Assembly (NCBI GenBank): GCA_022450155.1
Contig: JAKUQR010000007.1
Location: forward strand, 1 to 58,745
Source of the DNA: Gammaproteobacteria bacterium
GTDB taxonomy: Bacteria > Pseudomonadota > Gammaproteobacteria > Arenicellales > UBA868
Reading direction: 5' to 3'
DNA: 58,745 bases
Under the pieces are notes generated by a model. The model saw only the letters and a list, made by a program, of their open reading frames with translations, was not told where the DNA came from and searched no databases. Positions 1 to 58,745 of the stretch are shown one piece after another. A program made the position numbers and the translations under genes. Numbering within the stretch: the stretch's first letter is position 1; every line of letters begins with the position of its first letter.

Positions 1-267
1 TGCCCAAGGACCGTGTCGAGACTCATCGCTACGGGAGCCTTCCCGATGGTGCGTATTGGACGTCGAAAATACGTGTCTAAACAGGTCGTTTTGGACTGGG
101 TTGAGGCCCAAACAAGATATTATTCAGGGTGCGTGGAGTCGGTGCTATCTCAATCAGGAGACAGCCTATGCGACTCTATAAACGTAACGGCGTCTACCAC
201 GTTACCTACCAATCAAGAGGTGGAAAACAGGTTAGACGCTCTCTTAAAACCCGTGAAAAGAGAATAG
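1..267 (+). CDS. Excisionase-like helix-turn-helix protein, 5' end cut by window
   Basis: The reading frame is open from the first base, and the part visible looks like the second half of an HTH_17/excisionase domain: a helix, then GAFPMVRIGRRKYVSK, the usual wing after the recognition helix. A GTG at 13 would give 84 residues but would cut the domain in two, so the real start probably lies left of the window. The C-terminal third is low in recognisable features. It overlaps the integrase start in another frame, so the two are probably co-expressed. In integrative elements such proteins usually help excision by bending att DNA; that role here is inference. Confidence 0.6.
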   Translation, partial: CPRTVSRLIATGAFPMVRIGRRKYVSKQVVLDWVEAQTRYYSGCVESVLSQSGDSLCDSINVTASTTLPTNQEVENRLDALLKPVKRE

Positions 268-1292
268 CCGAGCAAAGGGCAGCCAAGCTCGAACTGACAA
301 TCCATGAGGTGCATCTTTTCGGCAAGGAACCTGCCCGGAGTTTCAAAGAGTTGATGCTCAACTATCTACAAGCCAAGCAAACAAGCAAAGGATTTGCGCG
401 TCTACAGTATGCGTGTAGGCCTCTGATTGAATACTTCGCTGACAACGATGTGACTCAGCTCAATGAAACCCATGTGGAGCAGTACATTACTTGGCGTTCC
501 CAGTCGGTTACCGATGGGACCATCAAGCGTGAAGTGGGTGCCTTATCTGCTGCTTTCAATCATGCCATAAGGAAACAGAAATGGCGGATTGAGAACCCCT
601 GTCGTCTAGCGGAAAGACCTAAAGAGCCCAAGGGCAGGGTGCGGTATCTGACCCATGCTGAGGCCCAGAGACTGTTGCAGGCCGCTGAATCACCTGTGAA
701 CGCCGAAGGGATGGCCCTTACCAGTCAGTACAAATCCCCTGTCTTAAGTGACTTTATTGAACTGGCTCTGAATACCGGTTGTCGTAAAGGAGAGCTGCTC
801 AACCTTAAGTGGGAAAACATCGATTTCTCGACTCGTCTTCTCCATCTGGAGGTAACCAAGAGTGGGGAATGGCAGACAGTTCCCATCAATGAGGCTGCAA
901 GGCAGGTTCTGGTACGACGAATGCGGTTGAGGGATGAAATCTGCCCTGATACACAGTGGGTCTTCTTTCATGTTGTACCGGCTCTTAATACAAAGGTAGG
1001 GGATAGGGTCAAGAATGTGAGAAAAGCCTTCTCTACGGCCTGTAGGCGCGCAGGGATAGGCAACTTCCATATCCATGACCTACGCCACACCTTTGCCAGT
1101 TGGCTTGTGATGGAAGGTGTGCCGCTCTTTGAGGTGAGCAAACTGCTCCGTCATGCCAGTATCCAGATGACAGAACGGTATGCCCATTTGGCCCCGGATT
1201 ACCTGCATGATGCAGTGGCTAGTCTCGGATTTTCAGCACGTTTTCAGCACACTGAAAAACCAAGGAGACAGTGCTCTACCAGAATGACTTAA
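168..1292 (+). CDS. Tyrosine recombinase (phage/island integrase)
   Basis: A tyrosine-family site-specific recombinase of 374 residues. All catalytic positions can be seen: Arg206 in TGCRKGELL, Lys231 in EVTKSGEW, His303 and Arg306 in HDLRH, His329 in LLRHAS and the nucleophile Tyr338 in TERYAHL. An N-terminal SAM-like core-binding domain precedes them. The ATG at 168 is preferred to a GTG at 129 because AGGAG lies 7 bases upstream. The last ~20 codons run through two 10-bp repeats and a tRNA-like fragment, so the C-terminal tail may simply be att-site DNA read as protein. It sits against tRNA-Pro, the normal position for an integrase of an element inserted at a tRNA gene. Confidence 0.93.
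   Translation: MRLYKRNGVYHVTYQSRGGKQVRRSLKTREKRIAEQRAAKLELTIHEVHLFGKEPARSFKELMLNYLQAKQTSKGFARLQYACRPLIEYFADNDVTQLNETHVEQYITWRSQSVTDGTIKREVGALSAAFNHAIRKQKWRIENPCRLAERPKEPKGRVRYLTHAEAQRLLQAAESPVNAEGMALTSQYKSPVLSDFIELALNTGCRKGELLNLKWENIDFSTRLLHLEVTKSGEWQTVPINEAARQVLVRRMRLRDEICPDTQWVFFHVVPALNTKVGDRVKNVRKAFSTACRRAGIGNFHIHDLRHTFASWLVMEGVPLFEVSKLLRHASIQMTERYAHLAPDYLHDAVASLGFSARFQHTEKPRRQCSTRMT
1230..1258. repeat. Two direct TTTTCAGCAC repeats plus inverted repeat: possible integrase arm sites
   Basis: TTTTCAGCAC occurs at 1230–1239 and again at 1241–1250, an 11-bp period close to one helical turn. The second copy also forms an inverted repeat, TTTTCAG-CACA-CTGAAAA (1241–1258). Short phased repeats beside an att core are typical arm-type sites for tyrosine integrases. 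The function is inferred; the repeats are direct observation. They lie inside the 3' end of the integrase gene. Confidence 0.45.
1269..1282. repeat. 14-bp copy of a tRNA-Pro segment (possible att remnant)
   Basis: CAGTGCTCTACCAG here is identical to positions 1354–1367 inside the tRNA-Pro gene, in the same orientation. Similarity continues weakly on the right (TGA and a T also match). The segment corresponds to the D-loop/D-stem and the start of the anticodon stem. It may be part of an attachment site or the relic of a second tRNA gene; the D-arm is not the usual crossover position, which is normally the 3' half of the tRNA. Confidence 0.45.
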
Positions 1293-1306
1293 ATACAAGT
1301 GCTAAA

Positions 1307-1383
1307 TGGTCGGGGTGAGAGGATTTGAACCTCCGGCCCCTGCCTCCCGAAGGCAGTGCTCTACCAGGCTGAGCTACACCCCG
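1307..1383 (-). tRNA. tRNA-Pro(CGG)
   Basis: A 77-nt cloverleaf on the minus strand. Acceptor CGGGGTG (1383–1377) pairs with CACCCCG (1317–1311), followed by discriminator A and an encoded CCA. The anticodon stem CTGCC/GGCAG closes the loop TTCGGGA, anticodon CGG. The T-arm reads GGAGG-TTCAAAT-CCTCT. The 3' end faces the integrase, as expected if the element to the left used this gene as its attachment site. Confidence 0.95.
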
Positions 1384-1432
1384 ACGATGAGATTGAATGA
1401 TAGGCCGCCGCTATCCTTGTTTAGCAGGTTCT

Positions 1433-2383
1433 TCAGTAGGTTCGGGATACCGAGAACTCTGCCAACTTCGATAGGGCATTTCTATAGTCAGATGGAGGCA
1501 GGAGTTCCAGAGCCTGTTGCGCCTGTGCAGCATACTCTCCTGCGATACGGGAAGTGTACGCAAGGGAGTCAGTGGATTCAATGATGGCGACAATGGTATC
1601 AAACTGAGATCGGTCTCCCGTTGATATGGCAGCCTGGATGAGTCTGTTGTCGCTCGGTGTGCACACACGCAGCGCATGGATCAGGGGCAGAGTCACCTTG
1701 CCGTCGGCAAGATCATCGCCAGTGTTCTTGCCGATATCTTCTGTTTCAGAGCGATAGTCCAGTGCATCGTCAATAATTTGGAATGAGATGCCGATGTTGA
1801 GTCCAAATTCAGCAAGCGCTGACTCCGTGGCTGGTGCCGCGTTGGCTAGCAGGGCGCCAATCTGGGCCGCTGATTCAAACAGTTTGGCCGTTTTACGGGT
1901 GATCGTCTCGAGGTAGTCAGCCTCGCTCACGTTTGGTGAGTTTGCATTCAGCAATTGAAGCACCTCACCTTCAGAGATTCGATTAGTCGTTGCTGCCATG
2001 ATCCGCATGACTGACATTCGATCTACAGCGACCATCATTTCGAAGGCTCTGGAATAGAGAAAGTCACCGACTAATACGCTTGCGGGGTTGCCCCAGACCG
2101 CATTCGTGGTTTTACGCCCACGTCGTAGATCTGACTTGTCGACGACATCATCGTGTAGGAGCGTGGCCGTATGGATGAATTCAATCACTGCACCAAGGTC
2201 GATGTGCGCGGTGCCCTGGTAGCCGAGCGACCGAGCCGCCAGCAACAGGGTTATTGGCCGTAACCGCTTGCCGCCAGCATCAACGATGTAGCGACCGATT
2301 TCCCGTATAAGCGGAACATCAGACTCAATTTGATTTTCAATGTGTCGATTGATCGCAGAAAGGTCATCTGAGACAAGTGACAT
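1433..2383 (-). CDS. ispB: Octaprenyl diphosphate synthase
   Basis: Trans-polyprenyl diphosphate synthase that builds the ubiquinone side chain by adding isopentenyl units to farnesyl diphosphate. The protein shows GGKRLRP (substrate binding), the first aspartate-rich motif LLHDDVVDKSDLRRG and the second one in QIIDDALDYRS. The ATG at 2383 gives 316 residues, near the family norm of about 320; an in-frame ATG at 2467 would add 28 residues rich in Pro, Arg and Gln with no family counterpart. It is divergent from rplU, an arrangement common in Gammaproteobacteria, and tRNA-Pro lies just downstream on the same strand. Chain length (C40) is inferred from family and context. Confidence 0.93.
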   Translation of the reverse strand: MSLVSDDLSAINRHIENQIESDVPLIREIGRYIVDAGGKRLRPITLLLAARSLGYQGTAHIDLGAVIEFIHTATLLHDDVVDKSDLRRGRKTTNAVWGNPASVLVGDFLYSRAFEMMVAVDRMSVMRIMAATTNRISEGEVLQLLNANSPNVSEADYLETITRKTAKLFESAAQIGALLANAAPATESALAEFGLNIGISFQIIDDALDYRSETEDIGKNTGDDLADGKVTLPLIHALRVCTPSDNRLIQAAISTGDRSQFDTIVAIIESTDSLAYTSRIAGEYAAQAQQALELLPPSDYRNALSKLAEFSVSRTY

Positions 2384-2510
2384 GATCTCGTCAAGCAATG
2401 TGGTTGGATGCGTTGCTGCTGGGCGCAACTGTCTCTTGTTTGGCTGCAACCTAGATGGTGTTGGCATGGGTCGACTGCTCTTTTTGCTGTAGTTGCCAGT
2501 TGAACACCAA

Positions 2511-2539
2511 TTGACGGTGGTCGACTGATGAAATAAAAT
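2511..2539 (+). promoter_or_regulatory. Sigma-70-type promoter of rplU–rpmA
   Basis: TTGACG (2511–2516), a 17-bp spacer and TAAAAT (2534–2539), followed by a GC-rich discriminator region. A start site near 2546 would leave a leader of about 65 nt before rplU. A near-consensus promoter with a GC-rich discriminator is usual for growth-rate-controlled ribosomal protein genes. Confidence 0.6.
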
Positions 2540-2610
2540 TCGGCGCCGATTTAAAGCTATTTGCGTCTAGATCACCCCAATACTGCCGGAATATCAGCGG
2601 AGACACAATA

Positions 2611-2922
2611 ATGTATGCGGTTGTTAGAACAGGCGGCAAGCAGTACCGGCTTGGAGTTGGAGACAGTGTCAAAGTCGAAAAACTACCCGATGAGGTCGGC
2701 AATATTGTTGAATTATCACAGATACTGATGGTCTCGGATGGGAGTGAGGTAAAAGTGGGTACGCCACTTGTGGCAGGCGCATCGGTCAAGGCAGAAATTG
2801 TAGGGCACGGTCGCGACAAAAAAATAAGAGTGTTTAAAATGAAACGCCGGAAACAGTATCGCCGTACCCAAGGTCATCGACAAGCGTTTACTCAGTTGAA
2901 AATTACCGAGATAAACGCCTAA
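2611..2922 (+). CDS. rplU: 50S ribosomal protein L21
   Basis: 103 residues, the normal bacterial length. It begins MYAVVRTGGKQYRLGVGD and ends with the basic KRRKQYRRTQGHRQ segment that contacts 23S rRNA. L21 binds 23S rRNA near L20 in the large subunit. A GGAG stretch lies upstream of the ATG. It forms the usual pair with rpmA 24 bp downstream and is driven by the promoter at 2511. Confidence 0.97.
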   Translation: MYAVVRTGGKQYRLGVGDSVKVEKLPDEVGNIVELSQILMVSDGSEVKVGTPLVAGASVKAEIVGHGRDKKIRVFKMKRRKQYRRTQGHRQAFTQLKITEINA

Positions 2923-2946
2923 GGTCAGTCTCAGAGGAATAGATTC

Positions 2947-3207
2947 ATGGCACACAAGAAAGCAGGAGGGAGTTCCAGGAACGGCCGAGACTCTGAATCA
3001 AAGAGGCTTGGCGTTAAGCGATATGCCGGTGAGGCCGTGCGCGCAGGTAATATCATAATACGCCAGCGTGGCAGTTCATTTCATCCGGGTGTGAACGTCG
3101 GCATGGGTAAAGACTTCACTTTGTTTGCTCTTGCAGAAGGTAAAGTCAAGTTCGAGGTTAAAGGTCCTAAGAGTCGAAAAACCGTGAGCGTGCTTGCAGA
3201 AAGCTGA
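2947..3207 (+). CDS. rpmA: 50S ribosomal protein L27
   Basis: 86 residues. The N-terminus [18 protein letters not shown] is the flexible tail that reaches the peptidyl transferase centre, and the Gly-rich body ([18 protein letters not shown]) is characteristic. No extra N-terminal cleavage peptide is present, unlike in Firmicutes. It follows rplU and is closed by a strong terminator at 3236. Confidence 0.97.
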
Positions 3208-3235
3208 GCGATTGTTACAGAGGTTCCGTGAAACG

Positions 3236-3260
3236 CCCCGCTAAATGAGCGGGGTTTTTT
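3236..3260 (+). terminator. Rho-independent terminator after rpmA
   Basis: A perfect 7-bp GC-rich stem CCCCGCT/AGCGGGG with loop AAATG, followed by six T. It separates the two ribosomal protein genes from obgE, which starts 18 bp later, so read-through or a promoter close by is needed for obgE. Confidence 0.85.
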
Positions 3261-3278
3261 GTAACGGGTTGACACCTG

Positions 3279-4304
3279 ATGAAATTCGTAGACGAAGCTA
3301 CTATTGAAGTTCTTGCCGGCAAAGGCGGAGACGGATGCCTGAGTTTCAGGCGTGAAAAATTTGTGCCGCGCGGTGGACCTGATGGTGGTGATGGTGGTCG
3401 AGGGGGTGATGTTGTGCTTGTGGCCGATGGCGGGATCAATTCGTTGGCGCAGTTCCGGTATAAACGAAAGTTTTCAGCTGTTGACGGCAAAGGAGGAGCA
3501 GGCCGAAATCGGACAGGTGCTGGCGGTGAAGACTGTCGCATCCGCGTTCCGGCAGGAACGTTGGTATATGACGCGGATACCAAAGAAAGAATCACGGATA
3601 TTAATCGATCGGACACAACATTTGTGGTAGCGCAAGGTGGCCGTGGTGGGGTCGGCAACATCCGCTTTAAGTCCAGCACCAATCGGGCGCCAAGGCGGAC
3701 TGTGCCGGGGACACCGGGTGATGCACGCACACTTCGTCTCGAACTACAGGTTTTGGCAGATGTAGGCCTGCTGGGGCTTCCTAATGCGGGTAAGTCGACA
3801 TTTCTGCGTGCTGTGTCGCAAGCAAGACCCAAAGTCGCTGACTATCCATTTACAACATTACACCCTCAACTCGGCGTTGTTGATATTGATGTGGACAGCA
3901 GTTTCGTGATTGCAGACATACCTGGGCTTATCGACGGTGCCGCAGCAGGTGCCGGCTTAGGGGTCCGCTTCCTCAATCACCTGAGGCGGACCCGGCTTCT
4001 CCTGCATATGGTGGATGTCGGGCCTGAGATATCGAACGACCCGGTGGCGGATATTAAGACGGTTGAAAACGAGCTTGCCGCATTTGACCCCGACCTTGCG
4101 AGCCGACCACGCTGGCTCGTGTTGAATAAGGTAGATCTGATGTCGGATGAGGAAGCTGACCAAATTCTCCAGACTCTGGTTGAATCGCTGAGTTGGACAT
4201 CACCCAGCTTTGTTGTTTCCGGTTTAACGGGCAAAGGGTGTCGCGAGTTAGTGTTTGGGGTTCAAGGCTGGCTTACAAAACAGGATCAATCGACCCGACA
4301 ATGA
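3279..4304 (+). CDS. obgE: Obg-family GTPase
   Basis: 341-residue GTPase that binds the 50S subunit and acts in ribosome maturation and the stringent response. The Obg fold occupies about residues 1–160 and is very Gly-rich (GGPDGGDGGRGGDV). The G domain follows: G1 GLPNAGKST near residue 166, G3 DIPGLIDGA near 213, G4 NKVDLM near 283. It lacks the extended acidic C-terminal tail found in some homologues. The stop overlaps the proB start (ATGA), so the two genes are probably translationally coupled. The order rplU–rpmA–obgE–proB is widespread in Proteobacteria. Confidence 0.97.
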   Translation: MKFVDEATIEVLAGKGGDGCLSFRREKFVPRGGPDGGDGGRGGDVVLVADGGINSLAQFRYKRKFSAVDGKGGAGRNRTGAGGEDCRIRVPAGTLVYDADTKERITDINRSDTTFVVAQGGRGGVGNIRFKSSTNRAPRRTVPGTPGDARTLRLELQVLADVGLLGLPNAGKSTFLRAVSQARPKVADYPFTTLHPQLGVVDIDVDSSFVIADIPGLIDGAAAGAGLGVRFLNHLRRTRLLLHMVDVGPEISNDPVADIKTVENELAAFDPDLASRPRWLVLNKVDLMSDEEADQILQTLVESLSWTSPSFVVSGLTGKGCRELVFGVQGWLTKQDQSTRQ

Positions 4305-5410
4305 AAACAACGGATAGGCGTTGGGTTGTAAAGATTGGCAGTGCCCTGTTGACCGACCTGACGTCAGGTCTGAATCAACAGATGATCACGCGGCTGGTCG
4401 GTGAGATAGTCGAGCTGCGGGAGCAGGGCGTGGACGTCGTACTGGTATCTTCGGGGTCTATTGTTGAAGGGATGCAGCGTCTCGGATGGAAGGAACGACC
4501 CAGAGAGTTGCACAAGCTGCAGGCCGCTGCCGCGGTTGGTCAAATGGGTCTGGTTGAGACTTACCAGAGAGCATTTAGTGAGTACGGTGTACAAGCAGCC
4601 CAGGTTTTACTGACCGATGCTGATCTCACGAATCGAGGCCGATACCTGAATGCCCGAAGTGCATTACGGACACTGCTTCAGCTTGGCACGGTGCCAGTTG
4701 TGAATGAAAACGACAGCGTGGTGACACAGGAGATCAGGTTCGGTGACAACGACACACTGGCCGCCCTGGTGACCAACCTGATTGAGGCGGAGTATTTGCT
4801 GATCTTGACCGATCAGGAAGGTCTGTATAACCGGGATCCCAGCTCAGCAGAACCTGCCCAGTTGATACGAGAAGGCGTGGCGGGTGATCCGCTGTTGGAA
4901 CAGTATGCCGGCCCGGGCAGTGAACTGGGTCGCGGCGGCATGTTGACAAAGCTCCAGGCGGCGGGGAAAGCGGCCCGGTCAGGTGCATCGACCATCATTC
5001 TGTCAGGCCGCCATGCCGGACGTTTGACTGAAGTACTTGATGGTCGGGTCAATGGTACTTTGCTGAGGGCGGGATCTGGTCGGCTGACGGCTCGAAAACA
5101 ATGGCTTGCCGGTCGCCTGCGGGCAAGTGGTCGATTGTTGCTGGATTCTGGTGCGGTTAAGGTGCTGACCCAGTCAGGACGCAGCTTATTGCCTGTGGGT
5201 GTCCGTGCCGTTGAAGGCGCCTTCGATAGAGGGGAACTGGTCGATTGTGTCGATGAGACCACAGGCGCGGTTGTCGCGCGTGGATTGGTTAATTACAGTT
5301 CAGTTGAGGCTGGCCAGATTATCGGACAGCCCAGCGCTAAGATCGAACAGATTTTGGGTTATGTTGACGAACCCGAACTGATACACCGTGACAATATCGT
5401 GATTCAGTGA
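4301..5410 (+). CDS. proB: Glutamate 5-kinase
   Basis: First enzyme of proline synthesis: phosphorylates L-glutamate to gamma-glutamyl phosphate with ATP. An amino-acid-kinase domain (WVVKIGSALLT, VVNENDSV, FGDNDTLAA, GRGGMLTKLQAA) covers about residues 1–260, and a C-terminal PUA domain follows, the usual 369-residue two-domain form. The ATG at 4301 is chosen because it matches the family N-terminus and overlaps the obgE stop as ATGA. One small oddity is SSGSIVEG where homologues usually have SSGAI. proA is not in the window. Confidence 0.95.
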   Translation: MKTTDRRWVVKIGSALLTDLTSGLNQQMITRLVGEIVELREQGVDVVLVSSGSIVEGMQRLGWKERPRELHKLQAAAAVGQMGLVETYQRAFSEYGVQAAQVLLTDADLTNRGRYLNARSALRTLLQLGTVPVVNENDSVVTQEIRFGDNDTLAALVTNLIEAEYLLILTDQEGLYNRDPSSAEPAQLIREGVAGDPLLEQYAGPGSELGRGGMLTKLQAAGKAARSGASTIILSGRHAGRLTEVLDGRVNGTLLRAGSGRLTARKQWLAGRLRASGRLLLDSGAVKVLTQSGRSLLPVGVRAVEGAFDRGELVDCVDETTGAVVARGLVNYSSVEAGQIIGQPSAKIEQILGYVDEPELIHRDNIVIQ

Positions 5411-5442
5411 CGATGAGTGTCAAGAGATAAGGCTGAGTGTGA

Positions 5443-5709
5443 TTAGCTTGCGTGGGCTTTCAGGCGGGCATTCAGGCGGCTTTTCAATCGGGCAGCCTTG
5501 TTTCGGTGTTCAAGGCCTTTGCGGGCAGATTGATCAATTTTTGACGCGGCTTCCCGATAGGCTTTTGTGGCCGCTTCTTTATCCTCGTTTTCGAGCGATT
5601 TAAGGAATGTTTTGATGCTCGTGCGCATCGATGAGCGTTGCGAAATGTTTCGAGCCCGATGCACAGTAGCCTGACGTGCCCGTTTTCGTGCCTGGAGAGT
5701 ATTTGCCAA
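5443..5709 (-). CDS. rpsT: 30S ribosomal protein S20, TTG start
   Basis: 88 residues beginning (L)ANTLQARKRARQ and ending in the basic helix NKAARLKSRLNARLKAHAS, as in S20. It binds 16S rRNA early in 30S assembly. The start is TTG at 5709: the family N-terminus MANxxxAxKR fits only there, and the upstream ATG at 5751 lies on the promoter -10 element. E. coli rpsT also uses UUG, which lowers initiation and belongs to its autocontrol; conservation here suggests the same logic. Convergent with proB. Confidence 0.95.
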   Translation of the reverse strand: MANTLQARKRARQATVHRARNISQRSSMRTSIKTFLKSLENEDKEAATKAYREAASKIDQSARKGLEHRNKAARLKSRLNARLKAHAS

Positions 5710-5750
5710 ACCGTGTTCTCTTGTAGATATTACTGAAAAAATGAGGCGCA

Positions 5751-5779
5751 AGTATCTTCATCCGATGCCTCTTTGTCAA
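5751..5779 (-). promoter_or_regulatory. rpsT promoter
   Basis: On the minus strand: TTGACA (5779–5774), 17-bp spacer, GATACT (5756–5751), then TGCGCC as discriminator. Initiation near 5744 gives a ~35-nt leader. The -35 shares bases with a possible opposing promoter for murJ. Confidence 0.65.
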
Positions 5780-5801
5780 TCGCCAATTCGAGTGTTATAC
5801 C
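5773..5801 (+). promoter_or_regulatory. Possible murJ promoter overlapping the rpsT promoter
   Basis: TTGTCA (5773–5778), 17-bp spacer, TATACC (5796–5801). Its -35 lies almost exactly on the -35 of the opposing rpsT promoter, so both could not be fully occupied at once. Read by eye; the -10 is imperfect. Confidence 0.4.
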
Positions 5802-5857
5802 CCGGACTGAGGTTAGTCAGTCGGTCTCCTTGTAGATGCTAATGGACCGATAGAACC

Positions 5858-7429
5858 ATGGTTTTGCACAAGATGTTCAGATCGACCCTGACGGTGAGCC
5901 TGATGACGTTGTTGTCACGGATAACCGGACTTATCCGTGACATCGCATTTGCGCAGATCCTGGGCAGTGGACTGGTCGCAGATGCTTTCTTCGTTGCGTT
6001 CAGGATCCCTAATTTTTTCAGACGAATTTTTGCCGAAGGTGCTTTTACGGCAGGCTTTGTACCGGTCTATGCAGAATACGAATCTCGGTATCCTGCCCCC
6101 CAGGTGAGGCTCTTCTTGGATCTAATGCTGGGTCGACTGGCGCTGATTCTACTGCTATTTACCCTGCTGGGGGTTCTGGGTGCGCCATGGCTGGTGGCGA
6201 TGATAGCGCCTGGTTTTGTTGAGCAAGCCGATAAGTACGCAGCGACCGTGTCAGCTCTGCGGTTTACCTTTCCGTATCTTTTCTTTGTCTCCTTGGTTGC
6301 CATGGCGGGCGGCATACTCAATGCCCGTGATCGATTTGCAGTTCCGGCTGTTACGCCGGTTCTTTTGAATTTGTGTTTGATTGGTGCTGTGATTTGGGCA
6401 GTCCCGTTTGCCACCAATAAAGCCCTCACACTGGGCATTGGTGTTTTTGTCGCCGGGATGGTTCAACTCGGGTTCCAATTGCCTTTTTTGGCCTTTGAGA
6501 AACGACTGCCAGTTCCAAAAATAAGACCAGGAAAAGACACGCAGGCTATTGCGGCCGATGGTGTACGTCGCGTTTTCTCGTTGATGTTGCCGGCGGCGTT
6601 TGGCGTATCAGTTGCGCAGATCAACCTGCTTATCAATACGGTGTTGGCTTCGTTTCTGGTAACGGGAAGCGTTTCCTGGCTGTATTATTCCGATCGACTG
6701 ATGGAGTTTCCCGTGGGTGTTTTCGGGATCGCCCTGGCAACAGTGATTTTGCCAAAACTTGCCACACAGATTTCCGAACATGCTGTAGAGGAATACTTTC
6801 AGACCATCGATTGGGCACTGCGTTTGGTGTTGCTGGTGGTGTTTCCCGCTGCAGTTGCATTGGTCGCTCTGGCCTACCCGCTTATGGTGACGTTGTTTCA
6901 GTACGGTGAATTTTCTGTCGAAGATGCGCGCATGGCAGCCAGAAGCCTGGTCGCCTTCTCGCCGGGGCTTATCGGTTTTGTCCTGGTGAAGGTTCTGGCA
7001 CCTGGGTTTTATGCCAGAAAGGATACTAAAACCCCGGTCCGAGCAGGAGTTATTGCGATGGTTGTCAACGCGCTGTGCGCAGTGATACTGACGAAGGCGC
7101 TGTTGTTCGGTCATGTGGGCCTGGCAGCAGCGGTGTCGATATCGGGCATTGTTAATGCCGGGCTGCTTTATCGCTATATGGTTCGGGATTCGGGGTATAC
7201 GTCGGGGCCGGGCATGGGTGGTTTTGTGGTTAAAACAGCTGCCGCGGCCATCGTGATGGGGGTCGTACTGTGGTTCGGCGTGCCGGACCGGCAGTTCTGG
7301 ACTGTTGCATCGCTCGGTGGTCGATTGTGGCAGCTGGTGATATGGGTACCGGCAGGAACAGTAGTATATTTCGGTTGCCTATATCTGGTCGGTCTAAAAC
7401 CACACCGCTTATTTCAACCTCAGGCTTAG
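5858..7429 (+). CDS. murJ: Lipid II flippase MurJ
   Basis: 523-residue inner-membrane protein of the MOP/MVF family with about 14 hydrophobic helices; it moves lipid II across the membrane for peptidoglycan synthesis. The family signature is clear in the first 70 residues: SRITGLIRDIAFAQILG, ADAFFVAFRIPNFFRR and IFAEGAFTAGFVPVYAEY. The central sections LYYSDRLMEFPVGVFGIA and FYARKDTKTPVRAG also match. Essential in most bacteria. The rpsT (divergent)–murJ–ribF neighbourhood is classical in Gammaproteobacteria. Confidence 0.96.
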   Translation: MVLHKMFRSTLTVSLMTLLSRITGLIRDIAFAQILGSGLVADAFFVAFRIPNFFRRIFAEGAFTAGFVPVYAEYESRYPAPQVRLFLDLMLGRLALILLLFTLLGVLGAPWLVAMIAPGFVEQADKYAATVSALRFTFPYLFFVSLVAMAGGILNARDRFAVPAVTPVLLNLCLIGAVIWAVPFATNKALTLGIGVFVAGMVQLGFQLPFLAFEKRLPVPKIRPGKDTQAIAADGVRRVFSLMLPAAFGVSVAQINLLINTVLASFLVTGSVSWLYYSDRLMEFPVGVFGIALATVILPKLATQISEHAVEEYFQTIDWALRLVLLVVFPAAVALVALAYPLMVTLFQYGEFSVEDARMAARSLVAFSPGLIGFVLVKVLAPGFYARKDTKTPVRAGVIAMVVNALCAVILTKALLFGHVGLAAAVSISGIVNAGLLYRYMVRDSGYTSGPGMGGFVVKTAAAAIVMGVVLWFGVPDRQFWTVASLGGRLWQLVIWVPAGTVVYFGCLYLVGLKPHRLFQPQA

Positions 7430-7439
7430 ATAACAATCT

Positions 7440-7865
7440 GTGAAGAACATTGAGCAATCAGAACCAGCGGTTATCGTGCAGATTGGCAGTCCTGTCGAGT
7501 CGAAACTGTATGTGCTTGCAGAGGCTTCGGAGTTGTTGCCGGTTGTCAGAAAGATCACCGAGAACGCTTACGAGCGGTTGTCCAGGCTCGATGAACGGCT
7601 CGATCTGATGCTGCTGTGTGACCCTCGACGAACTGCGATCGCTGATGAATACGAGAAAATTGTCCGCAAGTGGATCGCCAGTATCACCAGACTCGGTGCT
7701 ATACCAAACGGTCTGTGGCGGGTGGATTTCGATACTGGTGAAGGTTATCTCTGTTGGCGGTTTCCGGAATTGAGAATAGGATTTTTTCGCAAATACGACA
7801 GCGAGTTCGATGACCGGAAGCCCGTGAACTTACTGATTGAAGAGACAGCGCCAGTCTGGGCCTGA
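7440..7865 (+). CDS. DUF2203-like protein of unknown function
   Basis: 141 residues. The N-terminal half (EASELLPVVRKITENAYERL) is predicted helical, and the C-terminal part GYLCWRFPELRIGFF followed by acidic residues resembles the DUF2203 family, whose function is not known. The GTG start at 7440 lies 11 bp after murJ and has no clear Shine-Dalgarno sequence; no ATG is available near the N-terminus. It sits in the same direction between murJ and ribF, so it is likely co-transcribed. Soluble, without signal peptide. Confidence 0.6.
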   Translation: MKNIEQSEPAVIVQIGSPVESKLYVLAEASELLPVVRKITENAYERLSRLDERLDLMLLCDPRRTAIADEYEKIVRKWIASITRLGAIPNGLWRVDFDTGEGYLCWRFPELRIGFFRKYDSEFDDRKPVNLLIEETAPVWA

Positions 7866-7913
7866 ATGGCACGGGTGCACAATTTCTGCTGACATACCGG
7901 AAAGCAAACTGCT

Positions 7914-8852
7914 ATGGAACTGATCAGAGGGCGCCAAAACATCTCCAGCAGTACAAAACCGAGTGTCGTGTCGATTGGTAATTTTGATGGCGTTCATCTG
8001 GGACATCTACAGCTGATAGAAATGCTGCACAAAGAGGCCCATCGTGCCGGTGTTCCGGCAACGGTGCTGACGTTTGACCCACATCCTCACGAATTCTTCA
8101 GTGCCGCAACGGCACCCCCGAGACTGTCGACTTTTCGGGAAAAGCTCGAACAGTTGAGTAAAGCCGGAGTCGACAAGGTTGTGTGTCTCCGATTTAATGC
8201 GTTATTGGCAAGAACGTCGGCCGAAGATTTTGTCAGGGAATACTTGATCAACGGACTGGGCGTACGAGCCCTGATTGTCGGTGATGATTTCAGATTTGGC
8301 CGTAATCGGAATGGAGATTTCACCCTGCTGCAAGAAATGGGTCGGCAAGCTGGTTTCGCGGTCAGTTCAGTTGAAACTTTTATTGTTGACGGTCATCGGG
8401 TGAGCAGTTCACGAATTCGCCAAATCCTGCAGGATGCTGACTTTCGATTGGCAGAGCGCTTGCTGGGCAGGCCATTTGCTATCAGTGGTCGAGTTGCGCA
8501 TGGTGATAAGCGCGGCCACACTTGGGGATTTCCAACCGCAAATCTGATGCTTCGACACAGTAACTTGCCGGTCGGGGGTGTCTATGCGGCGACTGTAAGT
8601 CGACGCGAAGGTGAAAAGCTTCATGGCGTCGTCAATGTGGGTTTTCGACCGACTGTCGGGGGCAAGCGATTTCTGGTCGAAGTGCATCTTCTGGATCATG
8701 ATGAGAATATTTATGGTCAGCGGCTGACGGTCGAGTTCAGGCACAAGATGCGACCGGAAAAACATTTTGAGTCTTTCGATCACCTTAAAGTGCAGATCGG
8801 TCGGGACATTGAACAGGCGCGCAAATTTTTGAGAGAGATGTACCCTCTATGA
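7914..8852 (+). CDS. ribF: Bifunctional riboflavin kinase / FAD synthetase
   Basis: 312 residues. The N-terminal nucleotidyltransferase domain carries GNFDGVHLGH (residues 22–31) and makes FAD from FMN and ATP; the C-terminal flavokinase domain carries GFPTANL and makes FMN from riboflavin. The end of the protein (VEFRHKMRPEKHFESFDHL) is typical. Located between the DUF2203 gene and lspA. In many Gammaproteobacteria ileS follows ribF; here lspA starts 9 bp after the ribF stop. No FMN riboswitch is visible upstream. Confidence 0.96.
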   Translation: MELIRGRQNISSSTKPSVVSIGNFDGVHLGHLQLIEMLHKEAHRAGVPATVLTFDPHPHEFFSAATAPPRLSTFREKLEQLSKAGVDKVVCLRFNALLARTSAEDFVREYLINGLGVRALIVGDDFRFGRNRNGDFTLLQEMGRQAGFAVSSVETFIVDGHRVSSSRIRQILQDADFRLAERLLGRPFAISGRVAHGDKRGHTWGFPTANLMLRHSNLPVGGVYAATVSRREGEKLHGVVNVGFRPTVGGKRFLVEVHLLDHDENIYGQRLTVEFRHKMRPEKHFESFDHLKVQIGRDIEQARKFLREMYPL

Positions 8853-8861
8853 GGTCTTGCG

Positions 8862-9362
8862 ATGCGTCTAAAATGTGATATCGGAGGATTGTTATACCTG
8901 GCCGGTGCGGGAGCCGTGGTGGCACTCGATCGGCTGACAAAACTATTTGCGGTCGATAGACTAGATCTGGGTGAGGTGTACACTGTGGTGCCTGGGTTTA
9001 ATCTGGCACTGGTATTGAATCGGGGTGCAGCATTCGGTTTTCTGGCTGATTCAGGTGGTTGGCAGCGGTGGTTTTTTGTTATGGTGGGACTCGCTATTAG
9101 TGTTCTGATTATGGTGACTCTTCTTCGACAGGGTCAGGCCAGTAAGCTACTCAGACTGGGACTTACACTTATTCTGGGCGGTGCGCTGGGAAACATCATA
9201 GACCGCGTTAGCCAGGGCTATGTCATCGATTTCGTCGATCTGCATTGGCAAGTGTGGCACTGGCCGGCATTCAATGTGGCGGATGTGGGGATAACTATGG
9301 GCGCATTGATTGTGCTGCTAGACGTATTCGGGTCAATGCGCGCGACACCAGGGGGGCGCTGA
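8862..9362 (+). CDS. lspA: Lipoprotein signal peptidase (signal peptidase II)
   Basis: 166-residue inner-membrane aspartyl protease that removes signal peptides from diacylglyceryl-prolipoproteins. Four hydrophobic helices are visible. The catalytic aspartates are Asp114 in GNIIDR and Asp141 in AFNVADVGI, and NRGAAFG is the conserved loop. It is followed at once by fkpB and ispH, the order known from E. coli. Confidence 0.96.
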   Translation: MRLKCDIGGLLYLAGAGAVVALDRLTKLFAVDRLDLGEVYTVVPGFNLALVLNRGAAFGFLADSGGWQRWFFVMVGLAISVLIMVTLLRQGQASKLLRLGLTLILGGALGNIIDRVSQGYVIDFVDLHWQVWHWPAFNVADVGITMGALIVLLDVFGSMRATPGGR

Positions 9363-9378
9363 TTTGCGCGGGTTGAAC

Positions 9379-9822
9379 ATGGTTGTCACCGGCAATGAAA
9401 CAGTGTTGTTTCACTACCGCGTGCTGCTTGCCGACGGACGTGTCGTCGAATCCTCCGGAGCAAATCCAGAGCGTGTATGTCTGGGGGAGGGCGCTGTGCC
9501 TGCGAATTTGGAGGATTCTTTCACTGGCCGTCATCCGGGGGAGGCTTATCATATTGATATCGATGCTGGAGAACAGGTTTTCGGGGTTGCAGACGTCGAC
9601 AATTCGGTCATTTTCCCGCTCAGTGACTTTCCAGCTGACATCGAACCGGTTGTCGGGGTCTTGGTAGAGTTTGACCTCCCTCATGGCGGTGTGTCAGCAG
9701 GTCGTGTGGTTCGGGTTGAAGATCAAGAGGTGTTGGTGGACTTCAATCATCCACTTATGGGAAAGAACGTGTGCTACGAGATCAAGATTGTGAAGGTTCA
9801 GCCAGGTTCGGCGGGGTCGTAA
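9379..9822 (+). CDS. fkpB: FKBP-type peptidyl-prolyl isomerase, SlpA family
   Basis: 147 residues of the SlpA/FkpB class, with an FKBP half ([18 protein letters not shown]) and an inserted flap domain ending [18 protein letters not shown], the diagnostic DFNHPLAG-like motif. The role is probably proline isomerisation and chaperoning in the cytoplasm. The start is uncertain: ATG at 9379 fits the family, but a TTG at 9364 lies 7 bases after a G-rich Shine-Dalgarno-like run. The stop overlaps the ispH start (TAATG). Confidence 0.88.
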
Positions 9823-10790
9823 TGACTGTGGCCAAATCAGATTTAATACAGACCAGAGTTCAGTTGTCACTGGCCAGCCCACGTGGTTTTTGTGCCGGCG
9901 TGGACCGTGCGATTGAGATCGTTAGAACAGCTTTAGCGCACTACGGCCCGCCTATCTATGTTCGGCATGAAGTGGTCCACAATCGGAGCGTGGTCGATCA
10001 ACTCCGCTCTGATGGTGCGGTATTTGTGGATGAGTTGTCCGAGGTGCCGGACGAATCAATCGTCATTTTCAGTGCGCATGGGGTATCTCGAGAAGTTCAG
10101 CAGGAAGCATTGGATCGAAATCTGAAGGTGTTTGATGCAACATGCCCCCTGGTCACCAAGGTGCATTCAGAGGTTTCACGCTATGGACGGGAAGGCAAGG
10201 CTGTTATTCTGGTCGGGCACGCTGGCCATCCGGAAGTTGAAGGGACGCTCGGTCGGGCGATGGGCGAGATTTATCTGGTCGAATCCATCGAAGACGTTGT
10301 TTCCCTAACGGTTTCAACGCCTCAGTCGGTTGCCTATGTCACGCAAACTACGCTGTCGGTCGATGATACAAAGGAGATTGTTGATGGCCTCAAATTGCGG
10401 TTCCCGGCAATTGAAGGCCCGCGTCGAGACGATATCTGCTATGCCACACAAAATCGGCAAGATGCTGTAAAAAAGCTGGCCGAAAGGTGTGAGCTGATAT
10501 TGGTCGTTGGTTCTGAGAACAGTTCGAACTCAAACCGTCTGCGCGAGATTGCCGAACGGCAGGGGCGTACAGCTTATCTGATCGATGGCGCTCAGGACAT
10601 CCGATCAGAATGGCTAAGCACAGTCTCAACGATTGGCGTAACAGCTGGGGCGTCTGCCCCTGAAGCGTTGGTTGCGAATGTTATCCATGAACTAGAGGCA
10701 AGAGGCGGAAAGCTCATAAGCGGGCAGTCTACCGTTGACGAAGGTGTGTCTTTTGCGCTGCCACACGAATTGAAAGGTCTGGAAACGTAA
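9822..10790 (+). CDS. ispH: 4-hydroxy-3-methylbut-2-enyl diphosphate reductase
   Basis: Last step of the MEP isoprenoid pathway: reduces HMBPP to IPP and DMAPP with a [4Fe-4S] cluster. 322 residues; the three cluster cysteines are in GFCAGV (Cys24), ATCPLVTK and ICYATQNRQ, and the His residues of VVHN and GHAGHPE are present. The ATG at 9822 shares its A with the fkpB stop. With ispB at 1.4 kb it supplies ubiquinone and bactoprenol precursors. Confidence 0.96.
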
Positions 10791-10877
10791 CAATGTCATT
10801 AGCCAGGTTGGTAGGGTAAAGAATATAATAAACACGCTTGTAGATCGTTCAAGCGCATCTGAACCTAAACCGATTGT

Positions 10878-10953
10878 GCCGGTGTAGCTCAGTTGGCAGA
10901 GCAGGGCATTCGTAATGCTCAGGTCGGAGGTTCAAATCCTCTCGCCGGCACCA
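10878..10953 (+). tRNA. tRNA-Thr(CGT)
   Basis: 76 nt with encoded CCA. Acceptor GCCGGTG pairs with CGCCGGC (one T·G), anticodon stem GGGCA/TGCTC with one G·T around loop TTCGTAA, anticodon CGT; T-arm GGAGG-TTCAAAT-CCTCT. A TATAAT box at 10824–10829 lies 48 bp upstream but has no convincing -35. Confidence 0.95.
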
Positions 10954-11014
10954 GTTTCGCGATCATCAGCATATCTTCAAATGAGGTTTTCCAATTAACA
11001 CGAAAGAAAAAGAC

Positions 11015-11974
11015 GTGACCCACTCGGGGCATCGACACAAACAGGTCTTGGTAACGGGTGGGGCTGGTTTCCTGGGTTCTCACCTGTGTGAGGTTTTGGT
11101 CGAGGAAGGGGCAGATGTATTGTGTCTGGACAATTTCTACACCGGGTCAAGAGTCAACATACAGCACCTGCTGGGGAAGCCGAACTTCGAATTGCTTCGC
11201 CACGATGTTACTTTTCCGATATATATCGAGGTTGATGAGATCTACAATCTGGCCTGCCCAGCTTCGCCGATTCATTATCAACACGATCCTGTGCAGACTA
11301 CAAAAACCAGCGTTCACGGTGCAATCAACATGCTGGGACTGGCCAAAAGGACCGGTGCCCAAATTCTTCAAGCGTCGACCAGCGAAGTGTACGGTGACCC
11401 CGAAGTACATCCGCAGCCCGAAGACTACTGGGGGCATGTCAATCCGATTGGTCCGCGCTCTTGTTACGACGAGGGCAAACGATGTGCAGAAACCCTATTT
11501 TTTGATTACCACAGACAGCACAATCTTCCGATCAAGGTTGCCCGCATCTTTAATACTTATGGCCCGAGGATGCATCCCGATGATGGTCGGGTGGTGTCTA
11601 ATTTCATTGTGCAGGCACTGAAAGGAGAATCCTTGACGATTTACGGGGATGGTTCACAGACACGCTCATTTTGTTACGTCGATGATCTTGTGGATGGGTT
11701 GGTACGCCTAATGCGGACGGATGACCATTGCACCGGTCCGGTAAATCTCGGCAATCCAGATGAGTTTCAGATTCAGCAGCTGGCAGACAGGGTATTGGCC
11801 CTGGTCGGTTCGAAATCGAACATTGTCTACAAGGAGCTGCCGCAAGATGATCCACAGCAGAGACGCCCTGATATCACACTGGCAAAGGCGCAGCTGAACT
11901 GGCAGCCGAGTATTGCGCTGGACGAGGGATTGCGCAGAACCGTTGAATATTTCAGGTCACTGCTGGCGCAATGA
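11015..11974 (+). CDS. UDP-glucuronate decarboxylase-type NAD-dependent sugar epimerase
   Basis: 319-residue short-chain dehydrogenase of the extended class. NAD site [10 protein letters not shown] (residues 14–23), catalytic Tyr and Lys in CYDEGKR, and STSEVYGDP with the preceding [11 protein letters not shown], which is characteristic of UDP-xylose synthases (UDP-glucuronate to UDP-xylose) rather than of 4-epimerases. The product would feed surface polysaccharide, but no glycosyltransferase or UDP-glucose dehydrogenase is nearby, so this is an isolated gene. GTG start at 11015, with no better start available. The 129 bp downstream is structured. Confidence 0.85.
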
Positions 11975-12012
11975 GGTCCCAAAGCAGGACGACTCTGGCA
12001 GCTCTCTGACGA

Positions 12013-12058
12013 CTAGAGTTTCTAGCTCAGGAGGTGACGTAAGCTCATCTGGTGAGCT
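12013..12058 (+). promoter_or_regulatory. Structured leader with full-length Shine-Dalgarno and alternative hairpins
   Basis: Three elements are seen. CTAGA-GTT-TCTAG (12013–12025) is a small hairpin. AGGAGGTGA (12029–12037) matches the whole anti-Shine-Dalgarno of 16S rRNA but has no start codon at normal spacing. AGCTCA occurs at 12024–12029 and 12042–12047, and either copy can pair with TGAGCT at 12053–12058. Mutually exclusive pairing of this kind is what attenuators and riboswitch-like leaders use. A regulatory role is inference. Confidence 0.45.
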
Positions 12059-12111
12059 ACCCGCTGACGCAGACTGACGGCTCCTCAATTTCAGGAGCAC
12101 GTTATGCATAA
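12052..12111 (+). CDS. Possible 19-residue leader peptide coupled to the next gene
   Basis: GTG at 12052 opens 19 codons (MSYPLTQTDGSSISGARYA) that end in TAA at 12109, six bases beyond the start of the 84-residue gene at 12104. Translating it would open the hairpin at 12080–12098 that hides the downstream ribosome site. The weakness is spacing: 14 nt between the 9-nt Shine-Dalgarno sequence and the GTG, unless the hairpin at 12042–12058 shortens it. Hypothesis only. Confidence 0.25.
   Translation: MSYPLTQTDGSSISGARYA
12080..12098 (+). promoter_or_regulatory. Hairpin covering the Shine-Dalgarno of the small membrane protein gene
   Basis: GCTCCT (12080–12085) is perfectly complementary to AGGAGC (12093–12098), loop CAATTTC. 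The right arm contains the AGGAG ribosome site of the ATG at 12104. A folded leader would therefore lower translation unless opened by an upstream ribosome or factor. Confidence 0.5.
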
Positions 12112-12358
12112 TCTGCAGGAGTATGGTCTCTGGCTGGTGCTGGTGACCATCAATGCTGTTATCGTCAGCCAATGGGTGGATCAGCTGATCGCCATGTCAG
12201 GTGAGGCAGCGGGTCTTGCTGCCGGCCTTTTTCTAAGTATCTTTCTCGCCAGTCTGATGTTTTTACTGATTGGTGGGGTGATCTCGCGGTTGGATCGACG
12301 GCGGAACGAAGAGAAGCTTCGAGCAATTAGAGCCTTAAAAGCTGTGGCCGTGATCTGA
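12104..12358 (+). CDS. Small two-helix membrane protein, unrecognised
   Basis: 84 residues that I cannot place in a family. Two hydrophobic stretches, about residues 7–25 (WLVLVTINAVIVSQW) and 37–61 (AGLFLSIFLASLMFLLIGGV), are followed by a basic, cytoplasm-type tail (RLDRRRNEEKLRAIRALK), so an N-in/C-in hairpin in the inner membrane is likely. AGGAG lies 6 bases before the ATG and is inside a hairpin. It sits alone between the sugar decarboxylase and the dehydrogenase genes. Reading frame, ribosome site and composition support a real gene. Confidence 0.6.
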   Translation: MHNLQEYGLWLVLVTINAVIVSQWVDQLIAMSGEAAGLAAGLFLSIFLASLMFLLIGGVISRLDRRRNEEKLRAIRALKAVAVI

Positions 12359-12466
12359 GTCCGTTTGAACGCCCTGCCGGACTGGTTGGTTTGTGTGAGA
12401 TTTTGGGATCGGATCAAACGAACCGCTAACGCTGACCCTGGCCATCGTTAGAATGACTATACCGTG

Positions 12467-12610
12467 ATGTCCGATCGAGATGCCTCTGCTGCGTTTGTGA
12501 ATCGTTGTTATCGTCGATACTATGTCGATCACTGTCCATTGAGATCAGGAAGTCTGGAATGCGTACAATCCGGCAATATCATCGTGCGTGATCTGGCGCA
12601 CAAGGGCTAG
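12467..12610 (+). CDS. Possible small ORF of 47 codons
   Basis: In the otherwise empty 336-bp stretch 12359–12694 an ATG opens 47 codons with three cysteines (NRCYRRYYVDHCPLRSGSLE and one more). It has no convincing Shine-Dalgarno sequence and no family that I recognise. Listed only because the gap needs an account; the rest of the gap shows nothing definite. Confidence 0.15.
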   Translation: MSDRDASAAFVNRCYRRYYVDHCPLRSGSLECVQSGNIIVRDLAHKG

Positions 12611-12694
12611 GGCACCAAGTGTTATTTGATACTTTCCTCCGCAACGACTCGCTTAACTTGACCCGTTCGATATCCGTCAAGAGGTTCTGAAGTG

Positions 12695-13762
12695 ATGAAC
12701 AACTATCGAGTTGCACTTATCCCTGGTGATGGCATCGGCCGTGAAGTGCTCGATGAAGGCGTCAAGGTGATGGAGGCAGCAGCGAGGCGTTATGATTTTC
12801 AGTTCAACTGGTCCGAATTTGACTGGAGTTGTGAGCGTTTTCACAGTGTCGGTGAAATTATGCCTGCTGATGGGCTGGAACAACTGCGTGATTTTGATGC
12901 CATCTATTTTGGTGCTGTGGGTTTTCCCGGTGTGCCCGATCATGTGTCACTCTGGAATCTGCTGATCCCTATGCGCCGTGGTTTGAAGCTGTACGTTAAT
13001 TTGCGTCCAGTCCGCCTGCTGCCGGGCATGGTCTCACCGTTAAGAGACCGTGACCCCGGTGACATTGATTACCTCATTGTCAGAGAGAACAATGAAGGGG
13101 AGTATTCTGACGTGGGCGGCCGGGTATATACCGGGACAGAACAGGAGGCTGCCATTCAGCAGTCTATTTTTACCAGGATCGGCACCGACCGAATTCAACG
13201 TTTTGCGTTTGAACTGGCCGCAGCCCGACGTGGCCACCTGACGTCAGCGACCAAGTCAAACGGAATAATTCATTCAATGCCCTACTGGGACGAACGGTTT
13301 GAGGTCAATGGCAAAGACTTTCCCGGGATAACGACTGACCAATACCACATAGATATTCTTTCTGCCCGCCTGGTGCTTAGCCCCGACTGGTTCGACGTGA
13401 TCGTCGCCAGTAATCTTTTTGGCGACATTCTTTCGGATCTGGGCCCCGCCACCACGGGAACGATAGCTATTGCGCCTTCGGCGAACCTTAATCCTGAGCG
13501 GGAGTTCCCATCGCTTTTTGAACCTGTGCACGGCTCCGCACCGGATATTGCCGGTAAAGGCATCGCAAATCCAATTGGTCAGATATGGTCTGGTGTGATG
13601 ATGCTTGATCATCTCGGAGAGCAAGCAGCGGCCAATGCCGTGATGGCGGCGATAGAGGAATTATTAGCATCACCAGGGGGTGTTAGAACCCCTGATATAG
13701 GCGGTAACGGATTGTGCCGGGATGTCGGAGACGGCATTGCCCAGATTGTGGCTGGCACCTAG
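12695..13762 (+). CDS. Tartrate/D-malate dehydrogenase-type beta-decarboxylating dehydrogenase
   Basis: 355-residue member of the isocitrate/isopropylmalate dehydrogenase family. IPGDGIG at the N-terminus, the substrate arginines in PMRRGLKLYVNLRPVR, catalytic YLIVRENNEGEYS, TKSNGI and metal aspartates in ASNLFGDILSDLG. The segments WSCERF, MPADGLEQLRDFDAIYFGAVG and VPDHVSLW mark the TtuC/DmlA subgroup (tartrate or D-malate to oxidised/decarboxylated products) rather than LeuB. The start is ATG 12695 (a GTG lies one codon earlier). Substrate is inferred. leuB is missing from leuCD–asd at 55–57 kb, so whether this enzyme helps leucine synthesis is an open question. Confidence 0.85.
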   Translation: MNNYRVALIPGDGIGREVLDEGVKVMEAAARRYDFQFNWSEFDWSCERFHSVGEIMPADGLEQLRDFDAIYFGAVGFPGVPDHVSLWNLLIPMRRGLKLYVNLRPVRLLPGMVSPLRDRDPGDIDYLIVRENNEGEYSDVGGRVYTGTEQEAAIQQSIFTRIGTDRIQRFAFELAAARRGHLTSATKSNGIIHSMPYWDERFEVNGKDFPGITTDQYHIDILSARLVLSPDWFDVIVASNLFGDILSDLGPATTGTIAIAPSANLNPEREFPSLFEPVHGSAPDIAGKGIANPIGQIWSGVMMLDHLGEQAAANAVMAAIEELLASPGGVRTPDIGGNGLCRDVGDGIAQIVAGT

Positions 13763-13778
13763 AGGTAATCGCGACGGA

Positions 13779-14738
13779 TCAGTAAATGGCTGGAGCCCCC
13801 GGAGGCCTGGTCTTGAATCGTTTGTGGACCCAGAAATACTGGTCCGGTAGCCGACGAACACATTGTTCGATAGCCCGATTCATAATTTCGCTGTCCAATT
13901 GTTCGTCGCCAGTTGGAAAATCTTCCAGCGGGGGGTCCAGAATGACCTCAAACCCTCTTCCGCCCTCGAGAATGCGTGTGGAGCACGGCAACACGACTGC
14001 ACGGGTCATCCGCGCCATTCGGCCCAACACCGGCCATGTGGCGGTGGGCACATTGAAGAACGGCGCGAAAACTGCACGTCGAGGTCCGGGATCCTGATCA
14101 GGCAGGTAGTAACAAACCATTCCGTCGCGAATAGATCGAATCAAACCTTTGAGGTCACTTTTCCGTTCAAACATCTGTCCACCAAATCGGCTCCTGGCCT
14201 GTAGCATGAGCTTGTCGAGCACTTTGTTCCGGTTGTTCTGATAAATACTGACACTGGGATAGCGGGAAGAAACGAACATGCCAGCGACCTCCATCGCAAC
14301 AAAATGGGGTGCGAGCAAAATTACCCCACATCCTTCGTTGTTAGCATTGGTTAAATAATGTTCGTTTTTGAGTGTGATTCTTTGGTCGAAAGCCTTCTTT
14401 GTCCCCCACCAGACAAATCCGGACAGAAGAAACATTCGGGCCGTATTTCTGAAATTTCGGCGCAAAAGCCGTTTATGTTCAAGCGCCGACTGGTCGGGAA
14501 AACACAACTGTAGGTTCCGGGAAGCAATATGCCGCCGGGAGGGTACACACACCCGAAGAACGTCACCAAACAGTCCGCCCACATAATACAGAAACGGCAG
14601 GGGCGCCATACTCAGGATACGCAGAAAAAATACCCCTGCCCACGTCGGCCAGTACTGCAATCCATACAATTTTTCGTTGGTGTTGTAGATGGCTGGTGCT
14701 CCAGAGGCTATCCTTAGTGCATGACTGGCCTTAACCAA
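13779..14738 (-). CDS. Lipid A lauroyl/palmitoleoyl-type acyltransferase
   Basis: 319-residue LpxL/HtrB-family protein: one N-terminal membrane anchor (about residues 34–56) and the catalytic HX4E motif at His145–Glu150 (HFVAME). Further family motifs are RNLQLCFPD, YLPDQDPG and YFWVHKRFKTRP near the end. It adds a secondary acyl chain to Kdo2-lipid IVA on the inner face of the inner membrane. Alone here, convergent with the dehydrogenase and divergent from alaX. Odd: GAPAIY occurs both near the N-terminus and as the last six residues. The start is uncertain; TTG codons about 23–26 residues in would also fit. lpxL versus lpxM cannot be told. Confidence 0.88.
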   Translation of the reverse strand: MVKASHALRIASGAPAIYNTNEKLYGLQYWPTWAGVFFLRILSMAPLPFLYYVGGLFGDVLRVCVPSRRHIASRNLQLCFPDQSALEHKRLLRRNFRNTARMFLLSGFVWWGTKKAFDQRITLKNEHYLTNANNEGCGVILLAPHFVAMEVAGMFVSSRYPSVSIYQNNRNKVLDKLMLQARSRFGGQMFERKSDLKGLIRSIRDGMVCYYLPDQDPGPRRAVFAPFFNVPTATWPVLGRMARMTRAVVLPCSTRILEGGRGFEVILDPPLEDFPTGDEQLDSEIMNRAIEQCVRRLPDQYFWVHKRFKTRPPGAPAIY

Positions 14739-14872
14739 GGCATCGCGGACAAATCACCGACGGCCATCACTTGTGAAAGGGTCTTCCGTGGACAGCGTAA
14801 AATGCTTGACTGGGTGATGTGATTTGTGTGGGTTAGACTGAATAGCCATCCATTATAAAACAGGGTTTTCGT

Positions 14873-15595
14873 ATGACTGAAGAGTTGTTTCGCTCTGATG
14901 CCTATCTTCGCGAGTGCACAGCTGTGGTTACCGCTGTTAACGAAAATCGAGTACAACTGGATAAGACTGTTTTTTACCCGGAAGGTGGAGGCCAGCCCGG
15001 GGATACCGGCTGGATGATTTCTGCTGGCGGATCGGAGATCCAGATCGTTGATACGCAACATCATTCCAGCGAAGGGCTGGTTCACGTTATCGGAGTAGAT
15101 GGATCTCTGCCTGCCATCGGGCAGGACGTCCGGCTGCGTATTGACTGGGATAGACGGTATCGCCTGATGCGTATGCACAGTTGTATGCATATGTTGTGCA
15201 GTGTAGTCCCCGCACCTGTCACTGGTGGCTCGATACGGGACGGGCAGGGGCGGTTGGATTTTGATCTACCAGAAACGATAAATAGGGCGGAACTGTCAGA
15301 GCGTCTGAATGAAGTCATTCGATTGAACCGTTCAATGACGCTCCAATGGATTACCGACGAGTCACTTGCAGCACAACCTGAATTGGTCAGAACGATGTCT
15401 GTTAAACCGCCTGCAGGGACCGGCACCATCAGGTTGGTTAAGTTTTCGGGAATAGATCTACAACCCTGCGGTGGGACGCACGTGGCAGCAACGGGCGAGA
15501 TCGGCCGGGTGAGGATAAAAAAAATCGAAAAAAAGGGTCGTCAAAACCGTCGTGTTATTGTCGTATTCGACGATGATAGTGATCTCAGTAGTTGA
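14873..15595 (+). CDS. AlaX-type alanyl-tRNA editing protein
   Basis: 240-residue free-standing editing domain related to the C-terminal half of AlaRS; it hydrolyses Ser- or Gly-tRNA-Ala. FYPEGGGQPGDTG is the family's N-terminal signature, and the zinc ligands are HxxxH in MHSCMH and CxxxH in QPCGGTH. The Gly-rich loop domain before the HxxxH marks the AlaX-M size class. The gene runs tail-to-tail into the methyltransferase gene, with an 11-bp overlap of the two 3' ends. Confidence 0.9.
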   Translation: MTEELFRSDAYLRECTAVVTAVNENRVQLDKTVFYPEGGGQPGDTGWMISAGGSEIQIVDTQHHSSEGLVHVIGVDGSLPAIGQDVRLRIDWDRRYRLMRMHSCMHMLCSVVPAPVTGGSIRDGQGRLDFDLPETINRAELSERLNEVIRLNRSMTLQWITDESLAAQPELVRTMSVKPPAGTGTIRLVKFSGIDLQPCGGTHVAATGEIGRVRIKKIEKKGRQNRRVIVVFDDDSDLSS

Positions 15596-17123
15596 CGTCA
15601 GGCATTTCAGACTTGCGTCTTTTAACAAAATCTTTAAGGGCTTCATCAATTCCGGGATCGATGGGTGGCGGCTCATATTCAGCCAGGGTGGTTTTCCATA
15701 TCTGGTTTGCCCGTTTGGCCGCGTCTAATGCACCTTCCGATTCCCATTGTTCAAAGCTGTTATTGTCAGCGGTGGTGGATCGATAGAAAGCTGTTTCGAA
15801 ATTAGATTGCGTATGGTCACAGCCCAGAAAGTGATTGCCCGGCCCAACCTCGCGTATTGCATCCATGGCCTGCCCGTTTTCAGAATCATCAACACCGGAC
15901 AGGAAAACTTCAATCATTGCTGCCTGATCGGCATCTAGAATAAACTTTTCGTAGCCCATGGAGAGTCCCCCCTCCAGCCAGCCGGCGGTGTGAAGCATAA
16001 AGTTAACCCCCGCAAACATCGCGGTCTGCAGCGTGTTAGCAGACTCATAGGCTGCCTGGGCATCTGGTAGTTTGGAAGCGCACAAGCCACCGCCACTCCG
16101 ATAAGGCACACCCAGGCGTCGTGACAGAGCCGCCGTAATTAGAAGAACCATAGACGGTTCTGGCGTGCCGAATGTCGGCGCCCCCGATTGCATGGATATA
16201 GCGCTGCTGAATGTGCCGAAAATCACAGGTGCCCCAGGTCTGATTAACTGGGTAAAGGCGAGGCCGGCCAGCGCTTCGGCGAGGATCTGAGTACAGGTAC
16301 CGACAACTGTGACAGGCGACATGGCGCCGGAAAGTATGAAAGGGGAAATGACGGTGGCCTGATTGTTTTCAGCGTAGACGCGTGCCGCCCCCAGCATGGT
16401 CGCATCATAAGTCATCGGAGAGTTTGCATTAATGAGACTTGTGATAACGCAGTTTTTATCGACGAAGTCTTCTCCAAAAACAAGTTTTGCCATGTCCACA
16501 GAATCTTGCGCTCTTTCCGGAGCCGTAACCGAGCCCATAAAAGGCTTGTCGGTCCAACGTAGATGGCTGTAGATCATATCCAGATGCCGCTTATTCACCG
16601 GTATGTCTACGGGCTCACACAAAGTTCCACCGGAATGGTGCATCGCGGGTGTGCTGTAGGCCAGTTTGGTAAAGTTCTCAAAGTCCTCAAGTGTTGCGTA
16701 GCGACGCCCCTTATCCAGATCGTGCACAAAAGGTGGCCCGTAAGCTGGCACCAGGACGCAATGGTCGCCGCCAATCTTGACGCTGCGTTGTGAGTTCCGG
16801 GCATGTTGAACATACATCCCCGGGGCAGACGCCTGGATGATCTCTCTGCACATGTTTTTTGGGAAACGAACACGCGTACCATCGATCTTTGCACCGGCTT
16901 TTTCGAAAAGAGATAAAGTGGGTTGGTCGTCTTTGAATTCAATGCCGATTTCCTCGAGGAGGATTTCGGCATTGGTTTCGATTGTGATCAGCAATTCTTC
17001 GCTGGCCATTTCATAGACCGGCACCTTGCGTGTGATATAGGGCACACTCCGAGCGGATGTAGTGGCCCGTTTTGCCCGTTTGGCCTCTCTTGCGCTTCCG
17101 CGTTTTTTCCGGCGCGTGTTCAT
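15585..17123 (-). CDS. MttB-family (trimethylamine methyltransferase-like) protein without pyrrolysine
   Basis: 512 residues with a basic N-terminal extension (RRKKRGSAREAKRAKRA) followed by a TIM-barrel methyltransferase of the MttB superfamily, recognised from segments such as YSTPAMHHSGG, SLINANSPMTYDATM and SGAPTFGTPEPSMVLL. Characterised non-pyrrolysine relatives demethylate glycine betaine and pass the methyl group to a corrinoid protein. The frame is uninterrupted, so no amber-coded pyrrolysine is used. No corrinoid protein, activase or GcvT-like gene is in the window, so the substrate is unknown. etfBA lies head-to-head 510 bp away, which suggests, without proving, a link to quaternary-amine oxidation. 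Confidence 0.85.
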   Translation of the reverse strand: MNTRRKKRGSAREAKRAKRATTSARSVPYITRKVPVYEMASEELLITIETNAEILLEEIGIEFKDDQPTLSLFEKAGAKIDGTRVRFPKNMCREIIQASAPGMYVQHARNSQRSVKIGGDHCVLVPAYGPPFVHDLDKGRRYATLEDFENFTKLAYSTPAMHHSGGTLCEPVDIPVNKRHLDMIYSHLRWTDKPFMGSVTAPERAQDSVDMAKLVFGEDFVDKNCVITSLINANSPMTYDATMLGAARVYAENNQATVISPFILSGAMSPVTVVGTCTQILAEALAGLAFTQLIRPGAPVIFGTFSSAISMQSGAPTFGTPEPSMVLLITAALSRRLGVPYRSGGGLCASKLPDAQAAYESANTLQTAMFAGVNFMLHTAGWLEGGLSMGYEKFILDADQAAMIEVFLSGVDDSENGQAMDAIREVGPGNHFLGCDHTQSNFETAFYRSTTADNNSFEQWESEGALDAAKRANQIWKTTLAEYEPPPIDPGIDEALKDFVKRRKSEMPDVNY

Positions 17124-17596
17124 ATTCCGGTAGAATCAAATGGCTCAAGCTTCATTTTCGGTAGAACATTGTGTGATTTCTGCTCGACGAGCGACTAAGG
17201 CGTAACGTTCAGCGTCACTTGGGCTTGATGGTGCGACCCAAAATGACGCAAATCAGATAGACGTCGTCGTTCAACAGTTTGGCCGGGTGATCTCTAACGT
17301 GGACGCATGCGTGATTGGGCCAATACAATACGCGGTCCAAGTTTCAGCTCGGATTCGTCTGCTGAATAAGGGTCGGTAGAAGGCCTTGCTTAACCAACGC
17401 TGCGCGATTCGGATAATTCGATGAGAGACCAAGCCAGGGGTGTCTTGACAGGTGGGAGTGTCGTTACCTTGCAGGAGCTGGAAAGACGTCGTGCTTTTTG
17501 AAAGAAAGGAGTTCACTTCCGGGTCGACGTGGCACGTGGCAGGGTTGCTACTGCTTTTCAATCAGTTGCGACGCTAGGGAACAAACATTTGTTGTC

Positions 17597-17608
17597 GACC
17601 ATATGGTC
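17597..17608. promoter_or_regulatory. Perfect 12-bp palindrome upstream of etfB
   Basis: GACCATATGGTC is a perfect dyad 26 bp before the etfB ATG, inside the 510-bp gap 17124–17633. A site here could overlap a promoter, since GTATAG at 17614–17619 resembles a -10. I see no other feature in the gap; the short frames in it lack ribosome sites. Operator function is a guess. Confidence 0.3.
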
Positions 17609-17633
17609 TCAAGTGTATAGGGGATAAACAACA

Positions 17634-18383
17634 ATGAAAGTACTGGTACCCGTCAAACGGGTCATCGATGCAAATATCAAGGTTCGTGTGAAATCGGATC
17701 AGTCAGGCGTTGAGCTGAACAACGTGAAAATGGCAATGAATCCTTTTTGCGAAATAGCAGTTGAACAGGCGATCCGCCTGAAGGAGTCGGGCTCGGTCGA
17801 GGAGATCATCGTTGTTACGGCCGGTGCTGCCCAAGGTCAGGAAACGCTGAAAACAGGGCTTGCCATGGGTGCTGATCGTGCGATATTGATTGAGACTGAA
17901 GAAGCTCCTGAGCCATTGGCGGTCGCAAAGTTGCTAAAAGCTGTTGTGGATCGCGAGGGGCCTGGTCTCGTTATATTGGGGAAACAGGCAATCGACGGTG
18001 ATAACAACCAGACAGGTCAGATGCTGGCGGCGTTGTTAGGCTGGTCCATCGGTACGTTTATTTCCAATCTGGTCGTCGAGGAGGGCGTGGTCAAGGTAAC
18101 GAGAGAGGTAGACGGTGGCCTGGAGAAGCTCGAGCTTGTGCCCCCCGCAGTGGTAACCGTGGACCTTCGGTTGAATGAGCCACGGTATGCTTCTCTGCCC
18201 AATATCATGAAGGCGAAGAAAAAGCCACTGGATACTTTCAGCCCATCCGATCTTGATGTCGATGTCACGCCTCGTACCGAGTTGATCAGCGTAGTCGAAC
18301 CTCCCGCGAGAGAAGCTGGTGTCAGAGTGGGGAGCGCGGAAGAACTTGTCGAAAAACTAAAGAACGAAGCCAAGGTGATCTGA
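17634..18383 (+). CDS. etfB: Electron transfer flavoprotein beta subunit
   Basis: 249 residues, typical ETF beta beginning [19 protein letters not shown]. It forms the AMP-binding half of the ETF heterodimer, which takes electrons from acyl-CoA and N-methyl dehydrogenases and hands them to ETF:ubiquinone oxidoreductase. The signature region [20 protein letters not shown] is present, and [20 protein letters not shown] is the ETF-beta hallmark. Two bases separate it from etfA. Confidence 0.96.
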
Positions 18384-18385
18384 AG

Positions 18386-19324
18386 ATGGGTATTCTTGTT
18401 ATAGGTGAGCACGACAACGATGAACTTAAGCCATCGACACTAAATACTGTGACAGCGGCACAGGAACTGGGCGATGAAATTGATTTATTGATTGCTGGTA
18501 CCAACTGTGGCGTCGCAGCGGAGCATGCTGCACGGGTGACCGGCGTAAAGCGCGTACTCAAGGTGGATGACCCGTCGCTTGCAAATTCGTTGGCGGAAAA
18601 TCTATCACCCTTGATTGCTGAGTTGGCGGGCGGGTATACGCATGTCCTTGTGCCGGCATCGACCTACGGCAAGAACATCATGCCCCGCGCTGCAGCGTTG
18701 CTCGATGTTCAGCAGATCTCAGACATCAGCGGGATTGAGAGTGAAGATACATTTGTACGGCCGATATATGCGGGAAATGCCATGGCGACCGTTCGTTCAA
18801 AAGACACCATAAAAATGATTTCTGTACGGACCACGGCATTCGAGTCGGCTACCGAAGAGGGAGAGGCGGCTATTGAAGAGATTTCAGGCGCTCAGGAATC
18901 AGGATTGTCAAAGTTTGCTGGTGAGGAACTTACCCGATCTGAAAGACCTGAATTGACGACAGCGGATATCATAATTTCTGGTGGCCGCGGAATGCAGAGT
19001 GGAGAAAATTTCGCAATGCTAGAACGCATAGCGGACAGATTGAACGCAGCGGTTGGGGCTTCCAGGGCTGCTGTTGATGCAGGCTATGTTCCCAATGATT
19101 ACCAGGTCGGACAAACCGGAAAGGTGGTCGCGCCAAATCTATATATTGCGGTGGGTATTTCAGGTGCGATTCAGCATTTAGCAGGCATGAAGGACTCAAA
19201 AGTTATTGTTGCAATAAACAAAGACGAAGAGGCCCCGATTTTTCAGGTCGCGGACTACGGCTGGGTCGTAGATCTTTTCGAAGCAATACCGCAACTTGAA
19301 GCAGCGCTTGGCGATGGCGGCTAA
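18386..19324 (+). CDS. etfA: Electron transfer flavoprotein alpha subunit
   Basis: 312 residues. The C-terminal FAD domain is clear: SGGRGMQSGENF, VGASRAAVDAGYVPNDYQVG, and GQTGKVVAPNLYIAVGISGA followed by IQHLAGMKDS. Works with etfB as a soluble cytoplasmic electron carrier; the membrane ETF dehydrogenase is not in the window. The N-terminal half is the less conserved ETF domain (MGILVIGEHDNDELK). Ends before a stable hairpin. Confidence 0.96.
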   Translation: MGILVIGEHDNDELKPSTLNTVTAAQELGDEIDLLIAGTNCGVAAEHAARVTGVKRVLKVDDPSLANSLAENLSPLIAELAGGYTHVLVPASTYGKNIMPRAAALLDVQQISDISGIESEDTFVRPIYAGNAMATVRSKDTIKMISVRTTAFESATEEGEAAIEEISGAQESGLSKFAGEELTRSERPELTTADIIISGGRGMQSGENFAMLERIADRLNAAVGASRAAVDAGYVPNDYQVGQTGKVVAPNLYIAVGISGAIQHLAGMKDSKVIVAINKDEEAPIFQVADYGWVVDLFEAIPQLEAALGDGG

Positions 19325-19367
19325 GGACGGTCTGGTGCCGCTGCACTAAGAGAGTTGACTGAATGAA

Positions 19368-19394
19368 GTGGTGACCGGCAGAGCCGGCCACCAC
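19368..19394 (+). terminator. Strong hairpin after etfBA, no T-run
   Basis: GTGGTGACCGGC and GCCGGCCACCAC pair over 12 positions with one A·C mismatch around loop AGA. No T tract follows, so it may stabilise the 3' end or act with Rho instead of being an intrinsic terminator. The rest of the gap to rmuC (19395–19531) shows nothing definite. Confidence 0.4.
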
Positions 19395-19531
19395 GCCCAA
19401 CTTGTTACAATCGTCAGTTGTTAACTGCAGTTCCGGCACCTCCATGTGCTCAAGGATTCTGAGCCTGACTGACAGCGTTTATTTTGAATAATCCGTTTCG
19501 AATTTTCTGTGAACTGGTTCACACGGCGGGA

Positions 19532-20554
19532 TTACTCAGAGTGTTCATCGGTGTCATCTGCCAGTTCGAGCGAATCGATGCTTGATGCCCGGCGAATAAT
19601 CTTGTCGGTTGAAATGCGGATTCTCCTGAAGTCCTCGGCCATTGCGTCGTAGTTTTTTTGCAAAGAAGCGATTCTTGTGTCTAGGCGCTGAACATCCGTC
19701 ATCATGGCAAGAACTTCAGTTTGAATAATATCAGCCTGTTCCCGCATCTTAACGTCCCGAAATATGGCGGTTATGGTGTTCAGGGTAGCCCACAATGTAG
19801 ATGGTGAGACAATATAAACGCGCTTGCGGTACGCCATCTGAACGAGATCTTGATGGTCGCAATGGATCTGTGCATAGACGGATTCTGCCGGTATAAACAT
19901 TAAGGCATTTTCGGATGTCTCGCCGGGAATAATATAGCGCGAGGCGATTGCCTCAATATGGCTGGTGACATGCACTGAAAATGCTTTTGAATGGCGTTTT
20001 TTCTCTTCTTCTGTCGTTGCTGCCACAACCAATCTGTAAGACTCCAGGGGAAATTTTGAGTCGATAACTGTGGGCCCCGGTGGATTCGGTAACTGCAGCA
20101 GACAGTCTGCCCGGCGGCCATTGCTTAAGGTGGCCTGGAACTTGTAGGCACCCGGAGGGAGCGCATCCTGAATCAGCGCTTCGAGCCTGAGTTCACCAAA
20201 TGCCCCCCGTGCCTGCTTATTATCGAGCACGTTTCGGAGCCCGCTGACCTCGGTGGACAGTTGAGCGATATTTTTCTGCGCATGGTCGATTACGGCCATA
20301 CGCTCCTTGAGTTGGCCAAGGTGTCCGACAGTAGACTGATCCTGTTTCAGTAATGCATCCCTCAGCATCCGTTCTTGTTTAAGGAGTTGTTCATTCATCA
20401 GCTGTTGATGTGTCTGAAACAGAGTTGCGACATCAGTACTGGTCAGTGGTTGTTGGCGAAGACTGCGGATAAGTGCAAACACGGCGATGGCAATAATGAC
20501 TACCACACCGAGAATCAACATTTCATTCAGCATCAGGGTAATCCCATCACCCAA
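19532..20554 (-). CDS. rmuC: RmuC-family DNA recombination protein
   Basis: 340 residues: a short N-terminal membrane helix (LILGVVVIIAIAVFALI), a coiled-coil stretch to about residue 110, then the RmuC nuclease-like domain (KQARGAFGELRLEALI, VIDSKFPLESY, FIPAESVYAQ, IVSPSTLWATLNTI). E. coli RmuC limits inversions at short inverted repeats; the mechanism is not known. The gene start overlaps the gph stop by 8 bp, so ubiG–gph–rmuC is read as one unit. An ATG 7 codons later is an alternative start. Confidence 0.92.
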   Translation of the reverse strand: MGDGITLMLNEMLILGVVVIIAIAVFALIRSLRQQPLTSTDVATLFQTHQQLMNEQLLKQERMLRDALLKQDQSTVGHLGQLKERMAVIDHAQKNIAQLSTEVSGLRNVLDNKQARGAFGELRLEALIQDALPPGAYKFQATLSNGRRADCLLQLPNPPGPTVIDSKFPLESYRLVVAATTEEEKKRHSKAFSVHVTSHIEAIASRYIIPGETSENALMFIPAESVYAQIHCDHQDLVQMAYRKRVYIVSPSTLWATLNTITAIFRDVKMREQADIIQTEVLAMMTDVQRLDTRIASLQKNYDAMAEDFRRIRISTDKIIRRASSIDSLELADDTDEHSE

Positions 20555-21209
20555 TTTGGATCAGCAGATGTTCAAGTTCTGCCGGGGAATCGACCATATG
20601 GTCAGCACCCCAATTATCCGGCAGATCGTCAGGTGATGCGTATCCCCAGGTAACAGCTACGGTGGTAGTGCCCGCAGCGCGGCCAGCCATGATATCCCGC
20701 AGGTCATCGCCTATCAGTGCCGTGGTTGAGGTCTTTCTACCGTTCAGGCGGCATGCATGAAGTACCGGCTCGGGTTCGGGTTTGTTGGTCGGTAGAGTAT
20801 CTCCACAGACTACGACAGCCGCTCTGTGGGACAGGCCCAACGCATTCAACAGGGGATCAGTAAAACGTGCCGGCTTGTTTGTAACAATTCCCCAACTGTG
20901 GCCGGCTGCTTCAAGACGGGTCAGTAATTGGTCTATTCCGGGAAACAGACAGCTGCCTTCACAGACATGCTGATCATAATAATCAAGCAGTTGATCTCTG
21001 AGAATCTGAAATCCTTTTGCGGCAGGTGAGACAGAAAAACCCTGTTCAATAAGTCGAGCGCTACCTGCGCCGGCCCAGCAGCGAGCGTCTTTTAGTGAAA
21101 CCTTGGGTTTGCCGTGCGTGGTCAATACGAAGTTAAGCGCTGCTACAAGATCAGGGGCAGTGTCAACCAGTGTGCCATCAAGGTCGAACAACAGATGATT
21201 GATCGCCAT
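20547..21209 (-). CDS. gph: HAD phosphatase (phosphoglycolate or MurNAc-6-phosphate phosphatase)
   Basis: 220-residue HAD hydrolase. Motif I FDLDGTLVDT with nucleophile Asp, motif II VTNKPAR, motif III Lys in TNKPEPEP and motif IV IGDDLRDIMAGRAAG. Gph removes 2-phosphoglycolate formed in DNA repair. The Pseudomonas homologue next to ubiG is MupP, which dephosphorylates MurNAc-6-phosphate in wall recycling; the same ubiG neighbourhood here makes that assignment equally possible. The ubiG stop lies 7 bp upstream. Confidence 0.85.
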   Translation of the reverse strand: MAINHLLFDLDGTLVDTAPDLVAALNFVLTTHGKPKVSLKDARCWAGAGSARLIEQGFSVSPAAKGFQILRDQLLDYYDQHVCEGSCLFPGIDQLLTRLEAAGHSWGIVTNKPARFTDPLLNALGLSHRAAVVVCGDTLPTNKPEPEPVLHACRLNGRKTSTTALIGDDLRDIMAGRAAGTTTVAVTWGYASPDDLPDNWGADHMVDSPAELEHLLIQIG

Positions 21210-21216
21210 TAGCTCG

Positions 21217-21942
21217 TTATGAACCCCGGGACTCGTTCGTGGCAGTAGAACCCCGGCGGAAATGCAAGATGTAATTCACATCGACATCCCCGCCCAGGGA
21301 GTACTCCCGGGAAATCGGGTTGTAATGTAGGCCGATGGATCCGCTCAGGTATAAACCGGCATCACGGGCCCACAGATCCAGTTCTGATGGTTTAATGAAC
21401 TTCTCATAGTGATGTGTTCCACGAGGCAACAGATTGAGTACATATTCCGCTCCAACGATAGCAAATAGCCAGGATTTGGGGTTGCGGTTTATTGTTGAGA
21501 AAAAGACATGACCCCCTGCCCGGGTGAGCTCTGCGCAGGCGAAAACGGTTGCGGCTGGAGATGGGACGTGTTCCAGGAGCTCCATACAGGTAACCACATC
21601 GTACTGGCCAGATTCGTCGTGTACCAGTTCTTCGACTGTGCCCTTGCGGTAGTCGATGGACGCAGAACGATCGCGGGCATGCAGTCTGGCGACAGAGATG
21701 GGCCCTTGTCCCGCGTCTACTCCGGTGACTGAGGCGCCTTTCTCCCACATGGACTCGGTGAGTATGCCTCCGCCACAGCCAATGTCGATGACTTTTTTAT
21801 CTCGCAAACAGACCTGTTCTTCGATGTAATTTAGCCGCAGGGGATTTATTTCATGCAGGGGGCGAAATTCACTGTTCGGGTCCCACCAGCGACTGGCCAG
21901 TTTTTCAAATTTCGACAGTTCGTTAGGGTCTACGTTTTGCAT
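21217..21942 (-). CDS. ubiG: Ubiquinone biosynthesis O-methyltransferase
   Basis: 241-residue class I SAM methyltransferase that performs both O-methylations in ubiquinone synthesis. N-terminus NVDPNELSKFEKLASRWWDP, SAM motif VIDIGCGGGILTE, MELLEHVPSP, and the family-specific tail LHYNPISREYSLGGDVDVNY. First gene of the ubiG–gph–rmuC unit, divergent from the initiator tRNA. It acts with IspB (1.4 kb) in the same pathway. Confidence 0.95.
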   Translation of the reverse strand: MQNVDPNELSKFEKLASRWWDPNSEFRPLHEINPLRLNYIEEQVCLRDKKVIDIGCGGGILTESMWEKGASVTGVDAGQGPISVARLHARDRSASIDYRKGTVEELVHDESGQYDVVTCMELLEHVPSPAATVFACAELTRAGGHVFFSTINRNPKSWLFAIVGAEYVLNLLPRGTHHYEKFIKPSELDLWARDAGLYLSGSIGLHYNPISREYSLGGDVDVNYILHFRRGSTATNESRGS

Positions 21943-22075
21943 CGATCTGAGGCGGCATTGTTGCCATATGGAAGTGATCCCGGGTATTTTATGCTCGGCC
22001 CTTTGAAAATTGGCAACAGAGTCTCTGATAGAGTTGGTTTACACAGGCACAGGGTGGGCTCTGCACTGGAATATC

Positions 22076-22105
22076 TTGAATATAAGGGTAAGCCCGCACT
22101 ATAAT
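22076..22105 (+). promoter_or_regulatory. Promoter of the initiator-tRNA/nusA-infB operon
   Basis: TTGAAT (22076–22081), 18-bp spacer, consensus TATAAT (22100–22105), then a GC-rich discriminator CGGACCG. Initiation near 22112 would leave only a few bases before the tRNA 5' end at 22118. GC-rich discriminators are typical of stringently controlled stable-RNA promoters. Confidence 0.7.
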
Positions 22106-22117
22106 CGGACCGTTTGT

Positions 22118-22194
<77 letters not shown>

Positions 22195-22212
22195 GTTATG
22201 GTATGACTACGA

Positions 22213-22236
22213 CCCCGCTGTTGCGGGGTTTGTTTT
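22213..22236 (+). terminator. Intrinsic terminator/attenuator between tRNA-fMet and rimP
   Basis: CCCCGC-TGTT-GCGGGG followed by TTTGTTTT. It lies 19 bp after the tRNA, so part of the transcripts would end here and part run on into rimP–nusA–infB. Leaky termination at this position is known for the E. coli metY operon; here it is inferred. Confidence 0.75.
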
Positions 22237-22279
22237 TGAAGGCCAGCGGTGGTTGTAGCCGGCCCAGCAGGCGGGTATC

Positions 22280-22759
22280 GTGTTTGGCAATGTGACAGTA
22301 CTGCGAGAACTGCTCGAGCCAGTAATCGAAGCCATGGGCTACGAGCTGGTAATGGTTGAGCTGACGGGTTCAGGCTCGAAGACATTGAGAGTCTATATCG
22401 ATTCACCAGGGGGTATCGTGTTAGATGACTGTGCGACGGTTAGTCAGCAAGTCAGCGTTTTGCTGGATGTGGAAGATCCGATTTCGGGGGAGTATGCACT
22501 GGAAATCTCGTCGCCCGGCCTCGATCGGCCCTTGGCCAAGCCGGAACATTTCCGCCGAGCTGAGGGCGCCATGGTAAGAATAAGAATGACCACATCACAC
22601 CTCGGAAGGCGAAATTTCACTGGCTTGCTGAAATGCGTTTCTGGTGAAGGGGCTGTAGTCGAAGTCGATGGAGAGGAGTACGAACTCGCCTACAACGATA
22701 TGGACCGGGCAAGGCTGGTTTCGGAATTCGAGAATAAGATTCCGCGATCGCGACGATAA
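22280..22759 (+). CDS. rimP: Ribosome maturation factor RimP
   Basis: 159 residues, needed for 30S assembly. An alpha/beta N-terminal domain (EPVIEAMGYELVMVEL, LRVYIDSPGGI, YALEISSPGLDRPL) is followed by an Sm-like C-terminal domain (FTGLLKCVSGEGAVVEVDGE). GTG start at 22280 with AGGCGGG a few bases upstream. First protein gene of the nusA operon; nusA starts 16 bp after the stop. Confidence 0.95.
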   Translation: MFGNVTVLRELLEPVIEAMGYELVMVELTGSGSKTLRVYIDSPGGIVLDDCATVSQQVSVLLDVEDPISGEYALEISSPGLDRPLAKPEHFRRAEGAMVRIRMTTSHLGRRNFTGLLKCVSGEGAVVEVDGEEYELAYNDMDRARLVSEFENKIPRSRR

Positions 22760-22775
22760 TTCTGGAGATTGCGGC

Positions 22776-24269
22776 ATGACCAAAGACGAAGTTTTAATGA
22801 TGGCGGATGTTCTTTCTCAGGAAAAAGAGCTCGAAAAAGATGTGGTATTTTTAGCTATCGAGGCGGCACTGGCCACAGCAACTCGAAAACGACATCGGGA
22901 AGATATCGAAGTTCGTGTTTCGATTGACCGGGAAACTGGTGACTATGAGGCATTTCGCCAGTGGGAAATCGTTGATGAAGATACAGATCTAGAGAGTCCT
23001 ACCAGGCAGATGACCCTGCCCGCTGCCAACATCAGTTATCCGGATGTGGCGCATGAAGTCGGCGGATTTGTGGAGGAACCACTGGAGGTGGTGTCAAAGT
23101 TTGGTCGGATAGAAGCGCAGGCTGCCAAGCAGGTAATCAACCAGAAAGTTCGTGAAGCTGAGCGTTCACGGATATATGAAACTTTCAAAGATAGAGTGGG
23201 TGAGATGGTCCAGGGTGTTGTTAAGCGTGTCGGGCATCGGGAGGCTATCGTTGATATCGAAAGTGTGGAAGCGTCATTACCAAGATCTACCTGGATTGAC
23301 AGGGAGGCACTTCGTAACGGAGACCGAATCAAAAGCATTCTCACGGAAGTTAGGTCTGAGGCGCGCGGGCCACAATTGATCCTGGATAGAAGGAGCTCGG
23401 AACTTGTAATTGAACTTTTTAAACTGGAGGTCCCAGAAGTTGGCCAGGGAATTATCGAGATTCTCGGCGCTTCCCGCGATCCCGGATCTCGTGCCAAGAT
23501 AGCAGTGAGGTCCAATGATCCCAAAATCGATCCGGTTGGCGCTTGTGTCGGAATCCGTGGTGCGCGGGTTCAAAGTGTTTCAAATGAACTCAATCTGGAG
23601 CGGATCGATATCATTACCTGGACAGAATCACCGGCTGAATTCGTCATTAAGGCCCTACAGCCGGCGGACGTAGATTCAATCGTAATTGATGAAGAATCAA
23701 AGGCTATGGATGTGGTAGTGGATGAGAACCAGCTGTCTCTGGCAATCGGTCGCGGTGGGCAGAATGTACGGCTAGCGTCAGCATTGACGGGCTGGGAATT
23801 GAATATCATGACCGATGAGGCTGCTTTGGAAAAGGCCGAGCGCGAAGCACAGATATCTTGCGAGCGTTTGCGAGAGCAGTTGAACATAGACAACGATGTC
23901 GCTGAGGTATTGGTCGAAGAGGGGTTTCTGACGCCCGAAGAGGTGGCTTACGTGCCGGTTCAGGAACTGGTCGAGATCGAAGGTTTTGATCAGGAATTGG
24001 TAGAGCAATTACGGAGTCGAGCAAAAGAATTCTTGGATATTCGTGAGTTTACTGAGCTGGAGAAAACAAGACCCGAGGACGACTTGCTCTCGATGGAGGG
24101 CATGGATGAGGAGACCGCCCAGCTATTTGCACAAAATGGCGTCCGTTCAATGGAAGATCTCGCCGAATGTGCGACCGACGAGCTTGTTGAACTCAGTGGT
24201 ATTGATGAAGCACGAGCTGCAGAACTCATAATGACGGCCCGTGCACCTTGGTTTGCAGAGGCCCAATAG
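22776..24269 (+). CDS. nusA: Transcription termination/antitermination factor NusA
   Basis: 497 residues, almost the E. coli length (495). Domains in order: RNA-polymerase-binding NTD (to about 130), S1 (GMVQGVVKRVGHREAIVDI is close to GEMVQGVV of homologues), KH1, KH2 (LAIGRGGQNVRLAS), then two acidic helix-hairpin-helix repeats that bind RNAP alpha or lambda N. The ATG at 22776 is chosen for its GGAG site and family N-terminus TKDEVLMMADVLSQEK. It follows rimP and precedes infB by 18 bp; in E. coli NusA feeds back on this operon. Confidence 0.97.
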   Translation: MTKDEVLMMADVLSQEKELEKDVVFLAIEAALATATRKRHREDIEVRVSIDRETGDYEAFRQWEIVDEDTDLESPTRQMTLPAANISYPDVAHEVGGFVEEPLEVVSKFGRIEAQAAKQVINQKVREAERSRIYETFKDRVGEMVQGVVKRVGHREAIVDIESVEASLPRSTWIDREALRNGDRIKSILTEVRSEARGPQLILDRRSSELVIELFKLEVPEVGQGIIEILGASRDPGSRAKIAVRSNDPKIDPVGACVGIRGARVQSVSNELNLERIDIITWTESPAEFVIKALQPADVDSIVIDEESKAMDVVVDENQLSLAIGRGGQNVRLASALTGWELNIMTDEAALEKAEREAQISCERLREQLNIDNDVAEVLVEEGFLTPEEVAYVPVQELVEIEGFDQELVEQLRSRAKEFLDIREFTELEKTRPEDDLLSMEGMDEETAQLFAQNGVRSMEDLAECATDELVELSGIDEARAAELIMTARAPWFAEAQ

Positions 24270-24287
24270 AATTTCGGGAAGATCCAA

Positions 24288-26765
24288 ATGACAGCAGTAA
24301 CTGTGAAGAGATTTGCCGAGCAGATCGGTGTGAGTGAAGAAAGGCTGTTACAACAGCTTAAAGACGCCGGTGTTTCAGACAAAACCACTGATGGCGATCT
24401 GGATGACGTTGAAAAGACGAAATTACTCTCTTATTTACGCGGTGATTCAGGACCTGAATCGATTGATTTGCAGGGCAGTATTACGCTGAAGCGCCGTACG
24501 ACCAGCATCGTGAAACAGACCTCCCGTACCGGCGGTGCTAGGACCGTACACGTCGAACTTAAAAAGCGGCGAACGTATATAAAGCGAGGAGATCTACAGC
24601 GCCAGCAAGCAGATGCGAGGAAGGCAGCTGAAGCCGAAATAGCGGCCCGAGTCGCTGCGGAGGTGGAGGCGGAAGCCAAACTAAAAGCCAAGGCAAAAGA
24701 GGAAGCCGAGCGCAAGGCCGCTGAAGAAGAGGAACTAAAGCGTGCCAGCCTGGAATCAAAGCCAAATGCTGTTGGGCCCGAAGTTCGGGTGCCAGGTGAC
24801 GTTGCTGCGCCACCAGCGGAGCACAAAACCGCCGGACGTAGGGAAGACAAGACAAGAAAAAAGAAAGGTCGAGATAAAGCCTTTGGAGACCAGGAATTAC
24901 ATTTGGTAGCTGGGAAAAGAAGCCGAAGGAAGGCTCGTCCGGCGATAAAGCCTAGAAAACTTACTTCAGCAACGGCCGGCCAGCATGCGTTTGAAATGCC
25001 GACCGAGCCGATTAAGAGGATCATAGACGTTCCTGAAACAATCACTGTCGCAGAGCTTTCTCAGGCGATGTCTATAAAAGCGGCAGAAGTTATCAAGGTG
25101 TTGATGGAAATGGGGAGCATGGTCACGATAAATCAGGTTCTTGATCAGGACACTGCGATACTTGTGGTCGAAGAAATGGGACATACGGGTCAACGATCGG
25201 CAGAAGTGGACCCCGAGTCGGTTCTATATGCAGAGGAAGTCCAGACCTACGAGTTGCACCACAGATCACCAGTCGTAACCGTCATGGGTCACGTTGACCA
25301 TGGTAAGACTTCGCTTCTGGACTATCTCCGCCAGACGAAAGTAGCAGCGGGCGAAGCTGGCGGTATTACGCAGCATATCGGCGCATACAGGGTTTCTACA
25401 GAACGAGGTACCATCACATTTCTCGATACACCAGGTCACGAAGCTTTCAGTGCTATGCGCTCACGCGGCGCTTCGGTGACTGATCTTGTGATACTAATCG
25501 TTGCGGCTGATGATGGTGTAAAACCTCAGACCGTTGAAGCAATCAATCACGCCCGAACAGCCGGTGTTCCTCTGATTGTTGCGATAAACAAGATGGATAA
25601 AGATGATGCGAATTCAGAGCGCGTAAAACAAGAGCTTACCGCCCACGAAGTCGTTCCGGAGGAATGGGGCGGAGATATCCTGGTAAATGAAATATCAGCA
25701 CTCACCGGAAAAGGAATAGATGCGTTGTTGGAGTCGGTGCTGTTGCAAGCCGAGTTGCTGGATCTCCAGGCACCGATTGAAGGACCGGCCAGCGGCACTG
25801 TTATAGAGGCTCGACTAGACCGAGGTCGAGGTGTTGTCGCGACAGTATTGGTTCGTAGTGGAACTCTGCGAAAGGGGGATGTCCTCCTCGTGGGCAGGGA
25901 ATATGGCCGGATCAGAGTAATGACCGACGGTGCCGGAAAAGCCATCCAAAAAGCGGGTCCGTCTACGCCCGTCGAAGTTCAGGGTCTAGGTGGTGTACCT
26001 GAGTCCGGTGATGTGGCCAGTGTCGTTATAGATGAACGCAAGGCCAGGGAAATCAGCGATTATCGGCAGAGCAGGTACAAGGAAGTCAAGCTGGCAAAGC
26101 AGCAGAAATTAAAACTTGAAAGCATGTTTGAACAGATGGGTGACGACGATAAAACAACGCTGAATCTAATAATAAAAGCAGATGTACAGGGTTCAGTTGG
26201 GGCGCTATCTACAACCTTGGAAGAAATATCTGGAGACTCTGTCAGTGTTCATGTTGTCCACGGAATGGTGGGTGGAATTAACGAATCAGACGTTAATCTG
26301 GCAGCTGCTTCGTCGGCAATGATAATAGGGTTCAATGTGAGAGCCGATGCTACTGCGCGCAAGATGATTGAATCAGAGGGTGTTGATGTTCGTTACTACA
26401 ACGTGATTTATAACGCGATAGACGACATCAAAGCCGCCCTGTCCGGAATGATGGCGCCAGTGCTCAGAGAACAGGCTATCGGCCTCGCCGAGGTTCGCGA
26501 TGTCTTTCGGGTCGCTAAACTCGGTGCTGTGGCTGGTTGCCGGGTTATCGAAGGTGAGGTTAAAAGGAATTTACCAGTGCGGGTTTTACGTGACAATGTC
26601 GTCATTTTTGAAGGACAGATAGACTCTCTTCGTCGATTCAAGGAGGATGTTACCGAAGTAAAGAACGGGTTTGAATGTGGAATCGGAGTCAAAAACTATA
26701 ACGACATAAAAGAAGGGGATCAGATCGAGATCTACCAGACCGTAGAGGAAAAACCCAATCTTTAG
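24288..26765 (+). CDS. infB: Translation initiation factor IF-2
   Basis: 825-residue GTPase that brings fMet-tRNA to the 30S subunit. The N-terminus has an IF2_N domain ([19 protein letters not shown]), a long charged Ala/Lys/Glu-rich linker (about 100–240) and a second IF2_N domain; the G domain follows with [12 protein letters not shown] near residue 335, DTPGHEAF and NKMDK. The C-terminal domain binds fMet-tRNA ([15 protein letters not shown]). Internal ATG codons that could give a short isoform exist but were not assessed. Its client tRNA is encoded at the head of the same operon. Confidence 0.97.
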
Positions 26766-26788
26766 GTTTTCAACTCTAGGTATAGATA

Positions 26789-27157
26789 ATGCCGGGGATT
26801 GACAGAGTTCGAAGAGTCTCGGAACTGGTACGTCGCCAGGTCTCTCACTTCATACTGCGAGAACTGGCAGATGAAGGCCTCGGAATAGTATCAGTTACCG
26901 CTGTCGACATGAGTCGTGACCTGCGGCAAGCGACTGTCTACGTTTCGTCATTGGCTCGGGGCCCTGATATCGAAAATCTACTTTTGGTGCTCGAAGAAAA
27001 TGTGCCTGCCGTGCGCCGTCATCTGGCGCGGGCGCTGCAGCTAAGACGAGTGCCTCACCTGGCCTTTCGCTACGATGAAAGTGTAGAACGTGGACAGCGG
27101 CTGACCAAGATGATCGATGAGTTGGGGCTGGATCAGAATATGAACGATGGCGCGTAG
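26789..27157 (+). CDS. rbfA: 30S ribosome-binding factor A
   Basis: 122-residue KH-fold protein (RRVSELVRRQVSHFILREL, DMSRDLRQATVYVS, PHLAFRYDESVERGQRL) needed for late 16S rRNA maturation and cold adaptation. It starts 23 bp after infB and its 3' end overlaps the truB start by 11 bp. Confidence 0.95.
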   Translation: MPGIDRVRRVSELVRRQVSHFILRELADEGLGIVSVTAVDMSRDLRQATVYVSSLARGPDIENLLLVLEENVPAVRRHLARALQLRRVPHLAFRYDESVERGQRLTKMIDELGLDQNMNDGA

Positions 27158-28067
27158 AAATTCGGCAAGTCGTGGTGACAACCTCTCTGGCCTTTTGTTG
27201 TTGGATAAACCACAAGGGGTGACTTCAAATGAGGCACTCCAAGAAGCCAAGCGACTCCTAAATGCCCGCAAGGCTGGCCACACTGGAAGTCTGGATCCGA
27301 TTGCGACGGGCCTATTGCCGCTTTGCTTCGGCAGTGCAACCAAATTGTCCGGTTTCTTTCTCGGTGCTGACAAGACGTACTGGACACGTATTCGACTGGG
27401 TGAGCGTACAGCAACGGGCGACAGTGAGGGTGATGTTGTCGAGAAAAAACCAGTCACAGTGAGTCAGGATGACATCGAGAAGGCTCTGTTGAACTTCCAA
27501 GGAGAGTTTCTGCAGACGCCGCCGATGTATTCGGCGGTGAAAATGAACGGAACACCTTTGTATAAACTGGCCAGGCAGGGGATAGAGGTTGAACGTAGCC
27601 CCCGTACTGTTGTGGTGTACACAATGGAACTCAAATCCTTCGATGGCCTTGATCTGGAATTAGAGCTTAAATGTTCTCGTGGATTTTACGTTCGAGGTCT
27701 TGCGCATGATCTTGGTAACTTGTTGAAGTGTGGCGGCCATGTCGTGGCTTTACGTCGGCTGGTTGTTGCGGATCTAAAGATCGAAGACGCAGTAAAACTG
27801 GCCGAATTGACAGCGGTGCCAGATTTAGCGGTCAGGCAGAAGATACTGACTCCAATTGATGGTGGTCTTTCTCATCTGCCGGAGGTCAGACTGTCAGCTG
27901 ATGCTGCGTTTTATCTGTGTCGGGGCCAGGCCGTCCGCGCCCATGGGTTGCCGAACGAGGGGCAGGTCAGGTTATACGCCAAGGAAGCGGGGTTTCTTGG
28001 GATTGGAATGGTGACTGACGATGGGCGAGTCACCCCTCGACGGCTGATTCCTCAAAGAGAGAAATAA
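27147..28067 (+). CDS. truB: tRNA pseudouridine(55) synthase
   Basis: 306 residues; makes Psi55 in the T-loop of tRNAs. Catalytic Asp50 lies in HTGSLDPIATGLLP; LLLDKPQGVTSNEAL and PPMYSAVKMNG are also diagnostic, and the C-terminal PUA region ends the protein. The ATG at 27147 lies inside the rbfA 3' end, so translation is probably coupled. 173 bp separate it from rpsO; that gap has a CGGCGG/CCGCCG inverted repeat but no clear promoter. Confidence 0.96.
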   Translation: MARRNSASRGDNLSGLLLLDKPQGVTSNEALQEAKRLLNARKAGHTGSLDPIATGLLPLCFGSATKLSGFFLGADKTYWTRIRLGERTATGDSEGDVVEKKPVTVSQDDIEKALLNFQGEFLQTPPMYSAVKMNGTPLYKLARQGIEVERSPRTVVVYTMELKSFDGLDLELELKCSRGFYVRGLAHDLGNLLKCGGHVVALRRLVVADLKIEDAVKLAELTAVPDLAVRQKILTPIDGGLSHLPEVRLSADAAFYLCRGQAVRAHGLPNEGQVRLYAKEAGFLGIGMVTDDGRVTPRRLIPQREK

Positions 28068-28240
28068 CGCTGATTTTGTTGAGTAAATAGGCCGCGGCGG
28101 GTAGACTAGCGCGCTTTCCTCCGCCGACAGACCAGCTAAATTGCAAGTAGTGAGTTAATGGTTCGATGTTGGGCGGACCCTCAGATTGGCGAAATTAACC
28201 ACAGCAGGCATGAAAGGATATAGGACTTAGAGGACGATAA

Positions 28241-28510
28241 ATGACAATCACTGCGCAAAGCAAGGCAGAGGTTATTGGCGAATATGCCTTGAATCAGGGC
28301 GATACAGGTTCACCAGAGGTGCAAGTGGCTCTGTTGACTGACCGAATCAAAGATCTGACCGAACACTTCAAAATTCACATTCATGATCATCATTCCCGGC
28401 AGGGATTGCTCCGTATGGTTAACCGTCGGCGCAAGCTGTTGGATTATCTAAAAGGCAAAGACGAACAGCGATACCGATCCTTGATCGGTCGCTTGGGTTT
28501 ACGCCGTTAA
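28241..28510 (+). CDS. rpsO: 30S ribosomal protein S15
   Basis: 89 residues, standard length. It carries [37 protein letters not shown] and [20 protein letters not shown], the 16S rRNA helix 20–22 binding surface. S15 starts assembly of the 30S platform and in E. coli represses its own mRNA by a pseudoknot. Only 30 bp separate it from pnp. Confidence 0.97.
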
Positions 28511-28540
28511 TTGGCTCTAGGAAGAGCATCAGGAGTCGAA

Positions 28541-30628
28541 ATGAAGGCAGCAACACGGCGTTTCAAGTATGGCAAACATGAGGTGACCCTAGATACAGGG
28601 AGGATAGCCCGACAGTCGTCGGGCGCGGTACTGGCAAGCATGGGAGACACGACTGTACTGGTTACGGTTGTGGCATCCCGCGAGCCCAGTAATCGTGATT
28701 TCCTCCCTTTGACCGTAGATTATGAAGAAAGGACCTATTCTGCCGGGCGTATACCGGGAGGATTTTTCAAGCGCGAAGGGCGACCTTCAGAAAAAGCAAT
28801 TTTGACTTGTCGACTCACTGACCGACCGATCAGGCCTCTGTTTCCGGATGGTTTTAGTAACGAAGTCCAAATTATTGCAACGGTGATGTCGATCGACCCG
28901 GAGGTCGATCCGGATATTCTTGCCATGCTCGGGGCATCAGCCGCGTTGACCCTATCAGGGGTTCCCTTCAGGGGACCTATTGGAGCGGCGCGGGTCGGTT
29001 ACGTGAATGACGAATATGTACTTAATCCCGATACCAGTGAGTTGACTGAGTCTCGGTTGAACCTGGTTGTAGCAGGGACAGAGAGTGCGGTACTGATGGT
29101 CGAATCGGAAGCTCAGGAATTATCTGAGGAACAGATGCTGGGTGCGGTAATGTTCGGTCACGATCAGATGAAAGAGGCAATCAGTGAGATTCGATCACTG
29201 GCCGAAGAGGCCGGTAACTCCGCCTGGGAATGGGAGCCTCCCCAAACCAATGAAGATCTTACCGCCAGGGTTGATGCCATCGGTCGATCCCACCTGGAAA
29301 GTGCCTACCAGATGGTGGACAAAGTAGAGCGCCAGACTGCGATAGGGAAAGCCAAGCAGCAGGTAGTGTCGGAACTGTGTCAAGACGACACTGAAGATGG
29401 TGAGGTCGAGACGGTAAAAGGAGCGCTTAAACTTCTGGAAAAAGACATTGTCCGCAGCCGAATATTGGATCGACAGCCCAGAATTGATGGCAGAGACCTT
29501 GAGACGGTCAGGCCCATATCGATTGATACAGGATTGTTGCCCCGAACCCACGGGTCGGCGATGTTTACACGAGGGGAAACACAGGCACTCGTGGTCACGA
29601 CGCTGGGTACTGAGCGCGACTCGCAGATAATTGATGCGATCGAAGGCGAACGACGAGACCGCTTTATGCTGCACTACAATTTTCCACCCTATAGCGTTGG
29701 GGAAACAGGACGGGTCGGGTCACCAAAGCGCCGAGAAATAGGGCATGGGAGGTTGGCTAAACGGGCACTACTGGCAGTAATGCCGATGCCTGAAGATTTC
29801 CCCTACGTAATAAGAATTGTTTCTGAAATTACAGAGTCCAATGGTTCGAGTTCTATGGCGACTGTATGCGGAGCCAGTCTTTCTATGATGGATGCCGGAA
29901 TAGAGATTAAAGCGCCGGTCGCCGGGGTCGCGATGGGCTTAATCAAGGAGGGAGATCAGTTCGCAATCCTTACTGACATACTCGGCGATGAGGACCATCT
30001 CGGGGATATGGACTTCAAAGTTGCTGGTACCGAAGCCGGTGTGACCGCACTGCAGATGGATATCAAAATCGAAGGTATCAACAAAGAGATCATGGAGCAG
30101 GCCCTGACTCAAGCTAAAAAGGGGCGGTTGCATATCCTGGGAGAGATGGCTAAGGCCTTGGCAGAACCAAGATCTGAAATGTCCCGGTACGCACCCAGGA
30201 TTATGACGATTCGTATACCCACTGAGAAGATAAGAGATGTCATCGGCAAGGGTGGTGTGACGATTCGTGCTATCTCCGAAAGTACCGGCGCTACAATTGA
30301 TATTGAAGATGACGGTACCATAAAGATCGCCAGCGCAGATCTTTCAGCTGCCGAAGCGGCGCGTAAGCGTATCGAGCAGATCACTGCGGATGTCGAGGTT
30401 GGAACAATTTATGAAGGAAAAGTTGTGCGGCTTATGGATTTCGGAGCTTTTGTAAATATCCTACCCGGTAAAGACGGGCTCGTGCACATCTCGCAGATAT
30501 CCAATGAACGTGTGGCTAGTGTCAGTGACAAACTTTCTGAAGGTGATGTCGTCAAGGTCAAGGTGCTGGAAGTCGATAAACAGGGCCGGGTTCGCCTGAG
30601 TATCAAGGCAGTGGAAGAGGCGGCCTAG
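28541..30628 (+). CDS. pnp: Polynucleotide phosphorylase
   Basis: 695-residue 3'-5' phosphorolytic exoribonuclease of the degradosome. Two RNase PH domains (first [16 protein letters not shown], second with [17 protein letters not shown]) joined by a helical domain, then KH ([20 protein letters not shown]) near residue 555 and S1 ([20 protein letters not shown]). ATG 28541 is chosen for its AGGAG site and match to the family start; a TTG ten codons earlier is less likely. The leader is only 30 nt after rpsO, far shorter than the E. coli RNase III-processed pnp leader. Confidence 0.97.
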
Positions 30629-30695
30629 CTACAGCGGACTTCGCTCGGTGAAGAGTTTCCGACACAGATTCAGAACTGCCGACTGAACGCTACTC

Positions 30696-31238
30696 TTGAA
30701 AGATTCGGGTAATCTCGTCTGGATGGACCTTGAGATGACAGGTCTGGACCCTGACAGGGACAGGATCATCGAGATCGCGACAATTATTACAGACGCCGGT
30801 CTTACGATTATTGAAGAAGGTCCTGTTCTAGCCATTAAACAACCTGAATCCGTGCTAAATCTCATGGATGAATGGAATCAGCGTGTTCATACATCCACTG
30901 GACTGGTAGCGAGAGTCCAGGATTCAAAAACAGACACCGCCGGGGCTGAACAGGCTACTCTAGAATTTATTGAACGCCACCTCTTTGAGGGGCGTGCACC
31001 CTTATGTGGTAACAGTATCTGCCAGGATCGAAGGTTTTTATATCGTTATATGCCTAAGCTCAGCGCCTATCTCCACTATCGGAATGTGGACGTCAGTACC
31101 ATCAAGGAGCTGGTGGCTCGCTGGAGTCCCAATGTTATCGATGGCTTTGAGAAGAAAGCAGCACACCGGGCGCTCGATGACATCCGCGAATCGATAGAAG
31201 AGCTCCAGTATTACCGTAGCGCGGTGTTCAAGATCTGA
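30696..31238 (+). CDS. orn: Oligoribonuclease
   Basis: 180-residue DEDDh 3'-5' exonuclease that finishes RNA decay by degrading 2–5-mers and pGpG. Motif I WMDLEMTGLD (Asp11, Glu13), EQATLEFIERHL, GNSICQDRRFLYRYMP and AAHRALDDIRESIEEL carry the other acidic residues and the His. TTG start at 30696, required to retain motif I, with no strong ribosome site. Directly follows pnp, so two RNA-decay enzymes are adjacent. Confidence 0.95.
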   Translation: MKDSGNLVWMDLEMTGLDPDRDRIIEIATIITDAGLTIIEEGPVLAIKQPESVLNLMDEWNQRVHTSTGLVARVQDSKTDTAGAEQATLEFIERHLFEGRAPLCGNSICQDRRFLYRYMPKLSAYLHYRNVDVSTIKELVARWSPNVIDGFEKKAAHRALDDIRESIEELQYYRSAVFKI

Positions 31239-31242
31239 TTAG

Positions 31243-32331
31243 TCAATCTGCTGAGACAGGGGGATCATTGAGTTGTGCTATTGCCCACTCAATATGCTCG
31301 CGCACCATTGGTGTTGCCACCAATTTTTTCTCTTCAAGAACGGCCAGTACAGCATTCGTGGCTTTACTGTTACCCAATGCAACAGCAATGTTACGTAGCC
31401 AGCGTTGGTAACCAATTCGTCTTATCGGGCTTCCTTCTAGGCGCGTGTTGAATTCAGATTCGGACCAACTGAAAAGATCAGTAAGTACGGCGTTATCGAG
31501 TGAATGGCGAGGCTGAAAGTCCTGAGTGGATACTGGCTTAGAGAACCTGTTCCACGGGCAGACCAACTGGCAATCGTCACAGCCGAATATCCGGTTGCCA
31601 ATCAGGGGCCTGAGATCCGCAGGAATCGGTCCCTTGAGTTCAATTGTCAGATAGGAGATACAGCGTCGGGCATCCAGTTGATAAGCCCTATCGATCGCAC
31701 CGGTTGGGCATGCTGTCATGCAAAGATTGCAATCGCCACAGTGATCGGTTTGCTCATCATCTAACGGCAAAGGGAGGTCCGTGTAGAGTTCACCCAAAAA
31801 AAAGAACGAGCCCGACTCTTTGTCGATCAGGTTTGTGTGCTTACCTAGCCACCCAAGACCAGCCTTAACAGCAAGAGGTTTTTCCATGACTGGGCCGCTG
31901 TCTACAAAAGCCCTGTAGCGAAACGGACCGACTTCTCCACTTATTAAGTCAGCGAGTTTCTGAAGTTTTCGCCGCATCAACCGATGATAATCGCGTCCTA
32001 GGGCATAGCGGGAAACATAACCTCTAGTACTATCCTGTAGTATCTCTGTTGGAGGCGTTGCTGAATCAGGAAAATAATCCATGCGTACACTGACCACTCT
32101 GATAGTACCAGGATGAATAGCATCCGGTTTTGTCCGCCGGTCACCGTGTTTTGCCATGTAGTGCATGTCGCCGTGGCGACCGTCTGCGAGCCATTCAAAA
32201 AGACGCGCTTCTTCCTGCGAGAGATCGGTGCCGGCGATACCGATCATGCAGAATCCGAGTTCGCTGGCCCAAAGCTTCATCTGGGCTTTAACGGAAGTCA
32301 GATCCTTTGCTGAGAATATCTTAGGCATCAT
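31243..32331 (-). CDS. queG: Epoxyqueuosine reductase
   Basis: 362-residue corrinoid and [4Fe-4S] enzyme for the last step of queuosine synthesis in tRNA. The signature AGLGWLGKHTNLI follows FVDSGPVMEK; cluster cysteines are in CGDCNLCMTACPTGAI, RRCISYLTIE and CDDCQLVCPWN. The C-terminus resembles HEAT-like repeats. Two ATGs (32331, 32328) and a TTG (32334) compete as start. Divergent from nnr with 20 bp between, as in E. coli; convergent with orn. Confidence 0.95.
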   Translation of the reverse strand: MMPKIFSAKDLTSVKAQMKLWASELGFCMIGIAGTDLSQEEARLFEWLADGRHGDMHYMAKHGDRRTKPDAIHPGTIRVVSVRMDYFPDSATPPTEILQDSTRGYVSRYALGRDYHRLMRRKLQKLADLISGEVGPFRYRAFVDSGPVMEKPLAVKAGLGWLGKHTNLIDKESGSFFFLGELYTDLPLPLDDEQTDHCGDCNLCMTACPTGAIDRAYQLDARRCISYLTIELKGPIPADLRPLIGNRIFGCDDCQLVCPWNRFSKPVSTQDFQPRHSLDNAVLTDLFSWSESEFNTRLEGSPIRRIGYQRWLRNIAVALGNSKATNAVLAVLEEKKLVATPMVREHIEWAIAQLNDPPVSAD

Positions 32332-32351
32332 CAACGCGATATCATAACGCG

Positions 32352-33839
32352 ATGGCAGAACATTTCGAACATCTCTACAGTTCTGAGGGCTCCCGGGTTG
32401 TCGATCGTAAAGCGATTAATTCACTTGGACTGGCCGACGGTGAACTGATGCAGCGTGCCGGCGCTGCTGCCTACGGCGTAATTTGTCGTAGATGGCCAGG
32501 GATTTCAACGCTGAACGTGGTCTGTGGGCCGGGCAACAATGGAGGTGATGGCTACATCCTGGCCAGGCTGGCGCATCAGGCCGGAATTAAAGTTAGAGTC
32601 TCTCAGGTCGTACCGCCCAAAACAGACGATGCGCAACGGGCACTGGAGCAGCTTGATTTACAGTCTATTACTGTCGAACCACTGAATATTGAGAAGGTCA
32701 GGGAAGCTGAACTCGTAGTTGATGCAGTCCTGGGGACGGGGCTCAGTCGCCCCCCAAGCGACATTTTTAAGACTGCGATCGATTCGATCAATGCCTCTGG
32801 CAGACCCGTGTTGTCACTGGATACCCCGTCGGGACTGGATGTGGACTCTGGATGGTCCGGTGGTGCAGCTGTACAGGCGACCGTTACCGTGACTTTTGTC
32901 TGTCTCAAGGCAGGACTATTTACGGGACATGGACCAGATCTTACAGGCGATATCGTGGTTGAGTGTCTGGAGGTGCCGGCGACTGTATTGGCCGGCGTTG
33001 AGCCAATGGCTTGCTGTATTTCAGCCCAGATCGTTCAGGAGCGACTCCCCGCTCGACGGCGCACCTTGCATAAAGGTGAAGCAGGCCATCTCGTGGTCAT
33101 TGGCGGAGATGTGTCGATGAAGGGTGCTCCGTATCTTGCGGGCACAGCCGCTCTGAGAACCGGTGCTGGGCTAGTCACCATAGCAACCCGGCGTTCACAC
33201 CTGGATACAATCGGCCTGGGTCAGCCTGAATTGATGTGCCATGTTGTAGAAGATCAACAGTCGCTTGAAGCTGTTCTCGCTGGGAAGACTGCGGTGGTTG
33301 TAGGGCCGGGAATGGGTCAGAGTGAATGGGGGGCTCAGATGCTTAGCGGTGTATTAGCATCCGGCTTACCCGGTGTGGTTGATGCCGATGCACTCAACCT
33401 ACTTGCGCAGGAACCTAAGCAAACCGGACAGATGATACTCACACCACATCCAGGTGAAGCCAGCCGCCTCCTCAATATGGATGTCGACGCCATACAGAGC
33501 CAGCGGTTTGTTTCAGCAGCCAAGATTCAGTCTCAATATGAGAGCATTTGCGTACTCAAGGGGGCGGGAACAGTGGTAGCCACTGGAGGTGGAAATCTTT
33601 GGCTCTGTAAAGAAGGTAACCCGGGGATGGCGACTGCAGGGATGGGCGATGTCTTGGCCGGAGTCATTGGTGCTTTGTTGTGTCAAGGCCTAGATCCCGG
33701 AGATGCTGCGACCGCTGGTGTCTGGCTGCACTCCAGGGCCGCAGACCTTGCCGCGGCAGACGGTGGCGAGCGCGGTCTGCTTGCGTCAGACCTGTGGAGT
33801 CATCTTAGACGTTTGGTAAATGACCCGTATTCTGAATGA
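32352..33839 (+). CDS. nnr: Bifunctional NAD(P)H-hydrate epimerase/dehydratase
   Basis: 495 residues. The N-terminal YjeF_N domain (GPGNNGGDGYILARLAH) epimerises damaged NAD(P)HX; the C-terminal ribokinase-like dehydratase (LTPHPGEASRLL, GNPGMATAGMGDVLAGVIGA) restores NAD(P)H with ADP. First gene of the nnr–tsaE–amidase–mutL run; its stop overlaps the tsaE start as ATGA. Confidence 0.95.
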   Translation: MAEHFEHLYSSEGSRVVDRKAINSLGLADGELMQRAGAAAYGVICRRWPGISTLNVVCGPGNNGGDGYILARLAHQAGIKVRVSQVVPPKTDDAQRALEQLDLQSITVEPLNIEKVREAELVVDAVLGTGLSRPPSDIFKTAIDSINASGRPVLSLDTPSGLDVDSGWSGGAAVQATVTVTFVCLKAGLFTGHGPDLTGDIVVECLEVPATVLAGVEPMACCISAQIVQERLPARRRTLHKGEAGHLVVIGGDVSMKGAPYLAGTAALRTGAGLVTIATRRSHLDTIGLGQPELMCHVVEDQQSLEAVLAGKTAVVVGPGMGQSEWGAQMLSGVLASGLPGVVDADALNLLAQEPKQTGQMILTPHPGEASRLLNMDVDAIQSQRFVSAAKIQSQYESICVLKGAGTVVATGGGNLWLCKEGNPGMATAGMGDVLAGVIGALLCQGLDPGDAATAGVWLHSRAADLAAADGGERGLLASDLWSHLRRLVNDPYSE

Positions 33840-34288
33840 GTTTAAAACAGGTATTTACATGTGAGGCGCAGTTAACGGCTTTTGCAGCCAAGATTGCAAT
33901 GATCCTTGTGTCAGGCGATGTAGTGTATTTACGCGGTGAACTGGGAACAGGTAAAACCACATTCGCCAGAGCGATTATCCAGCAAATGGGTCGTGTTGAT
34001 TCAGTCACCAGCCCAACGTTTACCCTGATTGAGACCTATGACCTGAATGAGGTGTTGGTGGCCCATCTGGACCTTTACCGAATTGAATCTGAGGCGGAGA
34101 TGGAGGGGGTTGGTCTGCGGGATTATCTAGATGGGGACTGGATTTGTTTGATCGAGTGGCCCGATCGAGCGCCAGGCATGTTGCCAGACCCCGATCTCAC
34201 AATTGACCTGGCCTATGAGGGAAAGGGTCGCTCAGCTGTCTTGGTCGTCACAGAACGGCTGGCCGATCGTGCGGATTGGCTTAAATGA
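33836..34288 (+). CDS. tsaE: tRNA t6A synthesis ATPase TsaE
   Basis: 150-residue P-loop ATPase that drives the TsaB–TsaD complex in making N6-threonylcarbamoyladenosine 37. Walker A is GELGTGKTTFARAI; SPTFTLIETY, AHLDLYRIESEAE and LIEWPDR are the family motifs. Overlaps nnr at its 5' end and the amidase gene at its 3' end by 4 bp each, so it is translationally embedded. tsaB, tsaC and tsaD are not in the window. Confidence 0.95.
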   Translation: MSLKQVFTCEAQLTAFAAKIAMILVSGDVVYLRGELGTGKTTFARAIIQQMGRVDSVTSPTFTLIETYDLNEVLVAHLDLYRIESEAEMEGVGLRDYLDGDWICLIEWPDRAPGMLPDPDLTIDLAYEGKGRSAVLVVTERLADRADWLK

Positions 34289-35568
34289 AGCGGTTTATTC
34301 TCGGGCTTGTAGTGTTTCAGTTAGCGATTCCCGCATTAGCCAGTGTTGATATTTTGGGTATAAGAATCTGGCATTCACCGCATAGAACCCGGCTGGTATT
34401 TGATCTCTCCGGGCCCGTCGAATACAGCGTATTTGATTTGGCCGATCCGCAACGAATCGTGATAGATCTCAAGGGCACGGTATCCAGCGCGATGTCGCCA
34501 GGTGATCAGACCTTGGGTCCCTGGCTCCTGGCCCTGCGTTCAGGTAACCCGAACCCTGGCGTACTGCGTTATGTACTTGATCTTAAGGAACAACTCAGCC
34601 ATGACAGTTTTCTGCTTCTGCCTGGTGCAGTCTATGGCCACCGACTGGTGATTGAGGTCAGGCCAGTCGATAGCTCCGTTCGTGCGGACAAAATCCCTAT
34701 CGAGACGACAACAGGGAAAGACTATGTTGTCGTGATCGATCCTGGTCATGGGGGTGATGACCCGGGCGCGTTGGGGTATCGCGGCACGCGTGAAAAATCG
34801 GTTGTTCTTGCGATTTCAAAACGACTCAAATGGATGCTGGACCTTCAGCCAGGTGTGGTGGCCCAACTAACACGCAAAGGCGACTACTATGTCAGCTTAC
34901 GCGACAGAATTAAATTTGCCGCAGAACATCAAGCGGATGTATTCATCTCGGTGCACGCGGATTCGGCCCGTCGGAGAAGTGCGCAGGGTGCTTCGGTTTA
35001 CATCCTTTCTTCTAAGGGTGCTAGCAGTGAAATAGGCCGCGAACTGGCAAAAAGGGAGAATGCATCAGATCTGATAGGTGGTGTCAGGCTGGGAAAGCAG
35101 GAACACAGCGTTCGGAAAATGATGCTCGATATGGAGGTCGACTGGAAAATAAAGGAGAGTAGAGCGTTTGCCTGGAAGCTCCTACACGAACTGGGCAAAG
35201 TAGGTCCGCTGCATACTAAGCAGGTTCAGCATGCGGGGTTTGTTGTGCTAAAAGCAATAGAGATTCCGGCGATTCTTCTTGAGGTAGGGTTCATTTCTAA
35301 CAAGAAAGAAGAGCGGGCTCTAAAGACAGCGTTGCATCACGAGAGGATCGCGGGTTCAATATTTCGTGCCATTATCCGCTACTGTACGGAAAAATCTCAG
35401 TGTCGTGTAATCCAGAACTCCAAAGGGGCCTATGTTGTCCGCAAGGCAGAATCATTATCATTACTGGCAGCTCGATTTGGTACAACGATTTCGGCGATTA
35501 AAAAGGCCAACAAACTGAAGACCGATACATTGTTGATTGGACAGGATCTCGTCATCCCGGGGCTATGA
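34285..35568 (+). CDS. N-acetylmuramoyl-L-alanine amidase with AMIN and LysM domains
   Basis: 427 residues, AmiB/AmiC type. Signal peptide (FILGLVVFQLAIPALA), AMIN domain about 20–130 targeting septal peptidoglycan, Amidase_3 zinc domain about 150–375 with VVVIDPGHGGDDPGA, SVHADS and catalytic Glu in ILLEVGFISN, then one LysM domain (VRKAESLSLLAARFGTTISA) at the end. It splits septal wall during cell separation and is normally activated by an EnvC/NlpD-type protein. LysM at the C-terminus is as in Pseudomonas AmiB. Confidence 0.94.
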   Translation: MKRFILGLVVFQLAIPALASVDILGIRIWHSPHRTRLVFDLSGPVEYSVFDLADPQRIVIDLKGTVSSAMSPGDQTLGPWLLALRSGNPNPGVLRYVLDLKEQLSHDSFLLLPGAVYGHRLVIEVRPVDSSVRADKIPIETTTGKDYVVVIDPGHGGDDPGALGYRGTREKSVVLAISKRLKWMLDLQPGVVAQLTRKGDYYVSLRDRIKFAAEHQADVFISVHADSARRRSAQGASVYILSSKGASSEIGRELAKRENASDLIGGVRLGKQEHSVRKMMLDMEVDWKIKESRAFAWKLLHELGKVGPLHTKQVQHAGFVVLKAIEIPAILLEVGFISNKKEERALKTALHHERIAGSIFRAIIRYCTEKSQCRVIQNSKGAYVVRKAESLSLLAARFGTTISAIKKANKLKTDTLLIGQDLVIPGL

Positions 35569-35574
35569 GAGACC

Positions 35575-37389
35575 ATGGACAGTAGTTCAGGACCGCTTAC
35601 TGCGCGGATACATCGACTAGACAATACGCTGATCAATCAGATTGCAGCCGGTGAAGTTGTGGAACGACCTGCCTCGATCATCAAGGAGCTTATTGAAAAC
35701 AGCGTTGATGCAGGAGCGACTGAGATTCAAGTCTGGGTGGAACGCGGTGGTGTCAAGCTTATTCGGGTTGCTGATAATGGCCATGGTATAGCGAAGGGCG
35801 ATCTGATTCTGGCGACCGAGCGTCATGCAACCAGTAAATTGTTCGATTTGAAGGATCTATCGGGGATTCAGACGCTTGGGTTCCGGGGCGAAGCACTGCC
35901 TAGTGTCGCGTCTGTGTCGCGCCTGGGAATTAAGAGTCGTGTCGCTGACACAGATGCCGGTTGGGAGGTCAGCGGCGAGGGCGGTGCTTTTTCTGCACCA
36001 ATCCCGACTTCGTGCGCTAAAGGTACGGTCGTTGTGGTGGAGGATCTGTTTTTCAACACACCGGCTCGCCGCAAATTTCTTAGGTCCGAGAAAACTGAGC
36101 GATCGCATATCGAGCGCGTCTTCAAGTGTCTGGCTCTGGCATCTCCTGCTGTATCTTTTAGTCTGTCGATTGATGGAAAGCCATGCTGGCGGTTGCCGGA
36201 AGAAGATTTTGCTGTGCGATCTCATCGGATTGAAAAAATACTGGGACATGAGTTCAGCAAAAACTCTAAGCAGATAAACGGCAGAGCCAGCGGTATATCC
36301 TTGATCGGGTGGATAGGCTTACCTGCTTATTCCCGGAGTCAGGCGGACCGACAATATCTTTTTGTCAATGGACGCGTGGTAAAGGATGTCTCGCTGTCGC
36401 ACGCTGTGCGTCGCGCCTATGCGGATGTGCTTTATCGGGGGCGCCATCCGGCCTATGTGTTGGATCTGCGGATTGATCCGATGACGATAGATGTCAACGT
36501 GCATCCGACAAAGAACGAGGTGCGATTTGCGGACGTTCGTTTGGTGCACGACTTTCTCTATCGGGAAGTAGCGCAGGCGACTGCTGATACCCGGGCCGGG
36601 TCAAGATTTACAAGCAATGAATCAGGGTGGCCTGATACTTCTCAGCACCCACATCGTATAAGGCCGTTTGACTCGTTTCAAAGCGGGCTTGGACTGGAAC
36701 CCGGTGACGTTACAAAGCCGTTTGTTCGCTCCCCAGACCATGATTATATGGATGCTGAAACTGCTGAGAAAGAACTCACTGAACCCGGCGCTAAGACAGA
36801 CGATGTGCCGCCGTTGGGGTATGCGCTGGCCCAGCTAAAAGGTGCCTATATCCTTGCGGAAAATAAAGACGGTTTGATATTAATCGATATGCACGCGGCT
36901 CATGAGCGTGTTACTTACGAGCGGCTGAAAATTCTGCTGAATGAGCAGGTCAAAAATTCTCAACCCTTGCTGGTACCCGTGGTGACTGGTGTGTCAGTGG
37001 AAGAGGCTGACTGCCTGGAAGATAATCAAGCGTTATTTGAACAACTGGGATTTGAAGTGTCGCGCTCGAGTGTTCAGGCCATAGTGATACGCGCCGTGCC
37101 AGAGATGCTGCGTTCGAGTGACGTCGCTGGATTGGTCAAAGATTCACTCGCAGATCTGATCGAGCAAGGTTATTCAGACCGGATTGTGGACAGTATCGAC
37201 GGCATTCTTTCCACTATGGCTTGCCATGGGTCTATCAGGGAGAATCGACAGCTGACATTACCTGAAATGAACGGTTTGCTCCGACAGATGGAAAAAACCG
37301 ACCGTTCGGGTCTATGTAACCACGGCCGCCCCACCTGGAAGCAAATCGATATGACAGAAATCGACCAATGGTTTCACCGGGGCCGCTGA
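35575..37389 (+). CDS. mutL: DNA mismatch repair protein MutL
   Basis: 604 residues. N-terminal GHKL ATPase (NQIAAGEVVERPASIIKELI, ADNGHGI, TLGFRGEALPSVASV), Ser/Pro-rich linker about 345–405 and a C-terminal dimerisation domain. The latter has DMHAAHERVTYE (Asp438 on), a DMHA(X)2E(X)4E version of the endonuclease motif, and LCNHGRPTW near the end. This points to nicking MutL as in Pseudomonas, not MutH-dependent repair as in E. coli. It lies 6 bp after the amidase gene. Confidence 0.95.
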   Translation: MDSSSGPLTARIHRLDNTLINQIAAGEVVERPASIIKELIENSVDAGATEIQVWVERGGVKLIRVADNGHGIAKGDLILATERHATSKLFDLKDLSGIQTLGFRGEALPSVASVSRLGIKSRVADTDAGWEVSGEGGAFSAPIPTSCAKGTVVVVEDLFFNTPARRKFLRSEKTERSHIERVFKCLALASPAVSFSLSIDGKPCWRLPEEDFAVRSHRIEKILGHEFSKNSKQINGRASGISLIGWIGLPAYSRSQADRQYLFVNGRVVKDVSLSHAVRRAYADVLYRGRHPAYVLDLRIDPMTIDVNVHPTKNEVRFADVRLVHDFLYREVAQATADTRAGSRFTSNESGWPDTSQHPHRIRPFDSFQSGLGLEPGDVTKPFVRSPDHDYMDAETAEKELTEPGAKTDDVPPLGYALAQLKGAYILAENKDGLILIDMHAAHERVTYERLKILLNEQVKNSQPLLVPVVTGVSVEEADCLEDNQALFEQLGFEVSRSSVQAIVIRAVPEMLRSSDVAGLVKDSLADLIEQGYSDRIVDSIDGILSTMACHGSIRENRQLTLPEMNGLLRQMEKTDRSGLCNHGRPTWKQIDMTEIDQWFHRGR

Positions 37390-37456
37390 ACACTGGAGTG
37401 AGTCCGACGCATACTGGCCCAGATACGTGTAACGCTGCGAGGTGGTCCTCGGGACA

Positions 37457-38419
37457 ATGCGCCGCATTATAGTTATCACCGGGCCTACGGCTGTTGGCAA
37501 AACCGCGCTGGCAGTGGATGTCGCAAAAAAGTTTCCCGTTCGATTGATCAGTGTAGATTCCGGACAGGTATATCGCGGTTTGGACTTGGGTACGGCCAAA
37601 CCCAGCCGCGCTTTACTGCGAGAATTTCCACACGATCTGGTAGACGTGCGTGACGTGGCCGATGTGTTTTCTGTTGTTGATTTTTGTTCAGCAGCTACAC
37701 AAGCCATTAACGAGTCGTTTGATTGTGGAGTCGTGCCAGTGTTGGTGGGGGGCGCCATGTTCTATATCTCTGCTTTGTTTCAGGGGCTCGGTGAAGTGCC
37801 CCCAGCAGACCAGCATTTGAGGCATGAGCTGAGTCAGCAGGGTCAGCTGCTGGGCTGGCCACGGATGCACGAGAAGCTGTCTGTCCTCGATCCAGCAAGC
37901 GCTGAAAGGATTGATCGAAACGATCCCCAACGGATTCAAAGAGCTTTGGAGGTCTATGTTCTCACCAAAGGTGATGTATCAGTTTGGGATAAAAGAAAGC
38001 GTTTTCTACCGCCGGATATTTCGGTGAGTCGATTTATCCTGGCATACAACGATCGGGCCTTGTTACATCAGCGAATCGTTCACCGATTCGATGAAATGCT
38101 CGAAGCCGGGTTGGTTGAAGAGGTTGAGGGGTTGATGGGAATGCCAGGTGTCACTGCGGAGTTGCCAGCGATGAAAAGCGTCGGCTACCGTCAGGTTCTC
38201 GAGTATCTCAGAGGTGAGGTGGATTTAGTAACTATGCGGGAAAGAGCACTGTCTGCAAGTCGCCAGTTGGCCAAGCGACAATTGACTTGGAGTCGTAATA
38301 CTGCGGGCGGTATCTGGCTGGATGCTGCGGACCCACAAGTGAACACCAGTGTGTCACGCTATTTGAAACAGGTAGAACATGAACCTTCGATATGTTTTAA
38401 CCAGCGTGATTTTGGGTAG
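37457..38419 (+). CDS. miaA: tRNA dimethylallyltransferase
   Basis: 320 residues; adds the dimethylallyl group to A37 of tRNAs that read codons beginning with U. P-loop GPTAVGKTALA at the N-terminus, SVDSGQVYRGLDLGTAKPS for DMAPP and tRNA, MKSVGYRQVLEYL and RQLAKRQLTWSR near the end. ATG 37457 matches the family start; a GTG five codons earlier is an alternative. Between mutL and hfq as in most Gammaproteobacteria. Confidence 0.95.
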   Translation: MRRIIVITGPTAVGKTALAVDVAKKFPVRLISVDSGQVYRGLDLGTAKPSRALLREFPHDLVDVRDVADVFSVVDFCSAATQAINESFDCGVVPVLVGGAMFYISALFQGLGEVPPADQHLRHELSQQGQLLGWPRMHEKLSVLDPASAERIDRNDPQRIQRALEVYVLTKGDVSVWDKRKRFLPPDISVSRFILAYNDRALLHQRIVHRFDEMLEAGLVEEVEGLMGMPGVTAELPAMKSVGYRQVLEYLRGEVDLVTMRERALSASRQLAKRQLTWSRNTAGGIWLDAADPQVNTSVSRYLKQVEHEPSICFNQRDFG

Positions 38420-38434
38420 TTTGTTCCGTGTGAG

Positions 38435-38463
38435 TTGAATTATCTCGATTTCATCCCTACATT
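38435..38463 (+). promoter_or_regulatory. Promoter-like site upstream of the hfq leader
   Basis: TTGAAT (38435–38440), 17-bp spacer, TACATT (38458–38463). The expected start at about 38470 falls directly before GAGGAGG, so the mini-ORF mRNA would begin at its own ribosome site. Several promoters are known between miaA and hfq in E. coli; this one is inferred from sequence alone. Confidence 0.45.
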
Positions 38464-38483
38464 TGAGTCAGAGGAGGACCATA

Positions 38484-38513
38484 ATGGCACGAACCCCTTT
38501 CATAAGAATTTAG
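38484..38513 (+). CDS. Nine-codon mini-ORF with strong ribosome site before hfq
   Basis: ATG at 38484 opens MARTPFIRI and stops at TAG 38511. AGGAGG (38472–38477) lies 6 bases upstream, one of the best ribosome sites in the window, and a promoter lies just before it. hfq starts 154 bp later. It could be a leader peptide, a decayed gene start or the 5' end of a small RNA. The remaining leader contains CGTACAG (38549–38555) and its complement CTGTACG (38620–38626). No function is known to me. Confidence 0.35.
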   Translation: MARTPFIRI

Positions 38514-38667
38514 GTAACTAGCAGAATTTAAAGAGATTATTTGCCGTTCGTACAGTTTCTGGCGGTGCGCGTCGTGTCTGACCTATAGCGGGAAAGGCAG
38601 ATGTGGTCATATCTAAACGCTGTACGGAATTTAATGTTTATAGATAACTTGAAACAGGAGACAACTA

Positions 38668-38940
38668 ATGACGCAACAAAAAGGGGCAGCCTTACAAGAT
38701 CCCTTTCTCAATATACTCAGAAAAGAAAGAATACCTGTATCCATATATCTCGTTAATGGCATAAAGCTTCAAGGTCAGGTCGAATCATTTGATCCGTTTG
38801 TTGTGTTGTTGCGGAATACAGTTAGCCAGATGATTTACAAGCATGCAATCTCGACTATCGTACCTTCGCGTGCTGTTCGGATTCCCTATGACGTTCCCGA
38901 ACATCTCAATGAAGATGATATAGGACATAACGAAGTTTGA
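38668..38940 (+). CDS. hfq: RNA chaperone Hfq
   Basis: 90 residues; forms a hexameric Sm ring that pairs small RNAs with mRNAs. Sm1 ([20 protein letters not shown] then [10 protein letters not shown]) and Sm2 ([14 protein letters not shown]) are intact. Residues that make the proximal and distal RNA faces (Gln8-like, Lys56-His57 in YKHA) are kept, with a short acidic tail ([14 protein letters not shown]). AGGAG precedes the ATG. First gene of hfq–hflX–hflK–hflC. Confidence 0.97.
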
Positions 38941-39010
38941 TTGTTGCAGGTACTCGGTCGCGCAGTATTGTGGGCAGCATCACTGGACTGAAGGTTAGTT
39001 TGTCCTGAGT

Positions 39011-40369
39011 GTGAATCGATCAAAAAGCCACCCGGTTCATCCGACGTCGGGTTCTGATCCTGACCGGCGTCAAGGCGAACGTGTGTTGTTGGTGCGACAG
39101 CAGGGTTTCCGTTCAGCTACATCTGAGGATTTTTCCGAAATCAAAGGACTCGCTGTCGCTGCTGGTTCGCAAGTCGTTTCTCACATCAGCGCGGTTCGGA
39201 AGATACCCCACCCCGCCACCTTCCTGGGCTCGGGCAAAGTTCTTGAGATCACCGATCTGGTTAATAAGTTGGCAGTAGATGTTGTCATACTCGATCATAA
39301 CGCGACCCCGGTGCAGGAGCGTAACCTAGAACAAGCGTTCCACTGTCAGGTGATCGATAGAACGCGGCTGATTCTCGATATATTTGCGCAGAGAGCACGT
39401 ACCAGTGAGGGTAAACTTCAGGTTGAGCTGGCTCAGCTAAACCACCTTGCTACCCGGTTGGTTAGAGGCTGGACCCACCTAGAAAGACAGCGCGGTGGGT
39501 TGGGTCTCCGTGGCCCAGGTGAGACCCAGCTAGAGACGGATCGACGACTGATCGGCCGGCGTATCAAAACGTTACGTCGCAAGTTAGAGAAAGTCAGGTC
39601 GCAACGGGCCTTGAGGCGAAATCAGAGAGATCGTGTACCTATCCCCACCATCGCGATCGTCGGTTACACCAATACAGGGAAAACAACTCTGTTTAATGCG
39701 CTCAGTGGCGCGACGGGCCTTGCCGTAGACCAGTTGTTTGCGACACTCGATCCTATGATGAGGCGGCTCGATATCAGCGGTTATGGACCGGTAATTGTCT
39801 CCGATACGGTGGGCTTTATATCCAGACTTCCACATGAGTTGGTGGATGCGTTTCACTCAACTCTAGAGGAGGTCAGCGCATCACAACTGTTGCTGCACGT
39901 CATTGATCTGTCAGACCCAGAGATTACGGAGCGAGTCGAGCAGGTTGAACGTGTCCTGGACGACATTGGAGCGGGTGATATTCCCCGCCTACGTGTTTAC
40001 AACAAGGCGGATCTTATCGAGGACCCCGGTTTCAGATCATTCCCGAATGGTAGTCACAATCGAGGACTGCGAATATCAGCGTCCACGGGCAAGGGGATCG
40101 AGGACCTGATCGGAACTGTGGGCGCTCTGCTGGGTTCGGATAGAGAACGCCGGATGCTGAAAATACCTTCTGATAGGCCCCGTCTACGCGCAGCGGTCTA
40201 TCGAATCGCTGAAGTTGTGGATGAAAAAGTAGACGCCGAAGGCAACTGGTGGTTGGAGTTGCTGGTGGATGCTGTGACCGTAGGCCGTCTGGAATCCCAG
40301 GAACAGTTCCAGTCCGGATTGTGGCAAGCCTTTGGACAGGACTCGACGCGGCAGAACGTTATAACCTGA
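39011..40369 (+). CDS. hflX: Ribosome-associated GTPase HflX
   Basis: 452-residue GTPase that splits stalled or heat-damaged ribosomes. N-terminal HflX domain (HPATFLGSGKV, NLEQAF, RLILDIFAQRARTSEGKLQV) with the glycine loop RQRGGLGLRGPGETQLE; G domain with GYTNTGKTTLFNAL, DTVGFISRLPHELVDAF and NKADL. The GTG start at 39011 gives an extra basic N-terminal tail. Follows hfq by 70 bp. Confidence 0.95.
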   Translation: MNRSKSHPVHPTSGSDPDRRQGERVLLVRQQGFRSATSEDFSEIKGLAVAAGSQVVSHISAVRKIPHPATFLGSGKVLEITDLVNKLAVDVVILDHNATPVQERNLEQAFHCQVIDRTRLILDIFAQRARTSEGKLQVELAQLNHLATRLVRGWTHLERQRGGLGLRGPGETQLETDRRLIGRRIKTLRRKLEKVRSQRALRRNQRDRVPIPTIAIVGYTNTGKTTLFNALSGATGLAVDQLFATLDPMMRRLDISGYGPVIVSDTVGFISRLPHELVDAFHSTLEEVSASQLLLHVIDLSDPEITERVEQVERVLDDIGAGDIPRLRVYNKADLIEDPGFRSFPNGSHNRGLRISASTGKGIEDLIGTVGALLGSDRERRMLKIPSDRPRLRAAVYRIAEVVDEKVDAEGNWWLELLVDAVTVGRLESQEQFQSGLWQAFGQDSTRQNVIT

Positions 40370-40454
40370 CCTTGCGGTTGGTCGGTTGAGACAGGTTGTT
40401 CGTGGTAAAATAAATACTTCACGAAAAGACATATTGATGTGAGGGGAAAACAAG

Positions 40455-41693
40455 ATGGCGTGGAATCAACCCGGGAATCAACCCGGTTCTGACAACCGTG
40501 ACCCATGGGGTCAGGGAAATGGAAAGAACACTCCGCCTGATCTTGATGATCTGATCAAGGATCTACGGAAGAAATTCAGTGGCATTTTTGGTGGTGGTGG
40601 TGGACGTAAGTCCGCCGGCGGAGGCAGTCGCGGCGGAATGTCAAACCTTAGTGGCAAAGCGCTGATTGTCATTGTCTTGGTCATCGGATTATTGTGGGCT
40701 GCGTCTGGTTTTTACGTGGTCGAACAAGGCGAACAAGGCGTAGAACTTCAGTTTGGACGCTACAAGCAGGTAACCGAAGCGGGGCTGAGGTGGCATATAC
40801 CCTACCCGGTAGAGTCAGTTGAAATTGTCAACGTCCAACAGATCAGGACGGTTGAGGTGGGTTATCGTACCAATACTCGGTCAAATCAGTTTGCGACAGT
40901 TCCTCAAGAAGCGCTGATGCTCACTAAAGATGAAAATATTATCGACATTCAGTTTGCTGTTCAGTACGACGTTAAAGATCCTCGGTATCTTTTGTTTAAC
41001 GTCAGCGAGAACACAGACCAGGTTGTGAGGCAGGCCACTGAGAGTGCGGTTCGGGAGATCGTGGGACGAAACACTATGGATTTTGCGATCACCGGTGGCC
41101 GGGCCGAGATTGTGCAGGAGGCCAAACTGTTGCTACAGGTAATTTTGGATCGATATCAGACCGGTATCAATGTAAAGGCGGTCGAGATGCAGAACGCTCA
41201 GCCACCGTCTGAGGTAAAGGGTGCTTTTGATGATGCCGTGAAGGCCCGCGAAGACGAAGTAAAGTTTAAGAATGAAGCGCAGGCCTACGCTAACGACATT
41301 ATTCCCAGAGCTCGCGGTAGTGCGGCACGGGTATTTCAGGAAGCTGAGGCGTACCGGGCCAGTGTAGTCGCCGCAGCAGTGGGTGAAGCATCACGATTTA
41401 TCCAAGTCCTGGATGAATATCATAAAGCGCCGGGTGTAACCCGTGACAGGCTTTATATCGATGCGATGGAGCAAGTGTTGAGGAACTCAACAAAGCTCAT
41501 GATCGACCAGTCTGCAGGCGGTAATAACGTCATGTACCTGCCCTTGGATCAGTTGATTCGGCAACGTAACGATTCAGCGGGGATTACCGATCCCACCCTA
41601 TTTAATAATGCTGGAGGTATGGAGAACTCTCTGGCTGAAACCGGCACCTCCCGTAGCGGGCGCGGCAGCCGGACAGGGAGGTTATCCGAATGA
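40455..41693 (+). CDS. hflK: FtsH modulator HflK
   Basis: 412 residues. A Gly/Asn-rich N-terminal part (IFGGGGGRKSAGGGSRGG), one membrane helix about 69–91 (ALIVIVLVIGLLWAASGFYV), then a periplasmic SPFH/band-7 domain and coiled-coil helices. With HflC it forms a large membrane cage that encloses and restrains the FtsH protease. The last 4 bp overlap hflC (ATGA). Confidence 0.95.
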   Translation: MAWNQPGNQPGSDNRDPWGQGNGKNTPPDLDDLIKDLRKKFSGIFGGGGGRKSAGGGSRGGMSNLSGKALIVIVLVIGLLWAASGFYVVEQGEQGVELQFGRYKQVTEAGLRWHIPYPVESVEIVNVQQIRTVEVGYRTNTRSNQFATVPQEALMLTKDENIIDIQFAVQYDVKDPRYLLFNVSENTDQVVRQATESAVREIVGRNTMDFAITGGRAEIVQEAKLLLQVILDRYQTGINVKAVEMQNAQPPSEVKGAFDDAVKAREDEVKFKNEAQAYANDIIPRARGSAARVFQEAEAYRASVVAAAVGEASRFIQVLDEYHKAPGVTRDRLYIDAMEQVLRNSTKLMIDQSAGGNNVMYLPLDQLIRQRNDSAGITDPTLFNNAGGMENSLAETGTSRSGRGSRTGRLSE

Positions 41694-42568
41694 GAGGAAA
41701 GGGATTAGTCATTTTGATATTGATTGTAATTCTCGGAGCGCTCGGTTCTTCAGCAGTCTATATAGTTGACGAGAGAGAAAAAGCGATCGTGTTCCAGTTT
41801 GGTGAAATCGTGGCCTCCAGTGAGCGGGCCGGAATATATTTCAAGGTCCCGATCATCAACAACGTTAAGTTCTTCGACGCCCGAATTCAGACGCTGGACG
41901 CCGATCCCCAGTTGTACCTGACAAGAGAGAAAAAGAATCTCGTTGTAGATTCATTTGTGAAATGGCGAGTGCGTAACGCTCGCGACTACTACACAAAACT
42001 CGGGGGACTCGCGAGCAACGCGAGAAACCGCTTATCCCAGCGAGTTAACGATGCGCTGCGCCGTGAATTCGGAAACCGCACCGTACAGCAGGTGATATCG
42101 GGTGATCGGGTTGAGATAATGGCCATTGTCCGAAAGATTATCGATGAAGAGATCAGTTCACTGGGTATCGAGGTCATCGATGTACGACTTAAGCGGGTCG
42201 ATCTCGACCCAGATATTAGTGAAAGGGTCTATCAGAGGATGGAAGCAGAGCGCTCTAGGGTGGCCAAAGACTTACGTGCCCGTGGTGCTGAGGTGGCTGA
42301 ACAGATCCGGGCGGATGCGGATCGGCAGCGTACCATAATTATTGCAAATGCAAATAGAGAGGCCGAAGAAGTAAGGGGGCGCGGTGATGCCATCGCAACC
42401 TACACTTATGCAGAGGCGTTCGGCCGGGATCGAGAGTTTTATCGAATGTACCGCAGTCTCAATGCCTACAAATCAACTTTCAATTCGCCGAATAATCTCC
42501 TCATTATCGAGCCGACCTCAGAATTTTTTAAATATTTCAATACACCGACACCCGACCAAGCCGATTAA
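41690..42568 (+). CDS. hflC: FtsH modulator HflC
   Basis: 292 residues: one N-terminal membrane helix (LVILILIVILGALGSSAVYI), then an SPFH domain (VDEREKAIVFQFGEI, DSFVKWRVRNARDYY) and a long Ala/Arg/Glu-rich helix (AEQIRADADRQRTIIIANAN). Partner of HflK in the same order and reading coupling as in E. coli. Confidence 0.95.
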   Translation: MRGKGLVILILIVILGALGSSAVYIVDEREKAIVFQFGEIVASSERAGIYFKVPIINNVKFFDARIQTLDADPQLYLTREKKNLVVDSFVKWRVRNARDYYTKLGGLASNARNRLSQRVNDALRREFGNRTVQQVISGDRVEIMAIVRKIIDEEISSLGIEVIDVRLKRVDLDPDISERVYQRMEAERSRVAKDLRARGAEVAEQIRADADRQRTIIIANANREAEEVRGRGDAIATYTYAEAFGRDREFYRMYRSLNAYKSTFNSPNNLLIIEPTSEFFKYFNTPTPDQAD

Positions 42569-42580
42569 TCTGCGCGACTG

Positions 42581-42769
42581 ATGAACTGGCAAGAGTTGTT
42601 GGTCGGGGTCGCCCTCGTCCTGGTGGTCGAAGGGTTGATTCCATTCGCAAGTCCGGGACGATATAGAAAACTGGTTGAGGTCATCAGCAACATCGAAGAT
42701 TCGCGGTTACGCATTGCTGGCGCAGCCTGCATGTTTGCCGGTTTGCTTCTACTTTATGTGGTTCGCTGA
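42581..42769 (+). CDS. DUF2065 (YjeT-like) small membrane protein
   Basis: 62 residues with two hydrophobic helices (about 5–23 and 43–60) and the basic loop SPGRYRKLVEVI between them. It matches the position (hflC–this–purA) and sequence type of E. coli YjeT. Function unknown. It starts 12 bp after hflC, so it is probably in the same operon. Confidence 0.85.
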   Translation: MNWQELLVGVALVLVVEGLIPFASPGRYRKLVEVISNIEDSRLRIAGAACMFAGLLLLYVVR

Positions 42770-42806
42770 TATTCCCACTCAGTCACTGGATCTTTGATGG
42801 TGCTAG

Positions 42807-44123
<1,317 letters not shown>

Positions 44124-44150
44124 GTTGTGTTTGCCAGGGCTGCACGAAAA

Positions 44151-44237
44151 TGGTACCGAGGAGAGGACTTGAACCTCCACGGGGTTACCCCCACCAGCAC
44201 CTGAAGCTGGCGCGTCTACCAATTCCGCCACCTCGGC
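44151..44237 (-). tRNA. tRNA-Leu(CAG)
   Basis: 87-nt class II tRNA on the minus strand with encoded CCA. Acceptor GCCGAGG pairs with CCTCGGT (G1·T72 wobble), anticodon stem CCAGC/GCTGG with loop TTCAGGT, anticodon CAG; a long variable arm (GGGGGTAACCCC region) and T-arm GGAGG-TTCAAGT-CCTCT. It lies between purA and the shortened rnr. Confidence 0.94.
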
Positions 44238-44279
44238 ACAGGATATTTTGGTCAAAAGCTAGATCGGGCACCTTGCACT

Positions 44280-46100
44280 GTGAACCCAACGGCAGACTGC
44301 GGGCGCGAACATTACCAGTCTGCTCACTGGGTTGTCAATCGAACATCGAGCAAGTTGTTTGGGCCCAGAATCTTTTCAGGGTGCGTTGTTTACGGCGAAC
44401 AGGTGCGAGGTAATTACAACCGTGGTTATCGGCAAATCGTACGATCACGGTCGGTCATGGACGTGGTGGCTTTGAACAATAGAGAACGGGAACGACGCCG
44501 ACAACCAGGACGAAACGTGGTTACAAACCAGCATAGCTCGTATACCGATGCTGTCATTCAGAAATATGATCTTGAGGCACGGTGGTCGCCGCAGGTTATT
44601 GCCGAGGCAAAAAAACTTGCACGGCCCGCGAGTGAACAGTTTCAAAGGCAGTGTCTGGACTTTACTGGTCTACCTTTTGTGACAATAGATGGCTACGATG
44701 CACGCGATTACGACGATGCCATCTGCGCTCGTAGCACTGATGATGGCTGGCTGTTGCAGATTGCCATTGCCGATGTGAGTCACTATGTGCGACCCGGAAC
44801 AGTGCTGGATAAGGTGGCCAGATCACGCGGGAACTCGGCTTATTTTGCCGATCGTGTCATTCCCATGCTGCCAGAGGTACTTTCAAACGATCTTTGCTCT
44901 TTGCGCCCTGACGAGGATCGTCTTGCCATCATCTGCAGTATTACTATTAACTCTGCTGGCGAGATTCTGAAGTGGACTTTCGATCAGGCCTGGATCCGAT
45001 CACGACTTCGGCTGACGTACGATGAAGTACACCAGTATCTCGAAAAAAGGACAGAACGATTTTATCCGGATTGGGGCAAGGCGGTATGCGAAAGTCTCGA
45101 TGTGGCGTCGGAGATTGTAAGAGCAAGGCAAGGTCGCTGTACCGGTAAAAGCAGGATAGATATTGATTTTCCCGAGACTGAGCTTGCATTAGGAGACAAC
45201 GGCGCGGTCGAAGCTATTGGTTACCGGGAAAGTAACAGTGCGACCCGGCTCATAGAAGAATGCATGCTCGCTGCCAATCTTTGCGCAGCACAAACTCTTG
45301 CGAAGTCCATGGACAGGGCGGTCTATCGGGTTCACCACGCCCCTTCGCCGCAAGACCTTATACACCTGCGTCAGGTTCTGCAGCACTTTGGCCTTGCGCT
45401 CGCTGGCGGTCAGGCACCTAAAATCTTGGATTTTAATGAGACCCTCAGTGTGGCCCGGGAGACGCTGGGACATGCGCAGTGGGTGGAAGGACTAGTGCTG
45501 CGGACGCTCAAGCAGGCGCGGTATGACTCGGCTGTAGGTCCTCATTTTGCTTTGGGATTTGACTGCTATACCCATTTTACGTCGCCAATCCGTCGCTATC
45601 CCGATTTGGTTGTGCACCGCCTGATAAAAAATATACTGGGGTACGATCGTTCAACCCGCGTTGATACTACCGATGAGCAACTTGCTGACCTCGGTGTGCA
45701 CTGTTCGATGGCTGAGCGTCGTGCGGAGCGCGCAGAACGGGCGGTCAGTGCCTGCTATAAAGCCCAGTTTATGTCGGATAAGATCGGGCAGGTGTTTAGA
45801 GGATCCATCAGTGGAGTCACTGAATTTGGAGTGTTTGTCCAGTTGCTCGACCAGCCAATAGACGGGTTGGTCCATGTCTCCCAGTTGGAGCGCGATTATT
45901 ACGTGTTTAATCCGCAGGCCATGGAACTTTTGGGCAAGCACACAGGGAGGACGTTACGATTGGGAGACACCATTGAAGTCAGACTGACGGGGACGTCTCC
46001 AGAAGAGGGAAAAATAAATTTTTCCTGCATAATGAACAACCATTCTACACCCAGGGGAAGGACCTATCGTCGCAATAAAAAGGCGCACCGCGGGAGATAG
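44280..46100 (+). CDS. rnr: Ribonuclease R, short at the N-terminus
   Basis: 606 residues against about 800 for RNase R. The RNB catalytic core is intact (VTIDGYDARDYDDAICA with the four metal aspartates; HFTSPIRRYPDLVVHRLI; HCSMAERRAERAERAV), followed by S1 (FRGSISGVTEFGVFVQLLDQ) and a short basic tail. The N-terminal winged helix and first cold-shock domain are missing, and at most part of a second cold-shock domain remains before residue 110. GTG 44280 is the first possible start; ATG 44457 (residue 60) is an alternative. tRNA-Leu occupies the DNA immediately upstream, so no missing exon-like piece can be in another frame nearby. Confidence 0.88.
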   Translation: MNPTADCGREHYQSAHWVVNRTSSKLFGPRIFSGCVVYGEQVRGNYNRGYRQIVRSRSVMDVVALNNRERERRRQPGRNVVTNQHSSYTDAVIQKYDLEARWSPQVIAEAKKLARPASEQFQRQCLDFTGLPFVTIDGYDARDYDDAICARSTDDGWLLQIAIADVSHYVRPGTVLDKVARSRGNSAYFADRVIPMLPEVLSNDLCSLRPDEDRLAIICSITINSAGEILKWTFDQAWIRSRLRLTYDEVHQYLEKRTERFYPDWGKAVCESLDVASEIVRARQGRCTGKSRIDIDFPETELALGDNGAVEAIGYRESNSATRLIEECMLAANLCAAQTLAKSMDRAVYRVHHAPSPQDLIHLRQVLQHFGLALAGGQAPKILDFNETLSVARETLGHAQWVEGLVLRTLKQARYDSAVGPHFALGFDCYTHFTSPIRRYPDLVVHRLIKNILGYDRSTRVDTTDEQLADLGVHCSMAERRAERAERAVSACYKAQFMSDKIGQVFRGSISGVTEFGVFVQLLDQPIDGLVHVSQLERDYYVFNPQAMELLGKHTGRTLRLGDTIEVRLTGTSPEEGKINFSCIMNNHSTPRGRTYRRNKKAHRGR

Positions 46101-46262
46101 AGGGTCAGGATCAGTGGGGGTGGCTGCATTGACTGGTTGCGCCCGCAAAATGGTCCTCGGCAGATCGTGGTGTATGGGGTGGGGTCACTCGATTCTTGAC
46201 GCCATTAAAAAAATTTAATCTCATAATGGGTGTTGTATGACGGGAAAGCAGTCGCCATCACT

Positions 46263-47012
46263 ATGAATACGACAGTCTCTACATCGTGCGGGTTTCACGC
46301 GGTCCAGAATGCCCTAAAACACCCCGACAATGTGGAGGTATTGCTATATGACGTTGAGCGCAATGATTTTCGACTGAAGGAAATCGCTGAAGAAGCTCGT
46401 CGTTCACGGGTCCTGATCCGGGCAACCAACAAGAAAGAACTCGATAAAGTGTCTGCTGGGATCAGACATCAGGGTGTCATAATTATTCACACAACTGGTT
46501 TGGTTAGACCCGCCTTACCGCTTGATGAGCATCTAGCTCAGATTCAACAGGTGCCACTGTTGCTGGTGCTTGATGGTGTTCAAGATCCCCAGAATCTTGG
46601 CGCTTGCCTTCGTACTGCAGCCGCTGCCCGAGTTGACGGCGTTATTCTCCCTCGAAAGAAAGGCTGTCACATCACGACCACGGTAATGCGTGTGGCAGCC
46701 GGGGGCATCAGTCATCTGTCAATATTTGAAGAAAGCAACTGGAACCGGGTCATGACTACCCTGAAAAATAATGGACTGTGGATTGTGGGTACTGATGAGC
46801 GCGCCGAAAGCGAGATCTATAGTACAGATTTAGTCCGACCTGTGGCACTGGTACTGGGTGCAGAAGACAAAGGCCTGCGTAGACTGACGCGCAAACAATG
46901 TGATCAAGTCGTGCGTATCCCTGCAGCCGGCCAAATCCGCAGCCTTAATGTATCAGTTGCAACGGGTATCGCACTGTTCGAAGCATTGCGCCAACGGCGT
47001 GGGAGATTATAA
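46263..47012 (+). CDS. rlmB: 23S rRNA (guanosine-2251-2'-O)-methyltransferase
   Basis: 249-residue SPOUT (TrmH-family) enzyme that methylates Gm2251 in the P-loop of 23S rRNA. The N-terminal L30e-like domain includes GFHAVQNALKH and HQGVIII; the knot domain has LVLDGVQDPQNLGACLRTAA, VALVLGAEDKGLRRL and RSLNVSVATGIALFEALRQR. ATG 46263 fits the family N-terminus; a GTG 11 codons earlier is possible. Follows rnr as in E. coli; convergent with nth. Confidence 0.93.
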   Translation: MNTTVSTSCGFHAVQNALKHPDNVEVLLYDVERNDFRLKEIAEEARRSRVLIRATNKKELDKVSAGIRHQGVIIIHTTGLVRPALPLDEHLAQIQQVPLLLVLDGVQDPQNLGACLRTAAAARVDGVILPRKKGCHITTTVMRVAAGGISHLSIFEESNWNRVMTTLKNNGLWIVGTDERAESEIYSTDLVRPVALVLGAEDKGLRRLTRKQCDQVVRIPAAGQIRSLNVSVATGIALFEALRQRRGRL

Positions 47013-47055
47013 AACTTCACGATTAAAAAAGAGTTCGGAACCTGCGCTTGCTCAG

Positions 47056-47697
47056 TCAGTCTGGTTCACGTGTTTTTGGTCGGTAGTCGCAAAATTCTTT
47101 GATCACGCAAGCAGGGCATTTTGGCGTACGTGCGGTACACGTATACCGGCCATGCAGAATCAACAAGTGATGGGCATCCTTACGGTAACGTTCAGGCGTA
47201 AATTTAAGCAGCTTTTGCTCAACCTGCAGCACGGTTTTACCGGGGCCGAGTCCGGTTCGGTTGGAAACCCGAAAGATGTGTGTGTCCACTGCGATTGTGG
47301 GTTCTCCAAATGCGGTATTCAGGACGACATTTGCGGTTTTACGACCGACGCCAGGAAGAGCTTCGAGCGCCTCTCTGTCCGAAGGGACCTGTCCGTCGTG
47401 CAGATCGATCAGCATGCGGCAGGCCTTCATGATGTTCTGTGCTTTTGTGTTATACAGCCCAATTGTTCGAATGTGGCGTTTAAGGCTGGTTAGTCCCAGG
47501 TTCAGTATTGCCTGTGGTGTATTGGCTCTGCGGTACAGTTTGTCGGTGGCCTTGTTGACTGAAATATCTGTAGCCTGGGCAGAGAGAATCACTGAGACAA
47601 GTAACTCGAAGTTGGATCTGAAATTGAGTTCGGTAGAGGGCGACCCGTGGGCGCGAGCCAGAAGGCTAAAGATTTGTTTTCTTTTGGCAGAATTCAT
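47056..47697 (-). CDS. nth: Endonuclease III
   Basis: 213-residue DNA glycosylase/AP lyase for oxidised pyrimidines. Helix-hairpin-helix LPGVGRKTANVVLN with catalytic Lys120, general base Asp138 in AVDTHIFRVSNR, and the [4Fe-4S] cysteines 187, 194, 197 and 203 in the C-X6-C-X2-C-X5-C spacing, the same numbers as E. coli Nth. Follows the ferredoxin-like gene by 15 bp on the minus strand. Confidence 0.96.
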   Translation of the reverse strand: MNSAKRKQIFSLLARAHGSPSTELNFRSNFELLVSVILSAQATDISVNKATDKLYRRANTPQAILNLGLTSLKRHIRTIGLYNTKAQNIMKACRMLIDLHDGQVPSDREALEALPGVGRKTANVVLNTAFGEPTIAVDTHIFRVSNRTGLGPGKTVLQVEQKLLKFTPERYRKDAHHLLILHGRYTCTARTPKCPACVIKEFCDYRPKTREPD

Positions 47698-47712
47698 GCA
47701 AACCGCTGTTTC

Positions 47713-48351
47713 TTAATCTTTTTTAAAAAACAGACTGCTTCTGCGGGCGCGACTGCGTTTGACACTGCTGAGAATGTTTTGTCGAATGACAGTTTGTGTC
47801 CATGTTGTTTTCCGGTCAAAAGACTCCGCCGACAGTTGCGACCTCGAGCGTTTTATCTCAGCCCGCCTGCGGGCTCGCACGACCATGCCACTCGAATACT
47901 CAGGCCATGGACTGGCATCTTCATTGTCCGAGGGCATGCCAGTTATTGGCGTCATCTGAATACAGTCCATCGGGCAGGGCGCAATGCACAGTTCACATCC
48001 CGTGCATTCACGACCAATCACCGTGTGCATCAGCTTTGAAGCGCCGGCGATTGCATCGACGGGACACGCTTGTATGCAAAGTGTACAGCCGATACACAGT
48101 TCCTCGTTGATAACAGCACAGGCTAACGGCCCCGTTGTGCCGCAATTGGGGTCCAGTGGCACCAGTGGTTTGCCCGTAATTTCAGCCAGTGCACGAAGCG
48201 TGATATTGCCGCCCGGCGGGCACCGATTTATTGGGGCGGACTGAGCAGCGATAGCCAGCGCATAGTCCCAGCAGCCCGGGTACCCGCAGCGCTGGCACTG
48301 CGTTTGAGGCAGCCACTGGTCAATTGTGTGAGGATCGACCGCGCCACTCAT
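47713..48351 (-). CDS. RsxB/RnfB-like ferredoxin protein without the rest of the complex
   Basis: 212 residues. It starts directly with the Fe-S domain (CQRCGYPGCWDYALAI and a fourth Cys in NRCPPGG) and continues with two ferredoxin [4Fe-4S] sites (CIGCTLCIQACPVDAI, CTGCELCIAPCPMDCI), then a basic, poorly conserved tail. The N-terminal membrane helix of true RnfB/RsxB is absent and no rsxA/C/D/G/E is near, so it is probably a soluble stand-alone ferredoxin. Its place between metG and nth suggests electron supply or cluster delivery to Nth, which is inference. Confidence 0.85.
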   Translation of the reverse strand: MSGAVDPHTIDQWLPQTQCQRCGYPGCWDYALAIAAQSAPINRCPPGGNITLRALAEITGKPLVPLDPNCGTTGPLACAVINEELCIGCTLCIQACPVDAIAGASKLMHTVIGRECTGCELCIAPCPMDCIQMTPITGMPSDNEDASPWPEYSSGMVVRARRRAEIKRSRSQLSAESFDRKTTWTQTVIRQNILSSVKRSRARRSSLFFKKD

Positions 48352-48393
48352 TGAAGTTCTGTTTCCTCGGTACGGTAAGTAGTCACCGGATGA

Positions 48394-50427
48394 TCAGCGC
48401 ACACCCATTCCAGGTTCTGCACCGCCATCGGGCTGTATGACAAAAATGCCAGATGCGTCATCGCTGCCGGAAGCCGCCAGGATCATGCCTTCAGAGGTGC
48501 CGAACCGCATCTTTCTAGGAGCGAGGTTGGCGACCACCACCACCTGGCGTCCGATGAGTGTTTGCGGATCGTAGGCACTTTTGATGCCGGCAAATACTGT
48601 GCGGGATTCACCATCGAGGTCTAGCTGCAGCTCGATTAGCTTGTCAGCACCTTCGACGGATTGTGCATCGACAACTTTGGCGACGCGCAGGTCTATCTTT
48701 GAAAAGTCATCAATGGTGATCTCAGGCCGGATGGGTTCGTCTGAGAGATGAGGTTTAGTCACGGGTGATTCGGGTTCTATAGAGTCGGCAATCATCTGTT
48801 TCACATCCTTTGGGTTAATTCGCGTCAACAGGTGCTGATATTCTGAGATACGATGGTTCAGCAACGGCTGAGACAGGTTCGACCATTGTCCAGGTCCGGA
48901 GATATCGCAGCACAGGAAACTGCTAGAACGCTGCGCTAGAGAGGGGGTTACTGGACTCAGCCAGGTAATCAGCAGCCGGAAAAGGTTCAGGCCCTGGCAG
49001 CAGATGGCCTGAAGCTCGGCATCAGAACCAGCCTGTTTGGCGACGATCCAGGGCTGTCGATCGTTGACGTATTGGTTGGCTTCGTCAGCGACGGCCATAA
49101 TCTCTCGTATCGCCCGGCTGAATTCACGATTGTCGTAGGCCAGGGCTATTGAGGTCCCGGCATCGACCGCGCGCTTGAACCTATCGGGGTCATCCAGCCG
49201 ATCACCGATCTCGTTCCTAAATCGCTTGTTTATGAATCCGGCACACCGTGCAGCGATGTTCACAACCTTGCCGACGAGATCAGAATTGACACGCTGTACA
49301 AAATCCTCCGGGTTTAGATCCAGATCCTCAACGCGGTTATTCAGTTTGGCTGCGAAGTAGTACCGCAGATAGTCCGGATCCAGGTGGCGGAGATAAGTAT
49401 CGGCCCTTATGAAGGTACCACGCGACTTGGACATTTTTTGGCCATTGACCGTTAGAAAGCCGTGAACGAACACAGAAGTTGGCGTGCGAAAATTAGCGCC
49501 GTGAAGAACGGCTGGCCAGAACAGGGCATGAAAATAAAGGATGTCCTTGCCAACGAAGTGGTACAACTCGGTTTCAGATCCCGGTTTCCAATAGGCATCA
49601 AAATCCAGTTTCTCGGTGTCGCACAGCGCTTTGAAGCTCGCCAAGTAGCCAATAGGTGCATCCAACCACACGTAAAAATATTTGCCTGGATATCCCGGAA
49701 TTTCGAACCCAAAGTAGGGTTCATCTCGGGAAATGTCCCAATCCCGTAGCCCGGAATCAAACCATTCGGCCAGCTTGTTGACGACTTCGCGCTGTAGGCG
49801 TCCAGAGCCGATCCATGTCTTTAACATCGGTTCGAACTCTGGTAATCGAAAGAAATGGTGTTCAGATTCCCGTTCCACGGGTGTGGCACCAGAGATCGCA
49901 GATACAGGATTCTTCAGGTCACCGGGGGAGTAGGTCGCACCGCAGGACTCACAGCTGTCACCATACTGATCCGGGCTGCTGCAGCGGGGACACTCGCCCC
50001 GGATGAACCGGTCAGGCAAGAACATGTCGGCGTCTGGATCATATGCTTGCCGGATGACTCTTTTGGTAATGTAGCCGGCTGCATTGAGGCGATTGTAAAT
50101 AGTCTCAGTAAAATAGCGGTTTTCTTCCGAATGGGTCGTGTGGTAGAAATCGAACTGAATGTGAAATCCGGCGAAATCACGCTGATGCTCCCTGAGCATC
50201 TCTTCAATCAGCTGAACTGGCTCAATACCATCGGATCGTGCTTTGAGCATGATGGGGGTACCGTGCGCATCATCGGCACAAACATAACGGGCATCATGTC
50301 CGGCGAGCCTTTGGAAGCGGACCCAGGTATCTGTTTGAATCACCTCCAGCATATGACCGAGGTGAATTGGGCCATTTGCATATAGTAGTGCACTCGTGAC
50401 CAGGATCTTTCTAGATGACGTTGTCAT
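48394..50427 (-). CDS. metG: Methionyl-tRNA synthetase
   Basis: 677 residues, the long E. coli-like form. HIGH motif in [11 protein letters not shown], zinc knuckle cysteines in [28 protein letters not shown] motif, anticodon helix bundle and a C-terminal tRNA-binding OB domain from about residue 575 ([19 protein letters not shown]) used for dimerisation. First gene of the minus-strand metG–rsxB-like–nth run; divergent from apbC over a 233-bp gap in which I see no definite element. Confidence 0.97.
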
Positions 50428-50660
50428 GGGTGTCGGGTTGCTTGAATACCGGAATTTAGTGGTGTCAGAGAAATAGTTTCGGCTGGCTTCCGAGCATAGT
50501 CGAATTGTCTGGTTCTAAGCCGTTAAACGTATTTTAGCCGATACGAAAGGCCTGCCGGTCCTGTGTTAGCATTCGAATACAGAATAGATCGCACAGGTTT
50601 TGATGTGATCTGCTCACCTAATCCAGCATAAATCGATCTCAGTGAGGCCGTATATTTCTT

Positions 50661-51752
50661 ATGATCACAGTAACAAAAAGTACCATTGAGGATGCTCTGT
50701 CCAAGATTGTTGATCCTCATACAGGTCTCGATCTGGTGACTGGCAAGTCGGTAAAGGACAGTGTGGTAGACGGCGGAAACGTTTCGATTGACCTGGTTTT
50801 GGGTTATCCGGCTAAAGGGTGGCACCCGAGTTTGAGGCAGCAGGTGGTAGATGCTGTGTCGATGGTAGAGAGCGTCGAGTCGGTGGAGGTGCGGATCGAA
50901 ACCCAGGTGGTGTCCCACGAAGTGCAGAAGGGTGTTACCCCGCTTAAGAACGTGCGCAATGTGATCGCTGTCGCATCCGGCAAAGGCGGTGTCGGTAAAT
51001 CGACCGTCTCAGCTAATTTGGCGGTGGCCTTATCCGCGGAAGGCGCGAACGTCGGTGTACTGGACGCGGACATATACGGACCGAGCCAACCGCGTATGCT
51101 GGGGATCGGCGGACGACCTAAGTCTAAAGATGGGAAGAGCCTCGAACCGATGAACAGCTACCACGTACAAGTTATGTCGATTGGTTTTTTAATTGAAGAA
51201 GATACGCCAATGATCTGGCGTGGGCCAATGGTCACTCAGGCCCTGGAACAGTTGTTGCAGGATACCCAGTGGCGTGATCTTGATTATTTAATTATCGACC
51301 TGCCTCCGGGTACTGGAGATATCCAGCTGACACTGGCGCAGAAGGTACCGGTTTCCGGCGCGGTGATTGTGACTACGCCCCAGGATATCGCGCTCCTCGA
51401 TGCGCGAAAGGCACTGAAAATGTTTGAGAAGGTGGAGATCCCAGTTCTGGGCATTGTTGAAAATATGAGTACGCATATCTGCAACAACTGCGGTCACGAG
51501 GAACACATTTTTGGGGAGGGCGGCGGCAAGAGGATGTCAGCTGAGTACGGTGTTGAACACCTCGGCGATATTCCGCTTGATGGCCGCATCAGGGCTGATG
51601 CTGACGGCGGTCGACCGACGGTAGTTGCGGACCCAGATGGCAGTTTGGCACAGGCATATCGGACCATCGCACGAAACGCCTCTGGGATTCTTTCCGCACG
51701 AAAACGGAACTACAGCGAGGTATTCCCTTCTATTGTTATTCAAAATACTTGA
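50661..51752 (+). CDS. apbC: Fe-S cluster carrier ATPase, Mrp/ApbC family
   Basis: 363 residues. An N-terminal MIP18/DUF59 domain (about 1–90) precedes a ParA-like P-loop ATPase with deviant Walker [30 protein letters not shown] and [18 protein letters not shown]. The cluster-binding CXXC lies in [13 protein letters not shown]. It carries and inserts [4Fe-4S] clusters; several clients are close by (Nth, the ferredoxin, LeuC, QueG, IspH). Divergent from metG, as often in Gammaproteobacteria. Confidence 0.95.
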
Positions 51753-51772
51753 AACCGACATCAGGGTCGCCT

Positions 51773-52339
51773 ATGTCGATTAAGGCTGATAGCTGGATTC
51801 GCCGAATGGCGGATGAAAGCAGAATGATTGAGCCGTTTGAGGCCGGCCAGATCTCAAGTATGGGCGTAGATCGAATTATCTCGTACGGCACTTCCAGTTA
51901 TGGTTATGATATTCGTTGTTCCGACGAATTTAAGATATTTACGAATATCAATTCGGCAATAGTCGATCCGAAGAATTTTGACAAAAGCAGTTTCGTTGAT
52001 TATCAGGGCGATGTCTGCATCATCCCCCCAAATTCTTTCGCACTGGCTCGAACCGTTGAATATTTCAGAATTCCGCGCAACGTGCTTACGATTTGTCTGG
52101 GGAAATCGACCTACGCGCGCTGTGGAATAATCGTCAATGTGACCCCGTTTGAGCCCGAATGGGAAGGCTATGTTACGCTCGAATTTTCCAACACAACGCC
52201 TTTGCCAGCCAAGATCTATGCGAATGAGGGGGTGGCACAGGTAATATTTTTTGAAGCGGATGAACCCTGCGAAGTATCCTACAAGGATCGCCGCGGTAAA
52301 TACCAAGGGCAGACCGGCGTAACGTTACCCAAGGCCTGA
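51773..52339 (+). CDS. dcd: dCTP deaminase
   Basis: 188-residue trimeric enzyme that deaminates dCTP to dUTP for thymidylate synthesis. Signature [33 protein letters not shown] and [20 protein letters not shown] with the catalytic Glu, and [12 protein letters not shown] at the end. The ATG at 51773 fits the family; an in-frame TTG lies 8 codons earlier and overlaps apbC. The order apbC–dcd is common in Gammaproteobacteria. Confidence 0.96.
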
Positions 52340-52354
52340 TCAAGAGAACAAGGT

Positions 52355-53464
52355 ATGGCAGGCAACAGTTTTGGTCAGCTGTTTCGCGTTACGACATTTG
52401 GTGAAAGCCATGGTCCGGCTCTCGGTTGTATCGTTGACGGGTGCCCGCCAGGCCTGCAGCTTAGCCCCGATGATATTCAGCAGGATCTGGATCGGCGTCG
52501 ACCCGGACAGTCAAAGCACACCACCCAAAGGCGGGAGTCTGATCGTGCTGAGATCCTGTCCGGTGTGTTTGACGGTGTCACCACCGGTGCACCGATTGGT
52601 ATGGTGATCAGGAACGAGGATCAGAGAACGAGGGATTATGAGCGGATTCGGGAACAGTTCAGACCGGGTCATGCCGATTACACCTATTTAAGAAAGTACG
52701 GAATTCGCGATTTCCGGGGCAGTGGGCGGGCGTCGGCCCGCGAAACGGTGTGCCGTGTGGCCGCAGGTGCGATCGCCCGAAAATACCTTCATCTTCACAG
52801 CGGTATTCAGATCACCGGTTATCTCCAGCAAATGGGAGACATCGTGGCCGAACAGCGCGACTTCGATGAAATTTCCCGCAACCCGTTTTTCTTTCCCGAT
52901 GCCGGCAAGACCGAGAAACTTGAGAAACTAATTCAAGCGCTGCGTAGGGCTGGAGACTCTATTGGTGCAAGGGTCAATGTTGAGGCGACAAATGTTCCTG
53001 CCGGATTGGGCGAACCAGTATTTGACAAACTGGACGCGGAAATTGCCAAGGCAATGATGTCTATAAATGCGGTCAAAGGGGTAGAACTGGGAGCCGGATT
53101 TGACAGTGTTATACAGCATGGCTCTGAACATCGCGACGAGATGCGCCCTGAAGGATTTTTGAGCAATAATGCCGGCGGCATTCTAGGAGGCATTTCTAGC
53201 GGTCAGGATGTCGTGGTGTCAATTGCGCTAAAACCAACTTCGAGCATTCAAATTGCCGGGCGTAGTGTCGATATCTACGGTGAACCTGTTGAGGTCGTTA
53301 CAACCGGACGCCACGACCCTTGTGTGGGCATACGGGCAGTACCGATAGCCGAAGCAATGCTTGCTTTGGTGTTGATGGATCACCTGCTGCGCCATCGTAG
53401 TCTCGGGGCGGAGTCGAAAGGCCCGGTTATTCCCGCCACAGCGGACACCTCGGAAGCAGACTGA
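52355..53464 (+). CDS. aroC: Chorismate synthase
   Basis: 369 residues; the FMN-dependent last step of the shikimate pathway (EPSP to chorismate). Family signatures [54 protein letters not shown] then GRASARET, and [13 protein letters not shown]. 15 bp after dcd and probably co-transcribed; convergent with an unrecognised gene with 6 bp between. Confidence 0.96.
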
Positions 53465-53470
53465 AAGGCT

Positions 53471-53872
53471 TTAGACTCGGGTCCGCCTGTTGAAAGCCAC
53501 ATCCTGACTGTTTGTGTCGGGTTTTTCAGTTGCGCCCACTGATTGTATGTCTGGATCTGATAGTGCCTGCGTGACGAGGTATCCCATATCCTCGATGAAT
53601 CGTATGGCATCGATGTCTGCACGACTGCCCTGTGAAATCTGAGCTTTCAAAGACCCTAATGCATCTAATGTAGGATACAGGGAAATCGGGTCTAGCAGAT
53701 TACGGCAACGGTTGTGTTTGAAGATCAGCGTGGCGGCATCCCTGGCAAGATCTGGGTAAAGTGCTTGACTGAGGATTAACCCCTGGGGAAGTTGTGCTTC
53801 AGGGTTAAGCGGCAGTGCCGCTTCCCCGAGTTCACTTTGCAATCGTTGGAATAGTTTCACGAAGCTGGTCAT
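53471..53872 (-). CDS. Unrecognised 133-residue protein
   Basis: I do not recognise this protein. It is soluble and mostly helical, without signal peptide or membrane segment. It starts MTSFVKLFQRLQSELGEAAL, has Leu-rich heptad-like spacing in the first third, DPISLYPTLDALGSLKAQIS in the middle and a charged, disordered end (KPDTNSQDVAFNRRTRV). No cysteine cluster or known motif apart from single Cys and His residues. It lies convergent to aroC and divergent from leuC. Length and clean placement between genes support a real gene. Confidence 0.5.
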   Translation of the reverse strand: MTSFVKLFQRLQSELGEAALPLNPEAQLPQGLILSQALYPDLARDAATLIFKHNRCRNLLDPISLYPTLDALGSLKAQISQGSRADIDAIRFIEDMGYLVTQALSDPDIQSVGATEKPDTNSQDVAFNRRTRV

Positions 53873-54045
53873 TTGTTCGTAGTCGATTAGTGTTTAACCG
53901 AATTTATTCTTAAGGGTCCATTGTGTCATCAATAGTTGGGAGTTTACGTTAAATTGTCGAATGATAATTCGCCAAGGATAGTCTAGGACGGTTCGGTGAT
54001 GTGCTACAATTTTATTCTATCGTCATTATTTGAGTTCTACTAAAA

Positions 54046-55461
54046 ATGTCTGGAAAAACTCTGTACGACAAGCTATGGGACAGCCATGTGGTTCGTGAAG
54101 AGGATGACGGCACATCACTGATCTATATAGACCGCCACCTGATTCATGAGGTGACATCGCCGCAGGCTTTCGCCGGCCTGAAAGAAGCCGGGCGAGTGCC
54201 ACACCGCGTCGGTGCAAACCTCGCAGTTGCTGATCACAATGTACCGACGACTGATCGGTCGGAGGGCATCAGTGACCCGGTGTCACGGCTTCAGGTAACA
54301 ACGCTTGATCAGAACTGCAAGGAGTTCGGTATTACCGAATACGATATGAACGATCCGCGTCAGGGGATTGTGCATGTGATTGGCCCGGAACAAGGTGCAA
54401 CACTCCCAGGAATGACGATAGTATGCGGGGATTCCCACACAACCACTCATGGCGCATTTGGCGCGTTGTCTTTTGGTATAGGCACCTCCGAAGTTGAGCA
54501 CGTACTGGCGACGCAGTGCCTTGTGTCCCGAAAAATGCGGAGCATGCGGATTACCATTGAAGGAGAACTCCGGACTGGAGTCGGTGCTAAGGATTTGATC
54601 CTCGCCATCATCGGCGAAATTGGAACATCCGGTGGCACAGGCTATGCCATTGAGTTTGCAGGCAGTGTGGTCCGTGAGTTAAGCATGGAAGCGAGAATGA
54701 CCTTGTGTAACATGACGATTGAAGCAGGGGCTCGCTGTGGCATCGTCGCGGTTGATAGGTCAACGATTGATTATCTTAAGAATCGCACTTATGCCCCCAA
54801 GGGCAAGGAATGGATTAAAGCGCAAGAACTCTGGTCTGATTATGTCTCGGACAAAGATGCGGTGTTTGATCAGGAAATAAGGTTGGATGGAAAGACGATC
54901 TCCCCTCAGGTCACCTGGGGCACATCGCCGGAAATGGTGATACCGATTGACGGAGAAATTCCTGATCCGCAAAGTCAATCCGACGAAACTCGCCGAGAAG
55001 GTTGGGCACGGGCATTGGAGTACATGGGCCTCGAGTCTGGGACACCGATCAGTGAGGTCAAGGTAGACAAGGTTTTTATCGGATCGTGTACCAACGGAAG
55101 AATCGAAGACTTAAGAGTCGCGGCGCAAGTCGCCCGAGGTCATAGAGTTGCCTCAAATGTCTCGCTGGCAATGGTCGTTCCGGGATCGGGGCTGGTAAAG
55201 CGCCAGGCTGAAGCAGAAGGGTTGGATGCGGTCTTTACGCGGGCAGGATTCGAGTGGAGAGAACCCGGTTGTTCAATGTGTCTTGCGATGAATGCGGATC
55301 GGCTGGAGATTGGCGAGCGGTGCGCCTCGACCTCTAACCGGAATTTCGAAGGCAGACAGGGTCACGGCGGCCGTACACACCTCGTCTCTCCCGCACTGGC
55401 AGCAGCCGCGGCCGTAGCAGGCCATTTTATTGACCCGGCCGATCTCGAGGATAAGTCTTGA
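54046..55461 (+). CDS. leuC: 3-isopropylmalate dehydratase large subunit
   Basis: 471-residue aconitase-family subunit that carries a [4Fe-4S] cluster; with LeuD it isomerises 2- to 3-isopropylmalate in leucine synthesis. Begins [14 protein letters not shown], has [20 protein letters not shown], and cluster cysteines in [14 protein letters not shown] and [10 protein letters not shown]. Upstream 173 bp contain TACAAT at 54005–54010 as a possible -10 but no good -35. The stop overlaps leuD (TGATG). Confidence 0.97.
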
Positions 55462-56108
55462 TGGAACCATTTAGGACTGTAAAGGGGATTGTCCTGCCCA
55501 TCGATCGCTCAAATGTTGATACTGATGCGATAATTCCAAAACAGTATCTGAAGTCAGTGGCTCGTTCGGGTTTCGGTGCGAACCTATTCGATGAATGGAG
55601 ATATCTGGATCAGGGTGAGCCCGGTCAGGAACACAGCAATCGGTCGATTAATCCGAATTTTGTACTGAACGAAAAGCGTTATACGGGCGCTGAGGTTTTG
55701 CTGGCCCGAAAAAACTTCGGTTGTGGATCATCGCGAGAACACGCGGTGTGGGCACTACATGACTACGGGGTCAAGGTGATTATCGCATCAAGTTTTGCTG
55801 ATATCTTTTTCAACAACTGTTTTAAAAATGGTCTGTTGCCCCTTGCATTGCCCGATGATGTCATTGATACCTTATTTGGGGCGATTAAAAATGAACCGGG
55901 CTATATGCTGGAGGTAGATCTGGAATCGCAAAGCGTCGTCACCCCAGATGGCACGCAATATTCATTTGATGTAGAAAGTTTTAAGAAGTACTGCCTGGTT
56001 AATGGGCTCGATGAAATCGACCTGACCCTGCAGCATAAGAAAGAGATTTCTGAGTTTGAGGCGTTGCATAAGCGGAAGATGCCCTGGCTGTTTACGGACA
56101 TTTCATAA
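55461..56108 (+). CDS. leuD: 3-isopropylmalate dehydratase small subunit
   Basis: 215 residues: the swivelling domain partner of LeuC ([47 protein letters not shown]). The ATG at 55461 shares its A with the leuC stop. leuB, usually next, is not here; asd begins 74 bp downstream. Confidence 0.96.
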
Positions 56109-56182
56109 GATGGTGCTGTGCAGTTCGTCTGGAGTCGGCTTGGGTGGCCTTCCTTTAATCAGCCTACAGGGAAAGGAATTTC

Positions 56183-57196
56183 TTGACCAATAGCGTAGAT
56201 GTTGCCGTCGTCGGAGCCACCGGAGCAGTTGGTGAGGTGATGATCGATATTCTCGAACAACGCAGCTTTCCAATTGGCAGGTTGTTTCCGCTTGCGAGTG
56301 AGCGGTCGGCAGGTAGTACGATCAACTTTCGGGGGAAATCGATTCGGGTAACGAGGCTGGACGAATTTGATTTTTCCATGGCAAGGATCGGCTTGTTTTC
56401 AGCTGGTGGGAGTGTGTCGGCCTCTTACGCACCAAAGGCTGTGTCGTCTGGCTGTGTAGTTATCGACAACACTGCTCATTTTCGTAACGATCCGGATATT
56501 CCTCTGGTCGTCCCGGAAGTCAATGCACACGCCATAGACGGGCATCATGGCATTATTGCCAATCCTAACTGTTCGACCATTCAGATGGTCGTCGCCTTAA
56601 AGCCAATTTATGATGCTGTCGGCATATCCCGGATCAACATTGCCACCTATCAAGCCGTTTCAGGCGCAGGTAAGCGGGCCATTGCAGAACTGGGGCAGCA
56701 GTCACTCGAACTGCTAAATGGCAGGCCGGTCAACCCGGTTGTTCTGCCAAAGCAGATTGCCTTCAACGTTCTACCCCACATCGATGAGTTCCAGGAAAAC
56801 GGTTATACGCGAGAAGAAATGAAAATGGTCTGGGAAACCCAAAAAATTTTCGGTGATGATACCATCCGCATAAATCCCACCTGCGTGCGCGTGCCGGTGT
56901 TTTATGGCCACTCCGAGGCTTTACACGTAGAAACCCGAGAAAAGATCACTGCCAAAGCGGTTCGAGAGTTGCTACAAGCGGCACCGGGTGTTGTTGTCGT
57001 CGATGAGTGCGAGTCGGGTGGTTACCCGACGCCTGTGTCGGATGGTGCTAACCAGGACGGTGTGTATGTGGGTAGGATCCGCGAGGACATTTCGTGCGCT
57101 CAGGGTATCAACATGTGGGTTGTATCGGACAATGTTAGAAAAGGTGCGGCATTGAATAGTGTGCAGATAGCCGAACATCTGTTTAGAAGTGCTTAA
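56183..57196 (+). CDS. asd: Aspartate-semialdehyde dehydrogenase
   Basis: 337 residues; reduces aspartyl phosphate to the semialdehyde for lysine, methionine, threonine and diaminopimelate synthesis. NADP loop VGATGAVGEVMIDIL, catalytic Cys130 in IANPNCSTIQMV, and YQAVSGAGKRA. TTG start at 56183 with AAGGAA 6 bases upstream. The leuCD–asd–fimV order resembles Pseudomonas, minus leuB. Confidence 0.95.
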   Translation: MTNSVDVAVVGATGAVGEVMIDILEQRSFPIGRLFPLASERSAGSTINFRGKSIRVTRLDEFDFSMARIGLFSAGGSVSASYAPKAVSSGCVVIDNTAHFRNDPDIPLVVPEVNAHAIDGHHGIIANPNCSTIQMVVALKPIYDAVGISRINIATYQAVSGAGKRAIAELGQQSLELLNGRPVNPVVLPKQIAFNVLPHIDEFQENGYTREEMKMVWETQKIFGDDTIRINPTCVRVPVFYGHSEALHVETREKITAKAVRELLQAAPGVVVVDECESGGYPTPVSDGANQDGVYVGRIREDISCAQGINMWVVSDNVRKGAALNSVQIAEHLFRSA

Positions 57197-57262
57197 AGTC
57201 TATGTTAATTAACGTTAGACAAACGTATCGAATTATTCGCTGGGAAGTAGAATTTTAGTAAC

Positions 57263-58745
57263 TTGATTAGAACCTCATATAAAAGATCAGTTCTTTGGAT
57301 TGTTCTTTCGGTCGGCCTTTGGTTGGTGACATCTAATGTCCAGGCTATCGGCCTGGGTCGCATAGTGGTGAATTCCGCCCTGAATCAACCGTTTGACGCA
57401 GAGATATCGATTGCTTCCATTGAGGACGATGTGCTTGAAAGCCTGGAAATCAAGTTGGCAACGGATTCTGACTTTCGACGTGCCAATATCCCCATTGAAC
57501 CGGTCGTCAAGTCGCTGCAGTTTAACGTCATCAACGGTGAGGCCGGCCCCTGGATTCGTGTGTCAACAGATAATCCCGTACGCATACCGTTTCTTCATTT
57601 TCTGGCTGCCATTGGGTGGTCGGGCGGTAAGATTATTCGCGAATATACGGCCTTGCTCGACCCGCCGGGTTACGACACTGTAGCTGGCCAGTCAATTGCA
57701 TTGCCAAGTACGACTGGCCAGCGGGCAATACAGCCAGGTGACACTTACGAACCGGTCAGGAGTGGCGAGACGTTGATGGGTATTGCTGCGAATATTGATG
57801 TCGACAAAAGTGTGACCATATATCAGAGAATGTTTGCGCTGATGCACATGAATTCTGAAGCATTTATTCGTGGAAATATGAATCTGCTCCGAGAAGGCGC
57901 TACGCTGATTATCCCTTCTGTTGAGATGATGGCGGGCATCTCAAGGATCTTAGCCAGAGAGGAATATACCCGTCAGCTTTCAGACTGGATTGACTACCAC
58001 CAAGGCATTGCACAGGGCAGGTCGCAGTCTGGCGAGAGGCTCTGGGTATCACTGATACCGGGCGATGAGAAAATCGTTGTCAAAGAAGTTGAAAAAATTG
58101 TGATCAAGGAAGTGCCGATCGAAAAGGTCGTTGTCAAAGAAGTTGAAAAAATTGTGATCAAGGAAGTGCCGATCGAAAAGGTCGTTGTCAAAGAAGTTGA
58201 AAAAATTGTGATCAAGGAAGTGCTAGTCAACCAGTCAGAGGCAGGCCAGAACAACAAGCGCGCCAGTGCTGATTCAAATACAACCACTACCGGGGAGTAT
58301 GTCCTCAGGATTGTTCAACCAGATTTGGACACCCAGCCTGCAGCAGTGAGCAAAAGCTTCGATGCGGTACCGGTGCCAGCTGACCAGCCGTCTATCGATC
58401 CTGAGTTGGAGAAAGTCAAGCACCGCCTGACGCTGACCGAGGAAACCTTGGCGTCGAAGGAGCTCGAAAATGAGAAACTGTTACGCCAAATTGCATTGTT
58501 AGCAGAGCAGATCGACAAGTCGGCCAGGCTGATTGCCTTGCAAGATGAAGCACTCGCGTTAGCGCAGCAACAGGCAACACTGCGAGCGCAGCAAGCTGCA
58601 GCAGCGTCTTCAGTTCGGCCACCGGATACAACCGCTGTACTGACAGCGTCGGATACAGCCGTTGAAGGTTCACAGACTTCGGTAGACCAGACGACAGGTG
58701 ACGATGATCAAACAACTGTACTGGCCACTACGGACACGGCTGGCG
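57263..58745 (+). CDS. fimV: FimV/HubP-type polar hub protein, cut by the window end
   Basis: 494 codons are visible and the frame is open at the edge. The start is TTG 57263, the only usable start after a stop at 57248. Signal peptide (SVLWIVLSVGLWLVTSNVQA), FimV N-terminal domain (GLGRIVVNSALNQPFDAEIS), then YEPVRSGETLMGIAANI, a LysM-like peptidoglycan-binding segment near residues 170–220. Then come three 18-residue repeats (VVVKEVEKIVIKEVPIEK), a coiled coil about 380–445 (LEKVKHRLTLTEETLASKEL) and a Thr/Asp-rich stretch. In relatives it organises the cell pole for type IV pili and other polar machines. Confidence 0.9.
   Translation, partial: MIRTSYKRSVLWIVLSVGLWLVTSNVQAIGLGRIVVNSALNQPFDAEISIASIEDDVLESLEIKLATDSDFRRANIPIEPVVKSLQFNVINGEAGPWIRVSTDNPVRIPFLHFLAAIGWSGGKIIREYTALLDPPGYDTVAGQSIALPSTTGQRAIQPGDTYEPVRSGETLMGIAANIDVDKSVTIYQRMFALMHMNSEAFIRGNMNLLREGATLIIPSVEMMAGISRILAREEYTRQLSDWIDYHQGIAQGRSQSGERLWVSLIPGDEKIVVKEVEKIVIKEVPIEKVVVKEVEKIVIKEVPIEKVVVKEVEKIVIKEVLVNQSEAGQNNKRASADSNTTTTGEYVLRIVQPDLDTQPAAVSKSFDAVPVPADQPSIDPELEKVKHRLTLTEETLASKELENEKLLRQIALLAEQIDKSARLIALQDEALALAQQQATLRAQQAAAASSVRPPDTTAVLTASDTAVEGSQTSVDQTTGDDDQTTVLATTDTAG
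58073..58222 (+). repeat. 54-bp tandem repeats inside fimV
   Basis: Units start at 58073, 58127 and 58181; the third stops after about 42 bp. They are identical except for the first base of unit 1 (ATC for GTC). Each encodes 18 residues rich in Val, Ile, Lys and Glu. Identity at synonymous positions points to recent duplication. Confidence 0.9.

Follow-up and report, generated by a model that had tools for sequence, protein, structure and literature searches.

The window, that is the whole stretch of 58,745 nucleotides analyzed here, belongs to a gammaproteobacterial genome of 3.2 Mb. The leader of interest lies between two genes of the forward strand. Upstream, 11015–11974 (+) encodes an NAD-dependent sugar-nucleotide epimerase-type protein, which we take to be UXS; this gene is a possible source of read-through mRNA, and no terminator-like site was found in 11900–12200. 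Downstream, a frame at 12104–12358 (+) encodes a hydrophobic, all-helical protein of 84 residues, and is followed on its 3′ side by an isocitrate/isopropylmalate-dehydrogenase-type gene. The sequence elements listed in the original prediction are all present where it placed them. AGGAGGTGA at 12029–12037 (+) is the single copy in the window when both strands are scanned. AGCTCA is found at 12024 and 12042, and TGAGCT at 12053. GCTCCT (12080–12085, +) and AGGAGC (12093–12098, +) form the arms of a second hairpin, the 3′ arm containing the Shine-Dalgarno (SD) sequence of the small gene. A GTG at 12052 opens a frame of 19 codons (12052–12111, +), the stop of which ends at 12111, past the small gene's ATG at 12104. 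Elsewhere in the window, an Rfam match to PYLIS_3 at 15986–16085 (−) is barely over the gathering score (38.4 versus 38), and falls within a gene of the MttB family, the frame of which is free of internal stops.

These elements had been interpreted as a regulated leader in which two copies of AGCTCA compete for a single TGAGCT, ahead of a peptide translationally coupled to the small gene. Only the downstream pairing is kept beyond the genus. The upstream copy reads GCTCA in G001 and G002, and no equivalent was seen in the leaders of G005 and G010. The strong SD sequence AGGAGGTGA lacks one base in both congeners with readable leaders, G001 and G002; it is present in the window, is not conserved, and on this comparison is probably without function. 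The 19-codon frame exists in all three genus members read, yet is not kept in the family: 6 of 21 family leaders have no GTG at the start of the peptide, and the other 15 give anything from 3 to 39 codons. In the window the frame begins 5′ of the predicted start of transcription. An RNA switch operating through competing hairpins was dropped when matches to the models described below proved to have a −10-like hexamer and to involve repair genes.

The small protein is conserved in relatives, as had been anticipated. Its identity is 81–83% in two congeners and, over 61 residues, 36–38% in two other genera, and a profile search finds it in 23 of the 33 genomes of the family sample at E ≤ 0.05, the match in G012 being doubtful. 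UXS adjoins the small gene in 15 of the 16 loci L009–L024, the exception (L015) beginning near a contig end. In genus g6, UXS is followed instead by a dehydratase-type gene (4/4), and two small genes of this genus found nearby also carry the palindromic box described below. The protein matches no curated family at the cut-off, and AlphaFold2 predicts it to be helical over most of its length (mean pLDDT 80.1, pTM 0.44).

The downstream pairing corresponds to a palindrome, AGCTCATCTGGTGAGCT at 12042–12058 (+), and its equivalent is present in all 25 small-gene leaders read, from six genera; it is the first of the predicted hairpins. The leader of G003 is cut off by a contig end, and matches in G012 and G014 to model R3 (see below) are outside these 25. 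All are of the type CTCA-N5-TGAG, three ending in CGAG and one in TGAT, and the box lies ∼60–70 nt 5′ of the start codon. A hexamer CAnnnT lies 12–13 nt downstream of the box in the small-gene leaders, and is CAGACT at 12070–12075 (+) in the window, 13 nt after TGAG and a 3/6 match to TATAAT. With transcription predicted to start at about 12082, the centre of the palindrome (12050) is near −32, i.e. on the −35 position. The sequence at that position, ATCTGG, has a 1/6 match to TTGACA, and no standard promoter was found there. Alignment of 36 sites gives a consensus of about GTGGCTCAC-n3-GTGAGCCAC, and in a MAFFT alignment CA.A.T is kept in the hexamer. The score used to pick hexamers for the box-site list and for both swap tests favored A2 and T6, so that the fixed letters are partly built in there; the MAFFT alignment and the WYL-locus offset test below are independent of that pick. 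We take 12042–12058 to be, most likely, a DNA activator site arranged like those of the WYL-family activator DriD with a different half-site, and its binding is predicted. Two other readings, a pseudoknot of the loop of the first hairpin with CAnAnT, and a TTGAAA-type promoter 5′ of that hairpin in genus g4, were considered by eye only and dropped.

How general is the box? Covariance models R1 and then R2 were built from the small-gene leaders and used to search the family, order and class. The layout of box and hexamer is also found before other genes at these levels, encoding CinA, RmuC, ARPP-1, HIRAN, RecA, RecC-type, Lhr-type, T5orf172 and IS1595-type proteins and frames of 54–55 residues. 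Pfam matched 8 of ten representatives (the L117 protein and one 55-residue frame were without match), and the targets so supported include CinA, RecA, Lhr-type, Exonuc_V_gamma, HIRAN and ARPP-1; RmuC and other names outside this set were assigned by reading translations. Matches L129, L159, L164, L166, L177, L179, L184 and L185 were judged doubtful by eye. The sequence-only model R3 was made from 36 of 47 sites, the others being left out by judgement, and both R2 and R3 were trained on these box sites. Applied to the own genome, R3 finds four sites at E ≤ 3. The best is the window site (E = 7e-5), itself a training row, followed by a site before an Lhr-type gene whose ATG is 6 nt after the hexamer (0.033), one before CinA and then RecA (0.040), and a weak match with no clear gene behind it (1.8). 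Ahead of a RecC-type gene, one gene away from the WYL gene of this genome, stands a box with two mismatches, and the same place gives R3 E-values of 0.116 in G003 and 0.006 in G007. Because the same box stands before cinA–recA, the lhr-type gene and, weakly, the recC-type gene, the 84-residue membrane protein would be a member of a DNA-damage regulon.

Some of the box-bearing genes have features of their own. The 6-nt gap between hexamer and ATG at the Lhr-type gene (L273 549–600) is short, and its mRNA may be leaderless. The 54–55-residue frames are of two kinds, with ETLRPI- or ESLRPL-like starts (L096, L105, L111, L148, L150, L151, L152, L160 and L167); the first kind follows a 2′-5′ RNA ligase-like frame in L096 and L105, and the single representative that was run gave no Pfam match. 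The box also precedes IS1595-type transposase genes in L118, L130, L131 and L176 (by Pfam for L131 and by reading for the others), as if a mobile element had borrowed the damage promoter of its host.

The second hairpin had been said to hide the ribosome site of the small gene, and comparison of leaders bears this out. In 16 non-redundant small-gene leaders (of 21, near-identical or N-holding ones having been removed) pairing between the 11 nt following the −10 and the SD region of the same leader averages −10.05 kcal/mol, compared with −7.56 kcal/mol for swapped leaders (P = 0.00005; the P values of the swap tests ignore ancestry). Sliding windows of 8 nt, with the same removal rule, locate the strongest pairing at nt 1–8 after the −10, about −6 to +2. 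For this window the small-gene set (16 of 23 leaders used) gives −7.24 kcal/mol (P = 0.02), and a second set, 15 of 17 leaders from small frames, ARPP-1 and two other genes, gives −6.61 kcal/mol (0/5000 permutations). A third set, of 11/11 leaders including recA, cinA and HIRAN, has no leader-specific SD pairing (−2.56 kcal/mol, P = 0.63). The second set has a further signal, without explanation, in a far-upstream window (−24 to −16; z = −3.9). Judged by these comparisons, the SD-hiding hairpin is real and is kept by matching changes in both arms, the pairing being stronger within than between leaders.

The position of the 5′ arm suggests how such a hairpin could act. In the window it overlaps the predicted +1, and opening the SD region costs 8.6 kcal/mol in read-through RNA, against 2.6 kcal/mol in RNA beginning at +1. 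A start at +1 also reduces the cost in 17 of 19 small-gene leaders, 11 of 12 second-set leaders and 5 of 5 controls (drawn from 23, 17 and 10, those with no recognized SD or with N being dropped); because all five controls behave in the same way, this measure alone does not discriminate. We propose that RNA reading through from the upstream gene would contain both arms, so that its SD would be hidden, while RNA begun at the box promoter would lack all or part of the 5′ arm and its SD would be freer. Alternatively, the hairpin may work within the promoter-born mRNA itself, in repression or protection of the 5′ end, with no gating of read-through. This is unlikely, though it carries appreciable weight. 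Within the window's genus the 5′ arm is shifted ∼3 nt downstream compared with most relatives, and therefore about four of the six pairs would outlast a start at 12082, which is itself predicted. Against this, most relatives have their 5′ arm within nt 1–7 after the −10, mostly upstream of a normal +1, pairing with the SD drops from nt 7 onward, and there is the fall in opening cost in the window.

What might bind the box? The genome encodes a protein with HTH, WYL and WCX domains outside the window (G000:C9:102295–103266). Its best match among solved structures is PafBC (E = 1e-14 over residues 143–323), and it is closer to this than to entry 8tp8 (E = 4e-4), deposited as a DeoR-family regulator and presumably DriD. 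Exactly one WYL-domain protein is present in 27 of the 33 family genomes, including this one, and none was found in six. Across 369 genomes of the class, 26 have both the motif (R2 match at E ≤ 0.01) and a WYL orthologue (1e-40), 15 the motif only, 70 WYL only and 258 neither (P = 8e-8, or 2e-7 without the own genome), counts in which the doubtful matches from the class-wide search were retained. Moreover, of 59 motif matches outside the own genome, 17 have a WYL gene no more than 2 kb away; one palindrome enters these figures twice, once for each strand. Since R2 had been trained on the motif, a reverse test was started from the WYL proteins. Similarity to the WYL protein was the sole criterion for choosing 30 loci. 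Of these, 12 contain a strict box with a hexamer at the expected distance, compared with no strict boxes in 20 Markov resamplings; the 18 without include the own WYL locus. In 57 WYL loci (the own one included twice) there are 19 distinct palindromes, with the hexamer at 11 nt in six and at 12 nt in nine, while no other offset from 2 to 29 has more than three; this count assigns one extra nt to the box, and demands A2, T6 and a 4/6 match identically at each offset. There is also evidence against an activator of this kind, in that 70 of the 96 class genomes with a WYL orthologue have no motif match at E ≤ 0.01, and 15 of the 41 with a motif match have no WYL orthologue at 1e-40.

Some WYL loci have a more elaborate organization. 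In L222 and L224 a single palindrome has a −10-like hexamer to either side, so that promoters next to the WYL gene may run in both directions. L183 and G354:C2:2794360–2795417 are two WYL genes in one genome with a box match 14 bp after each, and in L183 an ARPP-1 gene follows the WYL gene and box.

Could a different regulator, such as a LexA-like repressor, instead use the palindrome as its operator, the proximity of the palindrome to WYL genes being indirect? Operators that are palindromic and overlie a promoter are typical of repressors, and the targets are SOS-like genes. Yet a repressible promoter is not evident, given the poor −35 sequence, the spacing to the −10 is fixed, and the linkage of box and WYL gene holds in loci picked by the WYL protein alone; we regard this explanation as improbable. 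Also improbable is a cis-regulatory RNA in which both hairpins switch in the mRNA in response to ligand, temperature or protein: the second hairpin is a real pairing and the first has three pairs changed on both sides (9 of 500 shuffles scored at least as high for covariation), yet the leader has no Rfam match, and the first hairpin keeps its bases (CTCA/GAG), a constant length and a fixed distance to the hexamer, and is found again ahead of unrelated repair genes as well as next to WYL genes.

The interpretation that we prefer is that 12042–12103 probably comprises a WYL-activator promoter and a short leader with a translation-gating hairpin, placing the 84-residue protein in a DNA-damage regulon. 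A wHTH–WYL–WCX activator would bind the palindrome, centred near the −35 position, and recruit RNA polymerase to the weak −10 at 12070–12075, most likely upon DNA damage. The hairpin would then leave the SD accessible mainly in transcripts begun at this promoter.

WYL damage activators and SD gating are each already known. In the accessible part of PMC12340889, DriD of Caulobacter crescentus is described as a WYL activator responding to DNA damage independently of SOS, whose sites are pseudo-palindromes on a poor −35 with a weak −10 at constant spacing, and whose targets are DNA-repair genes and the small membrane protein didA. The box shares the location near −35, the fixed distance to a weak −10, and targets that include DNA-repair genes and a small membrane protein. 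It differs in its half-site, about GTGGCTCAC in the 36-site consensus where that of DriD is ATACGAC-n7-GTCGTAT (PMC12340889), and for this reason we do not file it as a DriD site; cinA–recA is also among the targets here, and is not listed for DriD in that part of the paper. PafBC of mycobacteria is likewise a WYL activator of the DNA damage response, and is a heterodimer, whereas a single-chain WYL gene is present here, its product a predicted activator of DNA-damage genes. The gating has a precedent in gene e (lysozyme) of phage T4, where the SD of long transcripts is buried in a helix, and transcripts from a promoter at the helix, without its 5′ part, are translated (PMC3014915). The leader resembles this in having its SD in a helix and a predicted promoter start at the 5′ arm; it differs in that the promoter is a predicted chromosomal damage promoter, and in that pairing occurs at some box targets and not others. 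DidA, the DriD target, is a protein of 71 residues with a single membrane helix that binds FtsN and thereby blocks division (PMC4211646). Like it, the present protein is a small membrane protein under a WYL activator, here predicted; unlike it, it has 84 residues and is predicted to be helical over most of its length. Its resemblance to division inhibitors of the DidA/SidA kind is confined to size, hydrophobic helices and predicted control. By analogy the protein may be a damage-induced effector of the membrane or envelope, perhaps an inhibitor of division.

In the open-licence literature, with subscription journals barely covered, we found no description of the box, its gammaproteobacterial regulon or its combination with an SD gate. 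To the full scheme we give about an even chance: a gammaproteobacterial damage regulon controlled by a WYL activator through GTGGCTCAC-n3-GTGAGCCAC, comprising cinA–recA, lhr-, recC-, rmuC-, ARPP-1- and HIRAN-type genes and several small proteins, in which the DNA following the −10 doubles at some targets as an anti-SD arm, so that only promoter-born messages would be translatable, and in which the 84-residue protein would act at the membrane as an effector induced by damage and perhaps arrest division. If this is correct, a WYL activator would control recA and further repair genes in this lineage, together with related genes of other gammaproteobacteria, and the box would make the regulon searchable. 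Promoter-gated translation, known from phage T4, would extend to chromosomal stress genes, and the small proteins would constitute a family of candidate damage-induced membrane proteins.
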